NCBI RefSeq assembly: GCF_003144195.1
Contig: NW_020289998.1
Span: 498,862 to 562,861 of the forward strand
DNA from: Ceraceosorus guamensis
Taxonomy: Eukaryota > Basidiomycota > Exobasidiomycetes > Ceraceosorales > Ceraceosoraceae
Reading direction: 5' to 3'
DNA: 64,000 nucleotides
In this document: positions 1-64,000 of the stretch, in pieces
How the letters are laid out: the number at the start of each line of letters is the position of its first letter
Position numbering within the stretch: position 1 is the stretch's first letter
Position numbers and translations under genes: made by a program
The notes under the pieces: generated by a model
What the model was told of the DNA's origin: nothing
The model's database searches: none
What the model saw: the letters and a program-made list of their open reading frames with translations, nothing else

Positions 1-3000
1 CCGGAAATGAGAGGGTCTGTTACCGCAACAGTAGGAGACGGCACGCCAAGGATGGACGAGAGTTGCGAAATCAGGCTAGATACTTGAGTCGCTTGAGGGT
101 CCACAGGAAGAAGGCTTGCAGTGGGCGCTCCGGGAAGCAATGAGTCTGCCCCAGAAAGAGTCAAAGAGGCTGGCAAATCCGACCCATCTGTCTGCGTTAC
201 TCCATTGAGGACGCTGGAAACGAGCGATTGAATCGATTCAAGGGGCGAGGACGGGCTTGTCTGGATGACTCCCGTGGTGGATAGCACGCTTGATAAGAAA
301 TCTCCCAAAGAAGAAGTGTCGGTGTCGAGCGACCTGGTAGCGCCAGATGGGATACCGAGGAAACTACTGATGATATCGGTGGGCTGCAAAAACGTTGGCA
401 AGCTCGCGGTCGAGAGCATGCTGCCAATATTCTCAGTCAATGAAGATAACAGGCTCTGTGCGCCTTGAGAAGTTGCAGGCAGCGTTGGCAGTGTGTCTTC
501 CGCACTGCTCGCCGCGGCGCCGAGCGAGCTCGTGACAGCAGGCACGTCCAAAGAAGGCGCTGCGGTGAGCGATGGTAGATTCGTTGAACCGACCACGGTG
601 CTCGCCGCGTCTGTTGGAAGTAATTGAGCTATGCTGGATATTGCACTTTGGACGTCGAGGGAGCCGGCACCGCTCGGCAAGGCTTGTAGTGAGCTCAGTA
701 TGCTCGAAATCACCACTGCCGGTTCTGTGGCACCCGAGGCTTTGGGCGCAACATCAGTAAGCAAGCTAGATGCCAAGCTGGTCAGAGCCGCAGTTCCAGT
801 CGGAATTCCTCCTTCCGTCGCTGTGGGTACCGAAAGGATGTTTGTGGCATCTTGGAGACCTGTCTCCAATGGCAAGCTCATGCCATCACTTGTGAGGCTT
901 GGGCTACTAATGACAGGTGTGGTGAACAGGTCGCTTTGGAGGCTGGACAGCAAATTTTGAGCAGATTCTAGGCCGGCTGCTGAAGACAATGATCCCAATA
1001 GACTAGAAGCTTGCGCCTGAGGTTCCGGCAATTGAGTTGCTAGAGGTAGCGAGGCAGAAGGATCTTGTAAGGCTGCACCAGCACTCGTAATCGAGCTGAT
1101 TAGGCCAGAAGCAATGGTCGAGACTGGCAGCGATTCAGGTAGAAGACTTGTACTTGCGGGTAGGGCTTGCGTTGCTCCGTCCATGAGACTTGAAACGATG
1201 CGAGAGATCGAATTGATAAGGTCAGATCCGCCAAGCGTCGTGCCTTCGCTGCCACGAATACTGCTGAGAGCCGAGTCGGCGGGAAGCGAAGTTGGCAAGG
1301 TTCCTGTCACACTTGGATTATTGGCGTCTATCTGTGAGAGCAGGCTGGAAATCTCGGACTGTGCTTGAGAAACCGGAACACCGTCTCCCAGTGAAGTCGG
1401 GAACACCGTCTCTATCGATGGTACACTCGCAGTCGTTGGTGAGACTGGTGTGACTTGGGCGATGTCCGAGAAGAGCTGCGAAAGGGAGGTGAACAGAGCC
1501 GACTGATCCACTGTGCTAGGAAGATTTGCAGAGGATAACACATTTCCTGGCCCATCTGAGCCAGCCAGCGACGTGACGGCTGCGGGAAGAGATGTCGGCA
1601 GAGCGCCGATTGCGCTGGTCAAGTCGGCTCCCACACTTGTGAGAGGGTCTGTCGGCAGAACGATACCCGGTCCTGACTGAGATCCGGTCTCCACCCCAAG
1701 ACTGATACTGATGCTTGCACTCAGCTCACCCGAAACGTCCGGAATTGTATCGGTCGCAGCGGATCCGGTGGGAAGCACACTCAGGGTAGCTAGGGTCGTC
1801 TGTGCAACACCGTCAGGGATGATGGACCCCGCTTGATCAAGGATCGAGGTTGGAATCGAGCCAGCAGTTGCTTCGACACTCGTGTCGACATTTGTGCCGA
1901 TTATACTTGTGACCCCCAAGTCGGTGAGCAAGGTGGGGATTGGCGAGATCGGCGAGACCAGAGGTACACTCAGGCTAGTGGCGCTGGGCAGGGATGTCTG
2001 TGCAACACCGGCAGAGGTCTGCCCGAAGATCAGACTTGTGAGGCTGTCAACGACAGTCATAACCAGACTTGATGCTGAAGCTTGACTCGGCACTTCGCCA
2101 GACGGGTCCAGTGTTGGCAAGATGTCGGAGGTCGCGCCGAGCGATGAAGTTGCCACCCCAGCCAATGACGTTGGGGCAGAGGCCGCGTCTGAGATCGCAC
2201 TGGAGAACGCATTGTCGCTGGGCACGATGGTGCTGGTAATGGAGTCTACTTTGCTAAGCAGCTGCGAAGTTTGTCCAACAGATGATGTTATAGCTCCGAG
2301 GCCAGAGCTCGCCGGTATCGAAAAGTCTTGAGAGAGCGTCGCGCCCAGAGACTCGCTCAGTGAAATGCTAGCACTGGGCACAATCTCGCTGAGAATACTA
2401 GACGCTGCTTGAATCAGTGAGCTCGTCGCGTCCAGTGGCAAGCTGGGCAGAGGTGGCCCTGCAGGATCAGTCGAGCCAGTAGGAATCGCTGCACCGCTTT
2501 CCGACGCTGTCAACGACAAGTCTGCTGAAATCGAAGGCACAGATGCTGTGATTATGTCGGAAACGGAGATCGAGTCCGTGGGAAAGTGTGCAGCGAAAGA
2601 TAATAATCAGAGCACATATGATTAGGTGAGCTGTAATGATCCATCTGAACTCGATATTAGCGGTGCGCACCTGGAACAGCTTGGATCGAGCTGCTGAGTG
2701 AGTCAAGCAAGCTAGAGGCGACCTGCGTAGGTTGGACAATACTTGGGACAGGAGCGGACGTGAGGCTGGGACCTGTCGAAGAGTTGAACCAAGGTCAGTG
2801 GCAATGTCGAACTTCCATGGGCGGGCTGATCCGAGACCTACCTGTGATTCCACTCAGCGTGTCAATGATGCTTGACAGAAGGCCATTATCATCGGTGGGT
2901 AGGGATGCCGCCTGCGAGACTGCGCTGATGACGCTTGCCTGACCGTACAAAGGGTCGCGGGTCAAAGCCGTCAGCTGCGTCTGCATATCCAACACGCGCC

Positions 3001-6000
3001 GGCCGACTCACCTGCGTTGCTGACAGGTCTACACTTGAAGTAGCGGGTACGACATCGCTTGCCACGGACGAGGCGCCGAGGTCAATCGACGACATTGCAT
3101 CGGTAATGGTCTGCACAACGCTCGCGATAATAGAAGAGAGGCTCGCGGTAACCGGGATGGAAGACACAACAGGTGCTGGAATGCTGGCTGAAAGGGACAA
3201 ACCAGCTGAGGCCGACTCAGAATCGAGGTCTGGTAGGCTTATGGTCGCAGACAAGGAAGGGTCGATACCTGTCATTCCCAAGTCTGCGGAAGAAAGACCA
3301 CCCTGGCTGCCGGGTACTGATGGTAAGATTGTGGCAAGAGAGGTTGCTTGGGGCAGACCGCCCGACTCAGACAGATCTGCTGAGAATGACACAGCAAAGC
3401 CCGAGGTCGAGGAAGGCGAAGAGAGCGTCAACGAAATGTCCACGCCAGGCGCAGAAATCTGCAGGGAAGCGTCCGGCGCGATGTTGCTTGCTGCTGGAAG
3501 GCCAGCAGTCACGCTGGTGACCCCTGGGTCTGCAACATCCGTGGTCGAGAGCGGAGCACCGATGCTGAGGGAAATGGAGCCGTCGACCGCAGTGGGAAGC
3601 GCAGCGCTTCCGCTAATCGACAGAGATGGCAGTATGCCGCCGCCGACTCCCTGCTTCAGAGTGAGGTGAGAGTCAGCCACCTAGGAAGGGACATCTCCGC
3701 GAGGCTCATGTGTGTGCACTTACCGCGTCCGACAAAGAGAGCCCCACCGAGGCCAGAGGGGAGTCGCCAGCGGTGGTCGGCGCCACCTGAGATAGAAGAG
3801 ATGACGCAGACTGTAACAATGACGTTGCATCTTGAGGCGGATTCAAAGAGCCTGGTAGCGAGACCGTGCTAGCTCCAGGGAGGGCCAGACTTGGCTCGCT
3901 GCCCTGCTCAGTGGAGCCGAGACCCAGCAATGAGCTTGCTGTAGAGAGGGCTTGACTGGCTTCGGAAAGGACTGCGCTGGCAATGCTGGTGGTAAGCGGC
4001 TCATTCGCGGCCGTTCCAGGTCCGAGCTCTGATGTTGCGTCGCCCACAGCAGAGGTCAGTCCGTCGACGAGACTTGTGGGGGACGGAACATCCAACGATG
4101 CACTGAGGCCCAGTGAAGCTGAGACCGAGGAATCGACGAGGGGGACCGAAACAGCTGGTGACGGGTCCTCAAGAGTGATTGAGCCATCGCCTAAGCTTAC
4201 TCCCAACGAAGCTCCCGCGGATGCGGTTGGAATAGCGTTGGTCACCGTCGACGTGATATCGCCGGCCAGTGTCGTCACCTGACTTCCACAGCCTCCGAAC
4301 GGTCCAAGGGCAAGACACAAAATGCTGCTCAGAATACCTGTACTCGTGGGTTCGGCGACAGGTGCACTGGTAAGATCTGGCGTTCCTGTTGGCTGCGCTG
4401 CGGCATTCGTGTTGGAGGCCAAGCCAGCCAGAGAGGATGCAACTCCTGCAGCGGAAGCGGAAGCGCCTGACGTGGCGAAAGAGGTGAGGTCGCCGGGACT
4501 TAAGGCGGTTGACGCCGGATTAGCTATTGACAGAGAAGGAGCCAGGCTTGCTGCTGCCTGCGCCGACGCAACGCTTGCCAGAGATGCCGATAGAGCCGCT
4601 TGCGCTTCTGCGCTGAGGACGGAAGCGCTCGCTGCGGACTGAGCAGCTGCTAGTGAGGAAGCCGCGTCTGCCGCAGAGATCGCTGACGCGACGCTAGCTA
4701 GCGAAGATGATGCTGAAGCCGCCGCCACAGAGGCCTCGCTTGCAAGGGAGAGCGAAGCTTGAACGCTGGCAAGTGATTGAGAGGCAACGGCTGCATCGGA
4801 TGCCAAACTAGCCGCCGCGAGCTCAGAAGCGACGCTGGCCAGCGAAATCGAGGCTTGCGAGGCAGCCACAGATGCTGCACTGGCGATGGATAACGAAGAA
4901 GCTGCGCTGGCGGCAGCACGTGATGCCGAGGCCGCAAGATCCGATGCTATACTGACGCTAGCAAGGGACGAGAGTCGACTAGATTCCGCTTGAGCTTCTG
5001 AAAGCACTGAAGCTGCCGAAAGCTCGGACGCCACGCTCTGCAGCGAAGCAAGACTTGCCAGCGAGACTCTGCTCGCTTCTGCTGAGGCCGCTGAAAGCGC
5101 TGAGGCCACGGAAGCCTCCGAAGCAATGCTTTGCACTGAGGCTAGAGACAACGACGCAGCCAGCTCTGCTGAGACACTTGCCGCCGATAAAGATGACAGA
5201 CGACTGGCCTCGGCTTGCCCAGCCGACAAGACCGAGGCAACAGACGCCTGAGATGCTAGACCTGCAATAGAAGCCCTGCTTGCTTCTGCCTGTGCTGCTG
5301 ATAGCACAGAGGCAGCCGATGCCTGCGATACTAAGCTCTGCACAGAAGCTAGCGACAGCGACGCTTCAGCCGCTACGCTCGCAGCCGAAATGGAACTGAT
5401 GCGGCTCGCTTCTGCTTGTGCGGCTGACAACACCGACGCTACCGATGCCTGCGAAGCGATGCTCTGCACTGAGGCCAACGACAGCGATGCCGCCAAGTCC
5501 GAAGCCACGCTGGCGGCTGAAATTGATGAGATGCGACTTGCCTCCGCTGCTTGACTCGCAGCGGAAATAGCGCTGGCTATGGAGGCCTGCGATGCAATGC
5601 TTTGTGCCGCTGCTAAAGATAAAGACGCCGAAAGCTCTGCTGCTACGCTAGCCTCTGAAATGGACGAGATCCGACTGGCTTCAGCTTGACTTGCAGCCGA
5701 AAGAGCGCTTGCTACAGAAGCCTGTGAGGCGACACTTTGGACTGACGCCAGTGACAAAGATGCCGACAATTGTGAAGCCACGCTGGCTGCTGAGATGGAT
5801 GAGACTCTGCTAGCCTCGGCGGCGGCGGATAGAGCAGAGGCGACAGAGGCTTGGGAAAGTACCGACGCAACCGAGGCTTGCGATGCAACGCTGGCAATCG
5901 AGGCTGACGAGATCGACGCGGCGAGCGCAGAGGCAACGCTGGCTTGAGATGCTGCAGCGACTTCCGAGGCGACGCTTGCGGCACTAGCAGCTGATATTGA

Positions 6001-9000
6001 TGAAGCGACGCTCGCAAGAGAGGCTTGGACACTTGCTGCCGAGACTGATGAAGCCACGCTTGCAAGGGACGCTTGAGCACTGACGGAAGACAGAGAAGCA
6101 GCCACACTTGCCTCGCTGGCGACGCTTGAGAGCGAGGCGGCCTCAGAGGCTCTAGACAGCGCAGATGCAACACTTGCTTGCGAGGCGAGGCTGGCAATTG
6201 AGGCTGCAGCATTTGCGGCGGAGATTGATTGGGCCAAGCTGGCCGCGCTGATTGAAGAGGCGACTGATGCTGCTGATGCCGCTGAAAGTGAGGATGCAAC
6301 CGAGGCTGCGCTGACGGATGACAACGATGAGGCAACAGAGGCTACCGATGCCTCAGAAAGTGAGGATGCCACGGAGGCTGCGCTGACGGATGACAAAGAA
6401 GAAGCAACGGAGGCTGCTGAAGCTGCTGCCGATGCAACTGATGCAGCCGAAAGCGACGAGGCTACCGAGGCTGCACTGACGGACGATAAAGATGATGCAA
6501 CCGAGGCGGCCGAGGCAGCAGCTGATGCTACGGATGCGGCCGAAAGTGATGCGGCGACGGAGGCAGCGCTGACGGACGAGAGAGACGAAGCTAGCGAAGC
6601 CGCCGACGCAGCAGCTGATGCGACTGACGCAGCCGAAAGCGACGAGGCTACTGACGCTGCGCTGACCGATGAAAGGGAGGAAGCGACCGAGGCGGCTGAG
6701 GCAGCAGCCGATGCCACGGATGCGGCGGATAGAGACGAGGCAACCGAGGCGGCTGATGCTGCTGCTTGTTCTGCAGACAGAGCAGCGGCGGAAGAGGCCG
6801 AGAGAACAGAGGCGATGCTGGCTTGACTTGCGGCAGCTCTAGAGACTGAGGCGACAGACTCTGAAGAAACGCTGGCGAGAGAGGCGAGAGAAGCAATGCT
6901 AGCGGCCGATGCTTGGGCCTGTTGGGCAGAGAGCACAGAAGCAGCGGAAGCTGCTGCTTGTTGCGCTGAGAGGACTGAAGCTGAAGACGCTGAGAGTACC
7001 GATGCGACGCTGGCCTGACTCGCCGCGGCTCGAGAGACGGAGGCTACCGACTCTGATGAGACGCTCGCGAGACTGGCGAGCGATGCTACGCTGGCCAGTG
7101 ATGCAGCCGACGCTTGCGCCAATTGAGCTGAGAGAACGGAGGCAGCTGAAGCTGCGGCTTGAGAGGCGGAGAGGACCGAAGCTACGCTGGCTTGACTTGC
7201 TGCGGCTCGAGAGACCGATGCGACTGATTCGGATGAAACGCTTGCGACACTAGCAAGAGAGGCAGCGCTCTCTGCCGCCTGTTGGACCGAAAGGACGGAC
7301 GCTGAAGACGCCGCGGCCAACTGAGCGGAGAGAATGCTTGCGCTTGCAGCAGCTCGTGAAACCGAAGCCACAGACTCTGACGAGACGCTGGCAACACTGG
7401 CGAGGGAGGCGGCATTTGCCAGCGACGCTGCGCTTGCTGCGGCTTGTTGGACCGAGAGAACTGATGCCGAAGACGCTGCCGCTAGCTGAGCTGAGAGGAT
7501 GCTTGCGCTGGCGGCTGCACGAGATACAGATGCCACAGATTCTGAGGAGATACTGGCCAAGCTCGCTGATGCAGCCGCGCTTGCTGCGGCAGCGACCGAG
7601 GCCGAGGAGACGCTTGCGATACTAGCCTGTACGGCAGCGCTGGCAGCAGCAGCAGCAGAGACGGATGAAACGCTAGCGATGCTTGCTAATGAGGCTGCAC
7701 TGGCGGCAGCAGCAGCAGAGACCGATGAAACGCTTGCGATGCTTGCTAGCGAGGCTGCACTGGCAGCAGCAGCAGCAGAGACCGATGAAACGCTTGCAAC
7801 ACTGGCCACTGAGGCTGCGCTGGCAGCCGCAGCAGCGGAAGCTGACGAGGCACTGGCTACGCTGGCGAGCGAGGCAGCGTTTGCGACGCTCTGGACGCTC
7901 TGCACACTTGCTACGCTCGCGAGTGATGCCGCGCTGGCAGCCGCAGCAGCGGAAGCTGACGAGGCACTGGCTACGCTGGCGAGCGAGGCAGCATTCGCGA
8001 CGCTCTGTACGCTCTGCACACTTGCCACGCTCGCGAGCGACGCCGCACTTGCAGCGGCGGCGGCCGAGGCAGAAGAAGCACTGGCCACGCTTGCCAGCGA
8101 GGCAGCATTCGCGACACTCTGTACGCTCTGCACACTTGCTACGCTCGCCAGTGATGCCGCGCTTGCGGCGGCATTTGCAGAGGCCGAGGAGGCACTAGCG
8201 ATACTGGCGAGCGACGCGGCATTTGCGACGCTTTGAACGCTCTGTACACTAGCTACACTGGCCAGCGAGGCAGAACTTGCAGCCGCTGCCGAAGCAGCAG
8301 AAGACGCGCTCGCCGCACTCGCGAGAGATGCAGCGTTAGCTACGCTCTGGACGCTTTGAACGCTAGCAAGGGAAGCAGCGCTGGCTGCCGCAGCGGCGGC
8401 AGAAATCGAAGAAGCGCTGGCAACGCTCGCCAAAGAAGCTGCATTAGCCGCGCTCTGAACACTCTGCACGCTTGCCAAAGACGCCGCGGAAGCCGCACTG
8501 GCAGCACTGGCGGCGCTGACACTTGCCCGAGAGACGGAGGCGACCGAAGCCGAAGATACACTTGCCAGACTGGCCAGACTGGCCGCACTGGCAACTGATG
8601 CTGATGAAGCGCTGGCTATGCTGGCAAGACTGGCGGCCGATGCTGCCGAGGCCACAGAAGCAGCGCTAGCAGCCGAAGCCGCGCTCGCAGCACTAGCAGA
8701 GGATGCTGCCGCTCCGTTCGACGTTGTGGTCGCACCCCCCGATCCACATCCTCCCAATACACCTCCTAGCACATCGCAGAACACCGTGCTGGCGATACCT
8801 CCCGTTCCAGTAGAAGTCTGCTCGCGGTATGGAACGGTCAGATCAGCATGTGTTGGTTCGATCAGCAAGCCGTCGTTGGTCGTGGCTGCATCCGGTTTCC
8901 AAACAGGTTCCGCTCCATCCAAATTCATGCACTCACAGATGTGGTTTTGGGAGCTGCCACCAGCCGACGGTCGATAGTTGGAGTCGGAGCAGGACCTGCC

Positions 9001-9056
9001 TGTACGGCTTGTACAACCACCGCTGCCGCAAGAGCCGCGCGCACGAGATTGACCAT
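1..9056 (-). CDS. Giant secreted Ala/Ser-rich repeat protein (3' end beyond window)
   Basis: I recognise no named family. Six exons fit: 9056-8937, 8817-3724, 3650-3012, 2938-2842, 2772-2671 and 2545 to beyond the left edge, all with GT-AG introns of 69-125 nt and consistent phase; at least 2,850 residues are encoded. The start is chosen because it gives a signal peptide (MVNLVRAALAAAVVVQAVQA) directly before a good donor. Roughly 1,390 residues (about 8700 down to 4500) are almost only Ala and Ser, with Val/Leu/Ile/Gln typically every third residue and larger blocks repeating. A short Cys/Gly motif (C..LG..GGCGS) occurs just before this block (near 8760) and again just after it (near 4300). 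The remainder is a less repetitive Ser/Leu/Thr/Pro-rich region, open to the edge. It is likely extracellular or wall-associated. The secretion call is good; the role is unknown. The 5.1-kb exon 2 has no intron. Confidence 0.8.
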
Positions 9057-11493
9057 TTCTTCGCGAGTCGAAACAGAGAACGAGCGGTCGTCAGCTCGTT
9101 GAGGGGTTGTCGCACAACACCTGGCGCCTGGTCACTCGCGCACTGATCGCGTACATACTTGAAAGTCTCGTGCTCTTTCCTACAATCTATTCCTTCACCC
9201 TCCGCGATTGACAGGCCCCTGCTCGCCCGCCCTCCTGATTGAATGGATTTCCCAGATGATCGCTGCCGCTGAGCCGTTCTCCGGCCAGGTGTCGCAAATA
9301 AGAGTTGGTGAAGATCGAGAGTTGATGAGGAAAGCAAGCAGGAGTGGGCGGAACTAAGAAGAAGAAGATGGATGAGACGAGCAAGCAAGGCAAGCAAGAA
9401 GCGCAAGAACGAGAAAAGGAAAAAGAGGGTGTGTGGCTACGGTCGGATGATGAGGTTCAGGATCGATGAGGTGCTCGAGCAAGGACACAAATCTCTACAA
9501 TGAGCGCGGATGCTGATCGATCCTGTTTGCATCCGGATCTGCCGTGCTGAGCGGACGACCACTGCCAAGCGTGCCTTGACCGAAGATCTGCGCTCCTCGC
9601 ATCTGACGCATTCATTCGCTCACCTGGGCCAAGCTGAGCGCCATGCGCTGCTGGGGTACATAGCGCCAGACAAAAAATCCCGAGCTTGTACGCAGAACAC
9701 TTTGAGCCTGATGATCGATCCACACTAGACCGCGGTCGCCTTGCATGGCCTGGCTTCGGAAACATAGCGACGTATTGACACATGTACGTAAGCCGTTCGG
9801 GCTTTGTTGCGCAAGAAGGACTTCGAGAGGCACCTCGCGGATCGAGCCAGGATTGCTGCTCAAGATCATGCGCATTGACCATGCGGCGTTCGAGCCAGCG
9901 GCGTGGCTTTGGTCGCATGCGGAAAGAGATTGCGGATCTTGATTACGTCGGCCTTTCAAAACGCTGTGCGGTACGGTATCGGGCTGGGCGTGTGCAACGT
10001 TAGATGTCAAAGTCGGAGCACGAACATTGAATGTTGCGTGGACCACACAACCCGCCTACATCCTGCCTGGCTGATGAGATGTGAGACATGTCGTCGATTC
10101 TGTCGCGCAAGCCTAGCGGAGTCGCAGTACCTGGCCCGGGCGATTGTTGCCATTCGCCTGAACACTGGACCGCTGAGGAAGACGCGCTTTGGTACCGACC
10201 GTTGCTGACCCACAGCCGGTACTGTACTGCTACTACTGCAAGCTGCTCTGCCGTTCTGTGCGAGTCTTCCCATCTATAGGTACAGCATGGCTTCCCACAT
10301 TCACGATGCCTTGCCCTAGGCTCCGTCTCGCGCGCGCATTTCGTTTTTCCACTGATCAATTTCTGGTGGCCTGGAGCTATCGATCGAGTTACTGCATGGG
10401 CTCCTTGCCGATGCAAGCCATATGATTGTGAGACGTGTGGCGGAGGATGGTAGGTCAGGCCGAGTGGTTAAGATGAATTCCGTTGGAGCGCCTTCTTTGC
10501 ATGCATCAGGCAGAAAGTCGAAACGAGTCCAGATGCGTTCTGGCCCTTTTGGATGAGGGAACAGTGGAACGAATGGGTGAGACATGTAGGCTTGTTGCCG
10601 CGCCAAAATCAATTCACGACTGATAGCTGGTCAAGTGGCAGCGCACCGCCGCACCGCGCGCGATCGCGCGATCGATCGAGACGTTGACGGACCGCGCGGG
10701 CCGCGAGTAAATGCGCGCGGGGAAATCTATCGTACGTACGTGACGACCGCGCGGATCAACACGCGCCCAATATAAATTTATGTCCAGAAATGAAATCACG
10801 AATGAGGGAATAGATGAAATTAAGGCCACATCCACCGACCCAATTTTGAAGCCCGATCACCGCATGCGGCAAGAGCCGAGCAACATCACCTCCTCGGCTC
10901 GCGCGACACATGAGCGTGGCCATGCTGGGTGCGTGGGAACTTTTGGAACACCGCTCATATAGCCGGAGGGCCAATGTACCAGCAGCAGCGGTCATGTGAG
11001 TGTGAGTGTGAGTACCGTCCGCGTTGGTCTGCTATAGGCTTCGTGTTAGATCATGCCTGGAACAAAGCTGAGCCAAGCAGCAAGCTCAGCCCTCCCGCCA
11101 TTAGTGCAGCTCAAGCACTTCAGTACGGTGCATGAGTCCTGTCGGAGCCAGTCCGCTGTCAAGTCGCCCAGAGGAACGAAGAGGCCGGATATCGCGTCGG
11201 ACGCGAATTTGGGTGCGTGGATGTTGCTGTGTGCGCCTTTTGGAGCGGAGTGTGCTTCAGCATTCAGGCAGCTGAACGAGACGCCGCTTCTGCTCGACAA
11301 TCATCTCAGCATACATACTGCGGTAGAACACACACAAAGTCATCCACGCGACCAACCAAATCCGGAAGTGGATATCTTTGCGGAAGGCTCAGGAACAAGG
11401 CGTGACGAACCATCGTACTCAAGAGCTGGATCCCGTCACTGAGAAGGAGACTGAGCAATCATAGGCCTCGCAAGCAACGACGATAGGCAAACG
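9057..11493. other. Divergent intergenic spacer, no convincing gene
   Basis: This 2.4-kb spacer separates the divergent starts of the Ala/Ser-rich gene and the luciferase-like gene. Open frames here are short, overlap on both strands and match no family I know. It holds a CG-rich patch with GATCGATC and CGTACGTACG words around 10650-10745, an AT-rich AATATAAATTTA at about 10767-10780, and a tRNA A-box-like stretch near 10457 that lacks a matching B box. Confidence 0.6.
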
Positions 11494-12792
11494 ATGAGCG
11501 GGCCTACTGGGGCATTGAAGCATGTGCAAAGCTCGATGGAAAGTGTGGCTGGGCTAGCCAAAGGTCTGTACGCGCGAGCACCGGCCAGCACGGCCACTCT
11601 TTTGTCCCTCTTGTTGTCCTACCTGATCACGACTGCTCGATCAGACTACGTGCTGTATCGCAGTCTGGGCGTGGGAGGCCTTGCGCCTCCCGGTCCCATA
11701 GGCTGGTTGGTGCACACGTTCATTCTTCGGCCTCTTGCCATGTCATCAGGTCGAGAGAAGGATCCCGAAAGATTGCCGGTCTCGGATGAGCAGGTGCAGG
11801 GGCAAAGCTTGTCACTAGATCTTCCAAAAAGAAAGGGAAATGCTCCATTTACTTTTGGTCTCATGCCTCATAGACAATTGGACCAGACTTTGCCCGAAGA
11901 TGGCGCGATGCAAAAGGTGAGACATGCTGTGGGTACTTCCACCACCCGGTCGCCCAATCGTCTGCATTGCAACTCTCGCAATGGGGGCGGCGGCGCTGTG
12001 GTGAGGTAGAGCTTGTTGGCTTATGTCACGCTCAAGACTATGCAGGTACGCAAGATCCAAGTAGCTTGTGACGGACAAGCCACTCACCCACTGGCCGGCC
12101 GAACTGGACAGTTGAGCCCCGATATTCATGCGGCGGTCTCACCGATGCTGACCCCTTGCCGTTACACTTCGTCCCCACATCCTCTTCCTTCCACCACCTC
12201 TCCCTCGCGTTGTCCTTCGCGACGCCATGTCCAGGCTCTCGCATCTCACTTCAACAAGCTAGCCACGCTCAACGTCAATCTCCGTCCAAGCATTTCCGTT
12301 CTCGAAGCGCACAACTCTCCCAGCTTGCAAGTGCAGCACTCGCCCAAGGACATTAGCGCAACACAAATCCATTCCTACGCCCGGCTCTTTCTGTCCGGTC
12401 TGCACGCTCCTCGATCCGACGTTTCTTCGCCTCTCAAAGAATTCGCTCATATCCATCTGCACGACGGATCATTGCACCTCGTCCTCTCCCCCTCGCACGC
12501 CCGCATCGTGCTTGCTCAAGGATGGGGAGAATTGCACAGACTGGCGGGCGCATTCTACAGAGGTCATTGGTGGCCTCTTTTCATCCTGCCCAAGTGGCTG
12601 GCAAACGATGCAAAGGCTAGATGGGGCTATCTGGCCCAAAGAGCTCAGAGCTCCAGCAAGGCTGTGCTGCTGCCTCCTACGTACCTCATGATCTACGCTC
12701 CTAGGGACGAGGAAGAGCTGCAGCACGTCAAGCGCATCATCGATGCTGCCGCAGCTTTTGCTCTTGGTCACGAGCCGATCTCAGAGCCTTAG
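11494..12792 (+). CDS. Fungal luciferase-like-domain membrane protein
   Basis: Two exons, 11494-11916 and 12235-12792, give 326 residues. The N-terminal third has a hydrophobic segment (about residues 33-50, LLSLLLSYLITTARS) and a second one (PIGWLVHTFILRPLA), so membrane attachment is likely. It is followed by GLMPHRQLDQ and, in exon 2, the conserved core of the fungal luciferase-like domain: EFAHIHLHDGSLHLVLS, GWGELHRLAG, and near the C-terminus MIYAPRDEEEL. This domain is common in fungal proteins of unknown activity; the name comes from distant similarity and does not imply light emission. The intron is 318 nt, long for this window, and could hide a 9-nt exon (near 12046-12054). It converges on the acid phosphatase gene with a 150-bp gap. 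Confidence 0.85.
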
Positions 12793-12942
12793 CTCAGTAA
12801 AGATGATGCTATGCTATGCTGAATATATTGCAAATTGCGATTTGAGATACTATAGAAGTCTGATCGGTGGATGCGTTCAAGCAGTCTACCTAATCGAAAT
12901 CGTAATCGTGTTCGTCTTCACCTTTTTCTTTCTCTCGCTTAT

Positions 12943-15068
12943 CTAAGTCTTGGTGCCCTCGCAAGCCTCTTCCACACCCTTGTACTCTTCCGTCCTCTCC
13001 CTCACGAATTGCTCAAAGCGATCCAGCGCGCAGCTTCCTTCAGGTCCATCGTGACAAGCCGGCAATTTTTGCACTGCGCCATTCACAATGACCCTTACAA
13101 AGTCTGCCTTTGAGAGGCTGCTGCTGGTTGCGGTGGTAGAGGGAGAACAAGTGATGCGTTCCAGAGCCACATGGCCCAAAAAGGGCAGGACGTGCGAAGT
13201 GTGCCACACGCGATCTTCTGAGGTACCGATGGTAAGGAAAGAGGCGTGATCGGGATCAAAGGCGGGAATGGCCGCTCGCGTTCAGCTTCATTCGGTACGG
13301 TGGCGTTGCACGTCTACCACCTGCTCACCTGGGTTGCGATCCGTTGGCAAATCGTATTGCGCAGTCTGGTTCCAGATACCCAGTGCGACCAGCGCCATGG
13401 GAGGCTCCTCACGATGAGTGAAGTAAGGGAAGAGGTACTGCGTGTGGGTCTGATTGGGCGGGAGAGGTAGCGGGTCGTCCAGCGATGCCCGGAAAGAAAC
13501 ATCGTCGTGAGGATCCGCGTCCTTGCCAATAGCCAACAGATTGTGTGTTGAGGTGTTTAGCCCTACAGAGAGGAAAAGCAGAGCAAACGCATGTCAGAGA
13601 GACACATGAGCTGAAGACTCGCGCAGATTTTATACTCGCACTGCGCTCCGAGGTATGGAGCGAGGGGTGATCCATATCCGACCATCTTGTGATAACGCTG
13701 TGAGAAAGTAGGCCCACGATTCGGACGATATGATACGCCATAATGTCAGCCTTCCGCTTAGCCACAGGCGAAGCCGCGAAAAAGGCATTATGACTCACCA
13801 AGTCGTTCCAATACCCAAAGTCTCTAAAGGTCTTGTGATCGAAAATGTCGCAGAAGTGGGATTTGCCCACACCAAAGATGACTGTGAAAGTGCATACCAT
13901 CGAGGAGTATGAGTACCAACAGTATCAGAGGAAGTTCGATTTTGGATCACACGCTCACCGCTTTCGTATCCACAAAGCATGGGAAGAGCAATGACATCCT
14001 CAAGTTTCCAATCGAATTCAGGGGCCAAGTTCTTGAGCTGCCGCAACGGTCTCTGACCAAAGACCTCTAGCCATTCTCTCTGTTCTTGCGTGCCTGGCTC
14101 TTTGGAAAACTTCTTGCAGACCTTGTGAGGTGTGAGGGAGTAGCCCCAATTTGGGTCCTTATTGTTGACCGTGATCAAAGTGAGGTGCTGCGTGGGACAC
14201 CGGTCGAACATCAAGTGAGACGTGTGCAGGTGTGGGCAGGTCAACCAGACCTCGCAATGTGTCGACTCACCTTTCCATCCCCTTCTCCGCTCTCTCCTCT
14301 CTGCCATTCGGGAAAAGCGCCCCTGATCCAGTTCTTTGCTGTCCCTACGTCCCTATCGCTTGAAGCGGACCAGACCTTGAAAGGCGTCTTGACCTTCCCT
14401 CCTCCACCAGCCTCCCTTGTCTTTTTACCCAACTCCAAAGGAGGAAATAAGTGAGGATGAAGATGTCTCAATCTTTTCCCTTGTCTATATGCGTCGTGCG
14501 CTCCGGGCTCTGTGAGCGCTTCGAGATTGTCAGAAGAGATGGGCGATTTCCATCCGCGAAGGAAAGCGAGTCGGCCGCTCTTGGGCCAATCTGCGTCTGG
14601 CGAAGCAAAGTGAGAGGCAAGTCGCTGGACAAATGGTTCCATGTATTCTTCCCACTCGTCGTCGTTCGCTGCGATGGAGGAGCTGATCGAAGAGAGCGTG
14701 CGGACAGATCGTCGGTCAGCGTGATGCGTCCGTCACCTCTCAATCAGCGCGGTCTTTGCGCTTTGCCATCCCGTCGTGACTTACTGCCTGATGAGCATCG
14801 CGATGGCTCTGGAGGTGCATCCTTTTGGAAGTTTGAGATTAGCGCCCGGAGCATCATGATAAGGACTTATTCCAGACATGTGCTCCAGCGGATCCCAGTC
14901 GCCATGATGAGGTGATTTATCAGGGGAGGTCAGTAGCGGCGATTGGAAGGATTGTTGGTAGGCAGGTGCGGGTGCGGGTGCGGGTGCGGGTGCTGAGCGG
15001 GTTGAGCTCAAGCAAACGAGCAGGATAGCGCTGAGAGTGACGCTCTTGCGAGGCATCGGCCACAGCAT
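12943..15068 (-). CDS. Secreted histidine acid phosphatase (phytase-like fold)
   Basis: Seven exons: 15068-14785, 14682-14271, 14187-13959, 13881-13799, 13697-13640, 13562-13329, 13217-12943. They total exactly 525 codons. A signal peptide (from M1 or M5, MPRKSVTLSAILLVCLS) is followed by an Ala-Pro repeat. Branch-2 histidine phosphatase landmarks follow in order: HMSGISPYHDAP, LPKGC, the phosphohistidine region LIRHSSIAANDDEWE (His95, codon split by intron 1), NLEALTEPGAHDAYRQGKRL, LTPHKVC, a GYGSPLAPYLGAQWLN segment, and FTHREEPP (about residue 405), which stands where many relatives have HD. It would hydrolyse phosphomonoesters outside the cell; substrate not predictable. Intron 5 (13563-13639) appears to start with GC; that choice restores the family Trp codon (T|GG). 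Paired cysteines fit secretion. Confidence 0.88.
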
Positions 15069-15732
15069 CTTGCCGTAATGTGAGAAATGGCGGGTAGGCG
15101 CGGTCGTGAGAGAAAGGAAGAGGTGTGGCTAGTCGGCATGGCATGGCGAAGCTTGAAAGATAGGCCAGGAGGGGCGAGCGTGTATATGTAAGCAGAAGAT
15201 AGTAGTAGTAGTAGCGTGAATGAGCGAGCCGGAGGGCGGCCCTACATGGCTGTTATGCCGGATGATGCAAGTCACGAGTCACGAGTGGAGGCAGCATCGA
15301 CGCGTGCATCAAGGTCGGTCCCCTCTGCTGCTTGGCGCGCGTGATTCACATTCACATTCAATTCAAGATTCGTGATTATTCGTGATTTGTGGTTGATTGC
15401 CAGATTGATTCAAGATTGGGTACCCTTGACTATTCATTTCGCGACTGCAGCGCGGGTCACACGCACGCACGATCCAGTGCACAACTCTTGCCTTCACTCA
15501 CAACCACGCACCTTTAGTCCTTCTCATCTGCTCCTCTCATACGTTGCCTTGCTGACCAAACGCGTCGGCAATCGCTTCCATAGCACATTCACTAGACAGA
15601 CAGTATCAGCAGTGCATTCCAATCAATCGGCTGGCAAGGCACCACCTCAGAGTCTGAGCGGCGGTAGAGCTTACAGTTTGGGTCAGGATGGAACAAGCTG
15701 GTGGATCTTATCGGATAGGAGCAGCATCCACG
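15069..15732. promoter_or_regulatory. Shared divergent promoter region
   Basis: This 664-bp interval lies between the divergent acid phosphatase and G-patch genes and probably holds both promoters. It contains a short TAG trinucleotide run near 15200-15213 and a dense cluster of CACGAGT / CGTGATT words (about 15268-15420). No reading frame here is convincing. Confidence 0.5.
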
Positions 15733-17508
15733 ATGTCGAAGCCACAGGTACGTGAGGGCAAGCACATGGAGCCGCAAGTCTTGGCGATCTTGTGCCGTGC
15801 CATGATCGAGATCGAAGCGACATGAGGCTTTCACCTTTTCGTCTTCGTCTTCCCCTTCACCTCGCTGCATGCGCGCCGCTCTCCATGTTGGCGCATATCA
15901 AAGACGGCGACGAGCACATCGGTGAAACGTCTCGCTGGGGACGAAAGAGGAGAAGAAGAAGAGGAGGAGGAGGATGAGACACCGCTATACTCCAGGTCTC
16001 CATCACCGGTACTCGACCGGCCGAATAAACACGAGGCAGCGAGCTTGCAGGATTACTTGGCACCTCGCAATGTAGGCCATGCTATGCTGCTCAAGATGGG
16101 TTGGGTCGTTGGACAAGGTCTAGGCATCACGGGCCAAGGAAGAGTGGAGCCTGTTCCCATCAGCGAGAAGCGAGGTTCAGATCTGACGGGAATTGGTGAG
16201 TGCTCGCGCGCGCGTGTGCGTGCATTGCGCGGGCGAGGCGGAACGGAAACTGAGCACCGGTGTCATTCGTGTCGTTTGGGATGGTTACGCATTCGCGCAT
16301 TGCAGGAAAGATGTCTTTGGACCTTCGAACGGTGGATGCGTCGGTTGCGCAACGCAGAGAGATGGCGTCGGAACGAATGGGTAGGGAGACCGAAGAAGAG
16401 CGATCTCGCAGATTGGTGAGGTGACGCGACTCATGGCTTACGCGTATATTCGCTCCTGGCTCGATGGTCTTGCGCTTACTCGCTTTGCGTCTATCTGCTT
16501 CCCACGTTTCAGGACGAGGCGGCTCGTATGGCCACGGCAAAAGCTGGAGCAGCGGAAGCAAAGAGCGCATTCAGATGCGAGCTGTGCGATAAGGGCTACT
16601 CCATTCCTTCGGCGTACGAAGCGCATTTGACCTCTTACGATCATCATCACAGGAAGGTGCGTCCCTCTGAGCCCGCTTGCTAGTGCACGAGGTCACAAAT
16701 ACTTAGCAGCGCGGCTTTGCGCCTCACTCACTAGCGCCTCAGGGAAATGTTGGCGAGCGAGAAGGCGCGGCATGGGGCAGGAGCTACGGACAAACGTAAA
16801 GCAAAGGAATCTGCGCGAGAGGCCAAAGAGCTGGCTAGGCTGATGGGTGCCAGCGCACCCACTGGTCGGGCAACGAAGCCTCCCAACACGACGGCTGCCG
16901 GCGGGCTAGGGCCTCAGAGCGCTCTGGACAGCGCAGGAGAGGCTTCTACGAGCAATCCGGTAAGGCAAGAAACTTCAACGAATGCTTCGACATCGGCTCG
17001 GCCTTCTCAAGGTGGAGGTTGGAAGAAGGTAGGCTCTGCGAGCGTCTTGAATGTCTCTGGTCCGGCGGCATCTGCTCCGAACAACCCTTCGAGCGGCGTT
17101 GCCAGGCCCTCACACGATCCGCGCGATTCTCATCACACACACGCCACTGCCTATTCACGTCTCAGCGCGCCCAAATTCAGGTCGTCCGGCTTCGAAACGC
17201 TCGAGACCACTTCGACAAGACGCGACGAGCGCACTTCATCGTCCACCCTTGCGAAGCTACCCGCTGGGTTCCGACCCGTCGACTCATTCCGACCCCTTTC
17301 TACGCCCAAACAGACCGCAGCATCTTTTGCGCCTGTGCTGTTGCTCGATCGAGCAGATAGACATGTCGCGCCAAGTTTGCGTACGAGCGGGGATAGCGAT
17401 CAGCAACCTGCGGAGCCTGCCAGTCCTCCACCGCCTCCACCAGAGGATGTGTATCCGCCTCCCTGTCCGGTGGAAGATTTCCCACCTCCGCCTCCTCCGC
17501 AGAACTAG
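15733..17508 (+). CDS. G-patch and C2H2 zinc-finger protein (GPATCH8-like)
   Basis: Five exons fit in phase: 15733-15747 (MSKPQ), 15904-16195, 16306-16415, 16513-16656, 16735-17508, giving 444 residues. An acidic stretch precedes a G-patch at about residues 58-105 (VGHAMLLKMGWVVGQGLG, then RVEPVPISEKR, the usual Gly spacing). A single C2H2 finger follows at about residues 162-185 (CELCDKGYSIPSAYEAH, then HHH), with KRLREMLASEK after it. This order, G-patch then a finger of the HxxSYDHxHK type, is that of GPATCH8-like proteins, which are nuclear and linked to pre-mRNA splicing through DEAH helicases; that role is inferred. The tail is low complexity and ends in proline runs. Acceptor 16734 was preferred to a nearby CAG at 16740-16742 because only it keeps frame. 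The five-codon first exon is the weakest part. Confidence 0.85.
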
Positions 17509-18943
17509 GGATGAGATTGATGCTTGCGTGCGCGCTCAAAGCTTTCAACGAATATCTCGTCGCCGGACTTTTCGTGTCCCGCGTTTGGAGATCGTGGTGC
17601 AGACATTGCTTGAGCTGAAAGAGGGCGATGAGGTTCGAAGAACAATGTGATGACAACACTCGGCAGGCCACTGACTAGCTACGGGCCTCGCGCCTTGCCT
17701 ACGCTTTACAACTCGTGCAGAAGATTACCTCTTCTGTTAAACGCCTCGGCTAGGCGTGCGACTAGACCTGCGCTCACTCGCGCCAAGCTGCTCGATCCAA
17801 TCATGGCTGTTCTGGGGCCACGTCAACGCCTGCGGACGATCTTAGTCTTGAGGCTTGTCCACATTCAAGAATGCTGCTCTCTCTGATACAGGTAGCCGCA
17901 TGAGTGCCGCAAGATGGCCTTCAGAGGCAGCGCTGGCGCAATTGATCTCCAATCAAAATGAAGAGCTTGACCGAGTCATGAGTCACTATACAGTTTTGAG
18001 CCTAGCATTCGTCATCAAGTCTTCACAGCGACTCGTATGACAGCAAGCAGTGCATTCAAGATTTGGATCTCTTCGTGTTTCAATCGCGCTATAGCAATTC
18101 GTGAGTCTGCAGCCAGCGCACAGGAAGATGAGGTCTCACACGGCTGCACCCTGACCAAGCATCGGTCGCGAGTCAAGCGTCAGAGTAGCAAGGGCCAGAT
18201 GCACCCTATCGTATCTTTGATTTTGATTCAGATTGATTGCGCCACTTGATGAGCGGACTGTATCCATGTGTATATGGGTGCGTTGTGCTGTGACGAGCAA
18301 GTCAGCTGAATGCGTGAACGTCAAGCGGAGCAGTCACGTAGCATGCAGTCACAGTGCATGCTTAATTGCCATGCTCTGGTGATCGATCGAGTTGAGTCGC
18401 GCTCGAGCGCGCGCCCTCGCGGCGGTCGTTGCGCACGCGGGGCATATGCTGTGGGTCGAGCTGCACGCACACCCGCCTTGATTCACATTCACGATTGCCT
18501 CATCCTTGATCATACTCAGACGTCGTGAGTGCATGTGCATGGAGTCGACTTGACCGAGGCTCGCATTCCACTGAAGACCGAACTGCAAGCAAGGACCCCA
18601 TCGTGAGCGGCCCAAGCGAGCCTTAAAGGCAAGTCATGAGTCACAACTTTACCCAAGAATTGTGGAAACGCGCTCGAGGATCGTGAAAGCCTGAACGATA
18701 TCTGGAATCGTACTCAAAAGTCATGCTGTTGTGTAGCTGTGTCAAAACCTCTATGTAAGGCGCACGCATTGTATCGAAACCTCGACAACAAGGCAAGCAT
18801 GAGTGGAGGCCTGCAGATTGAGGATTGCAGCACGTGTGAGTGCGACTGTCGATTTCGCCACACTAAGAGTGGAATCGCGAAGGTGCTTGTGAGAGCACAG
18901 CGCGAAAGCCAGTCGATAGCCGTGAGTTGATGTGGATGATCTT
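17509..18943. other. Intergenic spacer, nothing convincing
   Basis: This 1.4-kb gap lies between the convergent G-patch gene and the first SANT-like gene. Small open frames occur on both strands but show no motif or splice logic. A CG-rich palindromic patch (GATCGATCGAG to CTCGAGCGCG) lies near 18380-18420, and ATTCACATTCACGATT near 18480. Confidence 0.5.
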
Positions 18944-19636
18944 CTACGAGTCGAGAGACTATGCGAAAAGCAGGCGAGGAGTGTGAGTTGCCAGTCTGCG
19001 CAATGAGCTCCAGCACGCTTATCCTCCTCCTCACCTTTTCTAGCTGAGTCTTCAGAACCATGCGCCAGTAGGACTTGATCTGCACAGTGCTCCTTCCACC
19101 GCATTGCTCGCTCATGCGCGTCCAGTCAACGTGTGCCATGCCGGCTTCGCACATGCCGAGTACGAGTGCCTTTTTCTCCGAAGGCTGGAAAGCAGACGAG
19201 CGGCTCCATGTCAGCATGCTCCATGCGGGCAGAGCGTTCCTCTTCTGACCTTCCAAGCTGTCCTTGCTCCGCCACGCTTGCTGCTCTGTCCCTGCTCCTC
19301 GAGTTCAGAACGTTTATCGTCGCGAGGTTCAGGCTTGACTTTCATCGGACTGCGCTGAGTCGTAGAGCTCCTCGCCTCTTTCTTGGGAGTCTTGGACGCG
19401 CAAAATGAGGTGTCAGCGGCTGGATCTGAAGTCTTGACGAGTACAACTTTGGACTCAAAGTCAAGCTATCGAACACGAGGAGTGCTCGCTGTGACCGCGT
19501 TCCCGTCAAGTGTCTTGGCGTTGCTATGCAATCACCGCAATGCTTTGGGCTGGCGACTCACCGCTGAGAGCACACCCTCTGACTGCCGTTTAGTTGGTGT
19601 TGGAGGAGATCCAGACGGAGATGAGCCATGCTCCAT
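18944..19636 (-). CDS. Single-repeat Myb/SANT-like small protein, paralogue 1
   Basis: Four exons: 19636-19562 (25 codons), 19390-19250 (47), 19184-19035 (50), 18958-18944 (SLDS plus stop); all junctions are phase 0 and the product is 126 residues. Exon 2 is Lys/Pro/Glu-rich (TPKKEARS, SPMKVKPEP) and ends in AWK. Exon 3 holds the SANT-like core: EKKALVLGMCEAG, VDWTRMSEQCGGR, QIKSYWRMVLK. The three aromatic anchors of a Myb repeat (W, W, YW) are present, the first split from the rest by an intron. The reading frame of exon 3 stays open to 18714, but the spliced end is preferred because three neighbouring paralogues share it. It is probably nuclear and DNA- or chromatin-binding, inferred from the fold and basic tail. 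SP-K-K motifs resemble minor-groove binders. Confidence 0.75.
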
Positions 19637-20532
19637 TTTAGGGTGTGAGATTTTGAGTTCCAAGGAGTGATAGCGGGTAGCAAAGCTCGAAGAGGGTAGC
19701 TAGAGGCATTCCTAGAGGCAAAATGGAGCAAAGCTCGCGACGCACGTTCGTGGTCATGACCATAGCAGTCTGATGAGTGAAAGATCTGTAACATCTAGCT
19801 ACGGGCAAGCGCGCCGAATGATCACAAATTTTCTCCTATCAATAATACACGGCTCCGCACTAGAAGGGCCCGAGGCAATAAAGGTCCATGCACGGGCAGC
19901 GGGCTCATCTTGTAATATCCAACCAAGCGACATACATACGCCTGAACATGACTCAGATTTCTGCACCCTTCAAAGTTCCACATTCACCGGTTTCAAAGAT
20001 CATTCAGCTATATATATAGCTGTGACTTTGCTCCATATGCGCGACTGCGCCTCGTAGGTATGGACTCGCATCACCGAGAGCGCAATTCAGCCGCACTCGT
20101 GACTGTACCACGCACAGCTGTGCTGCTCGAATCTTGAAGGTTGGCTCAAGGGCCTAAAGCTGTTCATTAAGATGTTCATTGAGACGGCATTTGTCACGAA
20201 TCTGCAGGAATTGCGCAGGTTGAGGAGTTGAAGGCGTGTACACAGAGTCGTAGAGAGAAGCGAAAAGCCGAGCAAGCTCGAACAGTGCACGAGACTAGCT
20301 AGATACGGCGTGCAACGAAAAGGTGCGTGGATGTGGGCGTCATGCTGATTGAGGGCCCGCTAAGATCGTGGAAATTATGAACAAAAGGGGACCGACAAGA
20401 CTCGCTTGCTCAATGCGTGAAGGTGGGCCTTGCGCCGACGACTGCATCATTTGGGATGCCTTCAAGTGCGTAGAGGGCTATTGGATTGTGCAACCGTCAG
20501 TGGCATGCCGGTGAATTGGAGCACTAATCATT
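19637..20532. other. Intergenic spacer between SANT-like paralogues 1 and 2
   Basis: This 0.9-kb spacer probably carries the promoter of paralogue 1. It contains TATATATAGC near 20012-20021. I see no further gene or degraded SANT copy. Confidence 0.45.
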
Positions 20533-21376
20533 CTACATCTCCTCAAGTGCCTGGGAGTGACGGCCGATGCGCGTTCAGCGTCAGATCGATCGGAGGTGGC
20601 TATGTTGGTCATTCCCATGCATTGGTTCACCCACCTTCTCGAGTTTCGGCTTGAGACGCATGTTCCAATAGGCCTTGATCTGAGTCTTGGTTCGACCGCC
20701 ACATTCTGCGGTAGCTTCGTCCCAATCTACTGCGGGAAAGCCCGCTGCGCACATCCTCATGACGAGCGCCTTCTTCTGAGCGCCCTGCGTCAGTTGGTCA
20801 ACATGAGCTCATGTTAGCGCGAGGCGCATGACCGTCTCCGTCGCTGATGGTGTCACTTACTGTCCACGCTTCGGCTTTACCGCCGCGCTTGTTCTTTCCA
20901 TCTTCATCTTTGACGTCCTCTTCGTATCCTTCGTCGTCCGCTTCAGGCTTGACCTTCTTCTTCTTGGGAGAGCCTCGAGGCTTTTTTTTGGCCGCGCTGT
21001 CCAAAGACATGGGCTACATGCAGGCGTGACCGTGTGCCAGCGTGCATACGGGAAGAGGTCGAGGCGGGAGGCAAGGAGCAAAAAGGGTCAGCGAGACCGA
21101 CGTTAAAGTCGCGTGTACGATGCAAGGCGAATCACGAATCTAGTATGTGAAGCTCAGACTTGGTCGAGTTGCGTTCTCAAAGCGAAATATTGCCTCTCGC
21201 TCGGCAGGAGTTCGTGGGATTTGCGTGCATCATTGCTTGTCTCAACATTGCTCGCATCGACTCACCGCCACGGAGAATGGGTCAAAGTCTGGCATGTTGC
21301 TGCGCTTCTTGGTAGGATTTACTGGAGTGGTGTCTTCTCCAGATGACGCTTCGCTTGCCGTCGGAGAGGTGCTCAT
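20533..21376 (-). CDS. Single-repeat Myb/SANT-like small protein, paralogue 2
   Basis: Exons 21376-21266 (37 codons), 21013-20861 (51), 20784-20635 (50) and 20550-20533 (ALEEM plus stop) join in phase 0 and give 143 residues. Exon 2 carries KKKPRGSPKKKKVKPE, a Glu/Asp run, and ends in AWT. Exon 3 is the SANT-like core (QKKALVMRMCAAG, VDWDEATAECGGRT, QIKAYWNMRLK). Architecture, intron phases and the 50-codon core exon match paralogue 1. Intron 1 is 252 nt; its acceptor (TAG before CCCATGTC) was chosen because the closer CAG breaks frame. The start is the ATG comparable to the other copies; an in-frame ATG at 21559 would add 61 Ser-rich residues. Predicted nuclear and DNA- or chromatin-associated by fold only. 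Confidence 0.75.
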
Positions 21377-23191
21377 GGTTGTCAAAAGAGGTGAAGCTGA
21401 TGATCTTGAAAAAATGACTGGCTGGCGCGACTGGACTGAGTCTGAGTGATCAGAGGACGAGGATGGCTGCGTGAAGGACGATGAGGTCGAGAAGGAATGT
21501 TTCGTACCCCTCCAAGGATCAGAGGTTGCTCGCGTTGCTTTGGACGTCTGACCAGACACATCGCGCAGGCTTGAATGAGAGACCGAGTACCAAAATGCAT
21601 CCTAGACCGATACTGTGTTATAGTCAGTTGATTGATGTTGCGTGTGCTACCACATGCTCAGTGAGACATGTAGTCTAGCAACGATCCAATCGCGTCAGAC
21701 GGTCAGAGAGGAGATAGACCGCGAGGCTGATCGCGCGTCGTCGCAACTCAAGCACATCAGCAGCCCTCGCACTCACGACTGGTCAAATCAATCACAATCA
21801 CGAATGGTGCATCACCGTGCAGCAATCAACCATGATAGATCCATACGTACATGATCGTGGACAGCAGGGAAGGAACATCTACTCGTGACTGCCCCTCGTC
21901 GTCTCCCGGCCAGCATGCAAGCACACTTGATTGGGCGCCCCGCGCTCGGTATGACGTGTCGCTCGCCTCTGTATATATGTGTAGCCAAACTCACTGACTC
22001 ACGTTCGCCACATCTACTGTTGACTTTTATTGTCACGACTGCAGCAATCTATTATACAATTGAATGCGCAGCAACACAAGGTGGGCGCAGTCACCCCTCG
22101 CTCTGTTTCAAATCCGGCAGAGCGCTCATCCAACAACTACGTCTACGCAGATGCACGGATGGACTTTGACTGCAATCAAGACGCACTATATAAGGATCTC
22201 AATCCACGATTGCAGAGGTGAAACGTGATGAATGTCAAAATAAAATTTGTGATTAGTATCGAAGTGAGTGCTTCAGGAGCTCGTGGAGGCATGGATGGAC
22301 TCGGGCTGACGATATATGTGGATGGTAGCCTCCCCACTCGTGACTGGATTCGCCAGTCGTGAGAACGCGGCTATCGCGAGGCGTCTCGAGACGGGTGTGC
22401 GTACAATCGTGAATGTGAATGAGATTCAGCAGTGACTCAAACTCCCAATCGTGATCCTTGATTCACGATCCACGTTTGTATGGAAATTCTGCGCGTGCAC
22501 GTCACGGCTGCATGCATAGTTCAGCCCCCAGGGACCTACACATGTGCATGCAAACCAGACAGCGCAGTATCGCAGTTAAATTGGCGCGACTCTGACTCGG
22601 GATTGGATGGATGTTGATTGATTCGCGCACATCCTGATCTGCGATGTGAAGGGCTGCTGCTGATCGCCCGGATGATCGACTCGTGACTTCGTTCAATCAT
22701 CAAATCGACTTGGTGATACAGATTCTGATTCGTGATTGTCATTGTTTATGCATGGCGCGCTCAATATCCCGCGCTGTGACTCGCCGTCAGACGTTTAGTC
22801 TGCATGATGAGCCTCGATCTAGCTTTGATGGGGGTCTGTCAATCAAGCCATCAAGGCGATGGGTGCATGGAGCAATCACAATCAATGCGACCCCTCGGCC
22901 GTGTAGATCACGCGCAAGGGTTTCCAAGAGTCGTCCAGACACGTCGTCTGAACTCGAACGCTGTATCGCAGGGGCTTGCGGTGATTGCAGGCGTGCAAAG
23001 GCGTTTGTCACGAACGTCTGACCGCTGTCCGCATATCTACAGAGGCTGCTGGTTGGTCTGTTCTATAGTTCATTCATGGATGCTGGATACGACTTTCTGT
23101 ATGCCTTTCACTCGTCCCACAACATCCCTGTCCCCGGCCACAATCTGCAATCGTAAATACCAGAACCACCGTCCAAGTCTTTGCTGGCACG
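21377..23191. promoter_or_regulatory. Divergent spacer between SANT-like paralogues 2 and 3
   Basis: This 1.8-kb spacer lies between divergently transcribed paralogues and should contain both promoters. It is rich in CGTGATT / TCACGA / GACTCG words, mainly at 21770-21860, 22360-22490 and 22680-22745. No supported gene lies within it. Confidence 0.5.
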
Positions 23192-23929
23192 ATGATCGGG
23201 TCTGATCTCTCCGCACCACCTTCACCAGCCGCCTCTCCACCGCCAAGCAAGAGAAAATCAGCACTGTCCGATGTAGACGTGAGTGCGGGCACGCTTTATG
23301 TACGTCGCTCGGGTGTTGATGTGCGATGCATTGAGATGCTTACGCCGCTTGACGAGCCTTAGTGTAGCATTTACTGACCTCGCACATTGCCCACATGCCG
23401 GCTCTAGGAGACGCCAAAGAAAGAGGCTCGACCTCCGAAGCCGAAGAAAAGCCCCAAGAAGAAGATCAAGATTGAGGCTGACAGACATGGCGAGCGTCAG
23501 AAACATGCTCAGGATCGGCCTGAAGAGGACCAAAAGCTCAAAGAAGGCAAGTGTGTTGGGAGAGGCACGGCCTGGACGGTGAGCGTGGCAATGCAGATGC
23601 GCATCTTCTCCTCCCTGACAGGAGCAGAGCTGACGAAAATTTGACGTATCGCGATGCTGCCATTCGTCACGCTCGCCACGCAGCCCGAAGAACGAAAAGC
23701 TGTTATCACTGCCCTCTGCGCCAAAGGGGCGGCCACTCTAGACTGGAGCGAGCTCAGCGATCAGTGCGGCAGTCGCACCCCTCAACAAATCAGGAACTAC
23801 TACAACATGGTGTTGAAGGGTCACATCGAAAAGGTGAGCCATGAAACCGTCAGTCAGCAGTGCAAACAAGCCTACAGAAGCTCATCATGCCCTCTCTCGT
23901 CTCGTGGTGCGCAGGCGTTTGAAAGCTAG
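23192..23929 (+). CDS. Single-repeat Myb/SANT-like small protein, paralogue 3
   Basis: Exons 23192-23278 (29 codons), 23408-23578 (57), 23684-23833 (50) and 23915-23929 (AFES plus stop), all phase 0, give 140 residues. The N-terminus is Pro/Ser-rich (APPSPAASPPPSKRK). Exon 2 starts ETPKKEARPP, has KSPKKKIKIE, and ends in AWT. The core exon reads EERKAVITALCAKG, LDWSELSDQCGSRT, QIRNYYNMVLK, so the third aromatic anchor is YY instead of YW. It shares the TPKKEAR start of exon 2 with paralogue 1, on the opposite strand. Function is inferred only: a small basic protein with one Myb-like helix unit, likely DNA- or chromatin-binding. Confidence 0.77.
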
Positions 23930-25043
23930 AGCATATATACGTCTCGTCGAAGGTGCGCTCGTGGCTCATTGCAAGGGCTCTTGGCAACATGCTCCCATTA
24001 CCTAGGCCAATCTCAATGTTCTCTCGAGCGAAGGGCAAAGAGCTCGCGAGCTTTGAAGAAGGTCAGCGCTTCAAGGAGAATCGCGCATGTCTGTCCCCTG
24101 CCGCAATCACAAAACCTTCTGCTTCCCTTCGAGGACGATTCATGCAAATGGCTGTGCTGCGCTTGATTTAACGTGACGATCACGAGCTCAGACTCGCGAA
24201 GACATGACCGATGTTGACGCGAGATTGTTGGATCTTCAGCAGATCCTGGGATGACCTTCACAGTGAGGAGAGGAGACCACTCGATTCTCATTGACGCCCG
24301 AACCTCGCTTGCTGGATCACGCACCACTGGATGAGGGCTGCTGCTGCCATGCAGCTGGTTGCCAAAGGGGAGCTCCAAGATGTCGCTTAGCTCGGTGTTG
24401 AGACGCACACGATTGGTGATTTAAATATCGCATTCAAGATTGATGACCTCTTTCCCCCTCGGCATGACAGCTATAAGCAGCATACCGGCACCAGCTAGTA
24501 TACACATGCACGCAGAGTTTGCGCGCGTGCCTGTGTTGTCGCCGTTAATCTGTTGCCTCCCGCGCGCGTGCTCATCAGAGCGGCCTTTCTACGTGAATAA
24601 TGAGCTGATTGCTAAGTCAGGTGAATCACGAAGGCGGCCTTTGATCATCATCTAAAGAAGCGCCTAGCTGGAGTCGCGATGCAAGAGGCTCAGAGCAGAC
24701 TTCGCGTACGGAGGCACGATTCATCATCAATCACGAATTGTTGTGGATTACCGAATCTGAATTGTGGTGAATGTGAACGTGATCGGTGCTCGCAGACTCG
24801 AAACATCTTGGTTGGTATATGCGCTATAATCGTGGACAGGCACTTGTGTCGACTTCCGTCTGAGTGCCGAGTCTGATGCATCTCTTCTTCTGCAGCAGCA
24901 GCACCGCATTGCTCTTCATTGCTCTTATTGCCCTTCCTCCATCTTGCCTCCCTTCAGGACTTCAGCCCCCCGCCCTTTAGCTTCTACCAGTCAACACGTC
25001 AACAAGCAGTCAAGCGCATTCTCGACACTTCTCGAAGAAGAGG
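23930..25043. other. Spacer between SANT-like paralogues 3 and 4
   Basis: This 1.1-kb spacer probably holds the promoter of paralogue 4. The last 150 bases (about 24890-25040) are strongly pyrimidine-rich on the + strand with CTCTTCATTGCTCTT, as in many fungal promoters. I see no additional gene or SANT remnant. Confidence 0.45.
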
Positions 25044-26161
25044 ATGAAGAGCGGACCGACCGATGATGTGCAGCAAGAAGAGGAAGACGCCATGGACAGC
25101 AGCGCGCCAGAAGACAACTGCTTTGAAAAATTGATCAACCAGAGTACGAAGGTGCGTCCGTCATTGAGGGGGCAGTGTGGGGGACGTACGACTATGAGAA
25201 GAGGTAGCTAGGTGACCCATGGGCCTGGTGAGGTAGTCCGAGCTCGTTGTGGACTTCCGATGGCACACCCACTGCCATAACTAGGTACCAACTCTCCAAA
25301 GAAGAGCAGCTCCTCTCCTGTCGCTGACGCAAAGGCCTCTCTCTTTTTTTCCGTTGCTCTCACAGCTCAAATCGAAGAAACAGGCTAGAGCGTTGGCGAG
25401 CCCCAAGAAGAGGGCTGTGTCAAGCTTAGAAGACGAGGAAATGGACGAGGCACAATGTGCGTCGCCATTGGCGTCCTCGAGACGCACTGCAAAGGTGCGT
25501 CGCAAGAGCGGAGCTGTTGAAGAAGGATGCAATGTCCTCAGGCAAGAGTGGAAGGAACTATGGCGAGACTTTCACAAATCATGTCGTTGATTGTTGCGAC
25601 CGCCGCGCATGATGCTGATTCAGCGCTTCTCCCGCCCACGCCGTTCTCTTCGCAGGGCACTCCTAACAAAACTACTTCTGCACGACTCTCAACAGGTCAG
25701 ACCAGTCCAAAGAAGAGGCCTGCACCAAAGAAAGAGATCGATGAAGAGATGAATGAAGCGAGCTCTCCTAACAAAAAGCGTCCGCAGACGGGCCAAGCAG
25801 CAAGTGCATGGACCGTGAGTATTAACCCGCGACCTGATCTGCGCGCCTTACGACGTTCCACACGTTTACAAGCTCTAGTCCACGTATGCGCTCATGCAGG
25901 CGGAGCAACGCAAAGACATGGTCATGAGCATGTGCGACCTGGGTTATCCTGCCATGGACTGGGCTGCTCTCGGCCAGAGGTGCGGCGGACGCACAGGGGT
26001 GCAAGCTAGAGACTACTGGCGAAAGGTCATGAAGCCAAAGCTTGCTAATGTGAGCTGAAATACGATGGGCTGGCTGGCACTGTGGAAAATACTCGCAACA
26101 AAGCTGTCGCACGTTACTGACCTGAATGTATCGGTGTCTGCAGATGCTAGAGCAAAGCTAG
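25044..26161 (+). CDS. Single-repeat Myb/SANT-like protein, paralogue 4, with duplicated basic exon
   Basis: Five exons: 25044-25151 (36 codons), 25366-25494 (43), 25656-25814 (53), 25900-26049 (50), 26144-26161 (MLEQS plus stop); all phase 0, 187 residues. Exons 2 and 3 look like copies of one exon: each has SPKKR, then (D/E)EEM(D/N)EA, then a SP pair. Exon 3 ends in AWT like its counterparts. Exon 4 is the 50-codon SANT-like core (EQRKDMVMSMCDLG, MDWAALGQRCGGRT, RDYWRKVMK). An alternative start at 25581 would join exon 3 directly and give a protein shaped like the other three, so two isoforms or an annexed extra exon pair are possible. Function inferred as for the other copies. Confidence 0.72.
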
Positions 26162-26600
26162 GGCGTCCGGAGGGGACCGATCAGTATACCTGGGCGTCTC
26201 AAGATCCGACACCATCACCTCGAAGCAAGCCTCCTTCTTCTTTGGGGAACCGGAGCGCCTCCAGCTCATCGATGCACACAGCATCTGCTCAAATCAGCAG
26301 CTGTTTCCTCGACTCCTTTTAGACGCATGTCTTGCTACTTCGCGTATCAATGATGTTGCCCGATTGTCTTCTGAGCGTCGGACCTGCGCACCATATGCTG
26401 TCGTCCTCTTACCATACAAGGACTTTCTGGCTGAACCCTAGTCCGAGAGGCCACATGGTCCCTAGGCCAGCTTCAGCTAAGCCGTTTTCTCTCTCCTGCC
26501 GCCTCGAGTATGCCATCTCACTGCACACGTCTTTTGCAGCTGACTTCAAGTTCGTGCCATTGCGTTCTAGAGGGGCCCAGTCCGTACACACCGAATCTGG
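26162..26600. other. Convergent 3' spacer
   Basis: This 440-bp gap between SANT-like paralogue 4 and EMC5 holds both 3' ends. I see nothing else in it. Confidence 0.4.
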
Positions 26601-27451
26601 TCATGACTTGGCGGCAACCACGGCCTGCTCTGCCAACCTGGGCTCTGACAACATGAAAGGTCCTCTATGATTGAAAGTCATAAAGTTTGATCTAGTTTCC
26701 ACCTGATCGATGGTCCTACGAGTTGCATGGATCAGATTGATCAGCTGCTCCGAATCGCGTATCGTTGCTGTGACTTCTGCGACATGCAGAGCAGCGACGC
26801 ACCTGCCTTTCCATTCTGCGGCCCACGAAATCTGCCTCAAAGGCTGTGCAGTCTTGAGCGTGCCCACTGCGATGAGCAACAGAGCGAGTAGAAGCTCAAG
26901 GAGGATCTGTGATGTGTTGCGTAGAAGCGACAAGTGAGCTCCACTTTACCACAATGCTTGCAAGGAATAGCAGCGCATTTGCGCCATTCAAACTCACGCT
27001 AGCCGGCAGACCTCCTTCTGATGGGTCTGCAAGCAGGGCATTATCGGCCAAGACCAAACCGAGAGACTTGCGAATGGAAAAGTCTGCACGCAAGAGGGAA
27101 TGAGGGGCAAGGGTTAGTAGTGCACATCATCAGGGCGATGCCAAGGGGCGTCACATCATCCCTCGATCGAGCTGGTCATTCTGCCTCTTCCGCCCTGATC
27201 CACTGCTAACGGTTAGGTGCGCCTCCCCTCCTCCTCTGCCTAGCTGGAAGTTTCCGTACCGCCCTGCCCTTCCCCCCCTCCCCCTGCACCCATTGCAAGT
27301 ATCCCGCGCCACAGCAGTGCATGATAGACCAATCTCGGATATCCCACGCACATTCGTAAGCAGAGTATGCAGCGTGGAAAAAGGCAATGGTACCTAGAGC
27401 CAAGGTCGCCCTGCCGGCTGGCGAGGAGCGTCGGCTCCGAGTGCTCGACAT
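26601..27451 (-). CDS. EMC5: ER membrane complex subunit 5
   Basis: Four exons, 27451-27352, 27083-26998, 26906-26803 and 26715-26601, give 134 residues, the normal EMC5 (MMGT) length. Residues 13-30 (GRATLALGTIAFFHAAYS) form the first membrane helix with the family HAAYSAYE motif. Exon 3 supplies the second helix (LLELLLALLLIAVGT) followed by KTAQPLRQISW, and exon 4 ends with TIDQVETRSNF and MTFNHRG, both typical of EMC5. The protein is a core subunit of the EMC insertase, which places tail-anchored and polytopic proteins into the ER membrane. Intron 1 (268 nt) is long for the window. It shares a 464-bp divergent promoter interval with PUS4. Confidence 0.92.
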
Positions 27452-27915
27452 GATCAGGTGCACCGGCCCGCGCGCGTAATTGTGAGCGAGCTGAACGCTA
27501 GCTGGACCTGCTGGTGCGCGTCGGGTTGAGCCTGTAGAGGCGATTGGCCCCTTTGAGGAGGATGAGGTGGAGGCTTTTTGGATGAGAGAACAGAGGCACG
27601 CATGTATGCATAGGCTGACCGGGATGATCAGTCAAGGCACGGGAGTCTTTCGAGCTGCCAGGCGCGAGATCGTGACGAGGTCCGTGCCTCTCGTGCGATA
27701 CAGCACGCAAAGAGAGAGAGAAAGAGGTTAGAAGGTCAAAATCTCGATTTTGCGCGCTGCTGCTTGACTGCCGGTCAGCCGCCCGCCTCCACACCCACTC
27801 ACTCAGCTCGATCAGCAGTCGGATTCGTCTTTGCTTTTTCTTCCAATTCAGATCACACCGACCATCCTCAACATTCCACCTCAGACAGGTCCTTCCTCAC
27901 GCTACCAAAACGCTC
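27452..27915. promoter_or_regulatory. Bidirectional promoter interval EMC5 / PUS4
   Basis: The 464-bp region between two divergent housekeeping genes probably contains both core promoters. Pyrimidine-rich stretches lie on the + strand before PUS4 (about 27830-27900). No TATA box is evident. Confidence 0.5.
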
Positions 27916-29521
27916 ATGGCCACGAGAAAGCTCCTTCAAAGCAGCTCTGCATTCGATTCGCTATTGTCTAGCAAAGTCCTCTCTCACATCAAGGCAAGGC
28001 GAGAGCCGATCGACATGCCGCCCGACAGACAGGGCGGTGGCAGTGGCAGCCGGATTGCGTCCCTCGACGATCGACCTCTCTCGGGCATCTTTGGCATCAA
28101 CAAACCGTCAGGTCCGCTGTCAATGGTGTTGCTGGACGACATCAAGGAGCTCTTCGCTTACAGTTCGTTATTCAAGAACCCGGATGGAAGTTTGCCCGCT
28201 GAGAACGGAGGCAGAGGCTGGAGGGGGGGCAAGAGGAAGACGGGATTGAGCAAGGCGGAGAGGAAAAAGAATGCTCCACCAAAGATTGGACAGGGTGGGA
28301 CGCTGGATCCTCTCGCTGACGGCGTGCTCGGTGAGTTCTCGGCGTCCAGCGCATATATTCATGATCCACACCTGCTGCTATCCTTGTTGCGTGAATCTCA
28401 TGTCCCGCACTCCCCATAAACACACACACAACAGTTGTCGGTGTCGGAAGAGGGACAAAGCAGCTGCAGCGCTTTTTGGATTGCACCAAAGAGTACCGTT
28501 CCACCGGCTTGCTGGGAACAGCAACGACCTCGTACGACTGCAAGGATCCTATCCTTCTTCGCGCGCCTTTTCAGCATGTTTCTCGAGAGACCATCTTGGA
28601 AGCCCTACCTCGTTTTCGAGGGGACCTGAAGCAACTACCACCCTTGTTCAGCGCCATCAAGATGGACGGCAAGAGGTTGTTCGACTATGCCAGAGAGGGA
28701 TCGGAGCTACCCAGACCCATCGAGCCAAGGAGTGTCCGCGTAGAACAACTGGAGCTGGTCGAGTGGCATCCCGCAGGGAGTCACGCGTGGGTGGAACCTG
28801 TCGAGGAGTGCGGAGAGGAGGAGAAAAAGCTGGTTGGAAGGGTGCGCAGGCTGGCAGGTCTAGATCCGAGTGCGCCAGGTACGGACGACGCTGCCTTGAG
28901 CGGCCAGAACGGAGCGTCGAGCTCGTTGATCGTAGAGAAAGAAGACGAGACAGGCCCAACGCCAGAAAAGGCGAGTTCCGGTCCGCCGGCATTTACAATC
29001 GACATGACGGTGACGAGCGGGACGTATGTGCGAAGCATAGTCCACGATCTGGCTCAATCGGTAGGCAGCGCTGCGCACGTGGTCAGACTGACGCGCAACA
29101 GGCAGGGAGAGTTCAGCATTGGCACGTTGGGATCAAAAGCGGACGTCACGGCAGGAGTGACACGCGACGCTTTCTCGGATAGCTTGCGGGATGACAACCG
29201 TGCGGAGAGGCAACACGCAGGGACTGGTGCGGACAGGGCGGGCGAGGTGAAGAACGGAGACATTGCCGAGCAGGACAAAGCAGCAAAGACGAGCAAGGAC
29301 GTCGCATTGCCGGGCAATTGTATCGAGTGGCACGTTTTTGAAAAGGCCTTGAAAGAGTTCGAAGAGGACACAGTGGAGCGCGACGAGCAAGGCTTGGCTG
29401 AATGGGAACGAATCTTGCTAAGCAGGTGAGCAGGGCAACGCGCATTCTGGAACAACAAGTCATTTCGCATGCCACTAACTACGGCTCTGTGTACTGCTCG
29501 TTCAGAATTCAGCCCTGTTGA
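27916..29521 (+). CDS. PUS4: tRNA pseudouridine-55 synthase, TruB family
   Basis: Exons 27916-28330 and 28435 onward. It makes pseudouridine 55 in the T-loop of tRNAs. The TruB landmarks are clear: GIFGINKPSGPLS near the N-terminus, the catalytic loop GGTLDPLADGVLG with Asp131, then VVGVGRGTKQLQ across the intron, KEYRSTGLLG, PPLFSAIKMDGKRL and SGTYVRSIVHDLA. Charged insertions of about 80 and 60 residues set it apart from bacterial TruB, as in fungal Pus4. Two 3' ends are possible. Unspliced, the frame stops at 29429 (469 residues). A third intron 29426-29505 (GTGAGC, branch CTAAC, TTCAG) would give IQPC and a stop at 29519-29521 (473 residues). It converges on UTP4. Confidence 0.93.
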
Positions 29522-29654
29522 GCGGTTCATCGTCACCAATACATGCGCACCTCAAACCATACCGTGGCCCATAGAGCAGGACCTGTTGGCGTGCGACTCA
29601 GCATCTTGCATTACATAGTCATCATCTTGTCTCTAATCCTGCTGATCGTTTTGC

Positions 29655-32600
29655 CTAGCTGCCATAGCGGGGACCACGCGAAAAGGCAGGTGGCAGATGC
29701 CTTGTCAAGGCGAAAAAGGGCCTTTCGACCACGACGAGCTCAGGATCAGCCCTTGCTGCGGTTGTTGGTGTGATCGATCCGAGTTGATGCGGGCTAGAAC
29801 CTAGCAAGTCGACGTAGAGTAGAGAGCTATACCTCTTTGTCAAGTTGACGTGCCATGCTGGTCCAGCATCAGGTTTGTTGGTTCCGTCTGACCCACTGAG
29901 TGCGCCATTACTACTCCCACCAGCTTCAGAAGCTCCTCTCTTCCGACTCCACTTGCGAGCGGTCGTCCCTGGTGCAGATGCGCCTTCGGTCAGCTTTCTC
30001 GCCGTACAGATGAAAGATGCGCCCCACACGAGCAAGGCGGCAGACGCTTCGCGGGAGCTCGAAGCAGACCTTTGGCCAATCCAGAAAACGCCGATCGCGC
30101 TATCTCTCTGATTTGCCAATTTGGCACGCAGATTCCTTTCGAGCGCTTTCATACTCGAGTCTGCTGAGCTGGCCGCGTCCGATTGCTCGAGATCGTACAG
30201 CAAAAGTCGATTTGTGGGCATCAAGATGGCCAGCCGGGACGACTGAAGCGGATCGAAGGATGCGGAAGAAGGCACGTGAGCAGGAGAGGGTAATGTCCGA
30301 TGGAGAACGTGTGTGTCGAGATTGAAGACGTGCAATCTTCGTGAGCTGTCCCCACTGAGCAAGTAAAGCCCATCTGCTGAGATGACCAGCATATCGATAC
30401 GCGCGTGAGAGTCGCGTGCGCTCGACGCGGCACCCGCAGAAATCTCGTGTTCCTCTAGGCCCCGCTCAGCCTCGTTTTCCGGCGCGTCCGACTCTCCTTG
30501 CTTGTGAGCCGTGCCATTTGAAAGCTTGCCATTCGTCAGAGCCGACTTGTCTGTTGATGATGAAGGTGTTGCTGTCGTGGTGGCGCGTCCCGCAACGCTC
30601 CTCTCGGTGACGACTCTTCTCCGATGGTGGCCAAATGTCTCCACTAGGGCGCATTTGCCCGCAGAAGAAATGCTGACGACGTGCAAGAAGCTGCCCGGGT
30701 GCGTAGCGCATACCAAGCGCGTAGAGTCAGGTGTGAAGGCGAGAGCGCTGCTTCCCGGAGCTTTGCCCCCAAGTGCAGCTCCAAACGACTTTTCCCGACG
30801 AGGTTCCAAGATCAGGTCGACTGCCGCCTCGGTACCGTGGGGTTTGAGCTCAAACAGCTTCGTTTCGTACAAGTCAGACACTGCTAACCACTTGCCGTCC
30901 GGAGAGATGGCGTGCGCGACAAGATTGCTCTGCGCGCGCGGTTCCATCTCCAACAATTTCCTCCATCCTGCTTCGGGCTGTTGCAAACTGTCTAGCTGCT
31001 GTTCGGGTGCAGATGCCGAGTTAGCTCCAAAGTCGGCCCGATCGGGTAGAGCCCAGATAGCAGTGCTCTGATCTCTGCGCAGAGACAACCAACGCTTCAG
31101 AGGCGCACTGCTGACGACTGCACCTCCGCCCAGGGTGCTGCCTCTGCACGAGGCAGGAACGAATGGCAGCCTTCTCTGTACAGTCTCGGCAAATGAGACA
31201 TTGTCAGTCGTTGAGACGGGGTTGATCAAGTCGCGAGCAGTATCGCCTCTGAATGCCGATCCGCGGTTCTTTCGGCTGCTCTTGCCTTTGGTTCCAATGT
31301 TGAAATTCGACGGCGAGGCCGCTGGTGTGAGCGTAACGCCAAAGTCGGTTCCGCCGCTAGCAAGAATCGGTACTGTAAGCTGGCGCAGTGTGGATGCTGG
31401 AGACTTGCTCTCTTGAACTGCTTTGGCGTCAAGAGGTGGGCAAATGGCTAGCGCTTTGATGTCGTGCGTGTGCAGCTTGCGTAAGCCGGTGTTGACCCAC
31501 TTTGCCTTGATTCCTTCTCCGATGAGTGCGTACTCAGACACTCTCTGGTCCACTGAGCCGGCATACACGGTTCTGCCGTCAGGTCCAGCAGTCAGACAAA
31601 GCACATCTGCGCCTTTGCCGTGCACGCCGAACGAAGCTCCCGAGAGCGCTGTCCGAGTCCGGGCATCGTAAAATGTGACGCTGCCGCGGCTATCGCCAAG
31701 CACAATCTGGCCATTTGGCAGGGCTAAACAAGACCACACGATTGTCTGCTCCGATCTGCTCCTATCCACGTTCAACTTTGAGACTTGTCTCCCGGTCTGA
31801 GCGTCCCATATGAGTGCAGAGGAGCTCGATGTGCCTCCGACCAAGAAGCTGTCCTGCCAACCGTCATCTTCGTCTTCATCCTCGTCCGAACTGTCAGTCT
31901 CGTCAGCGCTGCTATCTTCCTTGTCGGTGGAGGGCATCTGCCGTCTTTTTACGCCGTGCACAGCGGATCTTCTGCGAGGCGAACCCCAGGCCAAACTGAC
32001 AATTCGCGTCTTTGCACGATCGCAGCGGGGCGCTACGCCTGTGCGAGATCCGTCCGCTCTCCTCTTTCCCGCATGCTCAGGCGTGAGATGCTCAAAGCGT
32101 CCCCGTGCAACGTCTACAATTCTTACCACTCCGTCTTCGCAGCCTAGCGCGAGGTACTTGCTGAGAGGATCGGCGGCCATGCTCCAGATAGCACCCCCGC
32201 CGCTGCTCAGAGTTCTCGAAAGGCTCCTTTGACTTCGACCCTTGTCCAAGCCAAGCTGCAGGAAATGCTGAGCTGATTGTTCTCCGGTGATAGAAGGAGC
32301 AGAAAGCGCAGAATGAGACAGCAAGTGGGCCGGTAGAAAATGCTCCGTGAGGATCGAGCCACCGGAAGAGGAGAAGAGGCGAGGAATGCTCAATGTAGTG
32401 CTGCTGCTGTAGCCCGCGACATCCTCGGGCGCCGAGGTGAAGATGAAGGCCAAATGGTCGATCTTAGATGCAGCAGGTCCTACGAGAGTCTGTCATGATG
32501 CACGTTGGATGTACGAGCAAAGAGAGCGGATAAGGCATATCAGCGAGGGTGCGGGGTAACGAAGGCCACCTCTCACTCAGCACTCACAGAATCGACAATC

Positions 32601-32932
32601 CAGCTCTTGGCATTGCCAGAGCTGTCACGTGCAGCAGCATCCCCATCGCCGCCAGAGTTCTCAGACACCCAAGTACAAATGTCGATGTTGCCATTGTCGC
32701 GCCCGATGGCAAGGACTGGTCTGACGTGCAGTGAATGATGCGGCAATGAAGGGCTAAAGGCGAGCGCAGTGATGGATGAAGGAGACCAGTCTAGGAATCG
32801 CGTGCGGTGCACTGCCAATGTGTTGGAAGAGGATGACGCGACAGGACCTCGTTGCTGCTGTTGCCCTCTTGCTGCTGACGGTGAACTGGCAGTCTCTGCT
32901 TTGCCATCGGCCATGTCAACATCGAGCGACAT
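29655..32932 (-). CDS. UTP4: U3 snoRNP t-UTP subunit Utp4 (cirhin homologue), WD40
   Basis: Two exons, 32932-32588 and 32489-29655, phase 0, 1,059 residues. Exon 1 contains VHRTRFLDWSPSSITALAFS and ICTWVSEN, the first-blade signature of Utp4. Exon 2 continues with WD-type blades (IWSMAADPLSKYLALGCEDG, SALIWDAQTGR, LCLTAGPDGRTVYAGSVDQR, KLHTHDIKALAI) and ends with VVVERPFFALTRHLPPAF and RYGS, a characteristic Utp4 terminus. Low-complexity acidic and Ser-rich inserts make it longer than the yeast protein. In known systems Utp4 belongs to the t-UTP/UTP-A complex that joins pre-rRNA first and supports 18S processing in the nucleolus. An in-frame ATG further upstream (33052) exists but looks less likely. 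Confidence 0.93.
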
Positions 32933-34157
32933 GACTGCGCGTAGAATCGCGGGTTTGGTGAGGGAGCTGCCAATGCCTCTGCGAGGAAGGCTGACCGAAG
33001 GGGAAGCGATGCGTGACTGTACCTCGAAGAGCGCGATGTGAATGAACAGCAAGAAGGTTCATATCTATGTATGCTAGCGCTTTCAATCCTTCTCCCCATT
33101 CCCAATCCACTGAGGAGGAGCATCTTTCCAAATCTTGAATCATCCGTCATGGCTGCAAAACGGCTGGGCTGCCACAAATTTTTCTCTACGACTCACGTGA
33201 GCCATGAGCAAGGCGAAAGTCTACGGACGGACGTTTGTCGGACACCGCGGAGTGGACTGGACTCGCATCGCATGCACGCTTCTGATGCATGATGAGCTGC
33301 GCTATACCTCACGACTGCAGCCGCGGCGTGAGTGGTGAGTGTGCAGCAAAGACGCGACGCGTTTCCCCGTCATTCGTGATGGTGGTTGCGGCTCTTCTTG
33401 AGCGCTGCGAGCAGAGGCCAAAGAGCGTTCATGCAGCAGCGTACTTGGATACCTGCTGGCTCCCGGCAAACTCTTCTCCCCGAGAGTCCATCCCGAGCTA
33501 CTCGCGATGGCGCGGAAAAAGGGGAGGGTGATGATTCATTCGTGATCCATACGTCGTCGTCTGAGCTCTTGCAGAGGTTCCAGGCTGGTAGTCTGCCGCA
33601 TTTGATTAACGGTCTGCCTTAATTGTCCCGCTCCTCATCTCCCTATACGGCCCAACAGGAACCTTCGCGCGGGAAGTTGTCACCCACAGATTGGCTGCCC
33701 TGCCGCCGCCCGTCTTCCAAGCAAGATCACAGCCCAGAGCTCGCTCTCCCTCCTCTTGCTCATCCACGCTTGGTTCCTTTCAGTCTTGAGTCTTGAGTCT
33801 CGAGTCGTGAGTCGTGAGTGTCATCACATCGCGTCACGCGCTTCGCCTTGTCCATGCAGACGACGGCCGCGCGCGCGCGCGTCCCGCACTTGTGACTTGA
33901 GCAAACGCCTCAACCTCTTTGTGACACTGCGGCCATTGCGATTGCCCAAGCGCGCTGCTCCAACGGATTCGAGCTCCCGGCTGCTGCGCGCAAGGGGATC
34001 GAGGACATCGCATATTCCAGGATCATCAGTCTACATGAAGCATCGACGGTAGCAGCCGCGCGAGACCCGACACTTGACCGATGCAAGGCGTTGGGGGAAT
34101 CAGCAGCGTAGCAGCAAGACTTCTCGCCGCGTCGCTCGATCAGCATCACATTCAAGA
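32933..34157. promoter_or_regulatory. Divergent spacer UTP4 / serine-rich membrane protein
   Basis: This 1.2-kb spacer separates two divergent genes. A run of related words GAGTCTTGAGTCTCGAGTCG lies at about 33785-33805, followed by CGTGAGTCGTGAGTG, and a CG-alternating stretch (GCGCGCGCGCG) sits near 33870. No gene is supported. Confidence 0.45.
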
Positions 34158-37100
34158 ATGGCTGCGCGCCCTCGTCTGTCAACGCGGAAACATCGCCTGA
34201 TGCGAGATGTCGATCTCGCTCAGGAAGAAGCGCCGATACGCAAGGGCAGTGCACACAGCGCACAACCGTCATCGGATGCTCATTCCAGCTTGAGGAGCGC
34301 TACAACTCACGCTGGCAGTAGCAGCGCATACAGACCAGCCTCGCTCAGCGAGTTCGCACCGCCACCTCCCTCCACCTCATCCTCCACCCTGGTCTCCTCT
34401 CACGATCCGATTCAGACCGCCCACCACTCGCCTCCTGCATCTGACCTCACGTCATCCGATATCGAGACTTCACCCACCTTGGGACCCGTCAAGCGCAAAC
34501 GATCCTTTGGCTCTACGGCTAGAGCTTTCGAAGATGCCTTGGATCGAGCGACACTGACCGGCGATCCTGGCAAATCCGCTTCCAGCCCACTCTCGCCAAG
34601 ACAAAACAGGTTCAAATTCGTTCCGCAAGCTTGCCCGCAGGACGTCCGGTGCTCCATCTCGGAAATCGAAGCTGGTCTATGCGCTTGTGCTATTCCGGCC
34701 ACAGACTCGGGCGAGGGCAGTTCCCCGAACAGCGCCAACGAGGGCCTGGCAGGCTCGCACGCTAGGAGGCGGAGCGCTTCGAGGAACGGAGCGGTCAGTG
34801 AGCTGACAGCGGTTGGAGAGGTGGAGCCTGCATGGGATGCTCGAGAGAGGAGGAGAGCTCGAGAAGCCGCACACGCCAGCCGCATCGGTGCAACCTCGTC
34901 CACGCTGAGCTCCAGCGAAGAGAGCACAGAGCTGAGGGCTGAGGCCGAAAGCAGCCGCCCACGCATGGGGAGCGTCGGGCTGGTCGACCCTGCTGGCGAG
35001 CAGAGCCGTCATCGTTCCGGTGGTTTGCGACGTGCCCCGCTGTCTCCCCGGTACGTGCAGCACATTCTCGAGAGAACTGGTGAGTTGCCGACCAAATACT
35101 GTTCACCCGTCTCGATCTCACCCTCTTCCTTATCCTCTTTATCATTGTGCCGCCTTCTAAAGAGCCGGCCTCTCTTTCTAGCCCGCGGGGTCTGAGCTCC
35201 CTGGCAAATTTGCAACCGGATGGACCAATCCCGAGCCCTTTTAAGCGACGATCCTCACCCGATCCTGCTGCTCGGCCAGCCAACCGGCCTAGCTCAGTTA
35301 CTGCAGCACCACCAAGTGTTAGGGCCTCTGCGAGCACTTCTAGGAATGCAGAGGAAGACCTGAACCCGGAGACAACGAGCTTGGCTCGTCAGAGCATCAG
35401 GTCGGTTTTTGAGCATATGCTGGAGCTGGAGGCGGAAGCGTACAAGTCGAGCCGAGCGAGGAGGGCCGAGAGAGAAAACAGCAACCGGGTCTTGTCGAGC
35501 GAGAGGCGGGCCGAAGCCACGAAACGCTCATCTTCTGAGCACATGCGCGAAGCGCCTATAAGACCCGTGCCCACTTCCGCCCGGTCGCCAAGTCTAGTCT
35601 CAGCACGTAGTGCAAGCGCCTCGACAAGCAGAATACCGCAAAGCTCTGCTCGAAGGAGAAGAACGGATGAGGACAGGCTTCGGAACTTGAGCGGCACGCA
35701 GCTGGATCTTTCGAACATGCCTTTCGGGAGCCACTCAAATGGGGCCTCGCGCAATAGACTTGCTCATCAGCGAGAAAGATCTCTCGAAGCCGTGACATCT
35801 GAACTATCGCAGCCTATCAAGCCAAGTCGGCATGATCCTAGCCCCTCCAAATCCCATGGGTATGCCGCCAGACTACGCGCTGCACAAGCTGATTTGAGCA
35901 ATGGGGAGCCGAGCGGGAGCCGGGATGCGCAGGCGCATCCGCCAAAGCCTTCAGGCTCGTCGATACCCACAAAAGGCGTACCATCAGGAGCAGAATTTGT
36001 CGTTGACGAGTCACAAGCAGCGGAAAGGCGCACAACATCTAGTCGTGCTCGCTCTGCTTCCACAGGGACTCCGCATTCGGCGACAGGTGAGGGGGAGAAA
36101 GTATCATCGCACGAAATGCGCACCTCACTATTGAAACGAAGCATAAGTGGAAGTGAAGTGCCCACCCATTCTTCGGCTCCGTCCTCCTTTCCTGCTACAG
36201 CTCGTATAAGCAACTCGTCCTCCAGAGTGCGATCCTTGGCTGCCGGTGAAGAGTTCGGGAGAAGCGCGAGCGGCAATGCCGAGGGTGAAGCAGACGCGAC
36301 GGTCTCTTCACGCAGTCTCACTGTGGAACAGCTAGAGGAAGAAGCCGAAGAAGCGGATTTCGCCATGCCTCCTCTTCCCGCTGACGGTCGTATTGAGACT
36401 GCAAGTCGACCTGTTCGTGGGCCTGATCAGTCCCTGTACGGCCAGAGAGAGGCCGACGAAGAGAGCACGCCAGCAGCGCCCACTACGCCAACACTTCACG
36501 TCACTGCTCCAAGCGCTGGGCTAATGCAAGACTTTGTTTTTCCATCGCCTACCACATCTGATCACGGCACTAGTCCGTTGATCGGCTCTGGCACGGGAAA
36601 CAACTCGCCCATCTCTGGAAGTCCAAGGAGGGGCCATCGCCGAGGAAGGGGTAGTCCAACTATTAGCATATCTTCGCGAGCACCTGCAGATGCTCAAACG
36701 AGGGCGGAAGTGGGAAGAGCGCTTGGCAGCCCGTTGTTGGAGGTGCCGCAACAGTGGGATCGCAGCAGCGACTCGGAGGCTGCTCGTGGTGATGAGCGTG
36801 GGCAAGATGGGCCCGGGCCGACAAGGAAGCTCGATGAAGAGCCAGAGAACGCTTCCGAGTCTCTTGCAGGGCGACGAAGGACTGTGCGATTCAGTCCTCA
36901 GCCAGAGGTACACGAAACCACCCCGCTCTCTTCTCCAGAGCAACCTCAAAGGAGAGGCGGGCCTGCTTCCGACTTTGAAGGCAGGTTCGATCTTTCGTCG
37001 AAGAATGCGGCACAGGACAGCAGTCCGCCTGTCGTTGATCTTGAACCTGCTGCCAGGGCTGCTGAGCCTCATGGCTTTGACTTATTAGGACATGACCCTC

Positions 37101-38317
37101 GCTTTCCCGGCATGTACGAGTCTCCCCTCAAAGAAGCTGGACGCGGGAATTCCTCGCAGGGCTTAGTGCGGTCACAACTCGCACAACAGACACCACCGAC
37201 CCGCAAAATCAGATCTCCGCCACCTCCACTTGGCTCCCGGACCGCGCAGTCTCTCTTTCCGACCACTCCGCGTCCACCGGGTGCGTTCAAGATGAGCGTA
37301 GGATCAAGCAGTGTTGGTGCTGCCCACGGGATCGTACAAAGCAATCAAGATGCAGGCGCTGCTCGAGAGCCCTCATTACGACGTTCCATTGATCGATCTC
37401 ACTCTTTATCCGCACTCGCCGAGGAAGATGGTTCTCAGGAAGAAATCGATGACCTACAGCAGGACGTCGCAGCGGATACCACACCAACTTCGGCGATCAG
37501 CAACCCTCGCGAGTCAACGCCACCTAGACCTTCACGAGGGATGAGCATGTCGGTGATCTCGTCTATGGCGCGCAGCGCTGACGCGTCTATTGCTTCGATC
37601 GAAGCAATTGCAGTGTCTTCCTCACGCGATCTTTCTGCTGGAGAAGGAAATACGGGCAGAAGCTTGCGAGAAGTCGCAGTCGAGGGTCTTGGAGCTACAC
37701 TGGAGCAGCTTCAGCAGGTGCTCAATGCATCACTCGACGTGCCCAACAGGTCCCTCTTGGAGGCGCAGGTTGCTCAAGCACGCGCCAAAGTGCAAGAGCA
37801 ACAGGAGGCGGAGGAGAAGGAAGCGATCGGTGGAGACGACACAGCGGAAGAGAAGCTAGCCCTGGCACTGCGGAGACGTCAGAAGAGGGAAGAAGACGAA
37901 GCGGCGGAGAAGGCGGGAACGGAGCAGATCGAGGCTCTTCGCAGTCGCCTGGGAAAGTACACGGATATCCTCGTCGCCACGCGCAACGAGTTCGGTGCCG
38001 TATCGACGTTGGCGCCGGCTGCGACTACGTGGTTCGGCTTCAAAAAGCGGTCCGTCATCATGATGCTGAGCGTGCACGTCGGACTCTACTATGGACTGTT
38101 GTTGTTGATCGACCAGAGCTACGAGTACCATCTGCACGCCGCTATCTACGACCCTTACTACACGGGTTTCTATGCGACCGAAGCGTCAGCTTTCGTGCAG
38201 GATGAATCGGGAGTGTGGACGACGATGGTCATGGCTGCGAGCAGCGCCATCTCTTCCCTTTCTTCCTTCACCCAACGAGCCGCACCCTCTCTCGTGCGTA
38301 ACGCGCTCGGCCTCTGA
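34158..38317 (+). CDS. Large serine-rich protein with C-terminal coiled coil and membrane segment
   Basis: Exons 34158-35079 and 35163-38317 join in phase 1 and give 1,358 residues. I recognise no family. Most of the chain is Ser/Pro/Arg/Glu-rich and probably disordered, with repeated RSASxS-type and SP sites. The last 250 residues differ: a charged helical region (about residues 1145-1245, including RSLLEAQVAQARAKVQEQQE and LRSRLGKYTDIL) leads to WFGFKKRSV and one hydrophobic segment (MMLSVHVGLYYGLLLLI), then about 70 lumenal or cytosolic residues. Short conserved-looking motifs are LFPTTPRPPGAFK and FDLLGHDPRFPG. The layout suggests a membrane-anchored scaffold, for example at the nuclear envelope or spindle pole body, but that is speculation. 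The start is the first in-frame ATG of the long frame. Confidence 0.8.
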
Positions 38318-39411
38318 GCGATAGGTCTGAGCTGCACTGGTACAACTGACAGCCAGACCGCAAACGCTGACCAACATTCGCAAACACTGCCTCGTCTTCG
38401 GTCGATCTTCGCATTCCCCATCTACTCTTCTGGCGAGGGCTTGAACATCTGAATTTTGTCGGTCCAAGTGTATTATATCACATATCGTCAATCAAAGCAC
38501 CAGCGTAATCGCCTGAGCCAATACCTCGGCGCAATTAGAATCTGTCAGCAGCTGAAGAGCACGTGCGATGAACAAGCCAGCGTGGCTGACCTTGGCGGCA
38601 AGAGCCGTGAGGGTACTGCGTGAAGTGGACGATGAGGAGCGCAAGGCAAGCGTTCGCGCCTCGCCTGTGATCTTAGTCTTACGACGGACGAAGGGTTGCT
38701 GGCTGATCCGCGGTGCGTCTGGACGGCCGTCCGACAAGAGCAGCAGAGCATTTCTCGTTCGTGACTCTGTTCCTCGCTGTCGCACAGATGGACTGTATAT
38801 TGAAAGGTGGATCGGCGTCTGCAGTCCAGCTCAAAGGCAAGCGCGGCACATCTCCAGGGCATGCTGACGCATAGAATGTTCCCAGGTGAACGTCATCATG
38901 GCACGCACATCAGCGATTTGAAACTTGTCCCACCGATGAGAGACACGGGCATGCTAGAGGATAGAGTGTAGCAGCAAAGTCAGGTGAGAGTCGGCTGTCG
39001 GACAGAGGTCAAGAGGCTCAAATGCAGCTCTCGTCCGCTCAGGGCAACAAGTCAGCTGTCGATTGTCTCAAAAGTCTTCTGTATTGCAGTGATTCAAGGG
39101 AGTTGGAGTGGAGCTGCCAACAAGGGAAGAGCAGGCATCATCTTGCTCACGATTACGAAATTCTGAGAGCTGGATATGCCTCGGGCTCTTTCCAATCTTT
39201 GTGCACCTGATTTAATCTCAGCATAGACCCTGTCCGCACCAATACTGAGCCTGATATTGTAGGAGTCTTGTAGGCTCCCAGGATGTGTTGTTGTGCGAAT
39301 AGCAATTATCAGTAGGACGAGTGTGGCTATCGAGCAACATTCGATTGATTGTGCCTGAATATCTTGCCCAATCTTCTTTCACTTCATCAGTACTTGCCCT
39401 TCCATTTGCTC
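38318..39411. other. Convergent spacer with an unresolved minus-strand frame
   Basis: This 1.1-kb gap lies between convergent genes. A minus-strand frame at 38492-38785 ends in a helix-like stretch (AALAAKVSHAGLFIARALQ is close to its reading) with GC-rich third positions, so it could be the last exon of a small gene. I could not find upstream exons that fit, so it is left uncalled. Confidence 0.3.
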
Positions 39412-40622
39412 TCAGTCTTTTCCAACTGACTTCTTTTTCTGAGCTTTTCCAGCCTTCTTTTCCGCCAAGTAAGCCTGTTCATCCGCCAATGCTTCCGCCT
39501 CTGTCATCTTCTTGTCCCCCACGTACCACCCACCGTCGATGGGCTTCCAAAGAGTATGAGGTTTGGTAGTGGTCGAGGTGTGCACCCGACCATCTGGCTG
39601 CATTTCCTTGACTGTCCGCACAGGTCCGTAGTTGGGGATCATGTGATCGTGGAAATGCTCCCGGGGCATTCCAACCCCTGCGATTTGCTCATCGGAGTGA
39701 TCTTGTACTCGCCACTTGCCATTGTGCTCCGTTGTGTGGTTCACGTGGATATCGTTGTGCGTGATCCTGTTGTCATCCTGAAGGAGCATTTAATTGAGCT
39801 GCGTTGCATCAAAGTCTAGGCGCACACCAAATTGACTCACCCAATTTGCCGGCGTGACGGGTACGCGATTGTACGTCTTGGAGAACCTGACGCGATGCGC
39901 ACGCGCAGTGGTGAGTCACGAGGGCAATCGAGCGCGTGTAAGGACGCCGCGTTGCACAAAGCTACGAGCAAGACGGACGCGGATGAATGCTCACTTGTGT
40001 CCAGTCTCTTTGTGCATCCTGACATAGCTTTCTGCCACGAGCTGCCCAGTCTGTGGATGTCGAAATTGCGTAGTCAGATGTACTCTAAGATCAGGCAAAA
40101 TCCGTGGGGAAAGGAGGATGAGCATCTTTGTCACGCCACGCGTGATCTGTAGCCGACTCACTCATCTTCCGGCGCCTGCAATCGCGGTGGGAGGAGGAGA
40201 TCTTCAGCAAAAAGAAGAGGTGCAGGCCTCTGCGACTGGGTCGAGTCAAAGGGCTTGCTGCACAACTCACCACCCCCTTGTAGACGCCGGCCATTTCTGG
40301 CGTTGGCTTGCCCATGATCAGCTTGTTGGCTACCGCGTGATACGCCTTGCCCAGGAATGTTTTGGGAACATCGGCCTCCACGATAGACTGTGGCATGGCG
40401 AGCGTGTTGGCTCCGGCTAGTTCTCCCCTGAGATAAAGGCTGACAACTGACACTGGGAATTTCATGCAACACGTCAGCAAAGAGGTGGCCCTAGCAACGA
40501 CAGTGCTTGCTGAATAACGACGCACCAGGTGCGTTTCGCGCCGTGATCGGTGCCGAACTGACAGAGTGACCAAGTAGCGCCGCGAGGGCGGATGCCCCTG
40601 CCAGGCAGCGAGTAATTGTCAT
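39412..40622 (-). CDS. Small secreted protein, His-rich C-terminal half, unknown family
   Basis: Five exons, 40622-40526, 40452-40271, 40050-39995, 39886-39841 and 39777-39412, give 248 residues with all phases closing. The start gives a signal peptide (MTITRCLAGASALAALLG, cleavage expected near SSA). The middle contains YKGV and SYVRMHKETGHKFSKTYN. The C-terminal half is rich in His, Asn and Asp: NRITHNDIHVNHTTEHNGK, EHFHDHMIPNYG, then TLWKPIDGGWYVGDKKM, and a Lys-rich tail (KKAGKAQKKKSVGKD). N-glycosylation sequons (NHT) are present and there are almost no cysteines. I know no matching domain. The spaced histidines could bind metal; this is inference. Intron 2 (220 nt) is longer than the others. 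Confidence 0.78.
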
Positions 40623-43600
40623 TGTGAATCAGCTTACTGTGGTGCACGACAATGACCAGCACTGGCACAGGACGAGAAGAGCGTGCAGAGGGGACAATGT
40701 CTCGTAATGGGGCAAGTGCACCACAGACCACCTGCGGCGCTCGCGCTCAAAATAAGTAGCGAGCGACAAAAAGGTCGAACAGTGCGAGGCAGTCGTGAAA
40801 GATGTGAAGCCAAAGTCGCTGCGTCTAGGAAGCCGGTGCGCGGTTGCAAAGGGTCTTCCGCTTGTATTTGTAGCGTCAGGGACCGCGCACTGCATTCAGA
40901 TGCTCGGCTCCGCTGGAATTCGCGACCGCAATCGTCCATTCAGCCTTGGCATAATCGGTGGCAAGGAGAGAGAAAGTGGTAACAGTCGTAACGATGGTAG
41001 TCGATCCAACCGCTTCTTGGGCGAGGTGTATCTGCGCCCATTTTTCCCGGGTCAGACTCGCAACAGCAGCGCGCTGACCGTGTCTGCATGGGCACCCTTG
41101 CATCGGGTCAATCTCCGTTTTGTGAACGCCAGAGAAATGCTGATGTTCGGTGGCAAAGCTTTCGCTACCATACTATAGTGTTGATCTTCTCGGTAGACGG
41201 ACTCGTACAGCTGACCTGAGCACGTATTCGTTGCTTCGAAGAGGACGAGACGCCACTGAGCAGGGTGGCAGGGCCAAAAATTCACGGACGGTGTCACAAA
41301 TGTTTGTGCTGACCACTTGGGATTTGTATTCGCCACTCGTCTTGCCCCGATCGGTGGCGATGATGATGATGATATGAAGCCAGGAAGGCTTCTCAGCAGT
41401 TGCGCCTCTTCTAGATTGAGGCTTTTGCTGACGGTGGCGCTTGCCTTGACCTGAGAGGCGTTGTGCGTAAGTGGGTGGCGAGTGAGCAAAGTGAGGCATC
41501 GCCCACCTCGCTTGTGTGACGCACGAAGGAAGCCTTTGCTCGCCATCAAGGTCGGCAGTCGTGGACGATTGCTCCCGCTTACCCCTCATCGACTCTACGG
41601 TTCACGTAGTGTGCAGAGTAATACAAGTCACCAAAACGAGCGGAAGTGAGTTGTGGGGCGCGAGTTGTCGCACACGCAAAGCAGGGCAAACGTCTGGGCC
41701 AAAGGTCGTAGGATCACATTATAGACCGATGGGTGGACCGATTGACCGACCCGCCGATTCGAGCAGAGAGTGTGTACGATTGCAATTGCTTCTCGCTGCA
41801 CGGTGACCCAGAGCTCGAACGGAAGCTTGGCCTAGATCGCACGCTCAATAGCCACACGCGGTGTTATCGGTCGGGCGTCTGAGCGACGTGGGGGTGTGGT
41901 GCTCACAAGGCCATCACAGGGATCTTGCGAGGCTAGCCTACCCATCATGATGCGAGTCTCTCCTGACTGTGAGTCTTCGTGACGTTGAGGGTTTCACGAT
42001 CGGCTTGCAAGGGTGTGATTCAAACGATCGGCAACATCTCAAATTCGCTTTTGTTCCGACGTGTTGAAGCACTCGAGACTGACCGGACGTCACCGTGACG
42101 TATGACAGCGTGCATTGCAGAAAATGTTCAAGGCAAGGAGGAGGGCTGAGCTGCGGCCCTTTGGCGACGTCCGAGTCAGCAAATTCCATCGCCAAGCTCG
42201 AGTAGTGCACTCGCACTCGTGTGTGTACCGCACACGATGCTGTCTGAACTCTCAGAAGGTGCGCGGGGGGGTAATGTCGCGCGACATCTGCAGACTCCTC
42301 GTGAAAGCACCCACGCATCTTCACACTCACTACCAATCTGAGTGAGTTGTTTCTTCTCGATCGATGCTGAGAGCCACGACTCGTGACTGTTTCTCATGCT
42401 CAGTCACAACTCGTGGGAATTCTTTGACTGAACCGCGTCCAACGACCCGGCCGGGCTCCGAGGGTTCGCGAGGTTGATGTTCCAGCTCCGATGTACAAAG
42501 GCAGGCTCACATGCAGATAGACCCCACTCCATCTGTGAGTCTTGAGTCTCAATCGAGCTCCGCTCCATGGAGCCCAAATTCGGCGCTGTGCCAAGCGAAT
42601 GGAGTCGGCGGCGAAGGGAGAGAGACGACAACAACAACGAGGCCGAGTCAAGCACGAAGTTTGCATCAGCTGACGAAGAATCGGGTCGAAGGTGCATGTC
42701 GACTCGACTCACACTTGCGACACGCTTGACTCATTTGTGCATGACTCAGACTCACGACTGGTGAAGCCCTGCTGAGTCGAGATTGAGAGTCACGAGTCTC
42801 GATCGAGTCTGAGTGTGAATTCGTGGATAGCGAAACGCTTCCCGCCCACCCTAGCTGAGCTTGCCCTGAGAGTGTCTGTCTACCTGCAATAAGATTGATG
42901 AATCGACCGTGAACCTCATTTGCACTCACGAGACTCGAGACTCGCCATCAAGAAGAGCAATATTAAGTGCGCATGCAGCGGTCGCGGGTCGGAGTAATGC
43001 TGATTGACTCACGATTTTTGACTGTCTTAGAGGCTCACTGCCCGCCGGCGCCTTCACGCGACGTGTACCGTATGCACGTAAATAAGCGAATGCTCGCTCG
43101 GTGAGACTTGCTGCTGGTTGCAGCCATACAGCTGCAGCAACCTCAATTAACGTGTCCGCTTTTGACTCGATCGATCGATCCAAGTCGCACATATGTCGCA
43201 CTCAAGAGTCGCAATCAGGAATGCTGCATGACGAGCCAGGCTAAGAATCAAAATTAATGACCGACAACTTGCCTCTTCCTACAACGCCGAGACAAAGGTC
43301 GCGATGAGTGGCGCGGAGGGCTTCATCAGGTGTGCGGCCCATATATGGATGCAGATCATGCTGTACACGCGCTTCAACCCTCTCTGCGCGCGTATAAGCA
43401 TACGCACACGCAGCACATGCACAGCACATCACGCACACGCATGCAGCCCACCGCGGACTTCCGGCCTCTCACAAGTCGCACCCGCCTTTGCACCTCGCGT
43501 ACCATCGGCCGGGCCTCGAGTTGGTTTTGCTGGACTCGGCAACGCATCCCGTGACGGCACGTACTGTACGTTGGCCGCCCTACTTTTGCTGCAAAGCGCA

Positions 43601-45169
43601 TGCGGGCTTCATGGCCTTTTAAAAGTCACAAAGGTTCGGTACGCACGCACACTGGTGACTATATATGCGGCCAGCCAAGCTGGACAACATTTGCTTCGAT
43701 CGAGCGGGACCGTGGCAGGCGGGGTTGAAGATTGGATCGCGAAACAGTGCGAATATACGATACATCGTCGATGAATTCGCGCAGCATATCACGGCTCACG
43801 TCCCTTAATTGCAACTTGCCCTCGGTCATTCAAATTGTGATTCACGATTGAAAGGTCAAGTCACAGTCACAATTTGAATCTTGAGTGTCATTTCACTCAC
43901 AAATGACGTGAGCTCATTTTTGATTCTCATGGCTGGGCGCTGACAAGGAGAGTCATCTCACATCACCCTTCAAACTTCTTTGATTGAGCGCTCGTGGTGC
44001 CGCGCAATTGATGAAGTGCGCATTGGGAAAGTCAAATCCACGCTGGTGGACCGTGGGCGGACAACCGTGAGTGCGCCAGCAGCACTTTGACTCGAGGAGA
44101 CCCAAGACTCCTTTAGTTGTGAGACCGGCTAGTCACCGCTTGCGTGGTACTGAGCAGGAGCCTCATCTTGTCAAGTCAATTATTGAGCGGACCGAGCTAT
44201 GTGGAAGTAGATCTTAGGTGCCGGAGTTGAAGAGGTCCCATGTACGGCACGGTACCTAAGCTGCGCGACCCGCACCTGTTTCGGTATTTCCCCATCTGCG
44301 TCAAAGCGTCCAAGACCAGCAGCAGCAGCGGCGAGTGTAAGCGAGATCAAGCGCGTGAGGCAAGACGAGCAACAAAGCCGCCGCCGTGACGGCATACCTA
44401 CGCGATACAACCGCCTGATGCATGGAGATATGCGTACGGTACCGGCAGGTCACTGCACCGCGGTGTGGTAATTCCACTGCATACATCCACCCTCCAATTT
44501 AGCTTTTGGCCCGCCTATTGCACCCCGCTGTGTTGACAGACTGCAGCTGCAGACTGCATCCCCCTCCGGACTTGCATCAGCAGCTGCAATCATCATCATC
44601 AGCAGCACATCTCATCCCTCCGCGTCCTTCCCCACCGCCGTTGTGAAGCGCATTCCACCCCCCTCTTGCCACTTCTCATTCGCCTTCAGCTCGGACGTGG
44701 CGGCCCTGCAGCTGCTGCTCAACTTTGCGACAAGCTGCACACAACCCACAGATACCTACATGTACTACTACTGCGCTGGTCCAGTGTAGGAGCTCAGAAC
44801 CGCACCGTCGCGTCAGGCTTGCGCAGGAAGAATCTCATCGCAACCCGTACCTGCGCCTGGCTAGCGCATCGACGGCGACCAAACAGATCCAAAGCCTCGA
44901 ACGTGTCTTTTGGGGTAAAGTGCACGCTCAGTCAGGCGTCGACCGAGTCTTCTCAGCACGCGCGCGCCGAATCTCTCAATCATCTGCCCCTCCTCTCCTC
45001 TCGCGAAAATCCTTAGAAGTTCTGACCCACGGCCATCATCTCTCTAATTCTCGATATCTACTCCGAGTGTCGAGGCCGCGGCTGCCAGCTGTCACAAGCC
45101 GCTTCTCGAGCAACGTGCTGCTCCTCTGCTTCGGCGCATCTCATCGGAGCTCCACAAGCCTGGGTCGTG
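40623..45169. other. Long divergent spacer, 4.5 kb, no supported gene
   Basis: This is the longest gene-free interval here. It probably contains the secreted-protein promoter, the transcription-factor promoter and a long 5' leader for the latter (the last 500 bases are CT-rich with CATCATCATC and CTCTC runs). Clusters of GAGTC / GACTC / TCACGA words lie at 42370-42430, 42520-42560, 42700-42830 and 42920-42960. A perfect 13-bp inverted repeat lies at 43828-43879. CA-rich sequence is at 43395-43445. Open frames up to about 165 codons occur on both strands but overlap each other and show no domain or splice pattern. Confidence 0.5.
43828..43879. repeat. Perfect 13-bp inverted repeat
   Basis: ATTCAAATTGTGA at 43828-43840 pairs exactly with TCACAATTTGAAT at 43867-43879 across a 26-base loop that itself contains TTCACGATTG and GTCAAGTCACAG. 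It could form a hairpin or be a palindromic binding site. It lies in the long spacer upstream of the Zn2Cys6 gene. Confidence 0.8.
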
Positions 45170-48100
45170 ATGCCCATCGCGGTCGGAGCAGCACCTTCAA
45201 TTCATATTTCTTTCCCGGCTTCGGTAGAGATGTCCGCTATCCAGTCACAGGGGGGGGCCTTACCAGTTCTACAGCAGGCGCCAGCGGTACGATCTGATAG
45301 TATGGATGCAGACGATGAACCGCGGATCCTCAAGCGCACACGACCGATCAAAGCGTGTCAGGCTTGGTGAGTGGAGCTGCCGCTGGAGTCAGGTGGTGTC
45401 GTGCTGGCTAAGGTCTCGCAATGATATCTACTGGGTCTCCCGCTGATCGCGACCTCGTGTTCTCTTTTCACCCTACATAGCCGAGCGAAGAAGGTCAAGT
45501 GCAATCTCAAGCCCGACGAGCCCGTGTGCGAACAGTGTGCAGCATCGGGCAAGCCTTGTCTCTTCAGGATAGATGATCTCGACCCAACGCTACGCCGCGA
45601 GAGGTTTGCGGCTTATGGCCCGCCTGGCGAGAATGCTAGGGTCATAGGCTCCAAGAAGGCGCGGGTCTCGCGACCCAAATCCTCTACTTCCAATAACGAC
45701 TCAGTCAGAGCTCCCCTTGAAGATCCATCCGTTTCAAGCTTCAGTAGGGCAAAGACCGAGGCGACAGAGGCCGATGGGCTCAGCGGCTCGCCAGAGTCAG
45801 GCTCAGATGACAAGTCGAGCGCTAAGCCGAAGTCCAAGGCTAATTTCCGGAGCTGGGCGAACCCTACCAATCTTGCAGCTCCTTCCACAGCTCCGCAGCG
45901 ACATACTAGGACAGTATCGACGCTTGGTAATGACGCAGTTGGAGCTAGCGCCATTCCAGGCGTGCCCGAATCAAGCCTTCAAAGCGGTCACTACATGCAG
46001 CGCGCCAACAGGCTACCGACCGAAGCATACCCCACTGGGACCCATCCCGAGTGGTATGGACATGGATCATCTGGTTCCCTCCAGGCGCCCTCGGTGCTGG
46101 CATCAAATGCTGCGGCTCACCCTTCTTTGACATCGCATCACAGAAGCCAGTCACATAGGCCGGCGAGCTCCGCAGGACCGGGACACTCTGCATACACGGA
46201 TCACGTGGGCCTCCAGATTTACGGCAACGAGCGAACATCTCATTCACGCTCTACGTCCCAGACCGGCGGGCAGAACAGCCAGTCAGGACCTTTGCATCTC
46301 GGCGAAGGACTGCACCACCACCTACCTTCCTTCCGCTCTGCCTTTTCTGGTGTCGAGGGCAGCAGCTCCAATCCAAAGCTTGTTGGCCCACCTTTGGGCC
46401 ATGGCTTCGAAGCGCAGCGTCGCGGCTCCCTTGCGGAGCGCGAAGTGGACCCTGCTGGCGTCCATCACAGGAGCTGGTCCTTTGATCGAGGAAGTGACAC
46501 TATGCATGGCCTGAATGCTTCGAGCCCGGGCAATCGCTGGACAGCCTTCTCCAGCGCCCGTTCGCCCGCAATTTCGGCCAACCCAAATGCCCCATCGCCC
46601 ATGTCATGGGCGATCAACACTTTCGGACCTGGAGCAACACCTGGAGGCGCCTACAGCCACGGGACACCTCCTTTCGTCAGGCACTCGCACTCGCCAAGCA
46701 ACTCGGCAATAGCGTCGTTGAGCGTACACAATGCAGTCACGCACAGGCAAGCTGGACAGTCGCCTCGCAATGCTTTTGAAACCATTCATTCGTCTGGCAA
46801 GCACGTGCAACTGCCTAGCCTGGTGACGGATGCAAAGACGAGGAATCGGGCAAGAACGCTTGACGTATCGAGAAGCCCGCTGCCCTGTGCCCTTACTTCA
46901 GGCGCCGGATCAGAACAGAATGCCGGCAGGAATCGCGCTGCGGAAGAAGGCGAGTCGAGCGAAGTCTCTCCTTCGGAAGCCAAGCCGCCCATTTTCAGCA
47001 GACGCATCGCCCTACCATTCTTCAGATGGTTTGGTGCGACTGCAAACACCCCGGGCATGCGTCGGATCAAAGTCGGTGTGTATCACGAGTCGGATATCGA
47101 TGCGCCAGGTGAGAGCGCTGCGCCAACGCCTGCCAACAAGCTTGTTGGGCTGCCTCGGCTCTCGTCTGCCGACGAAGTGACGTCGGCACGAGAGGCAGCC
47201 CCCGCCAATCCGGACGCTCGGGATGCGAGCTCGGACAAGGCGTTTGCCGGCTCGCCGGCCATGTCACCGCCTATAGATGCCGCGCGGTGGCAGAACGGGA
47301 CGCATACGCGGGAAGAATCTCGTCAATTGCCGAATCACATCGCGCCTGAATCAACAGTTTCCGCCTCGGCTAGGCTACTGTTTGAAGCTGATCGTCCCCG
47401 CTATCCTCGCGGTGATCTTTTGCACGGAGAGTTGATACCTCTGTTCATCAAGCACTTCAAATGCAACTGCTTTCCCTGGCTCAATGACGCGGAACTCACG
47501 TCACAGGCCCTCTCAGGAGAGTTGCCGGCTATTTTGGCAAATGCCATTTGCGCCGTGGCTGCTCGCTTCTCCACCCGCCAAGAGCTTGTCAATCGAGGAG
47601 CGCCGAAGTCGAGGGGTGATGCTTTTGCGGAGATGGCGAAGACACTGCTCATTCCCATGCTTTCGTGGCCATCGATTGACGTGGTGGAGACGCTCGTCAT
47701 TCTGAGCTGTGAGTTGCATCCCTCGCCTTCCTTGGAATGTGCTTTGGTGCTGACAAGACCATCACTTGCTTATGTAGACGCCGAATTTGGTGCAGGAGCT
47801 GATGCTGGCCTGTGGATGTATGTGGGCATGGCACTGCGCATGGCGACTGACCTCGGCCTTCAGTATGAGGCGACGATCGCCTCGATGTCGACAGAGCGAC
47901 AGCGCGACCGAGCTCGATGGCTCTTCTGGAGTGTAGTCTGTTTGGACCGCATCACGTGCTTCGGCACTGGTCGGCCGGTTACAGTGAGTCGAAGTGGAAG
48001 ACTCGATTCACCACGATGACCCATGTATCCGGGCTGATGATCATTTCGCCTGCTCGTCGACAGATTCGCGAGGACACCTTTGACTGCGAGATGCCTAAGC

Positions 48101-49719
48101 TTTACGATGATCCCTCGTCTGACTTTTACGTTGCAGGGCACATTGTGCGGACGCTGATGCGGCGTGGGCGCATCGGAGACCTTCTCAACAGACCTCCCAC
48201 CCGCACAAAGGACGAAAGCAGTGCGCACGAATTAGGACAGCGCCTCTCTGCGATGTGGATCGACCTTGTCGAGTATCACGACTCCATGCCCGCTGATCTT
48301 CGCTTCTCTGTGCAGACTTTCCGGCGAGCAGCACAAGCTGGCCAAGGTTCTGCTTTCGTGTACTTGCATGTCCTGCTGCAGTCCACCATGAGCTTGCTCA
48401 ATCGCCCGAGCTTGATGCGCCGCTTTGAAGGCATCTCTCAGGCACCACCAACGAAGCTCAGCGCAATCGCCCGACATGCTGCTGAGACGATCACTAGCAT
48501 GTTGCGTTTCGCCGACGACCAAGGCAGAAGCGTTGGCGAGTCGGAGCTGAGCTTCAATCCCTACCTCGACACGAACCCATATCTCGATCAGCTGATTCTG
48601 CCGTGCGGCAGAGCCTTCCTATCGGAGCGCGAGGACGTTAGAGAGGCTTTACGGCGTTTGGGCTGTGCGCATGGGCAAGGGACCAACTCTCGGCCAGAAA
48701 GTCGGCATGGGGAGCGTGCTGCCGAGAGCGAGGCAGCATGGGGTCCTCTGCTTTCTAGCCGGCAGTACGCAGAAGCTCATCTCAAGAGCTGCCAAATGGT
48801 GCTCGACAGACTTGCAATCTATTGGGGGGGTGCTGCTTGGCCTGCTCGCGCGATGGAACAAGAGTCTGCGGGCGGTATCACGGACACTATCGATCCTGAC
48901 GCGCGGGATGAAGACGCTCAGCCTGCACCTGTGCGTGACCTTGAGATGGTGCTCACCTGGGCGAGACGCAAGGCGCGGGTGAGACGCGCTCGAGCGGGAA
49001 CGCGGACACCTGGAGCTTCACGAAGACCATCCATCGCGCCGGGTAGCGCAGCCGATGCGGCGGGCCAGTCTGCTGATCAGGACGGCGCCATCGATGTTAA
49101 TGCTGCATTGTCGGGCCAAGGTGCCGAAGCAAGCGCTTTCGGTGATAATGGTACGACGGGAAGCCTGAGCCCTTTGGGTCTCGGCTTTGGATTCTCGGGT
49201 ACCATTGCCGACGCTGCAGATATCGACTTGCAGGCGTTGATTTCGGCTTGGGCTACAGAGCAGCCGAACAATTTCGGGATGGAGGCACACAACGCGAGCC
49301 ATGCTAGTGCTCACTATCAACCGGCGCAAGACTGGAATCCGGTTCCGCCCCTGACCGCCACTCATGATGGTGCGTACGCGCAGTATACCGGTCACCACCC
49401 ACACCACGGGGTTGCTTCGTCGAATGACGCTGTCAATTTTGGGCAAAATGGAATCGTCGGGGATGTCAACGATCTTGGTCTCTCCGCGATTGAAGCTATG
49501 CAGCTGGAGGAATTGTTGTCGGCAGGCGCGCCTGGTGGCGATGGAGAAGTTTTCCCGATGGACCTCCTCTCGGAGGATGTGTCACCATCGCTGTACAACG
49601 AGATGCCACCGGCATTGTTCAACACGTTTCGACTCGGTGCGCCCTCGACGATGGTGCCCTCTCAACGAGCAAACACGTACGATGCCAATGCGCAACGACA
49701 ATATCAGCGACCCTCGTAG
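45170..49719 (+). CDS. Zn2Cys6 fungal transcription factor
   Basis: Four exons, 45170-45366, 45481-47708, 47778-47983 and 48064-49719, give 1,428 residues with consistent phases. The N-terminal binuclear cluster spans the first intron: ACQAC, RAKKVKCN, VCEQCAASGKPC, the six-cysteine CX2CX6C...CX2CX6C pattern (about residues 63-90). A Ser-rich linker of some 600 residues follows. The fungal-specific regulatory domain runs from about residue 700: FKCNCFPWLNDAEL, AAICAVAARFS-like helices, AEFGAGADAGLWMYVGMALR, DLGLQYE, LFWSVVCLDRITCFGTGRPV, then IREDTFDCEMPKL across intron 3. The C-terminus is Gly/Asn/Asp-rich and may activate transcription. Target genes are unknown. A second in-frame ATG at 45230 is an alternative start. 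Confidence 0.9.
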
Positions 49720-50441
49720 AAGGACGCACGCACCCTCCGCACCTGACACGCTTCGCCAGCGCTCAAATCGCCTTGTGTGTTGGTTTGCTTGCGCACCAAA
49801 CTTTGCTGAACCTCTCTGTACTACACGCCATATGATCGATTGGCACGTCCCATCTGTACCTTATAAGCTACTGTCCGTGCAATCACATTTTGAAGGGTCA
49901 TCTACAAAATGGAGCAGCTTTAGCCGCAATCTAGACAGGTCTTTGCGATAAAATTTCGTGAGTGATGAGACATCTTATCCGAAGGCGTATAGAGAGACTT
50001 GAAAATGCGAGCGAGGGCGTAAATGTGAGAATGTGGTGACGAGATCATTCGGGTTCGCGTGTCTCGAGGATCCTTTTTTCTCGTTTGCTCTTTACATCGA
50101 GTACAAGTGGGAAGGATGAGAGAATCGGTTAATAGTAGTGGTACAGGATGGGACGATGGAAACTAGGTCGACGAGTCAAGTCGGGTAAGTGCGACAGGGC
50201 TAGTAAGGTAGAGTGTGACGCTTGCGGCGGCGGACGGCGCGTGGGACGGATGCGTACCCAGTCGAAGTGGCTCATGCGTTTGCCAAGATCTTGCATGTGT
50301 AGGACCTCTGATGTCGACGGTCGGCAGCTACCGGTGGCACGGCGTGCGATTTCCCAGCGTAGGTTGTCCCTGCGAATCCAGGTGAAGCCAGAAGGAGATG
50401 AGCGGCATCGGTGTGGCCGTTGAGTAGGGGTCCTCTCTTGT
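49720..50441. other. Convergent 3' spacer
   Basis: This 720-bp gap holds the 3' ends of the transcription factor and the disordered protein gene. I see no gene in it. Confidence 0.45.
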
Positions 50442-51317
50442 TCAGTGGGCGTTGAAGTGACCCATTAGGAGTCGTTCGCCCATTGGGCTTGGCCTTCGCT
50501 TGATCGCCGCTCCAGCAACCATGTTGCCGTTGGCATCGAGCGTCCCGCTAGCTCTCCTTCCACGACTGAGTCTGCGCTCGGTGATAGGAGGACTCGATGC
50601 CGTTGCGCCGGTGATAGGAGCGCCGGGACTCCCACCGGTGCTCGCACTGCTAGCCACGCTCAGACTGCGCGAGTGTCCGCTCATAGGAGTACTGTTTGGT
50701 TCGGCAGCCAGCGGCGGAGAGATTGGTGTCGTAGTCGACAGCGACGCGGATTTGCCAGACTGACCGATGGAGAAGCGACGCAGAATGCCCATAGCTTTGT
50801 GCTCCCTCTCTGGGCTATGAGCAGCAATGCGTTGAGAAGCCCATCCGCGACCGACACCTTCCGAAGGCAAGCCGCTGCCCATCGGGAAGGATGGTACCCG
50901 CCCGAGTGGGGCACCAGAGATCGGCGAAGTAGCCAGCCCATTACCTTCAGTTGAGATTGGGGCTGAGAAAGGCTCTTTGGGTGTCGAAGGAGCGATGTCC
51001 GATTCGGAAGAGGTGCTGGAACCTTGACTAGTGCCAGCCCAGCTGTAAGCGGGGACGGTGGGAGAAGCAGCAGAAGTGATGGGCATAGGACCCGGCCGAC
51101 GAGCTTGAGCGGATCCGGCAGGAGCTAGACCAAAGTTGCTCCTTCCTAAGATGGGAGACAACAGTGGAGGGCTGACACGATGAGGAAGACTGCCAGAGCC
51201 TCCGCCGTAGCTGAAGGATGTCCTGTGTCCTTGGGGTGAGGCATCCGGAGCTTGGAATTCGCGCGCGGCATTGGGATGCATCGCAGAAGGTGCGGGAATG
51301 GGCTGAGGAGTGGCCAT
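50442..51317 (-). CDS. Disordered Ser/Pro-rich protein with conserved-looking C-terminus
   Basis: A single exon encodes 291 residues from the ATG at 51317; the frame upstream has no ATG. Most of it is Ser/Pro/Gly/Ala-rich with SPP, SGS and RRP sites and is probably unstructured. Three short basic blocks stand out near the C-terminal half: KAMGILRRFSIG, ERRLSRGRRASGTLD and the terminal KRRPSPMGERLLMGHFNAH. RRFS, RRLS and RRAS resemble basophilic kinase sites, and SPMGER resembles a proline-directed site. I cannot name the family. It may be a regulatory or kinase-target protein, which is inference. Confidence 0.65.
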   Translation of the reverse strand: MATPQPIPAPSAMHPNAAREFQAPDASPQGHRTSFSYGGGSGSLPHRVSPPLLSPILGRSNFGLAPAGSAQARRPGPMPITSAASPTVPAYSWAGTSQGSSTSSESDIAPSTPKEPFSAPISTEGNGLATSPISGAPLGRVPSFPMGSGLPSEGVGRGWASQRIAAHSPEREHKAMGILRRFSIGQSGKSASLSTTTPISPPLAAEPNSTPMSGHSRSLSVASSASTGGSPGAPITGATASSPPITERRLSRGRRASGTLDANGNMVAGAAIKRRPSPMGERLLMGHFNAH

Positions 51318-52201
51318 GTTGAAGCGCAGAGTTGGGCAGGCGCTCAGAGATCGTGGATGAACAGAATCTCGCAATCAGTGTTGATCGGTTAGTTCGCTCG
51401 ATGATTGAGCAGGTTGCCAGCTCGATTTGGACCGCCTGTTTGTGAGAATTTGGAACTCGTGCACGAGTCCTTGACTATCTGCAACGAGACGATGAGGCAT
51501 TTATCGGAGACCTGTGTGAGGGATCCGCCAGCGCTTGCAGGGATGCACTGGCTGAGTCTAGCTCCTGACTTTTGAGCTGCTGGCGAGGGGTGACGGAGGG
51601 AGCCACGTTGTTTTGCCAGGATCAAGCCGAATCAGAAGCGTGGCGGCAGTAATGGTGGTGGTGGTGGTGATGGCGGTCAGGGTGGCCGGTTCAGGTTGAC
51701 TCTGATGTGCAAAGGCCCGGATCTGGATAGCGAGAGATCTCAATTGCTAACTTACAGCTCATCCCTCTCGCGTGACCATGCAGCATCCGTCACAGATAAG
51801 ACCCTCACTTTTGCGTATACAGTAGGAGTCGCGCTCGGACTCTCGGCACATCGCGTGTGTCTTTAGATATGAGACTAACATGGATGCGCAGTCAGATCGA
51901 TTACTCTCCAGAACTGAGGGTCTGCACGTACCTGCCCCGCAACATACAGCCATGGCACGGTCAGTAGTATAATGTGAATCATCTTACCGTCGCATCGTCG
52001 CGCTTACCGGCAGAGCACCGCGGCTGAGCATGCCACCTTGGATGCTATAGCTCGATCGCTGCTCAGCTGACCCGGCCACGCTCGTGCCGAGGCGGTCAGC
52101 CGCCCTTGTGCTAGAAATGAGAGGGAGGGATCAGAGGGAAAGCGCTTCATAAGCACGAGCGCACAGCCATCAGGGCCACAAAAAGTACACGTACCGCACC
52201 T

Positions 52202-52221
52202 TGCTGCTGCTGCTGCTGCTG
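52202..52221 (+). repeat. CTG trinucleotide microsatellite
   Basis: About six to seven tandem CTG units followed by CCGCTG and an alternating GTGTGCG tract. Confidence 0.85.
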
Positions 52222-52577
52222 CCGCTGCGTGCGTGTGTGCGCGTGTGCGGCACCACATCAGCCACTCGGACGCAGGGCGATGCATGCATGCAGCATGCAG
52301 CCCGGCACACTTGATCCACAGCAGCAAGTAAGCGTACGCAGCTACATGTGTCTTATATAGAGAGGCATCAGCCCAGCTTAATTCGCATCCAACACCCATG
52401 CAGACTTGGCCACCAGGCCCGTGCGCGCGCGCAAGTATACCGTACATTATATGCAGTCAAGCCCCGCAATTTCTTCTGCTGTCGGAGTGGGGTCAATCTA
52501 AGCGCGATCATCAGCAGTTGTGAGTCGTGAGCGCCGGCAAGCGCGGGCAAAGTGCGCTCCAGCAGCTATAGCTGTGA

Positions 52578-52601
52578 TACACACACACACACACACACAC
52601 A
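52578..52601 (+). repeat. AC dinucleotide microsatellite
   Basis: Uninterrupted AC repeats, about eleven to twelve units, immediately followed by an AT-rich TATATATAG tract. Confidence 0.9.
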
Positions 52602-53864
52602 GCATATATATAGAGGTATATGTATAGCTGACAGCGGGTATAGCGCATCAGTCTATGGTGCCGCGGCAGTATCAGAGCTGAACATGTCGATGCATGGTCT
52701 CGTCTCTGCGAATCTTGCTCCCGAGTGATGGGTGCGTGCATCCATCCCAGCATGATGCATGGACGGACGGACGCTTTGAACGCCATGCAGACAAGTCACG
52801 AGTACAAGTGGGTGCACGAGACGGTGTGGCTCGCGTCTAAACACAATCGTCACTTGCAGTCAAAGTCGCGCTGCATGGTCTCTGGCGATTGTGACGATCG
52901 GGGTCGAGAGCATGCTGCCTGCCTGCCTGCCTGCCGGCCTTCCCTGCCGCTCACTCAGCCCCTTGCGGCCGGATCTGGACTGAAGCGCTAACACGATGAC
53001 TCACACTGTGGCTCAACTACTTGTGACCGACCGTATTTGCACGGCACAGTACAAGTGACATATGTGAGCAAATTGCACCTTGACTCGATACTTCCCTCTT
53101 GCGTGTTGATGCGGCACGCGAATTCCATTCGTAATTATAAGCGTGTCTGCTCTAGCGCGAAACCATCTCGCCGCGCCGTGTCCGCACGAGAGAGAGAGGC
53201 CGGCTGATCTAGCTGATGAGAGAGAGCTTCGCCCTTTCGGTGCTCCTCCACAGCAGCCACAGCGTGAGTGTGCCGTGTCCCGCGCGACGCTTATTCTTCA
53301 TTCACCGCTCGCCTAGCATCAGCAGAGACGATGCGCGGATAGAAGCTCCGACATGGAAGATGTGAGCATGCATGGATGATCATCACCTCCTCGTTCAAGG
53401 ACTTCGCACTCGCATCATGCCTTTCCTGACTTTTCTGGCCCACAAACGACGCGCGCTCCCCAGAGGAGGCTGATGTTGCTTATCACTTGCACGGGATGGT
53501 ATGCAAATCACGACTTGAATCCGAATCCTGCCCACGCTCGTCGAGCAGCAACGCCCGCACCCGTCACTTATGGGTGCGTGGTCACGTCACGGCTTCCAGC
53601 AGTCACTCTGCTGTCCATCAGCCATCCCAAGTCTAATCGATACACAGGAGCATCATTCGAAGCGACGCGCGGAAAGTTTTGCGAATTGAAAGCCTTAACA
53701 GGAGCGGTCTGAGAACCGCGTTGGTCCAAACGAGGCAAACACCCAACCTACGTCTGATTCCAAGCAGAAAAGGGGAACGGCAGAGGATCACCACCATCTT
53801 GACGTCATTGTGTATTCGCATCTTGCTTGTATAGTGCTACATGAGGAGAGTTATGCAATGCTCT

Positions 53865-55247
<1,383 letters not shown>

Positions 55248-55362
55248 GGTGGGCAACGAGAATCGTCGAAGGAGGGGATGAGTCTTTTGGTGCTGATCAG
55301 CGAAAGGCAGCAAGTGGTTGCGTGATGATGACTCGGTCGAGATGGCACAGCTGGGACTCGAG

Positions 55363-55370
55363 TTTATATA
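55363..55370 (-). promoter_or_regulatory. TATA box of THI4
   Basis: TATATAAA on the minus strand lies about 115-120 bases upstream of the THI4 ATG, a position compatible with a core promoter and short leader. Strong TATA promoters are common for regulated genes such as thiamin biosynthesis; the assignment is inferred from position. Confidence 0.6.
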
Positions 55371-55868
55371 CCTCGGAGAAGCAGCTCTGCCCCCTCTCGC
55401 ACAAGATAGCGCATTTCACCATCGTCTGAGTGGCCCTGCGCCCAAAGGGTCCTTGTCGGAACGTTTTGAGGAGAGTGGCCCAGATACTACAGTATCTACT
55501 TTGACTGGCAGGGTGCCCAGTGGGATGTCCGTGTGCATCGCCTTACGCCATGCCACGTCTTCGCATCATGAACATTCGGATTGCCGCGAGGCGCCGTGAT
55601 TGGCTATTGAAGAGACTCATCAGATGGCGCACTGATTCGCTCAGAGATCCCGCATCAATCTCGCCTCCCCTTCCCCCAACACTTGCAACACTTGGGAACT
55701 TGATTCACGATTGGCACGATTTAAAGCTTTGCAGTGGGCATGTGCGTGGACTGTGGACAAATGTCCATCAGCAAACAGATCTTGGGAGGTCCATGATGCA
55801 GCACGCACGCTGGCTGCCCAGCAAAACCCTGCCTGCTGATGCTGATGCTTAATTGGAAAGCGACGAGT

Positions 55869-55898
<30 letters not shown>
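55869..55898 (+). repeat. CAG trinucleotide microsatellite
   Basis: About nine to ten uninterrupted CAG units. Confidence 0.9.
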
Positions 55899-55899
<1 letters not shown>

Positions 55900-57103
55900 C
55901 CGACCCTATCTCGTGGCGCTCTATCAGTCACAGCCCAATTTTGCCTCCGAATCAAGCAATCCTCTCCTCAAGGCCTATAGCTGCGTGATTGGATGGGGAT
56001 GAAGACTCGAAAAAGCCCCAGCAGAAGCGAGCGGTCTTCACTTTGTGTCGCTTAAATGTGCTCCGTGCGCACCTTTCGGCATGCTGCTGCATGCGCAACC
56101 AACCATGCAACCTACTTCTGTTCCCTCTGCTCTTCCGCCATCCTCTTGTGCTCGGCATGACGGCGCGCGCGTGACTCGTTCTTGCCACGACGCATTCCAT
56201 TCCCTAAACATATACTCACCACGCTTCTGAGTATGCACCGCTCTGCGAGCCAAGCCATAAGGCACGAACACATGGAGTCGTCGCACGAGTTGCGTTCAGC
56301 GTGGCTGCTGCTAACGACAATCTAGCACCGCGCTGACGCAACGTACAGAAAGGCTGCCGCGTGGTGTCCATCTGCGAGAAGTTGGGTGTCTGGCCTTTAG
56401 CTCGCTTCAGGGTGCAGAAGAGTATAGCGGCCATGCGAGTAGTGAGTCGATCTGACCAATGGTAATCAACGCTTCACGCTAGACCATGCAGCTGGTACAG
56501 TACAGGTCACCAACTCGAACACCATGCAAGAGCAGGGAGAGAGAGCTTGAATTCAAATCGGGAATGCTCGGCGCAACGTTCTGCGCCACTCGAACCTACA
56601 AGCTTCCATCCTTGAACCCTTTGCAGAAAGCCAGCCGAGAACGCTTTCGAGAGAGAGAGAATTCACACTGACAAAGTGCCGCTCCCTCCCCCCTCATCCA
56701 CATCGATTCGTCGACTTGGTGCATAGCTCGCTGCTGCTGCTGCTGGCGGCACGCTCGATCCTTCTCACACGTCGCGATAGCAGCTGCTGCTACAGGTGGC
56801 TTGCGCACGGACGCACAAGAAGAACTCTTGATGCTGCACGCAATGTGAATCCTAACTCACACTCGTGACTCATCGTGACTTGATTGATGCGCGCTTGCAT
56901 GCCGCGCTATACCTGCGACAAGCCAAAAGTTGGCTCGAGCGTTCGACGAGCCAGCCCGTGCACCTTCGCAGTTGTGAGTCTTGATGCCTGCCTGCATGCA
57001 TGCGCGTGGCAAATTGACCACGCACGCATGCATCGCAGCAGCTGCAACTTCCAGCGCATGATGCGGCATCATCAAGGTTCTGCTTGAGTACTGATTTCGC
57101 GAA

Positions 57104-57152
57104 CAGCAGCAGCAGAAGAAGAAGAAGAAGAAGAAGAAGAAGAAGAAGAAGA
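57104..57152 (+). repeat. AGC then AGA compound microsatellite
   Basis: Four AGC units run directly into about twelve AGA units, giving a pure-purine + strand tract of roughly 40 bases. Confidence 0.9.
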
Positions 57153-57491
57153 GCATGAGAGCCGTCTTCACCTGTGGATTGCGTCTCTTGCAGTCGTGAG
57201 TACTCAATCCAGCAATGGCGATGTCGACGATGCCCTTGAGCGCAAGAGATTGCCGAGGTACATGTCGCGCGACTTGGGAGAGTACAGAAGAGTCGAAGTT
57301 GACTCTACGAGAGACCGTTGCATGCGATTTCCCCTCTCGGTGTCATGTACAAGTGGTGTAGGGCAGGGAAGCAAATTGAAAAGGCACAGGTAGAAGGGTA
57401 TTGAAGATTAGAGGATGCGGATAAGTGTTCATTGAAACATGAGCAGATTCTCATCAGAGAGGATCATGACGCAGCTAATCGGTGCGCGCTC

Positions 57492-60400
57492 TCAGCGAGT
57501 CTGTTCAACTGTTGGCGTGACGACCGGAGAAGCGTCGACCCATCCCTCTCGAGCCGATTGCGATTCTTGCCCGTACGAGTCGACGTTGACCTGTTTGCCA
57601 GTCGTGGAAGCGCGAGTAGCGGCGCCCATTAGCCTGCTCCACATGGTCAAGCCGTGCCTCCTCTTGCCGCCAGCCACCTGCCTTTCCGCAGCGCTCTGAC
57701 GAGGAGCGCGAGTCAAGTGTTCCCTGGCCCAGTCTCGCTTGCCCATGCCCGCTTCGTGGTGCTTGAGCCTCAGAGAAATGCGCAGGAGCTGCAATGCGTC
57801 CTCCGTATCCCGTCTGCCGGCCAGTGCGCTGGGAGGTGGAGTCTCGTCGCCCAGATCCATGGGTCCAAATCGAGCCAAAGTCTTCCAAGATGCGTGCTTG
57901 CCATACGGCTCAGCAACACCTCTTCTAGGCTTGATCGCGCCGTTTTCGTCCTTCTCGGGCGGGTCGAGCAGTCCAGCTTTTGCCGCTCTTCGCAGCATCT
58001 CGGCAGCTTTCGCTTCGTTGCGCGCTCGCCTCTTCTCCACCCGACGAGCTTCCTTTTCGAACTTCTTGTCCCACTGCCGCTGACCATCCAAGTATCTGCG
58101 CACTGGACCAGCTTTGAAGATCCCAATTTCATTCTTGTCCATGCGCAGAGCCTGCAGGGCTGATTCGTCCTCGAGCGCTCGGACCTGTCCGCGGACGTCG
58201 ACTCTTTCGCGGATGAACATCAGGTCAGGTCGCTATTGAAGCAAGAAGCGATGTAGTCAGCACCATCAAGGCAGACTCGCGCGCACGCGCCCTCATAACT
58301 CACCCGAAGTGGGACCGCACCATCATACTGATTGGTGCTGCCAAGCGTTACATTCCTTCGGCGCTTCTGCTTCAGTTCCTGCTTGGATTGCACCGGTCCG
58401 TCAACCACCTCCGACCCAGAAGCCGCTGCCGCGTGCGCTTGCGCGTTCGCATTGGCGCTGCTCTGACCATTGTTGAGAGCTGCGCTGGAGACAGGGGTCG
58501 CTGTAGCAGGGGAACCTACTTGGTCAGTGCCGCTCATCTTAAGGGAAGCGGAGGTGTTCAGGGGAGCCAGATTTCGGGAGGAGCGCGATGAGGCGCTCGT
58601 GGTGATCGTGGAGGGAGGAGCGAGTGAAGGAGAGCCGCCATCGGATGGCGTCGATCGTCGTCCGCTTTGTGGATCCAACTCAGAGTGGCTGTGTCCGGTC
58701 GAGTGCACAGGAGGATCGCTGGGAGCGTCGGACGCGCCTGTCGACGCTTCTTGCAGACGTGGAAAGGGGTTGATCGCGTTCGTCGGGGCGCCAGTGACAT
58801 GCTTGACCATCGAACAAATGGCTCTGTAAGCGTATCGCGCAGAGGTTGTGAACGCGAACAGTGTCAAGACATGGCACTGCTCGTCGAACACTTGCAAATG
58901 CACCTTTGTTGGGCTGTTGTTGTACTTTTCCGCATTCTGGCGCGCGCGGGCATTCTTAGCGAGCAGACCATCGTTGAGGGGATATTCGGCAGGCTTCGCA
59001 GCTCGGTGAGCGAGGTAGATGATTTCGTCACGAAGCACCTCCGCGTCGCCCGCGAGTATGTAAAGGGGCGGTAGACCGCCGAGAGAACCTTGCAGAACCG
59101 GCGAGCAGAGTGGATGAAAGACCTGCTCATTGGTCGCGTACAGCTGCACTTGCGAGCGCAGCTCGACCTTTTCTCCATTCTTATCGTGGCTGAGTGGCAC
59201 GTACATTGGCTCGGCCTTCAAGTGCTTGGGAGGAGCGGGAACAGCAATGTCGTCTTCACTTGGCTTTGAATTTGCTTTTTGATCCTCATGAGTCTTTGGG
59301 CCCGATTTGCTGTTCGAAGAGGTCGCTGCCGCGTTAGCCGCTGCCCCACTTGTCTCCGCCTGGCCTGCCTCGGACACTCCTGAAGGTACCTCGAGGTCTG
59401 GCGACCGGTGCGAATGGCCAATGTAACTCATCAGCCTTTCTTTTGGCGTGGTAGGTCTACTCTGCTGCGTCGACTCCTTGGGTATAGCAGGCACTGGCCA
59501 AAGAGTAGAGGGCTTGTGGATGAAGCCATAGCGCGGAATGATGTCGGTGTCTGTATTCTGTAGGATGGACTCGAAACTGTGGGACATGTCACACCAGGGC
59601 GAGATCAGAATGGCCCCTGCAGGCGGGGGCAGATCCATATCCCGCAACACGGCAAGTAGCGCAAGAGCAAGGTTACCTCCTGCGCTGTCTCCAGCTATCA
59701 CCAGATTGGATGGATCCACGGCCTTGTGCTTCGCCTCGGACGGAGGCTTGGTGAGATAGAAGTAAGCAGCGAGAGCGTCGACGAGGGGACAAGGCCAGGG
59801 ATAGCCTGGAGCCTTGCGGTAATTCGGCGCAAAGACTCTGCCGCCAAATTTGCGAGCAAACCGCACGAGCGAGAAGCGGTGCGTGTTCAGACTCCCAAAG
59901 TATCCGCCACCCCGTGAAAACGCGCAGGAATAGGTTGTGATCTTGGGTCAGCGCTGGCGCCAAAATTTGGATTCGGGGCCGCATACTCATCATGGATGTA
60001 CAGCATGACGCGCTTGAGCCTGTCAAATTCTTCGTAATTCTCATCTCCAAATTCTTCCTCGTCGATCTCTATCGTTGGAGCTTGCTTGGAGTCTTTCTGT
60101 TTGTGCTGTTGTTGTTCGCGTTTGCTGGATCGTTTCTTCTGCGTGTCTGCCCTCACGTGTCTCGGGTCGAGCCTCTTGGACACTTGGCGCCTAGCAGCCG
60201 CCAATTTGCGCACGGCGGGACCATCCGCCTTGGCATCGTTGGCCGAGGCTGAAGCCTGAGAATGTCGAGCATCCTCATGCGCTTTACGCTCCTCTGCCTC
60301 CTTCGCAAGTTTCTCGGCTTTCGTTGCCGACCTCCAATCAGAGGTCTGTGCTATCCACTCGGCCTCTACCCCGCTCAGCCCACGAACCTGCCACCACTTC

Positions 60401-60867
60401 TCGCCGCCGACCACGGTTTTGAGATCATCTGGACCAAAGTACTCGATGAGCACCTTGGCGGCTTGATCGCACGACGACAAGGGAATCAGCACGGGCACGC
60501 AGGTGGCCCATGGCTGAGATGGAACATGTGTGTTGGTACTAGGTGGAGGGAAAGGAGGCAAAGGGTTAGGAGCTTTAGTCCAGGGCAAAGATCGCCAATC
60601 AACACCCATCTCACAGCCGCCATGGCGCATACACGCTGTCGCAGAGCCTCAGACTCACAAGACCTGCAAGGATTCGACAGTGTCGTGCGTGGCCACCTCG
60701 ATGAATCGCTTGACCAGAGCAAAAGCTTCGTGAAACAGGAACTCGTCCTTTGCCTCGGTGTGCCTGTCCTGCTTGTCCTTCTTTGCCTGCTTGTAGTAGT
60801 GACTGAAGAAGGTCTTGATGATTGTGGGAGTGACGTTGGCCACAACGCCAAATGTGGTGAGCGTCAT
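57492..60867 (-). CDS. Alpha/beta hydrolase, hormone-sensitive-lipase / steryl deacetylase type
   Basis: Four exons fit: 60867-60659, 60538-59991, 59913-58304, 58232-57492, giving 1,035 residues. The N-terminal part has VLIEYFGP, EKWWQVRG and a basic Lys/Arg/Gln insert, then DRLKRVMLYIH. The oxyanion-hole motif HGGGGYFGSLNTHR is restored only if 59914-59990 is removed as an AT-AC intron. The hydrolase core follows: FAPNYRKAPGYPWPCP, nucleophile GDSAGGN (Ser near 329), ISPWCDMS, a long Ser/Lys/Pro insert, LAGDAEVLRDE (Asp about 543) and DEQCHVL (His about 598). The tail has NQYDGAVPLR and RERVDVRGQVR and ends in a charged region. The family deacetylates or hydrolyses esters, often sterol or lipid esters; the substrate here is not predictable. 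Confidence 0.87.
59914..59990 (-). other. Apparent AT-AC intron in the hydrolase gene
   Basis: This 77-nt segment starts ATGAGT and ends TTTTCAC, with a branch-like GCTGAC about 38 bases from its end and a pyrimidine-rich tract. Removing it joins CAT G to GG GGT GGC and recreates the HGGGG oxyanion hole in frame. Read through, the frame ends in a stop about 19 codons before the family sequence resumes. The donor resembles a U2-type site with A replacing G at the first position. Confidence 0.7.
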
Positions 60868-62247
60868 CTCTTTTGTATAAAGCCGTTTGCTCGGATCATG
60901 GGGTGCGCGCGACAGACGACTTCAAAACTTCTGGCAGGGTTATGGTCGTGGGTAGGTAAGGATGTTTGTTTGCTGTGCGATGATGATTGCGAGTGGATGC
61001 TGCTACGCTGCCAATTTCCAGCCCGTCGATCATAGCGCGAAGATGCTCCTCGTCGACTTTCTCGGAGCTCCCGCTCGGTGCTTGCACGGAACCGGGGGAG
61101 ATGACGATCTCGAATGAAATCGCACACGCTGCTGCTGCTGCCCGGGCGGGGTGCCAAGGCCGGCGGCCTTCTCTGCCTGCAAGTCCTTGACCCCGCAGAG
61201 CGCAGGGCTTGCAAGCGCGCTGCTGCAACGGACCGCAATATAAGGCACAGTCTTGACTCACCGCCAAAAGGGGCGCCTCTGCAGCCATACCGCATATAGG
61301 CCGCAAAAACGATGAACTGCTGAAAAGTCAGCGTCACAATCAACATATCAACACTCGTGACTCAGGAATCAAGGATCCACGCTGCAAAAGGGAAGCTGCT
61401 GGCGAGCATCTTGCTTCCACGCTGCACGCGTGCTGATGCAGAGTGGAATCATGTTGCAGCTCCTCACTTCACGATTGCGACGCACAAATAGCTGCGACCT
61501 GCAACTCTATATGAGAAGCTGCCTATTTGAAAAGCAGCGCGGCAGGCGTATGCGAGCGCAACAACACACAGGCGTCAGGCTTGCCTGCGTAGCAAGCATA
61601 TGTATCATGCATGTGGAGGTCGGTGGACGTTCGCGTCTTTGCTCTGTGCATGCTTGGTGTGGTAGGTGAGCCGTGGCTGTGCGGAGATTCTAGCTGTACG
61701 CGGCGCGATGGGTGGTCCAGGTAGAGTACAGGTACAGCAGTGGTATCCCTATATCTGCACACGTATCACGAATGCAGGGCGGCCTTCAGTCAAGTGTGAG
61801 TGTCGAGGCTTCACCCATGGCGCATTTGTGCGAGTGTGATAAGGGTCGCAGATGCAACTCGCTCGTAGGCAAGTCTGAATCAAATGCTGTTGCCGAGGCT
61901 AGCTCGATCACAAGAAATCTGCTCGATCGTCAGCGCGGCAACTGGAAGTGAGGGCAGACATGCCGCTCTCGTACGACAGACTCGGCCACATCCGCGCCTT
62001 ATATTTAAGAATAAACTCACAAATACATACATACACCTTTGACTTTGACTCATTCAAAGCTGCACGTGAGAAGTTTTCACTCGACTTTAGAAACCGTGAA
62101 CAACGCAAAGCGCTCGCCCACACTACCCGCTGACCATCCCTTCTTGCCTCACCTCCGCATTTCAACGGAGACACCCTGCTGCTCAGCACTCCTATTTCCA
62201 GGCTCTCAAGTCGGCGTTTCAGATGGAGCAGAAGGCAGCGGGGCAAT
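60868..62247. promoter_or_regulatory. Divergent spacer hydrolase / NAA35
   Basis: This 1.4-kb spacer should hold both promoters. An AT-rich TTATATTTAAGAATAAAC lies at about 61998-62016, 230 bases before the NAA35 start. CTG-type trinucleotides occur near 61128. No gene is supported. Confidence 0.45.
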
Positions 62248-64000
62248 ATGCAAGGCGAATCTGCCAAGTCTGATGCGACAAGCAGGATCAGATTGCCAGA
62301 CTTTCGCGATGTGACACGAAAACTGAGTGATGCTTGTCGTAGTGAGTGACGGAGAGGATGCCATCTGCCGAGTGTGGGAATGCTGCTCAGCATAAGCATT
62401 CCCACCTCACTTTCCCGGCTTCTGGAGGCTTGGACAATGAGACGCTGGTGCATAGCGAAGGCTTTGCACTGCTGGACTCGATGGGCGCCATCGAGGTGAT
62501 GGAACCTCGGATGGACAGCGGCATCTTTCCTGTCCCGCACGCTCTCGTAGCAGAGTGCGATAGGCCTCCTTTATCGTTATTGGGTGAAGATCATACAACG
62601 CCTGCATTTGACGTCACTGCGAAGCTCTCGGCCGAGGAAATGTGTTGGGTGATGGACAGATTGTTAGCGTGCGAGGTGAGAGTTCTGTAGCGCGTCTTGA
62701 CCCTGCTATGCTCAAGCCATCTCGCTGAATCCCTTGAGCTACAGGTGGCTTGGCACAGAGGAGCGCCATTGTCTCAGACCATCTTCACCTGCCTATACAT
62801 GCACCATCTGCCCTTGGCCAGACCCATTTCTCTCGCTGCCAGCTTGCCAACACAAGCGTCCTTGCTGTCTCGCGTTTTGCGGCCATTCTTGCTAGGTGTG
62901 CTGAAAAGCATGCACCTCGTCTGGGATGAATTGGTCAGAGACAATGTCATCGATGTGGGTCGAGACGTGCCGCACCTGTGGCTCATCTACAGCGCAGCCG
63001 ATTTTGACGCTCTTTTGTTGCTCTGAATGCCAGGGCGAAGACTACTTCGGTGACAAAGCTGGAGTACATATTGCCGAAGAAATTCCTGTGGGTGACGTAC
63101 TCGATCAGCTGGAAGAAGCGATTCAGTGGCTAGACTCGGGTGCACGGGGCGATAAGGAAGGCGAAAGTGCAGGTGAGACGCAGGCAGTCTTCATGCTTTG
63201 GTGCAAACAATTACTCATACCCGCAGATCGCATTCGCGGCACTCCTGCCTCTCCCCGAAACAGCCCTTTCAACTACTCAGCTGGTTGCGTTGAGGCATAG
63301 ACTTGAGCTGCGATTCGTGAGTAGCTACTTTTGCGCCTCTGGCGGAATCTCGAAGCACTCTGCAAAGCTGACGAGAGCGTGTGCCGCGCCCCCTAGCTGT
63401 TTCTCCATAGCGTGGCCCTGCTGGCGTGTGGAAACACCGTGCGAAGACTCGACGCTTCATGGGTATTGGGCCGTCAAGCTACCCAGCTGCAACACTCAAA
63501 TGATGCACTCAGCGCTCTGCCCACCGCCCTTGACAAGCTAATGGGAGTCAATGAACGACTTGGCCCTCATCGAGAGGTTAGCCCGGTCCTTCAGCGATTG
63601 GCGTACCACAAGACAGGAGCTTATGATGCACCATCAGGAAAATCAAGAGCTGCTTTCGACACGAATTTTGCAAGACGGCTTGCCTCAGGTAGTGGCAGGC
63701 GTGCCGGAATACCTCCGCCAGCCCCTGTTGAGCTTCCAGCCCCTGTAGAGATTTACACCTTCTTCAAGGAATCTGTTGCAGGGCTTAGAGCGGTGCATAG
63801 CATGTACAGAGAGCCGTCCTGGCGAAGCTGGAAGGTGAGCGGTGCGAATCAGACGCAAAGTAGCCTGCGCACTGACCGCTCTTGAGCGCGTTGAACAGAA
63901 TGCGATGAGCGAGCAAGCGTTGCAGTTTCAAAGCGCGCCTTCTACGGCATTCATCCGCTCAACTCTATATGTACGTTGGTTTACCTACCAATCGCTCCAT
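62248..64000 (+). CDS. NAA35: NatC N-terminal acetyltransferase auxiliary subunit (Mak10/Naa35), 5' part
   Basis: Exons in order: 62248-62341, 62428-62675, 62745-62954, 63034 to about 63168, 63227-63316, 63397-63834, 63899-63970, with a GTACGT donor at 63971; the gene continues past the window. Mak10 signatures are PDFRDVTRKLSDACR, VHSEGFALLDSMGAIEVMEP, RMDSGIF, KLSAEEMCWVMDRLLACE, VAWHRGAPLSQTIFTCLYMH, EEAIQWLD, ALRHRLELRF and later EIYTFFKESVAGLRAVHSMY. Naa35 anchors NatC to the ribosome and organises the Naa30 catalytic subunit. The exon 4 donor is unclear: the obvious GTGAG at 63173 breaks frame, while a GC donor at 63169 keeps it. Confidence 0.92.

What the first reader, a model, noticed from the sequence alone, without database searches (positions are those of the whole stretch)
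18944..26161. Local family of four SANT/Myb-like genes with matching exon structure
Four genes in 7.2 kb, two minus then two plus, encode basic proteins with one Myb/SANT-like unit. In all four the first Trp (AWT or AWK) ends one exon, the next exon is exactly 50 codons and holds the other aromatic anchors, every junction is phase 0, and a 4-5 codon final exon follows. SP-K-K motifs (SPKKKKVK, SPMKVK, SPKKKIK, SPKKR) precede the core. The proteins differ strongly outside these anchors, so this is an old, diversifying tandem family. It could be a lineage-specific set of chromatin or DNA-binding proteins.
Basis: partly seen in the sequence, partly recalled or inferred. Interest (0 to 1): 0.82.

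Follow-up and report, generated by a model that had tools for sequence, protein, structure and literature searches.

The report
Four-gene Myb family in a fungus
Four neighbouring genes in a basidiomycete fungus encode small proteins with one Myb-type fold each, a fold that often binds DNA; each has a counterpart in Ceraceosorus bombacis, and one of the four differs there far more than the rest in its Myb part.

Summary
Four genes (two minus, two plus; 18944-26161) encode 140-187 aa basic proteins with one C-terminal Myb/SANT unit. My gene models show each stated feature: AWT or AWK ends an exon, a 50-codon exon follows, then a 4-5 codon last exon, and 13 of 13 introns are phase 0. Four Ceraceosorus bombacis database proteins ('Myb-like domain'), one per gene, run continuously across 12 of 13 predicted junctions; exon 1 of gene 2 has no support. 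Five own-genome protein searches found family members only at this locus. The Myb assignment rests on Pfam (2 of 4 over cut-off), PDB profile matches and a confident three-helix model. Unexpected: against C. bombacis the Myb core is 92-96% identical in genes 1, 3 and 4 but 58% in gene 2 (22 of 53 against 9 of 159 differences, P 4.5e-9), while its N-terminus is not significantly faster (P 0.08). Best reading: small nuclear DNA-binding Myb paralogues older than the split from C. bombacis, gene 2 under altered selection. New member of a known kind; function untested.

The parts
19562..19636 (-). g1 exon 1 (25 codons)
   Evidence: P0001 residues 1-24 match here
19250..19465 (-). g1 exon 2 (72 codons; TPKKEAR, SPMKVKPE, ends AWK)
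   Evidence: 56 of 72 same in P0001; weak donor GTCAGA; acceptor at 19465 is the least certain of this gene
19035..19184 (-). g1 Myb core exon, 50 codons
   Evidence: 48 of 50 same in P0001
18944..18958 (-). g1 last exon SLDS*
   Evidence: 4 of 4 same in P0001
21266..21376 (-). g2 exon 1 (37 codons), uncertain; translation may start in exon 2 instead
   Evidence: not supported by P0004, which starts at the place of exon 2
20861..21013 (-). g2 exon 2 (51 codons; SPKKKKVKPE, ends AWT)
   Evidence: 34 of 49 aligned same in P0004
20635..20784 (-). g2 Myb core exon, 50 codons, the fast-changing copy
   Evidence: 28 of 50 same in P0004
20533..20550 (-). g2 last exon ALEEM*
   Evidence: 5 of 5 same in P0004
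23192..23278 (+). g3 exon 1 (29 codons)
   Evidence: 27 of 29 same in P0003
23408..23578 (+). g3 exon 2 (57 codons; TPKKEAR, SPKKKIKIE, ends AWT)
   Evidence: 44 of 57 same in P0003
23684..23833 (+). g3 Myb core exon, 50 codons
   Evidence: 46 of 50 same in P0003; protein over two Pfam Myb cut-offs
23915..23929 (+). g3 last exon AFES*
   Evidence: 3 of 4 same in P0003 (TFES)
25044..25151 (+). g4 exon 1 (36 codons)
   Evidence: 31 of 36 same in P0002
25366..25494 (+). g4 exon 2 (43 codons, SPKKR)
   Evidence: 36 of 43 same in P0002
25656..25814 (+). g4 exon 3 (53 codons, SPKKR, ends AWT)
   Evidence: 41 of 53 same in P0002
25900..26049 (+). g4 Myb core exon, 50 codons
   Evidence: 48 of 50 same in P0002
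26144..26161 (+). g4 last exon MLEQS*
   Evidence: 5 of 5 same in P0002

Best explanation
A locus of four old paralogous genes, shared with Ceraceosorus bombacis, encodes small nuclear proteins made of a mostly disordered N-terminus (with a basic SPxK/PKKK stretch that would serve for nuclear import and as a CDK target) and one C-terminal Myb domain whose third helix is basic and would sit in the DNA major groove. The four copies keep the scaffold but differ at the positions that read bases in c-Myb, so they most likely bind different short DNA sites, or the same sites with different strength, as regulators or chromatin architectural proteins. Copy g2 has changed its Myb domain far more than the others since the split from C. 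bombacis, through relaxed constraint or changed specificity. Shown: gene structure, homology, sequence family and predicted fold, locus-only occurrence in this genome as far as searched, counterparts in C. bombacis, the contrast in differences. Inferred: nuclear import, CDK control, DNA binding, the role.
For: Gene models and phases; counterparts with continuous junctions; own-genome occurrence. Profile of the four domains against PDB sequences: 23 distinct sequences at E<=1, 22 of them Myb/SANT-type by name or by my knowledge; c-Myb 1h88 at E 3.8e-7, which sums three repeats each weak alone; single-unit chains 2cu7 (KIAA1915) 1.6e-4 and WER 7fdl 2.5e-4. g1 and g3 pass a Pfam Myb cut-off. AlphaFold model of P0001: three helices, block mean pLDDT 83-94 over residues 101-159. 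Nearest solved structures are mostly Myb, SANT and homeodomain proteins. Helix-3 net charge +2 to +5 in 8 of 8. [ST]Px[KR] motifs in 4 of 4 N-termini, 10 in total against a shuffled mean of 1.46, reached in 0 of 20,000 shuffles, which treat the related copies as independent.
Confidence: 0.58

Rival explanations
1. SANT-type protein-interaction modules: the C-terminal domain binds a histone tail or a partner helix, as in FLASH/YARP with NPAT, and the N-terminus only tethers the protein to chromatin.
For: Single C-terminal SANT/Myb domain; the best single-unit PDB sequence match is the KIAA1915 SANT domain; structure rows include Ada2-like, KIAA1915, CoREST and BAF chains. PMC7432317 (abstract start, passages) describes a SANT/Myb domain near the C-terminus of FLASH and YARP that binds the NPAT C-terminus and, by modelling, might also bind DNA.
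Against: Helix 3 is basic in 8 of 8, whereas SANT domains tend to be acidic there (recalled); DNA-binding Mybs make up most of the PDB sequence matches.
Confidence: 0.28
2. Concerning g2 only: g2 and P0004 are not orthologues, or one of them is a decaying or exon-converted copy, so that the divergent Myb core does not show fast change of one gene.
For: P0004 is annotated with only 107 aa and nothing matching g2 exon 1; the pair is not resolved in the tree.
Against: Their exon 2 is 34 of 49 identical and the last exon 5 of 5; no other family member of either species is closer than 57% to either core, so no donor of a recent conversion is seen; frame and splice ends of g2 are intact; 10 of the 12 columns invariant in the other six cores are unchanged between g2 and P0004 (P 0.046).
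Confidence: 0.3
3. Telomere-binding or transposon-derived Myb proteins.
Against: 140-187 aa, one Myb, no other Pfam domain over its cut-off, so neither the TRFH-plus-Myb nor the two-Myb design; no transposase family among 29 chosen ORFs of the window; the window lies at least 118 kb from either end of its contig.
Confidence: 0.06

Closest known systems
Ceraceosorus bombacis 'Myb-like domain' proteins P0001-P0004
   Same: One counterpart per gene, continuous across 12 of 13 predicted junctions, each on a contig of 819,692 bases, presumably the same one
   Different: Core 92-96% identical for g1, g3, g4 but 58% for g2; P0004 lacks exon 1
R2R3/3R Myb proteins (c-Myb, WER)
   Same: Profile match, three helices, third helix of the type GRT-x-x-Q-I-K-x-Y-W
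   Different: One unit only, C-terminal, split by a phase-0 intron just after the first Trp; two invariant Cys
SANT domains (Ada2-like, KIAA1915, CoREST)
   Same: Similar fold; KIAA1915 is the best single-unit sequence match
   Different: Basic third helix here
UmTay1 / UmTrf2 telomere Myb proteins of Ustilago maydis (PMC7744550, passages)
   Same: Myb domain, same subphylum
   Different: Those are large and have two Mybs (Tay1) or a TRFH domain (Trf2)

Membership tests
Pfam Myb_DNA-binding (PF00249) | Whole-protein score over the curated cut-off 24.4 | tested here: inconclusive
   g1 26.0 and g3 35.6 pass; g4 16.2 and g2 12.6 do not; P0001 and P0003 carry PF00249 by precomputed annotation, P0002 none
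Pfam Myb_DNA-bind_6 (PF13921) | Score over the cut-off 22.9 | tested here: inconclusive
   g3 28.8 passes; g1 15.2 and g2 15.9 do not; g4 not listed; P0004 carries PF13921 by precomputed annotation
Myb/SANT fold | Three helices with three spaced aromatic anchors | tested here: met
   Helices 106-119, 126-132, 138-158 in the P0001 model; columns 2 and 24 Trp in 8 of 8, column 43 Trp in 6 and Tyr in 2
DNA-binding Myb | Basic third helix | tested here: met
   Net charge +2 to +5 over core columns 35-53 in 8 of 8
DNA-binding Myb | Sequence-specific DNA binding | not testable with these tools
   Needs EMSA or a protein-binding array
SANT domain | Binding of histone tails or partner proteins | not testable with these tools
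   Needs a binding assay
R2R3-Myb | Two or three adjacent Myb units | tested here: not met
   One Myb match in each of the four models
TRF/Tay1 telomere proteins | TRFH domain plus Myb, or two Mybs | tested here: not met
   140-187 aa with one Myb and no other Pfam domain over its cut-off

The most novel reading that the evidence does not exclude
g2 is a rapidly evolving Myb chromatin protein whose DNA-reading surface is being rewritten between related Ceraceosorus species (letters at the c-Myb contact columns K-A-N-M against K-M-R-N) while its three linked paralogues are frozen: a fungal case of arms-race DNA binding, tracking changing repeats or a selfish element.
Probability: 0.12. Interest if true: 0.65.

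Novelty: new member of a known kind. Interest (0 to 1): 0.38.

Why it matters
It gives a compact natural series: four linked Myb paralogues with the same exon design, three conserved against C. bombacis and one strongly changed. If g2 proves to have changed DNA specificity, it would be a tractable case of rapid evolution of a DNA-binding domain in fungi. Otherwise it is a modest, locally confined family of probable nuclear proteins that the database names only 'Myb-like domain'.

Tried and rejected
The protein database with g2 alone gave nothing (28 candidates, none at E<=1); the alignment of all four (A3) gave the four C. bombacis proteins among 3771 candidates; the eight-row alignment returned only two of them among 2820 candidates, so absence elsewhere is weak evidence. 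Pfam Myb searches of the own genome gave 28 matches (with g1, g3, g4 but not g2) and 21 matches (with g3 alone of this family); I translated 10 of the 65 loci and saw by eye no further member; C42 (L027, L030) has its unit split at another place. One match outside the locus (contig C2, E 0.046, along the N-terminal part, with a stop inside) I took for chance. Whether the g2 changes concentrate in helix 3 was tested and is not significant (7 of 13 columns, P 0.24). NG86 dS was not computable in 5 of 6 paralogue pairs and YN00 failed in 6 of 6; no C. bombacis DNA was at hand, so selection in g2 is not proven. Repeats in 18.5-26.7 kb gave short, imperfect pairs, several of them shared coding stretches. 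Literature searches showed in their listings (titles and abstract starts) no paper on this family; a DOI recalled for the C. bombacis genome paper is not held; PMC11687029 (passages) gave no genome data that identify the window. Fold searches alone would not separate Myb from homeodomain; TetR-type rows also appear.
Full report
The window lies in a 23.8 Mb, 199-contig assembly, at 498862-562861 of a 681,627-base contig. I rebuilt the four genes from the sequence (g3 and g4, g2, g1). The stated features are there: two minus genes, then two plus genes; Trp plus one residue at an exon end; a 50-codon core exon in 4 of 4; a last exon of 4 or 5 codons; 13 of 13 introns in phase 0 and GT-AG. The donor of g1 intron 2 is weak, 3 of 13 introns lack a CTRAY site, and g3 intron 3 could be read through in frame.

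The four cores are homologous. g2, g3 and g4 as queries find the other cores at E 7.5e-6 to 6.7e-13; identities of the cores over 53 columns are 38-55%. Codon second positions are 56-74% identical and third positions 28-42%, as expected for long constraint on the protein. Five own-genome protein searches (with g4, g3 and g2; with P0004 and P0001) found family members only at this locus; one further match, on contig C2, had E 0.046 and a stop inside. These searches score only the best candidates. Two Pfam searches (28 and 21 matches) show other Myb genes elsewhere; I read 10 of the 65 loci and saw no further member.

Outside evidence came from the protein database. An alignment of the four proteins returned four proteins at E<=1 among 3771 candidates, all from Ceraceosorus bombacis, named 'Myb-like domain' by their source, each with a longest contig of 819,692 bases, presumably one and the same. 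They pair one to one: P0001 with g1, P0004 with g2, P0003 with g3, P0002 with g4. In the tree the g1, g3 and g4 pairs have support 88/94, 99/98 and 100/99; the g2 pair is unresolved and rests on exon 2 (34 of 49 the same) and the last exon (5 of 5). Predicted junctions run through in 12 of 13; the script flagged the thirteenth, g2's first, as well, but only 2 residues of that exon aligned. The C. bombacis proteins are gene models whose evidence I have not seen. The window most likely comes from another Ceraceosorus species or strain; I did not establish which. Ceraceosorus belongs to Ustilaginomycotina, Exobasidiomycetes, Ceraceosorales.

What the domain is: the four-row profile matches 23 distinct PDB sequences at E<=1, of which 22 are Myb/SANT-type by name or by my knowledge. 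The lowest value, c-Myb 1h88 at 3.8e-7, sums three repeats that are weak alone; among single-unit chains the best are the KIAA1915 SANT domain 2cu7 (1.6e-4) and WER 7fdl (2.5e-4). g1 and g3 pass the PF00249 cut-off, g2 and g4 do not. AlphaFold gives three helices for the 50-residue g2 exon alone (mean pLDDT 82.9) and for the whole domain in P0001 (block means 83-94 over residues 101-159); residues 1-100 have block means of 42-62. The nearest solved structures are mostly Myb, SANT and homeodomain proteins, none with a decisive score. The third helix carries net charge +2 to +5 in 8 of 8 sequences. At the columns aligned with c-Myb K182, N183, N186, S187 (base contacts recalled, not tested here) the paralogues g1 to g4 read KSRM, KANM, RNNM and RDRK; C. 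bombacis has the same letters in g1, g3 and g4, and KMRN in g2.

N-termini: [ST]Px[KR] sites number 3, 1, 2 and 4, in total 10 against a shuffled mean of 1.46 (0 of 20,000 shuffles reach it); psi-K-x-E sites occur in 3 of 4, in total 4 against 0.60 (P 0.003). The shuffles treat related copies as independent, so these values overstate the case. The motifs fit a basic import signal under CDK control, but this is an inference from short motifs; P0004 has no [ST]Px[KR], and P0003 has SSKKK where g3 has SPKKK, though it keeps TPKK (read).

The unexpected result is g2. Against C. bombacis the 53-column core differs at 2, 22, 4 and 3 positions in g1 to g4; g2 against the rest is 22 of 53 against 9 of 159, P 4.5e-9. 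The N-termini differ at 21 of 94, 15 of 48, 15 of 83 and 23 of 129 aligned columns; g2 against the rest P 0.084. So in g1, g3 and g4 the Myb core is the more conserved part (P 4.6e-5), while in g2 it is not (P 0.31). Of the 12 columns invariant in the other six cores, 10 are unchanged between g2 and P0004 (P 0.046), which speaks weakly against decay; the changes are not significantly concentrated in helix 3 (7 of 13 columns, P 0.24). Relaxed constraint, changed specificity or mistaken orthology remain open; the C. bombacis DNA would decide. [quoted passage not shown] One passage says that the selected regions discussed there are not homologous to other MADF proteins, so even that analogy does not show selection on the DNA-binding fold.

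Surroundings: 29 chosen ORFs of the window were scanned against Pfam (9, 10 each). Matches over a cut-off are TruB, Fungal_trans, Abhydrolase_3, Say1_Mug180, G-patch and 'Luciferase'; a WD40-like ORF matches many beta-propeller models, none over its cut-off; no transposase was listed. The locus looks like an ordinary genic region.

It is a real, locally confined Myb family shared with C. bombacis, a new member of a known kind, with one curious copy whose Myb core has changed strongly.

Noticed in passing
window 3706-9090 (-): An open frame of 1794 aa over tandem repeats with units of 18-186 bases and high AT skew (0.246 at 6001-8000), no Pfam domain; other-strand frames of 248-249 aa are open there too and the coding strand was not checked.
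   Followed up: no
window 20095-22686: The octamer ACTCGTGA occurs 12 times in the window (2.5 expected, 0 of 100 shuffles reach 12), 4 of them between g1 and g3; ATTCACGA occurs 7 times (1.9 expected, 0 of 100 reach 7). Both were picked by eye after reading the sequence.
   Followed up: partly
L027/L030 (G000 contig C42, 141717-141933): A Myb unit elsewhere in the genome is split between profile positions 21 and 22 by 97 bases, so another Myb gene here probably has an intron inside the unit, at a different place from this family.
   Followed up: partly
window 12010-12792 (+): ORF with Pfam 'Luciferase domain' PF17648, E 3.6e-17.
   Followed up: no
window 27676-29429 (+): TruB-type pseudouridine synthase spread over two overlapping frames (profile positions 4-23, then 24-135), so probably an intron lies between them.
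   Followed up: no
core columns 15 and 31 of the four genes: Two cysteines are invariant in 8 of 8 Myb cores; their role is unknown.
   Followed up: no
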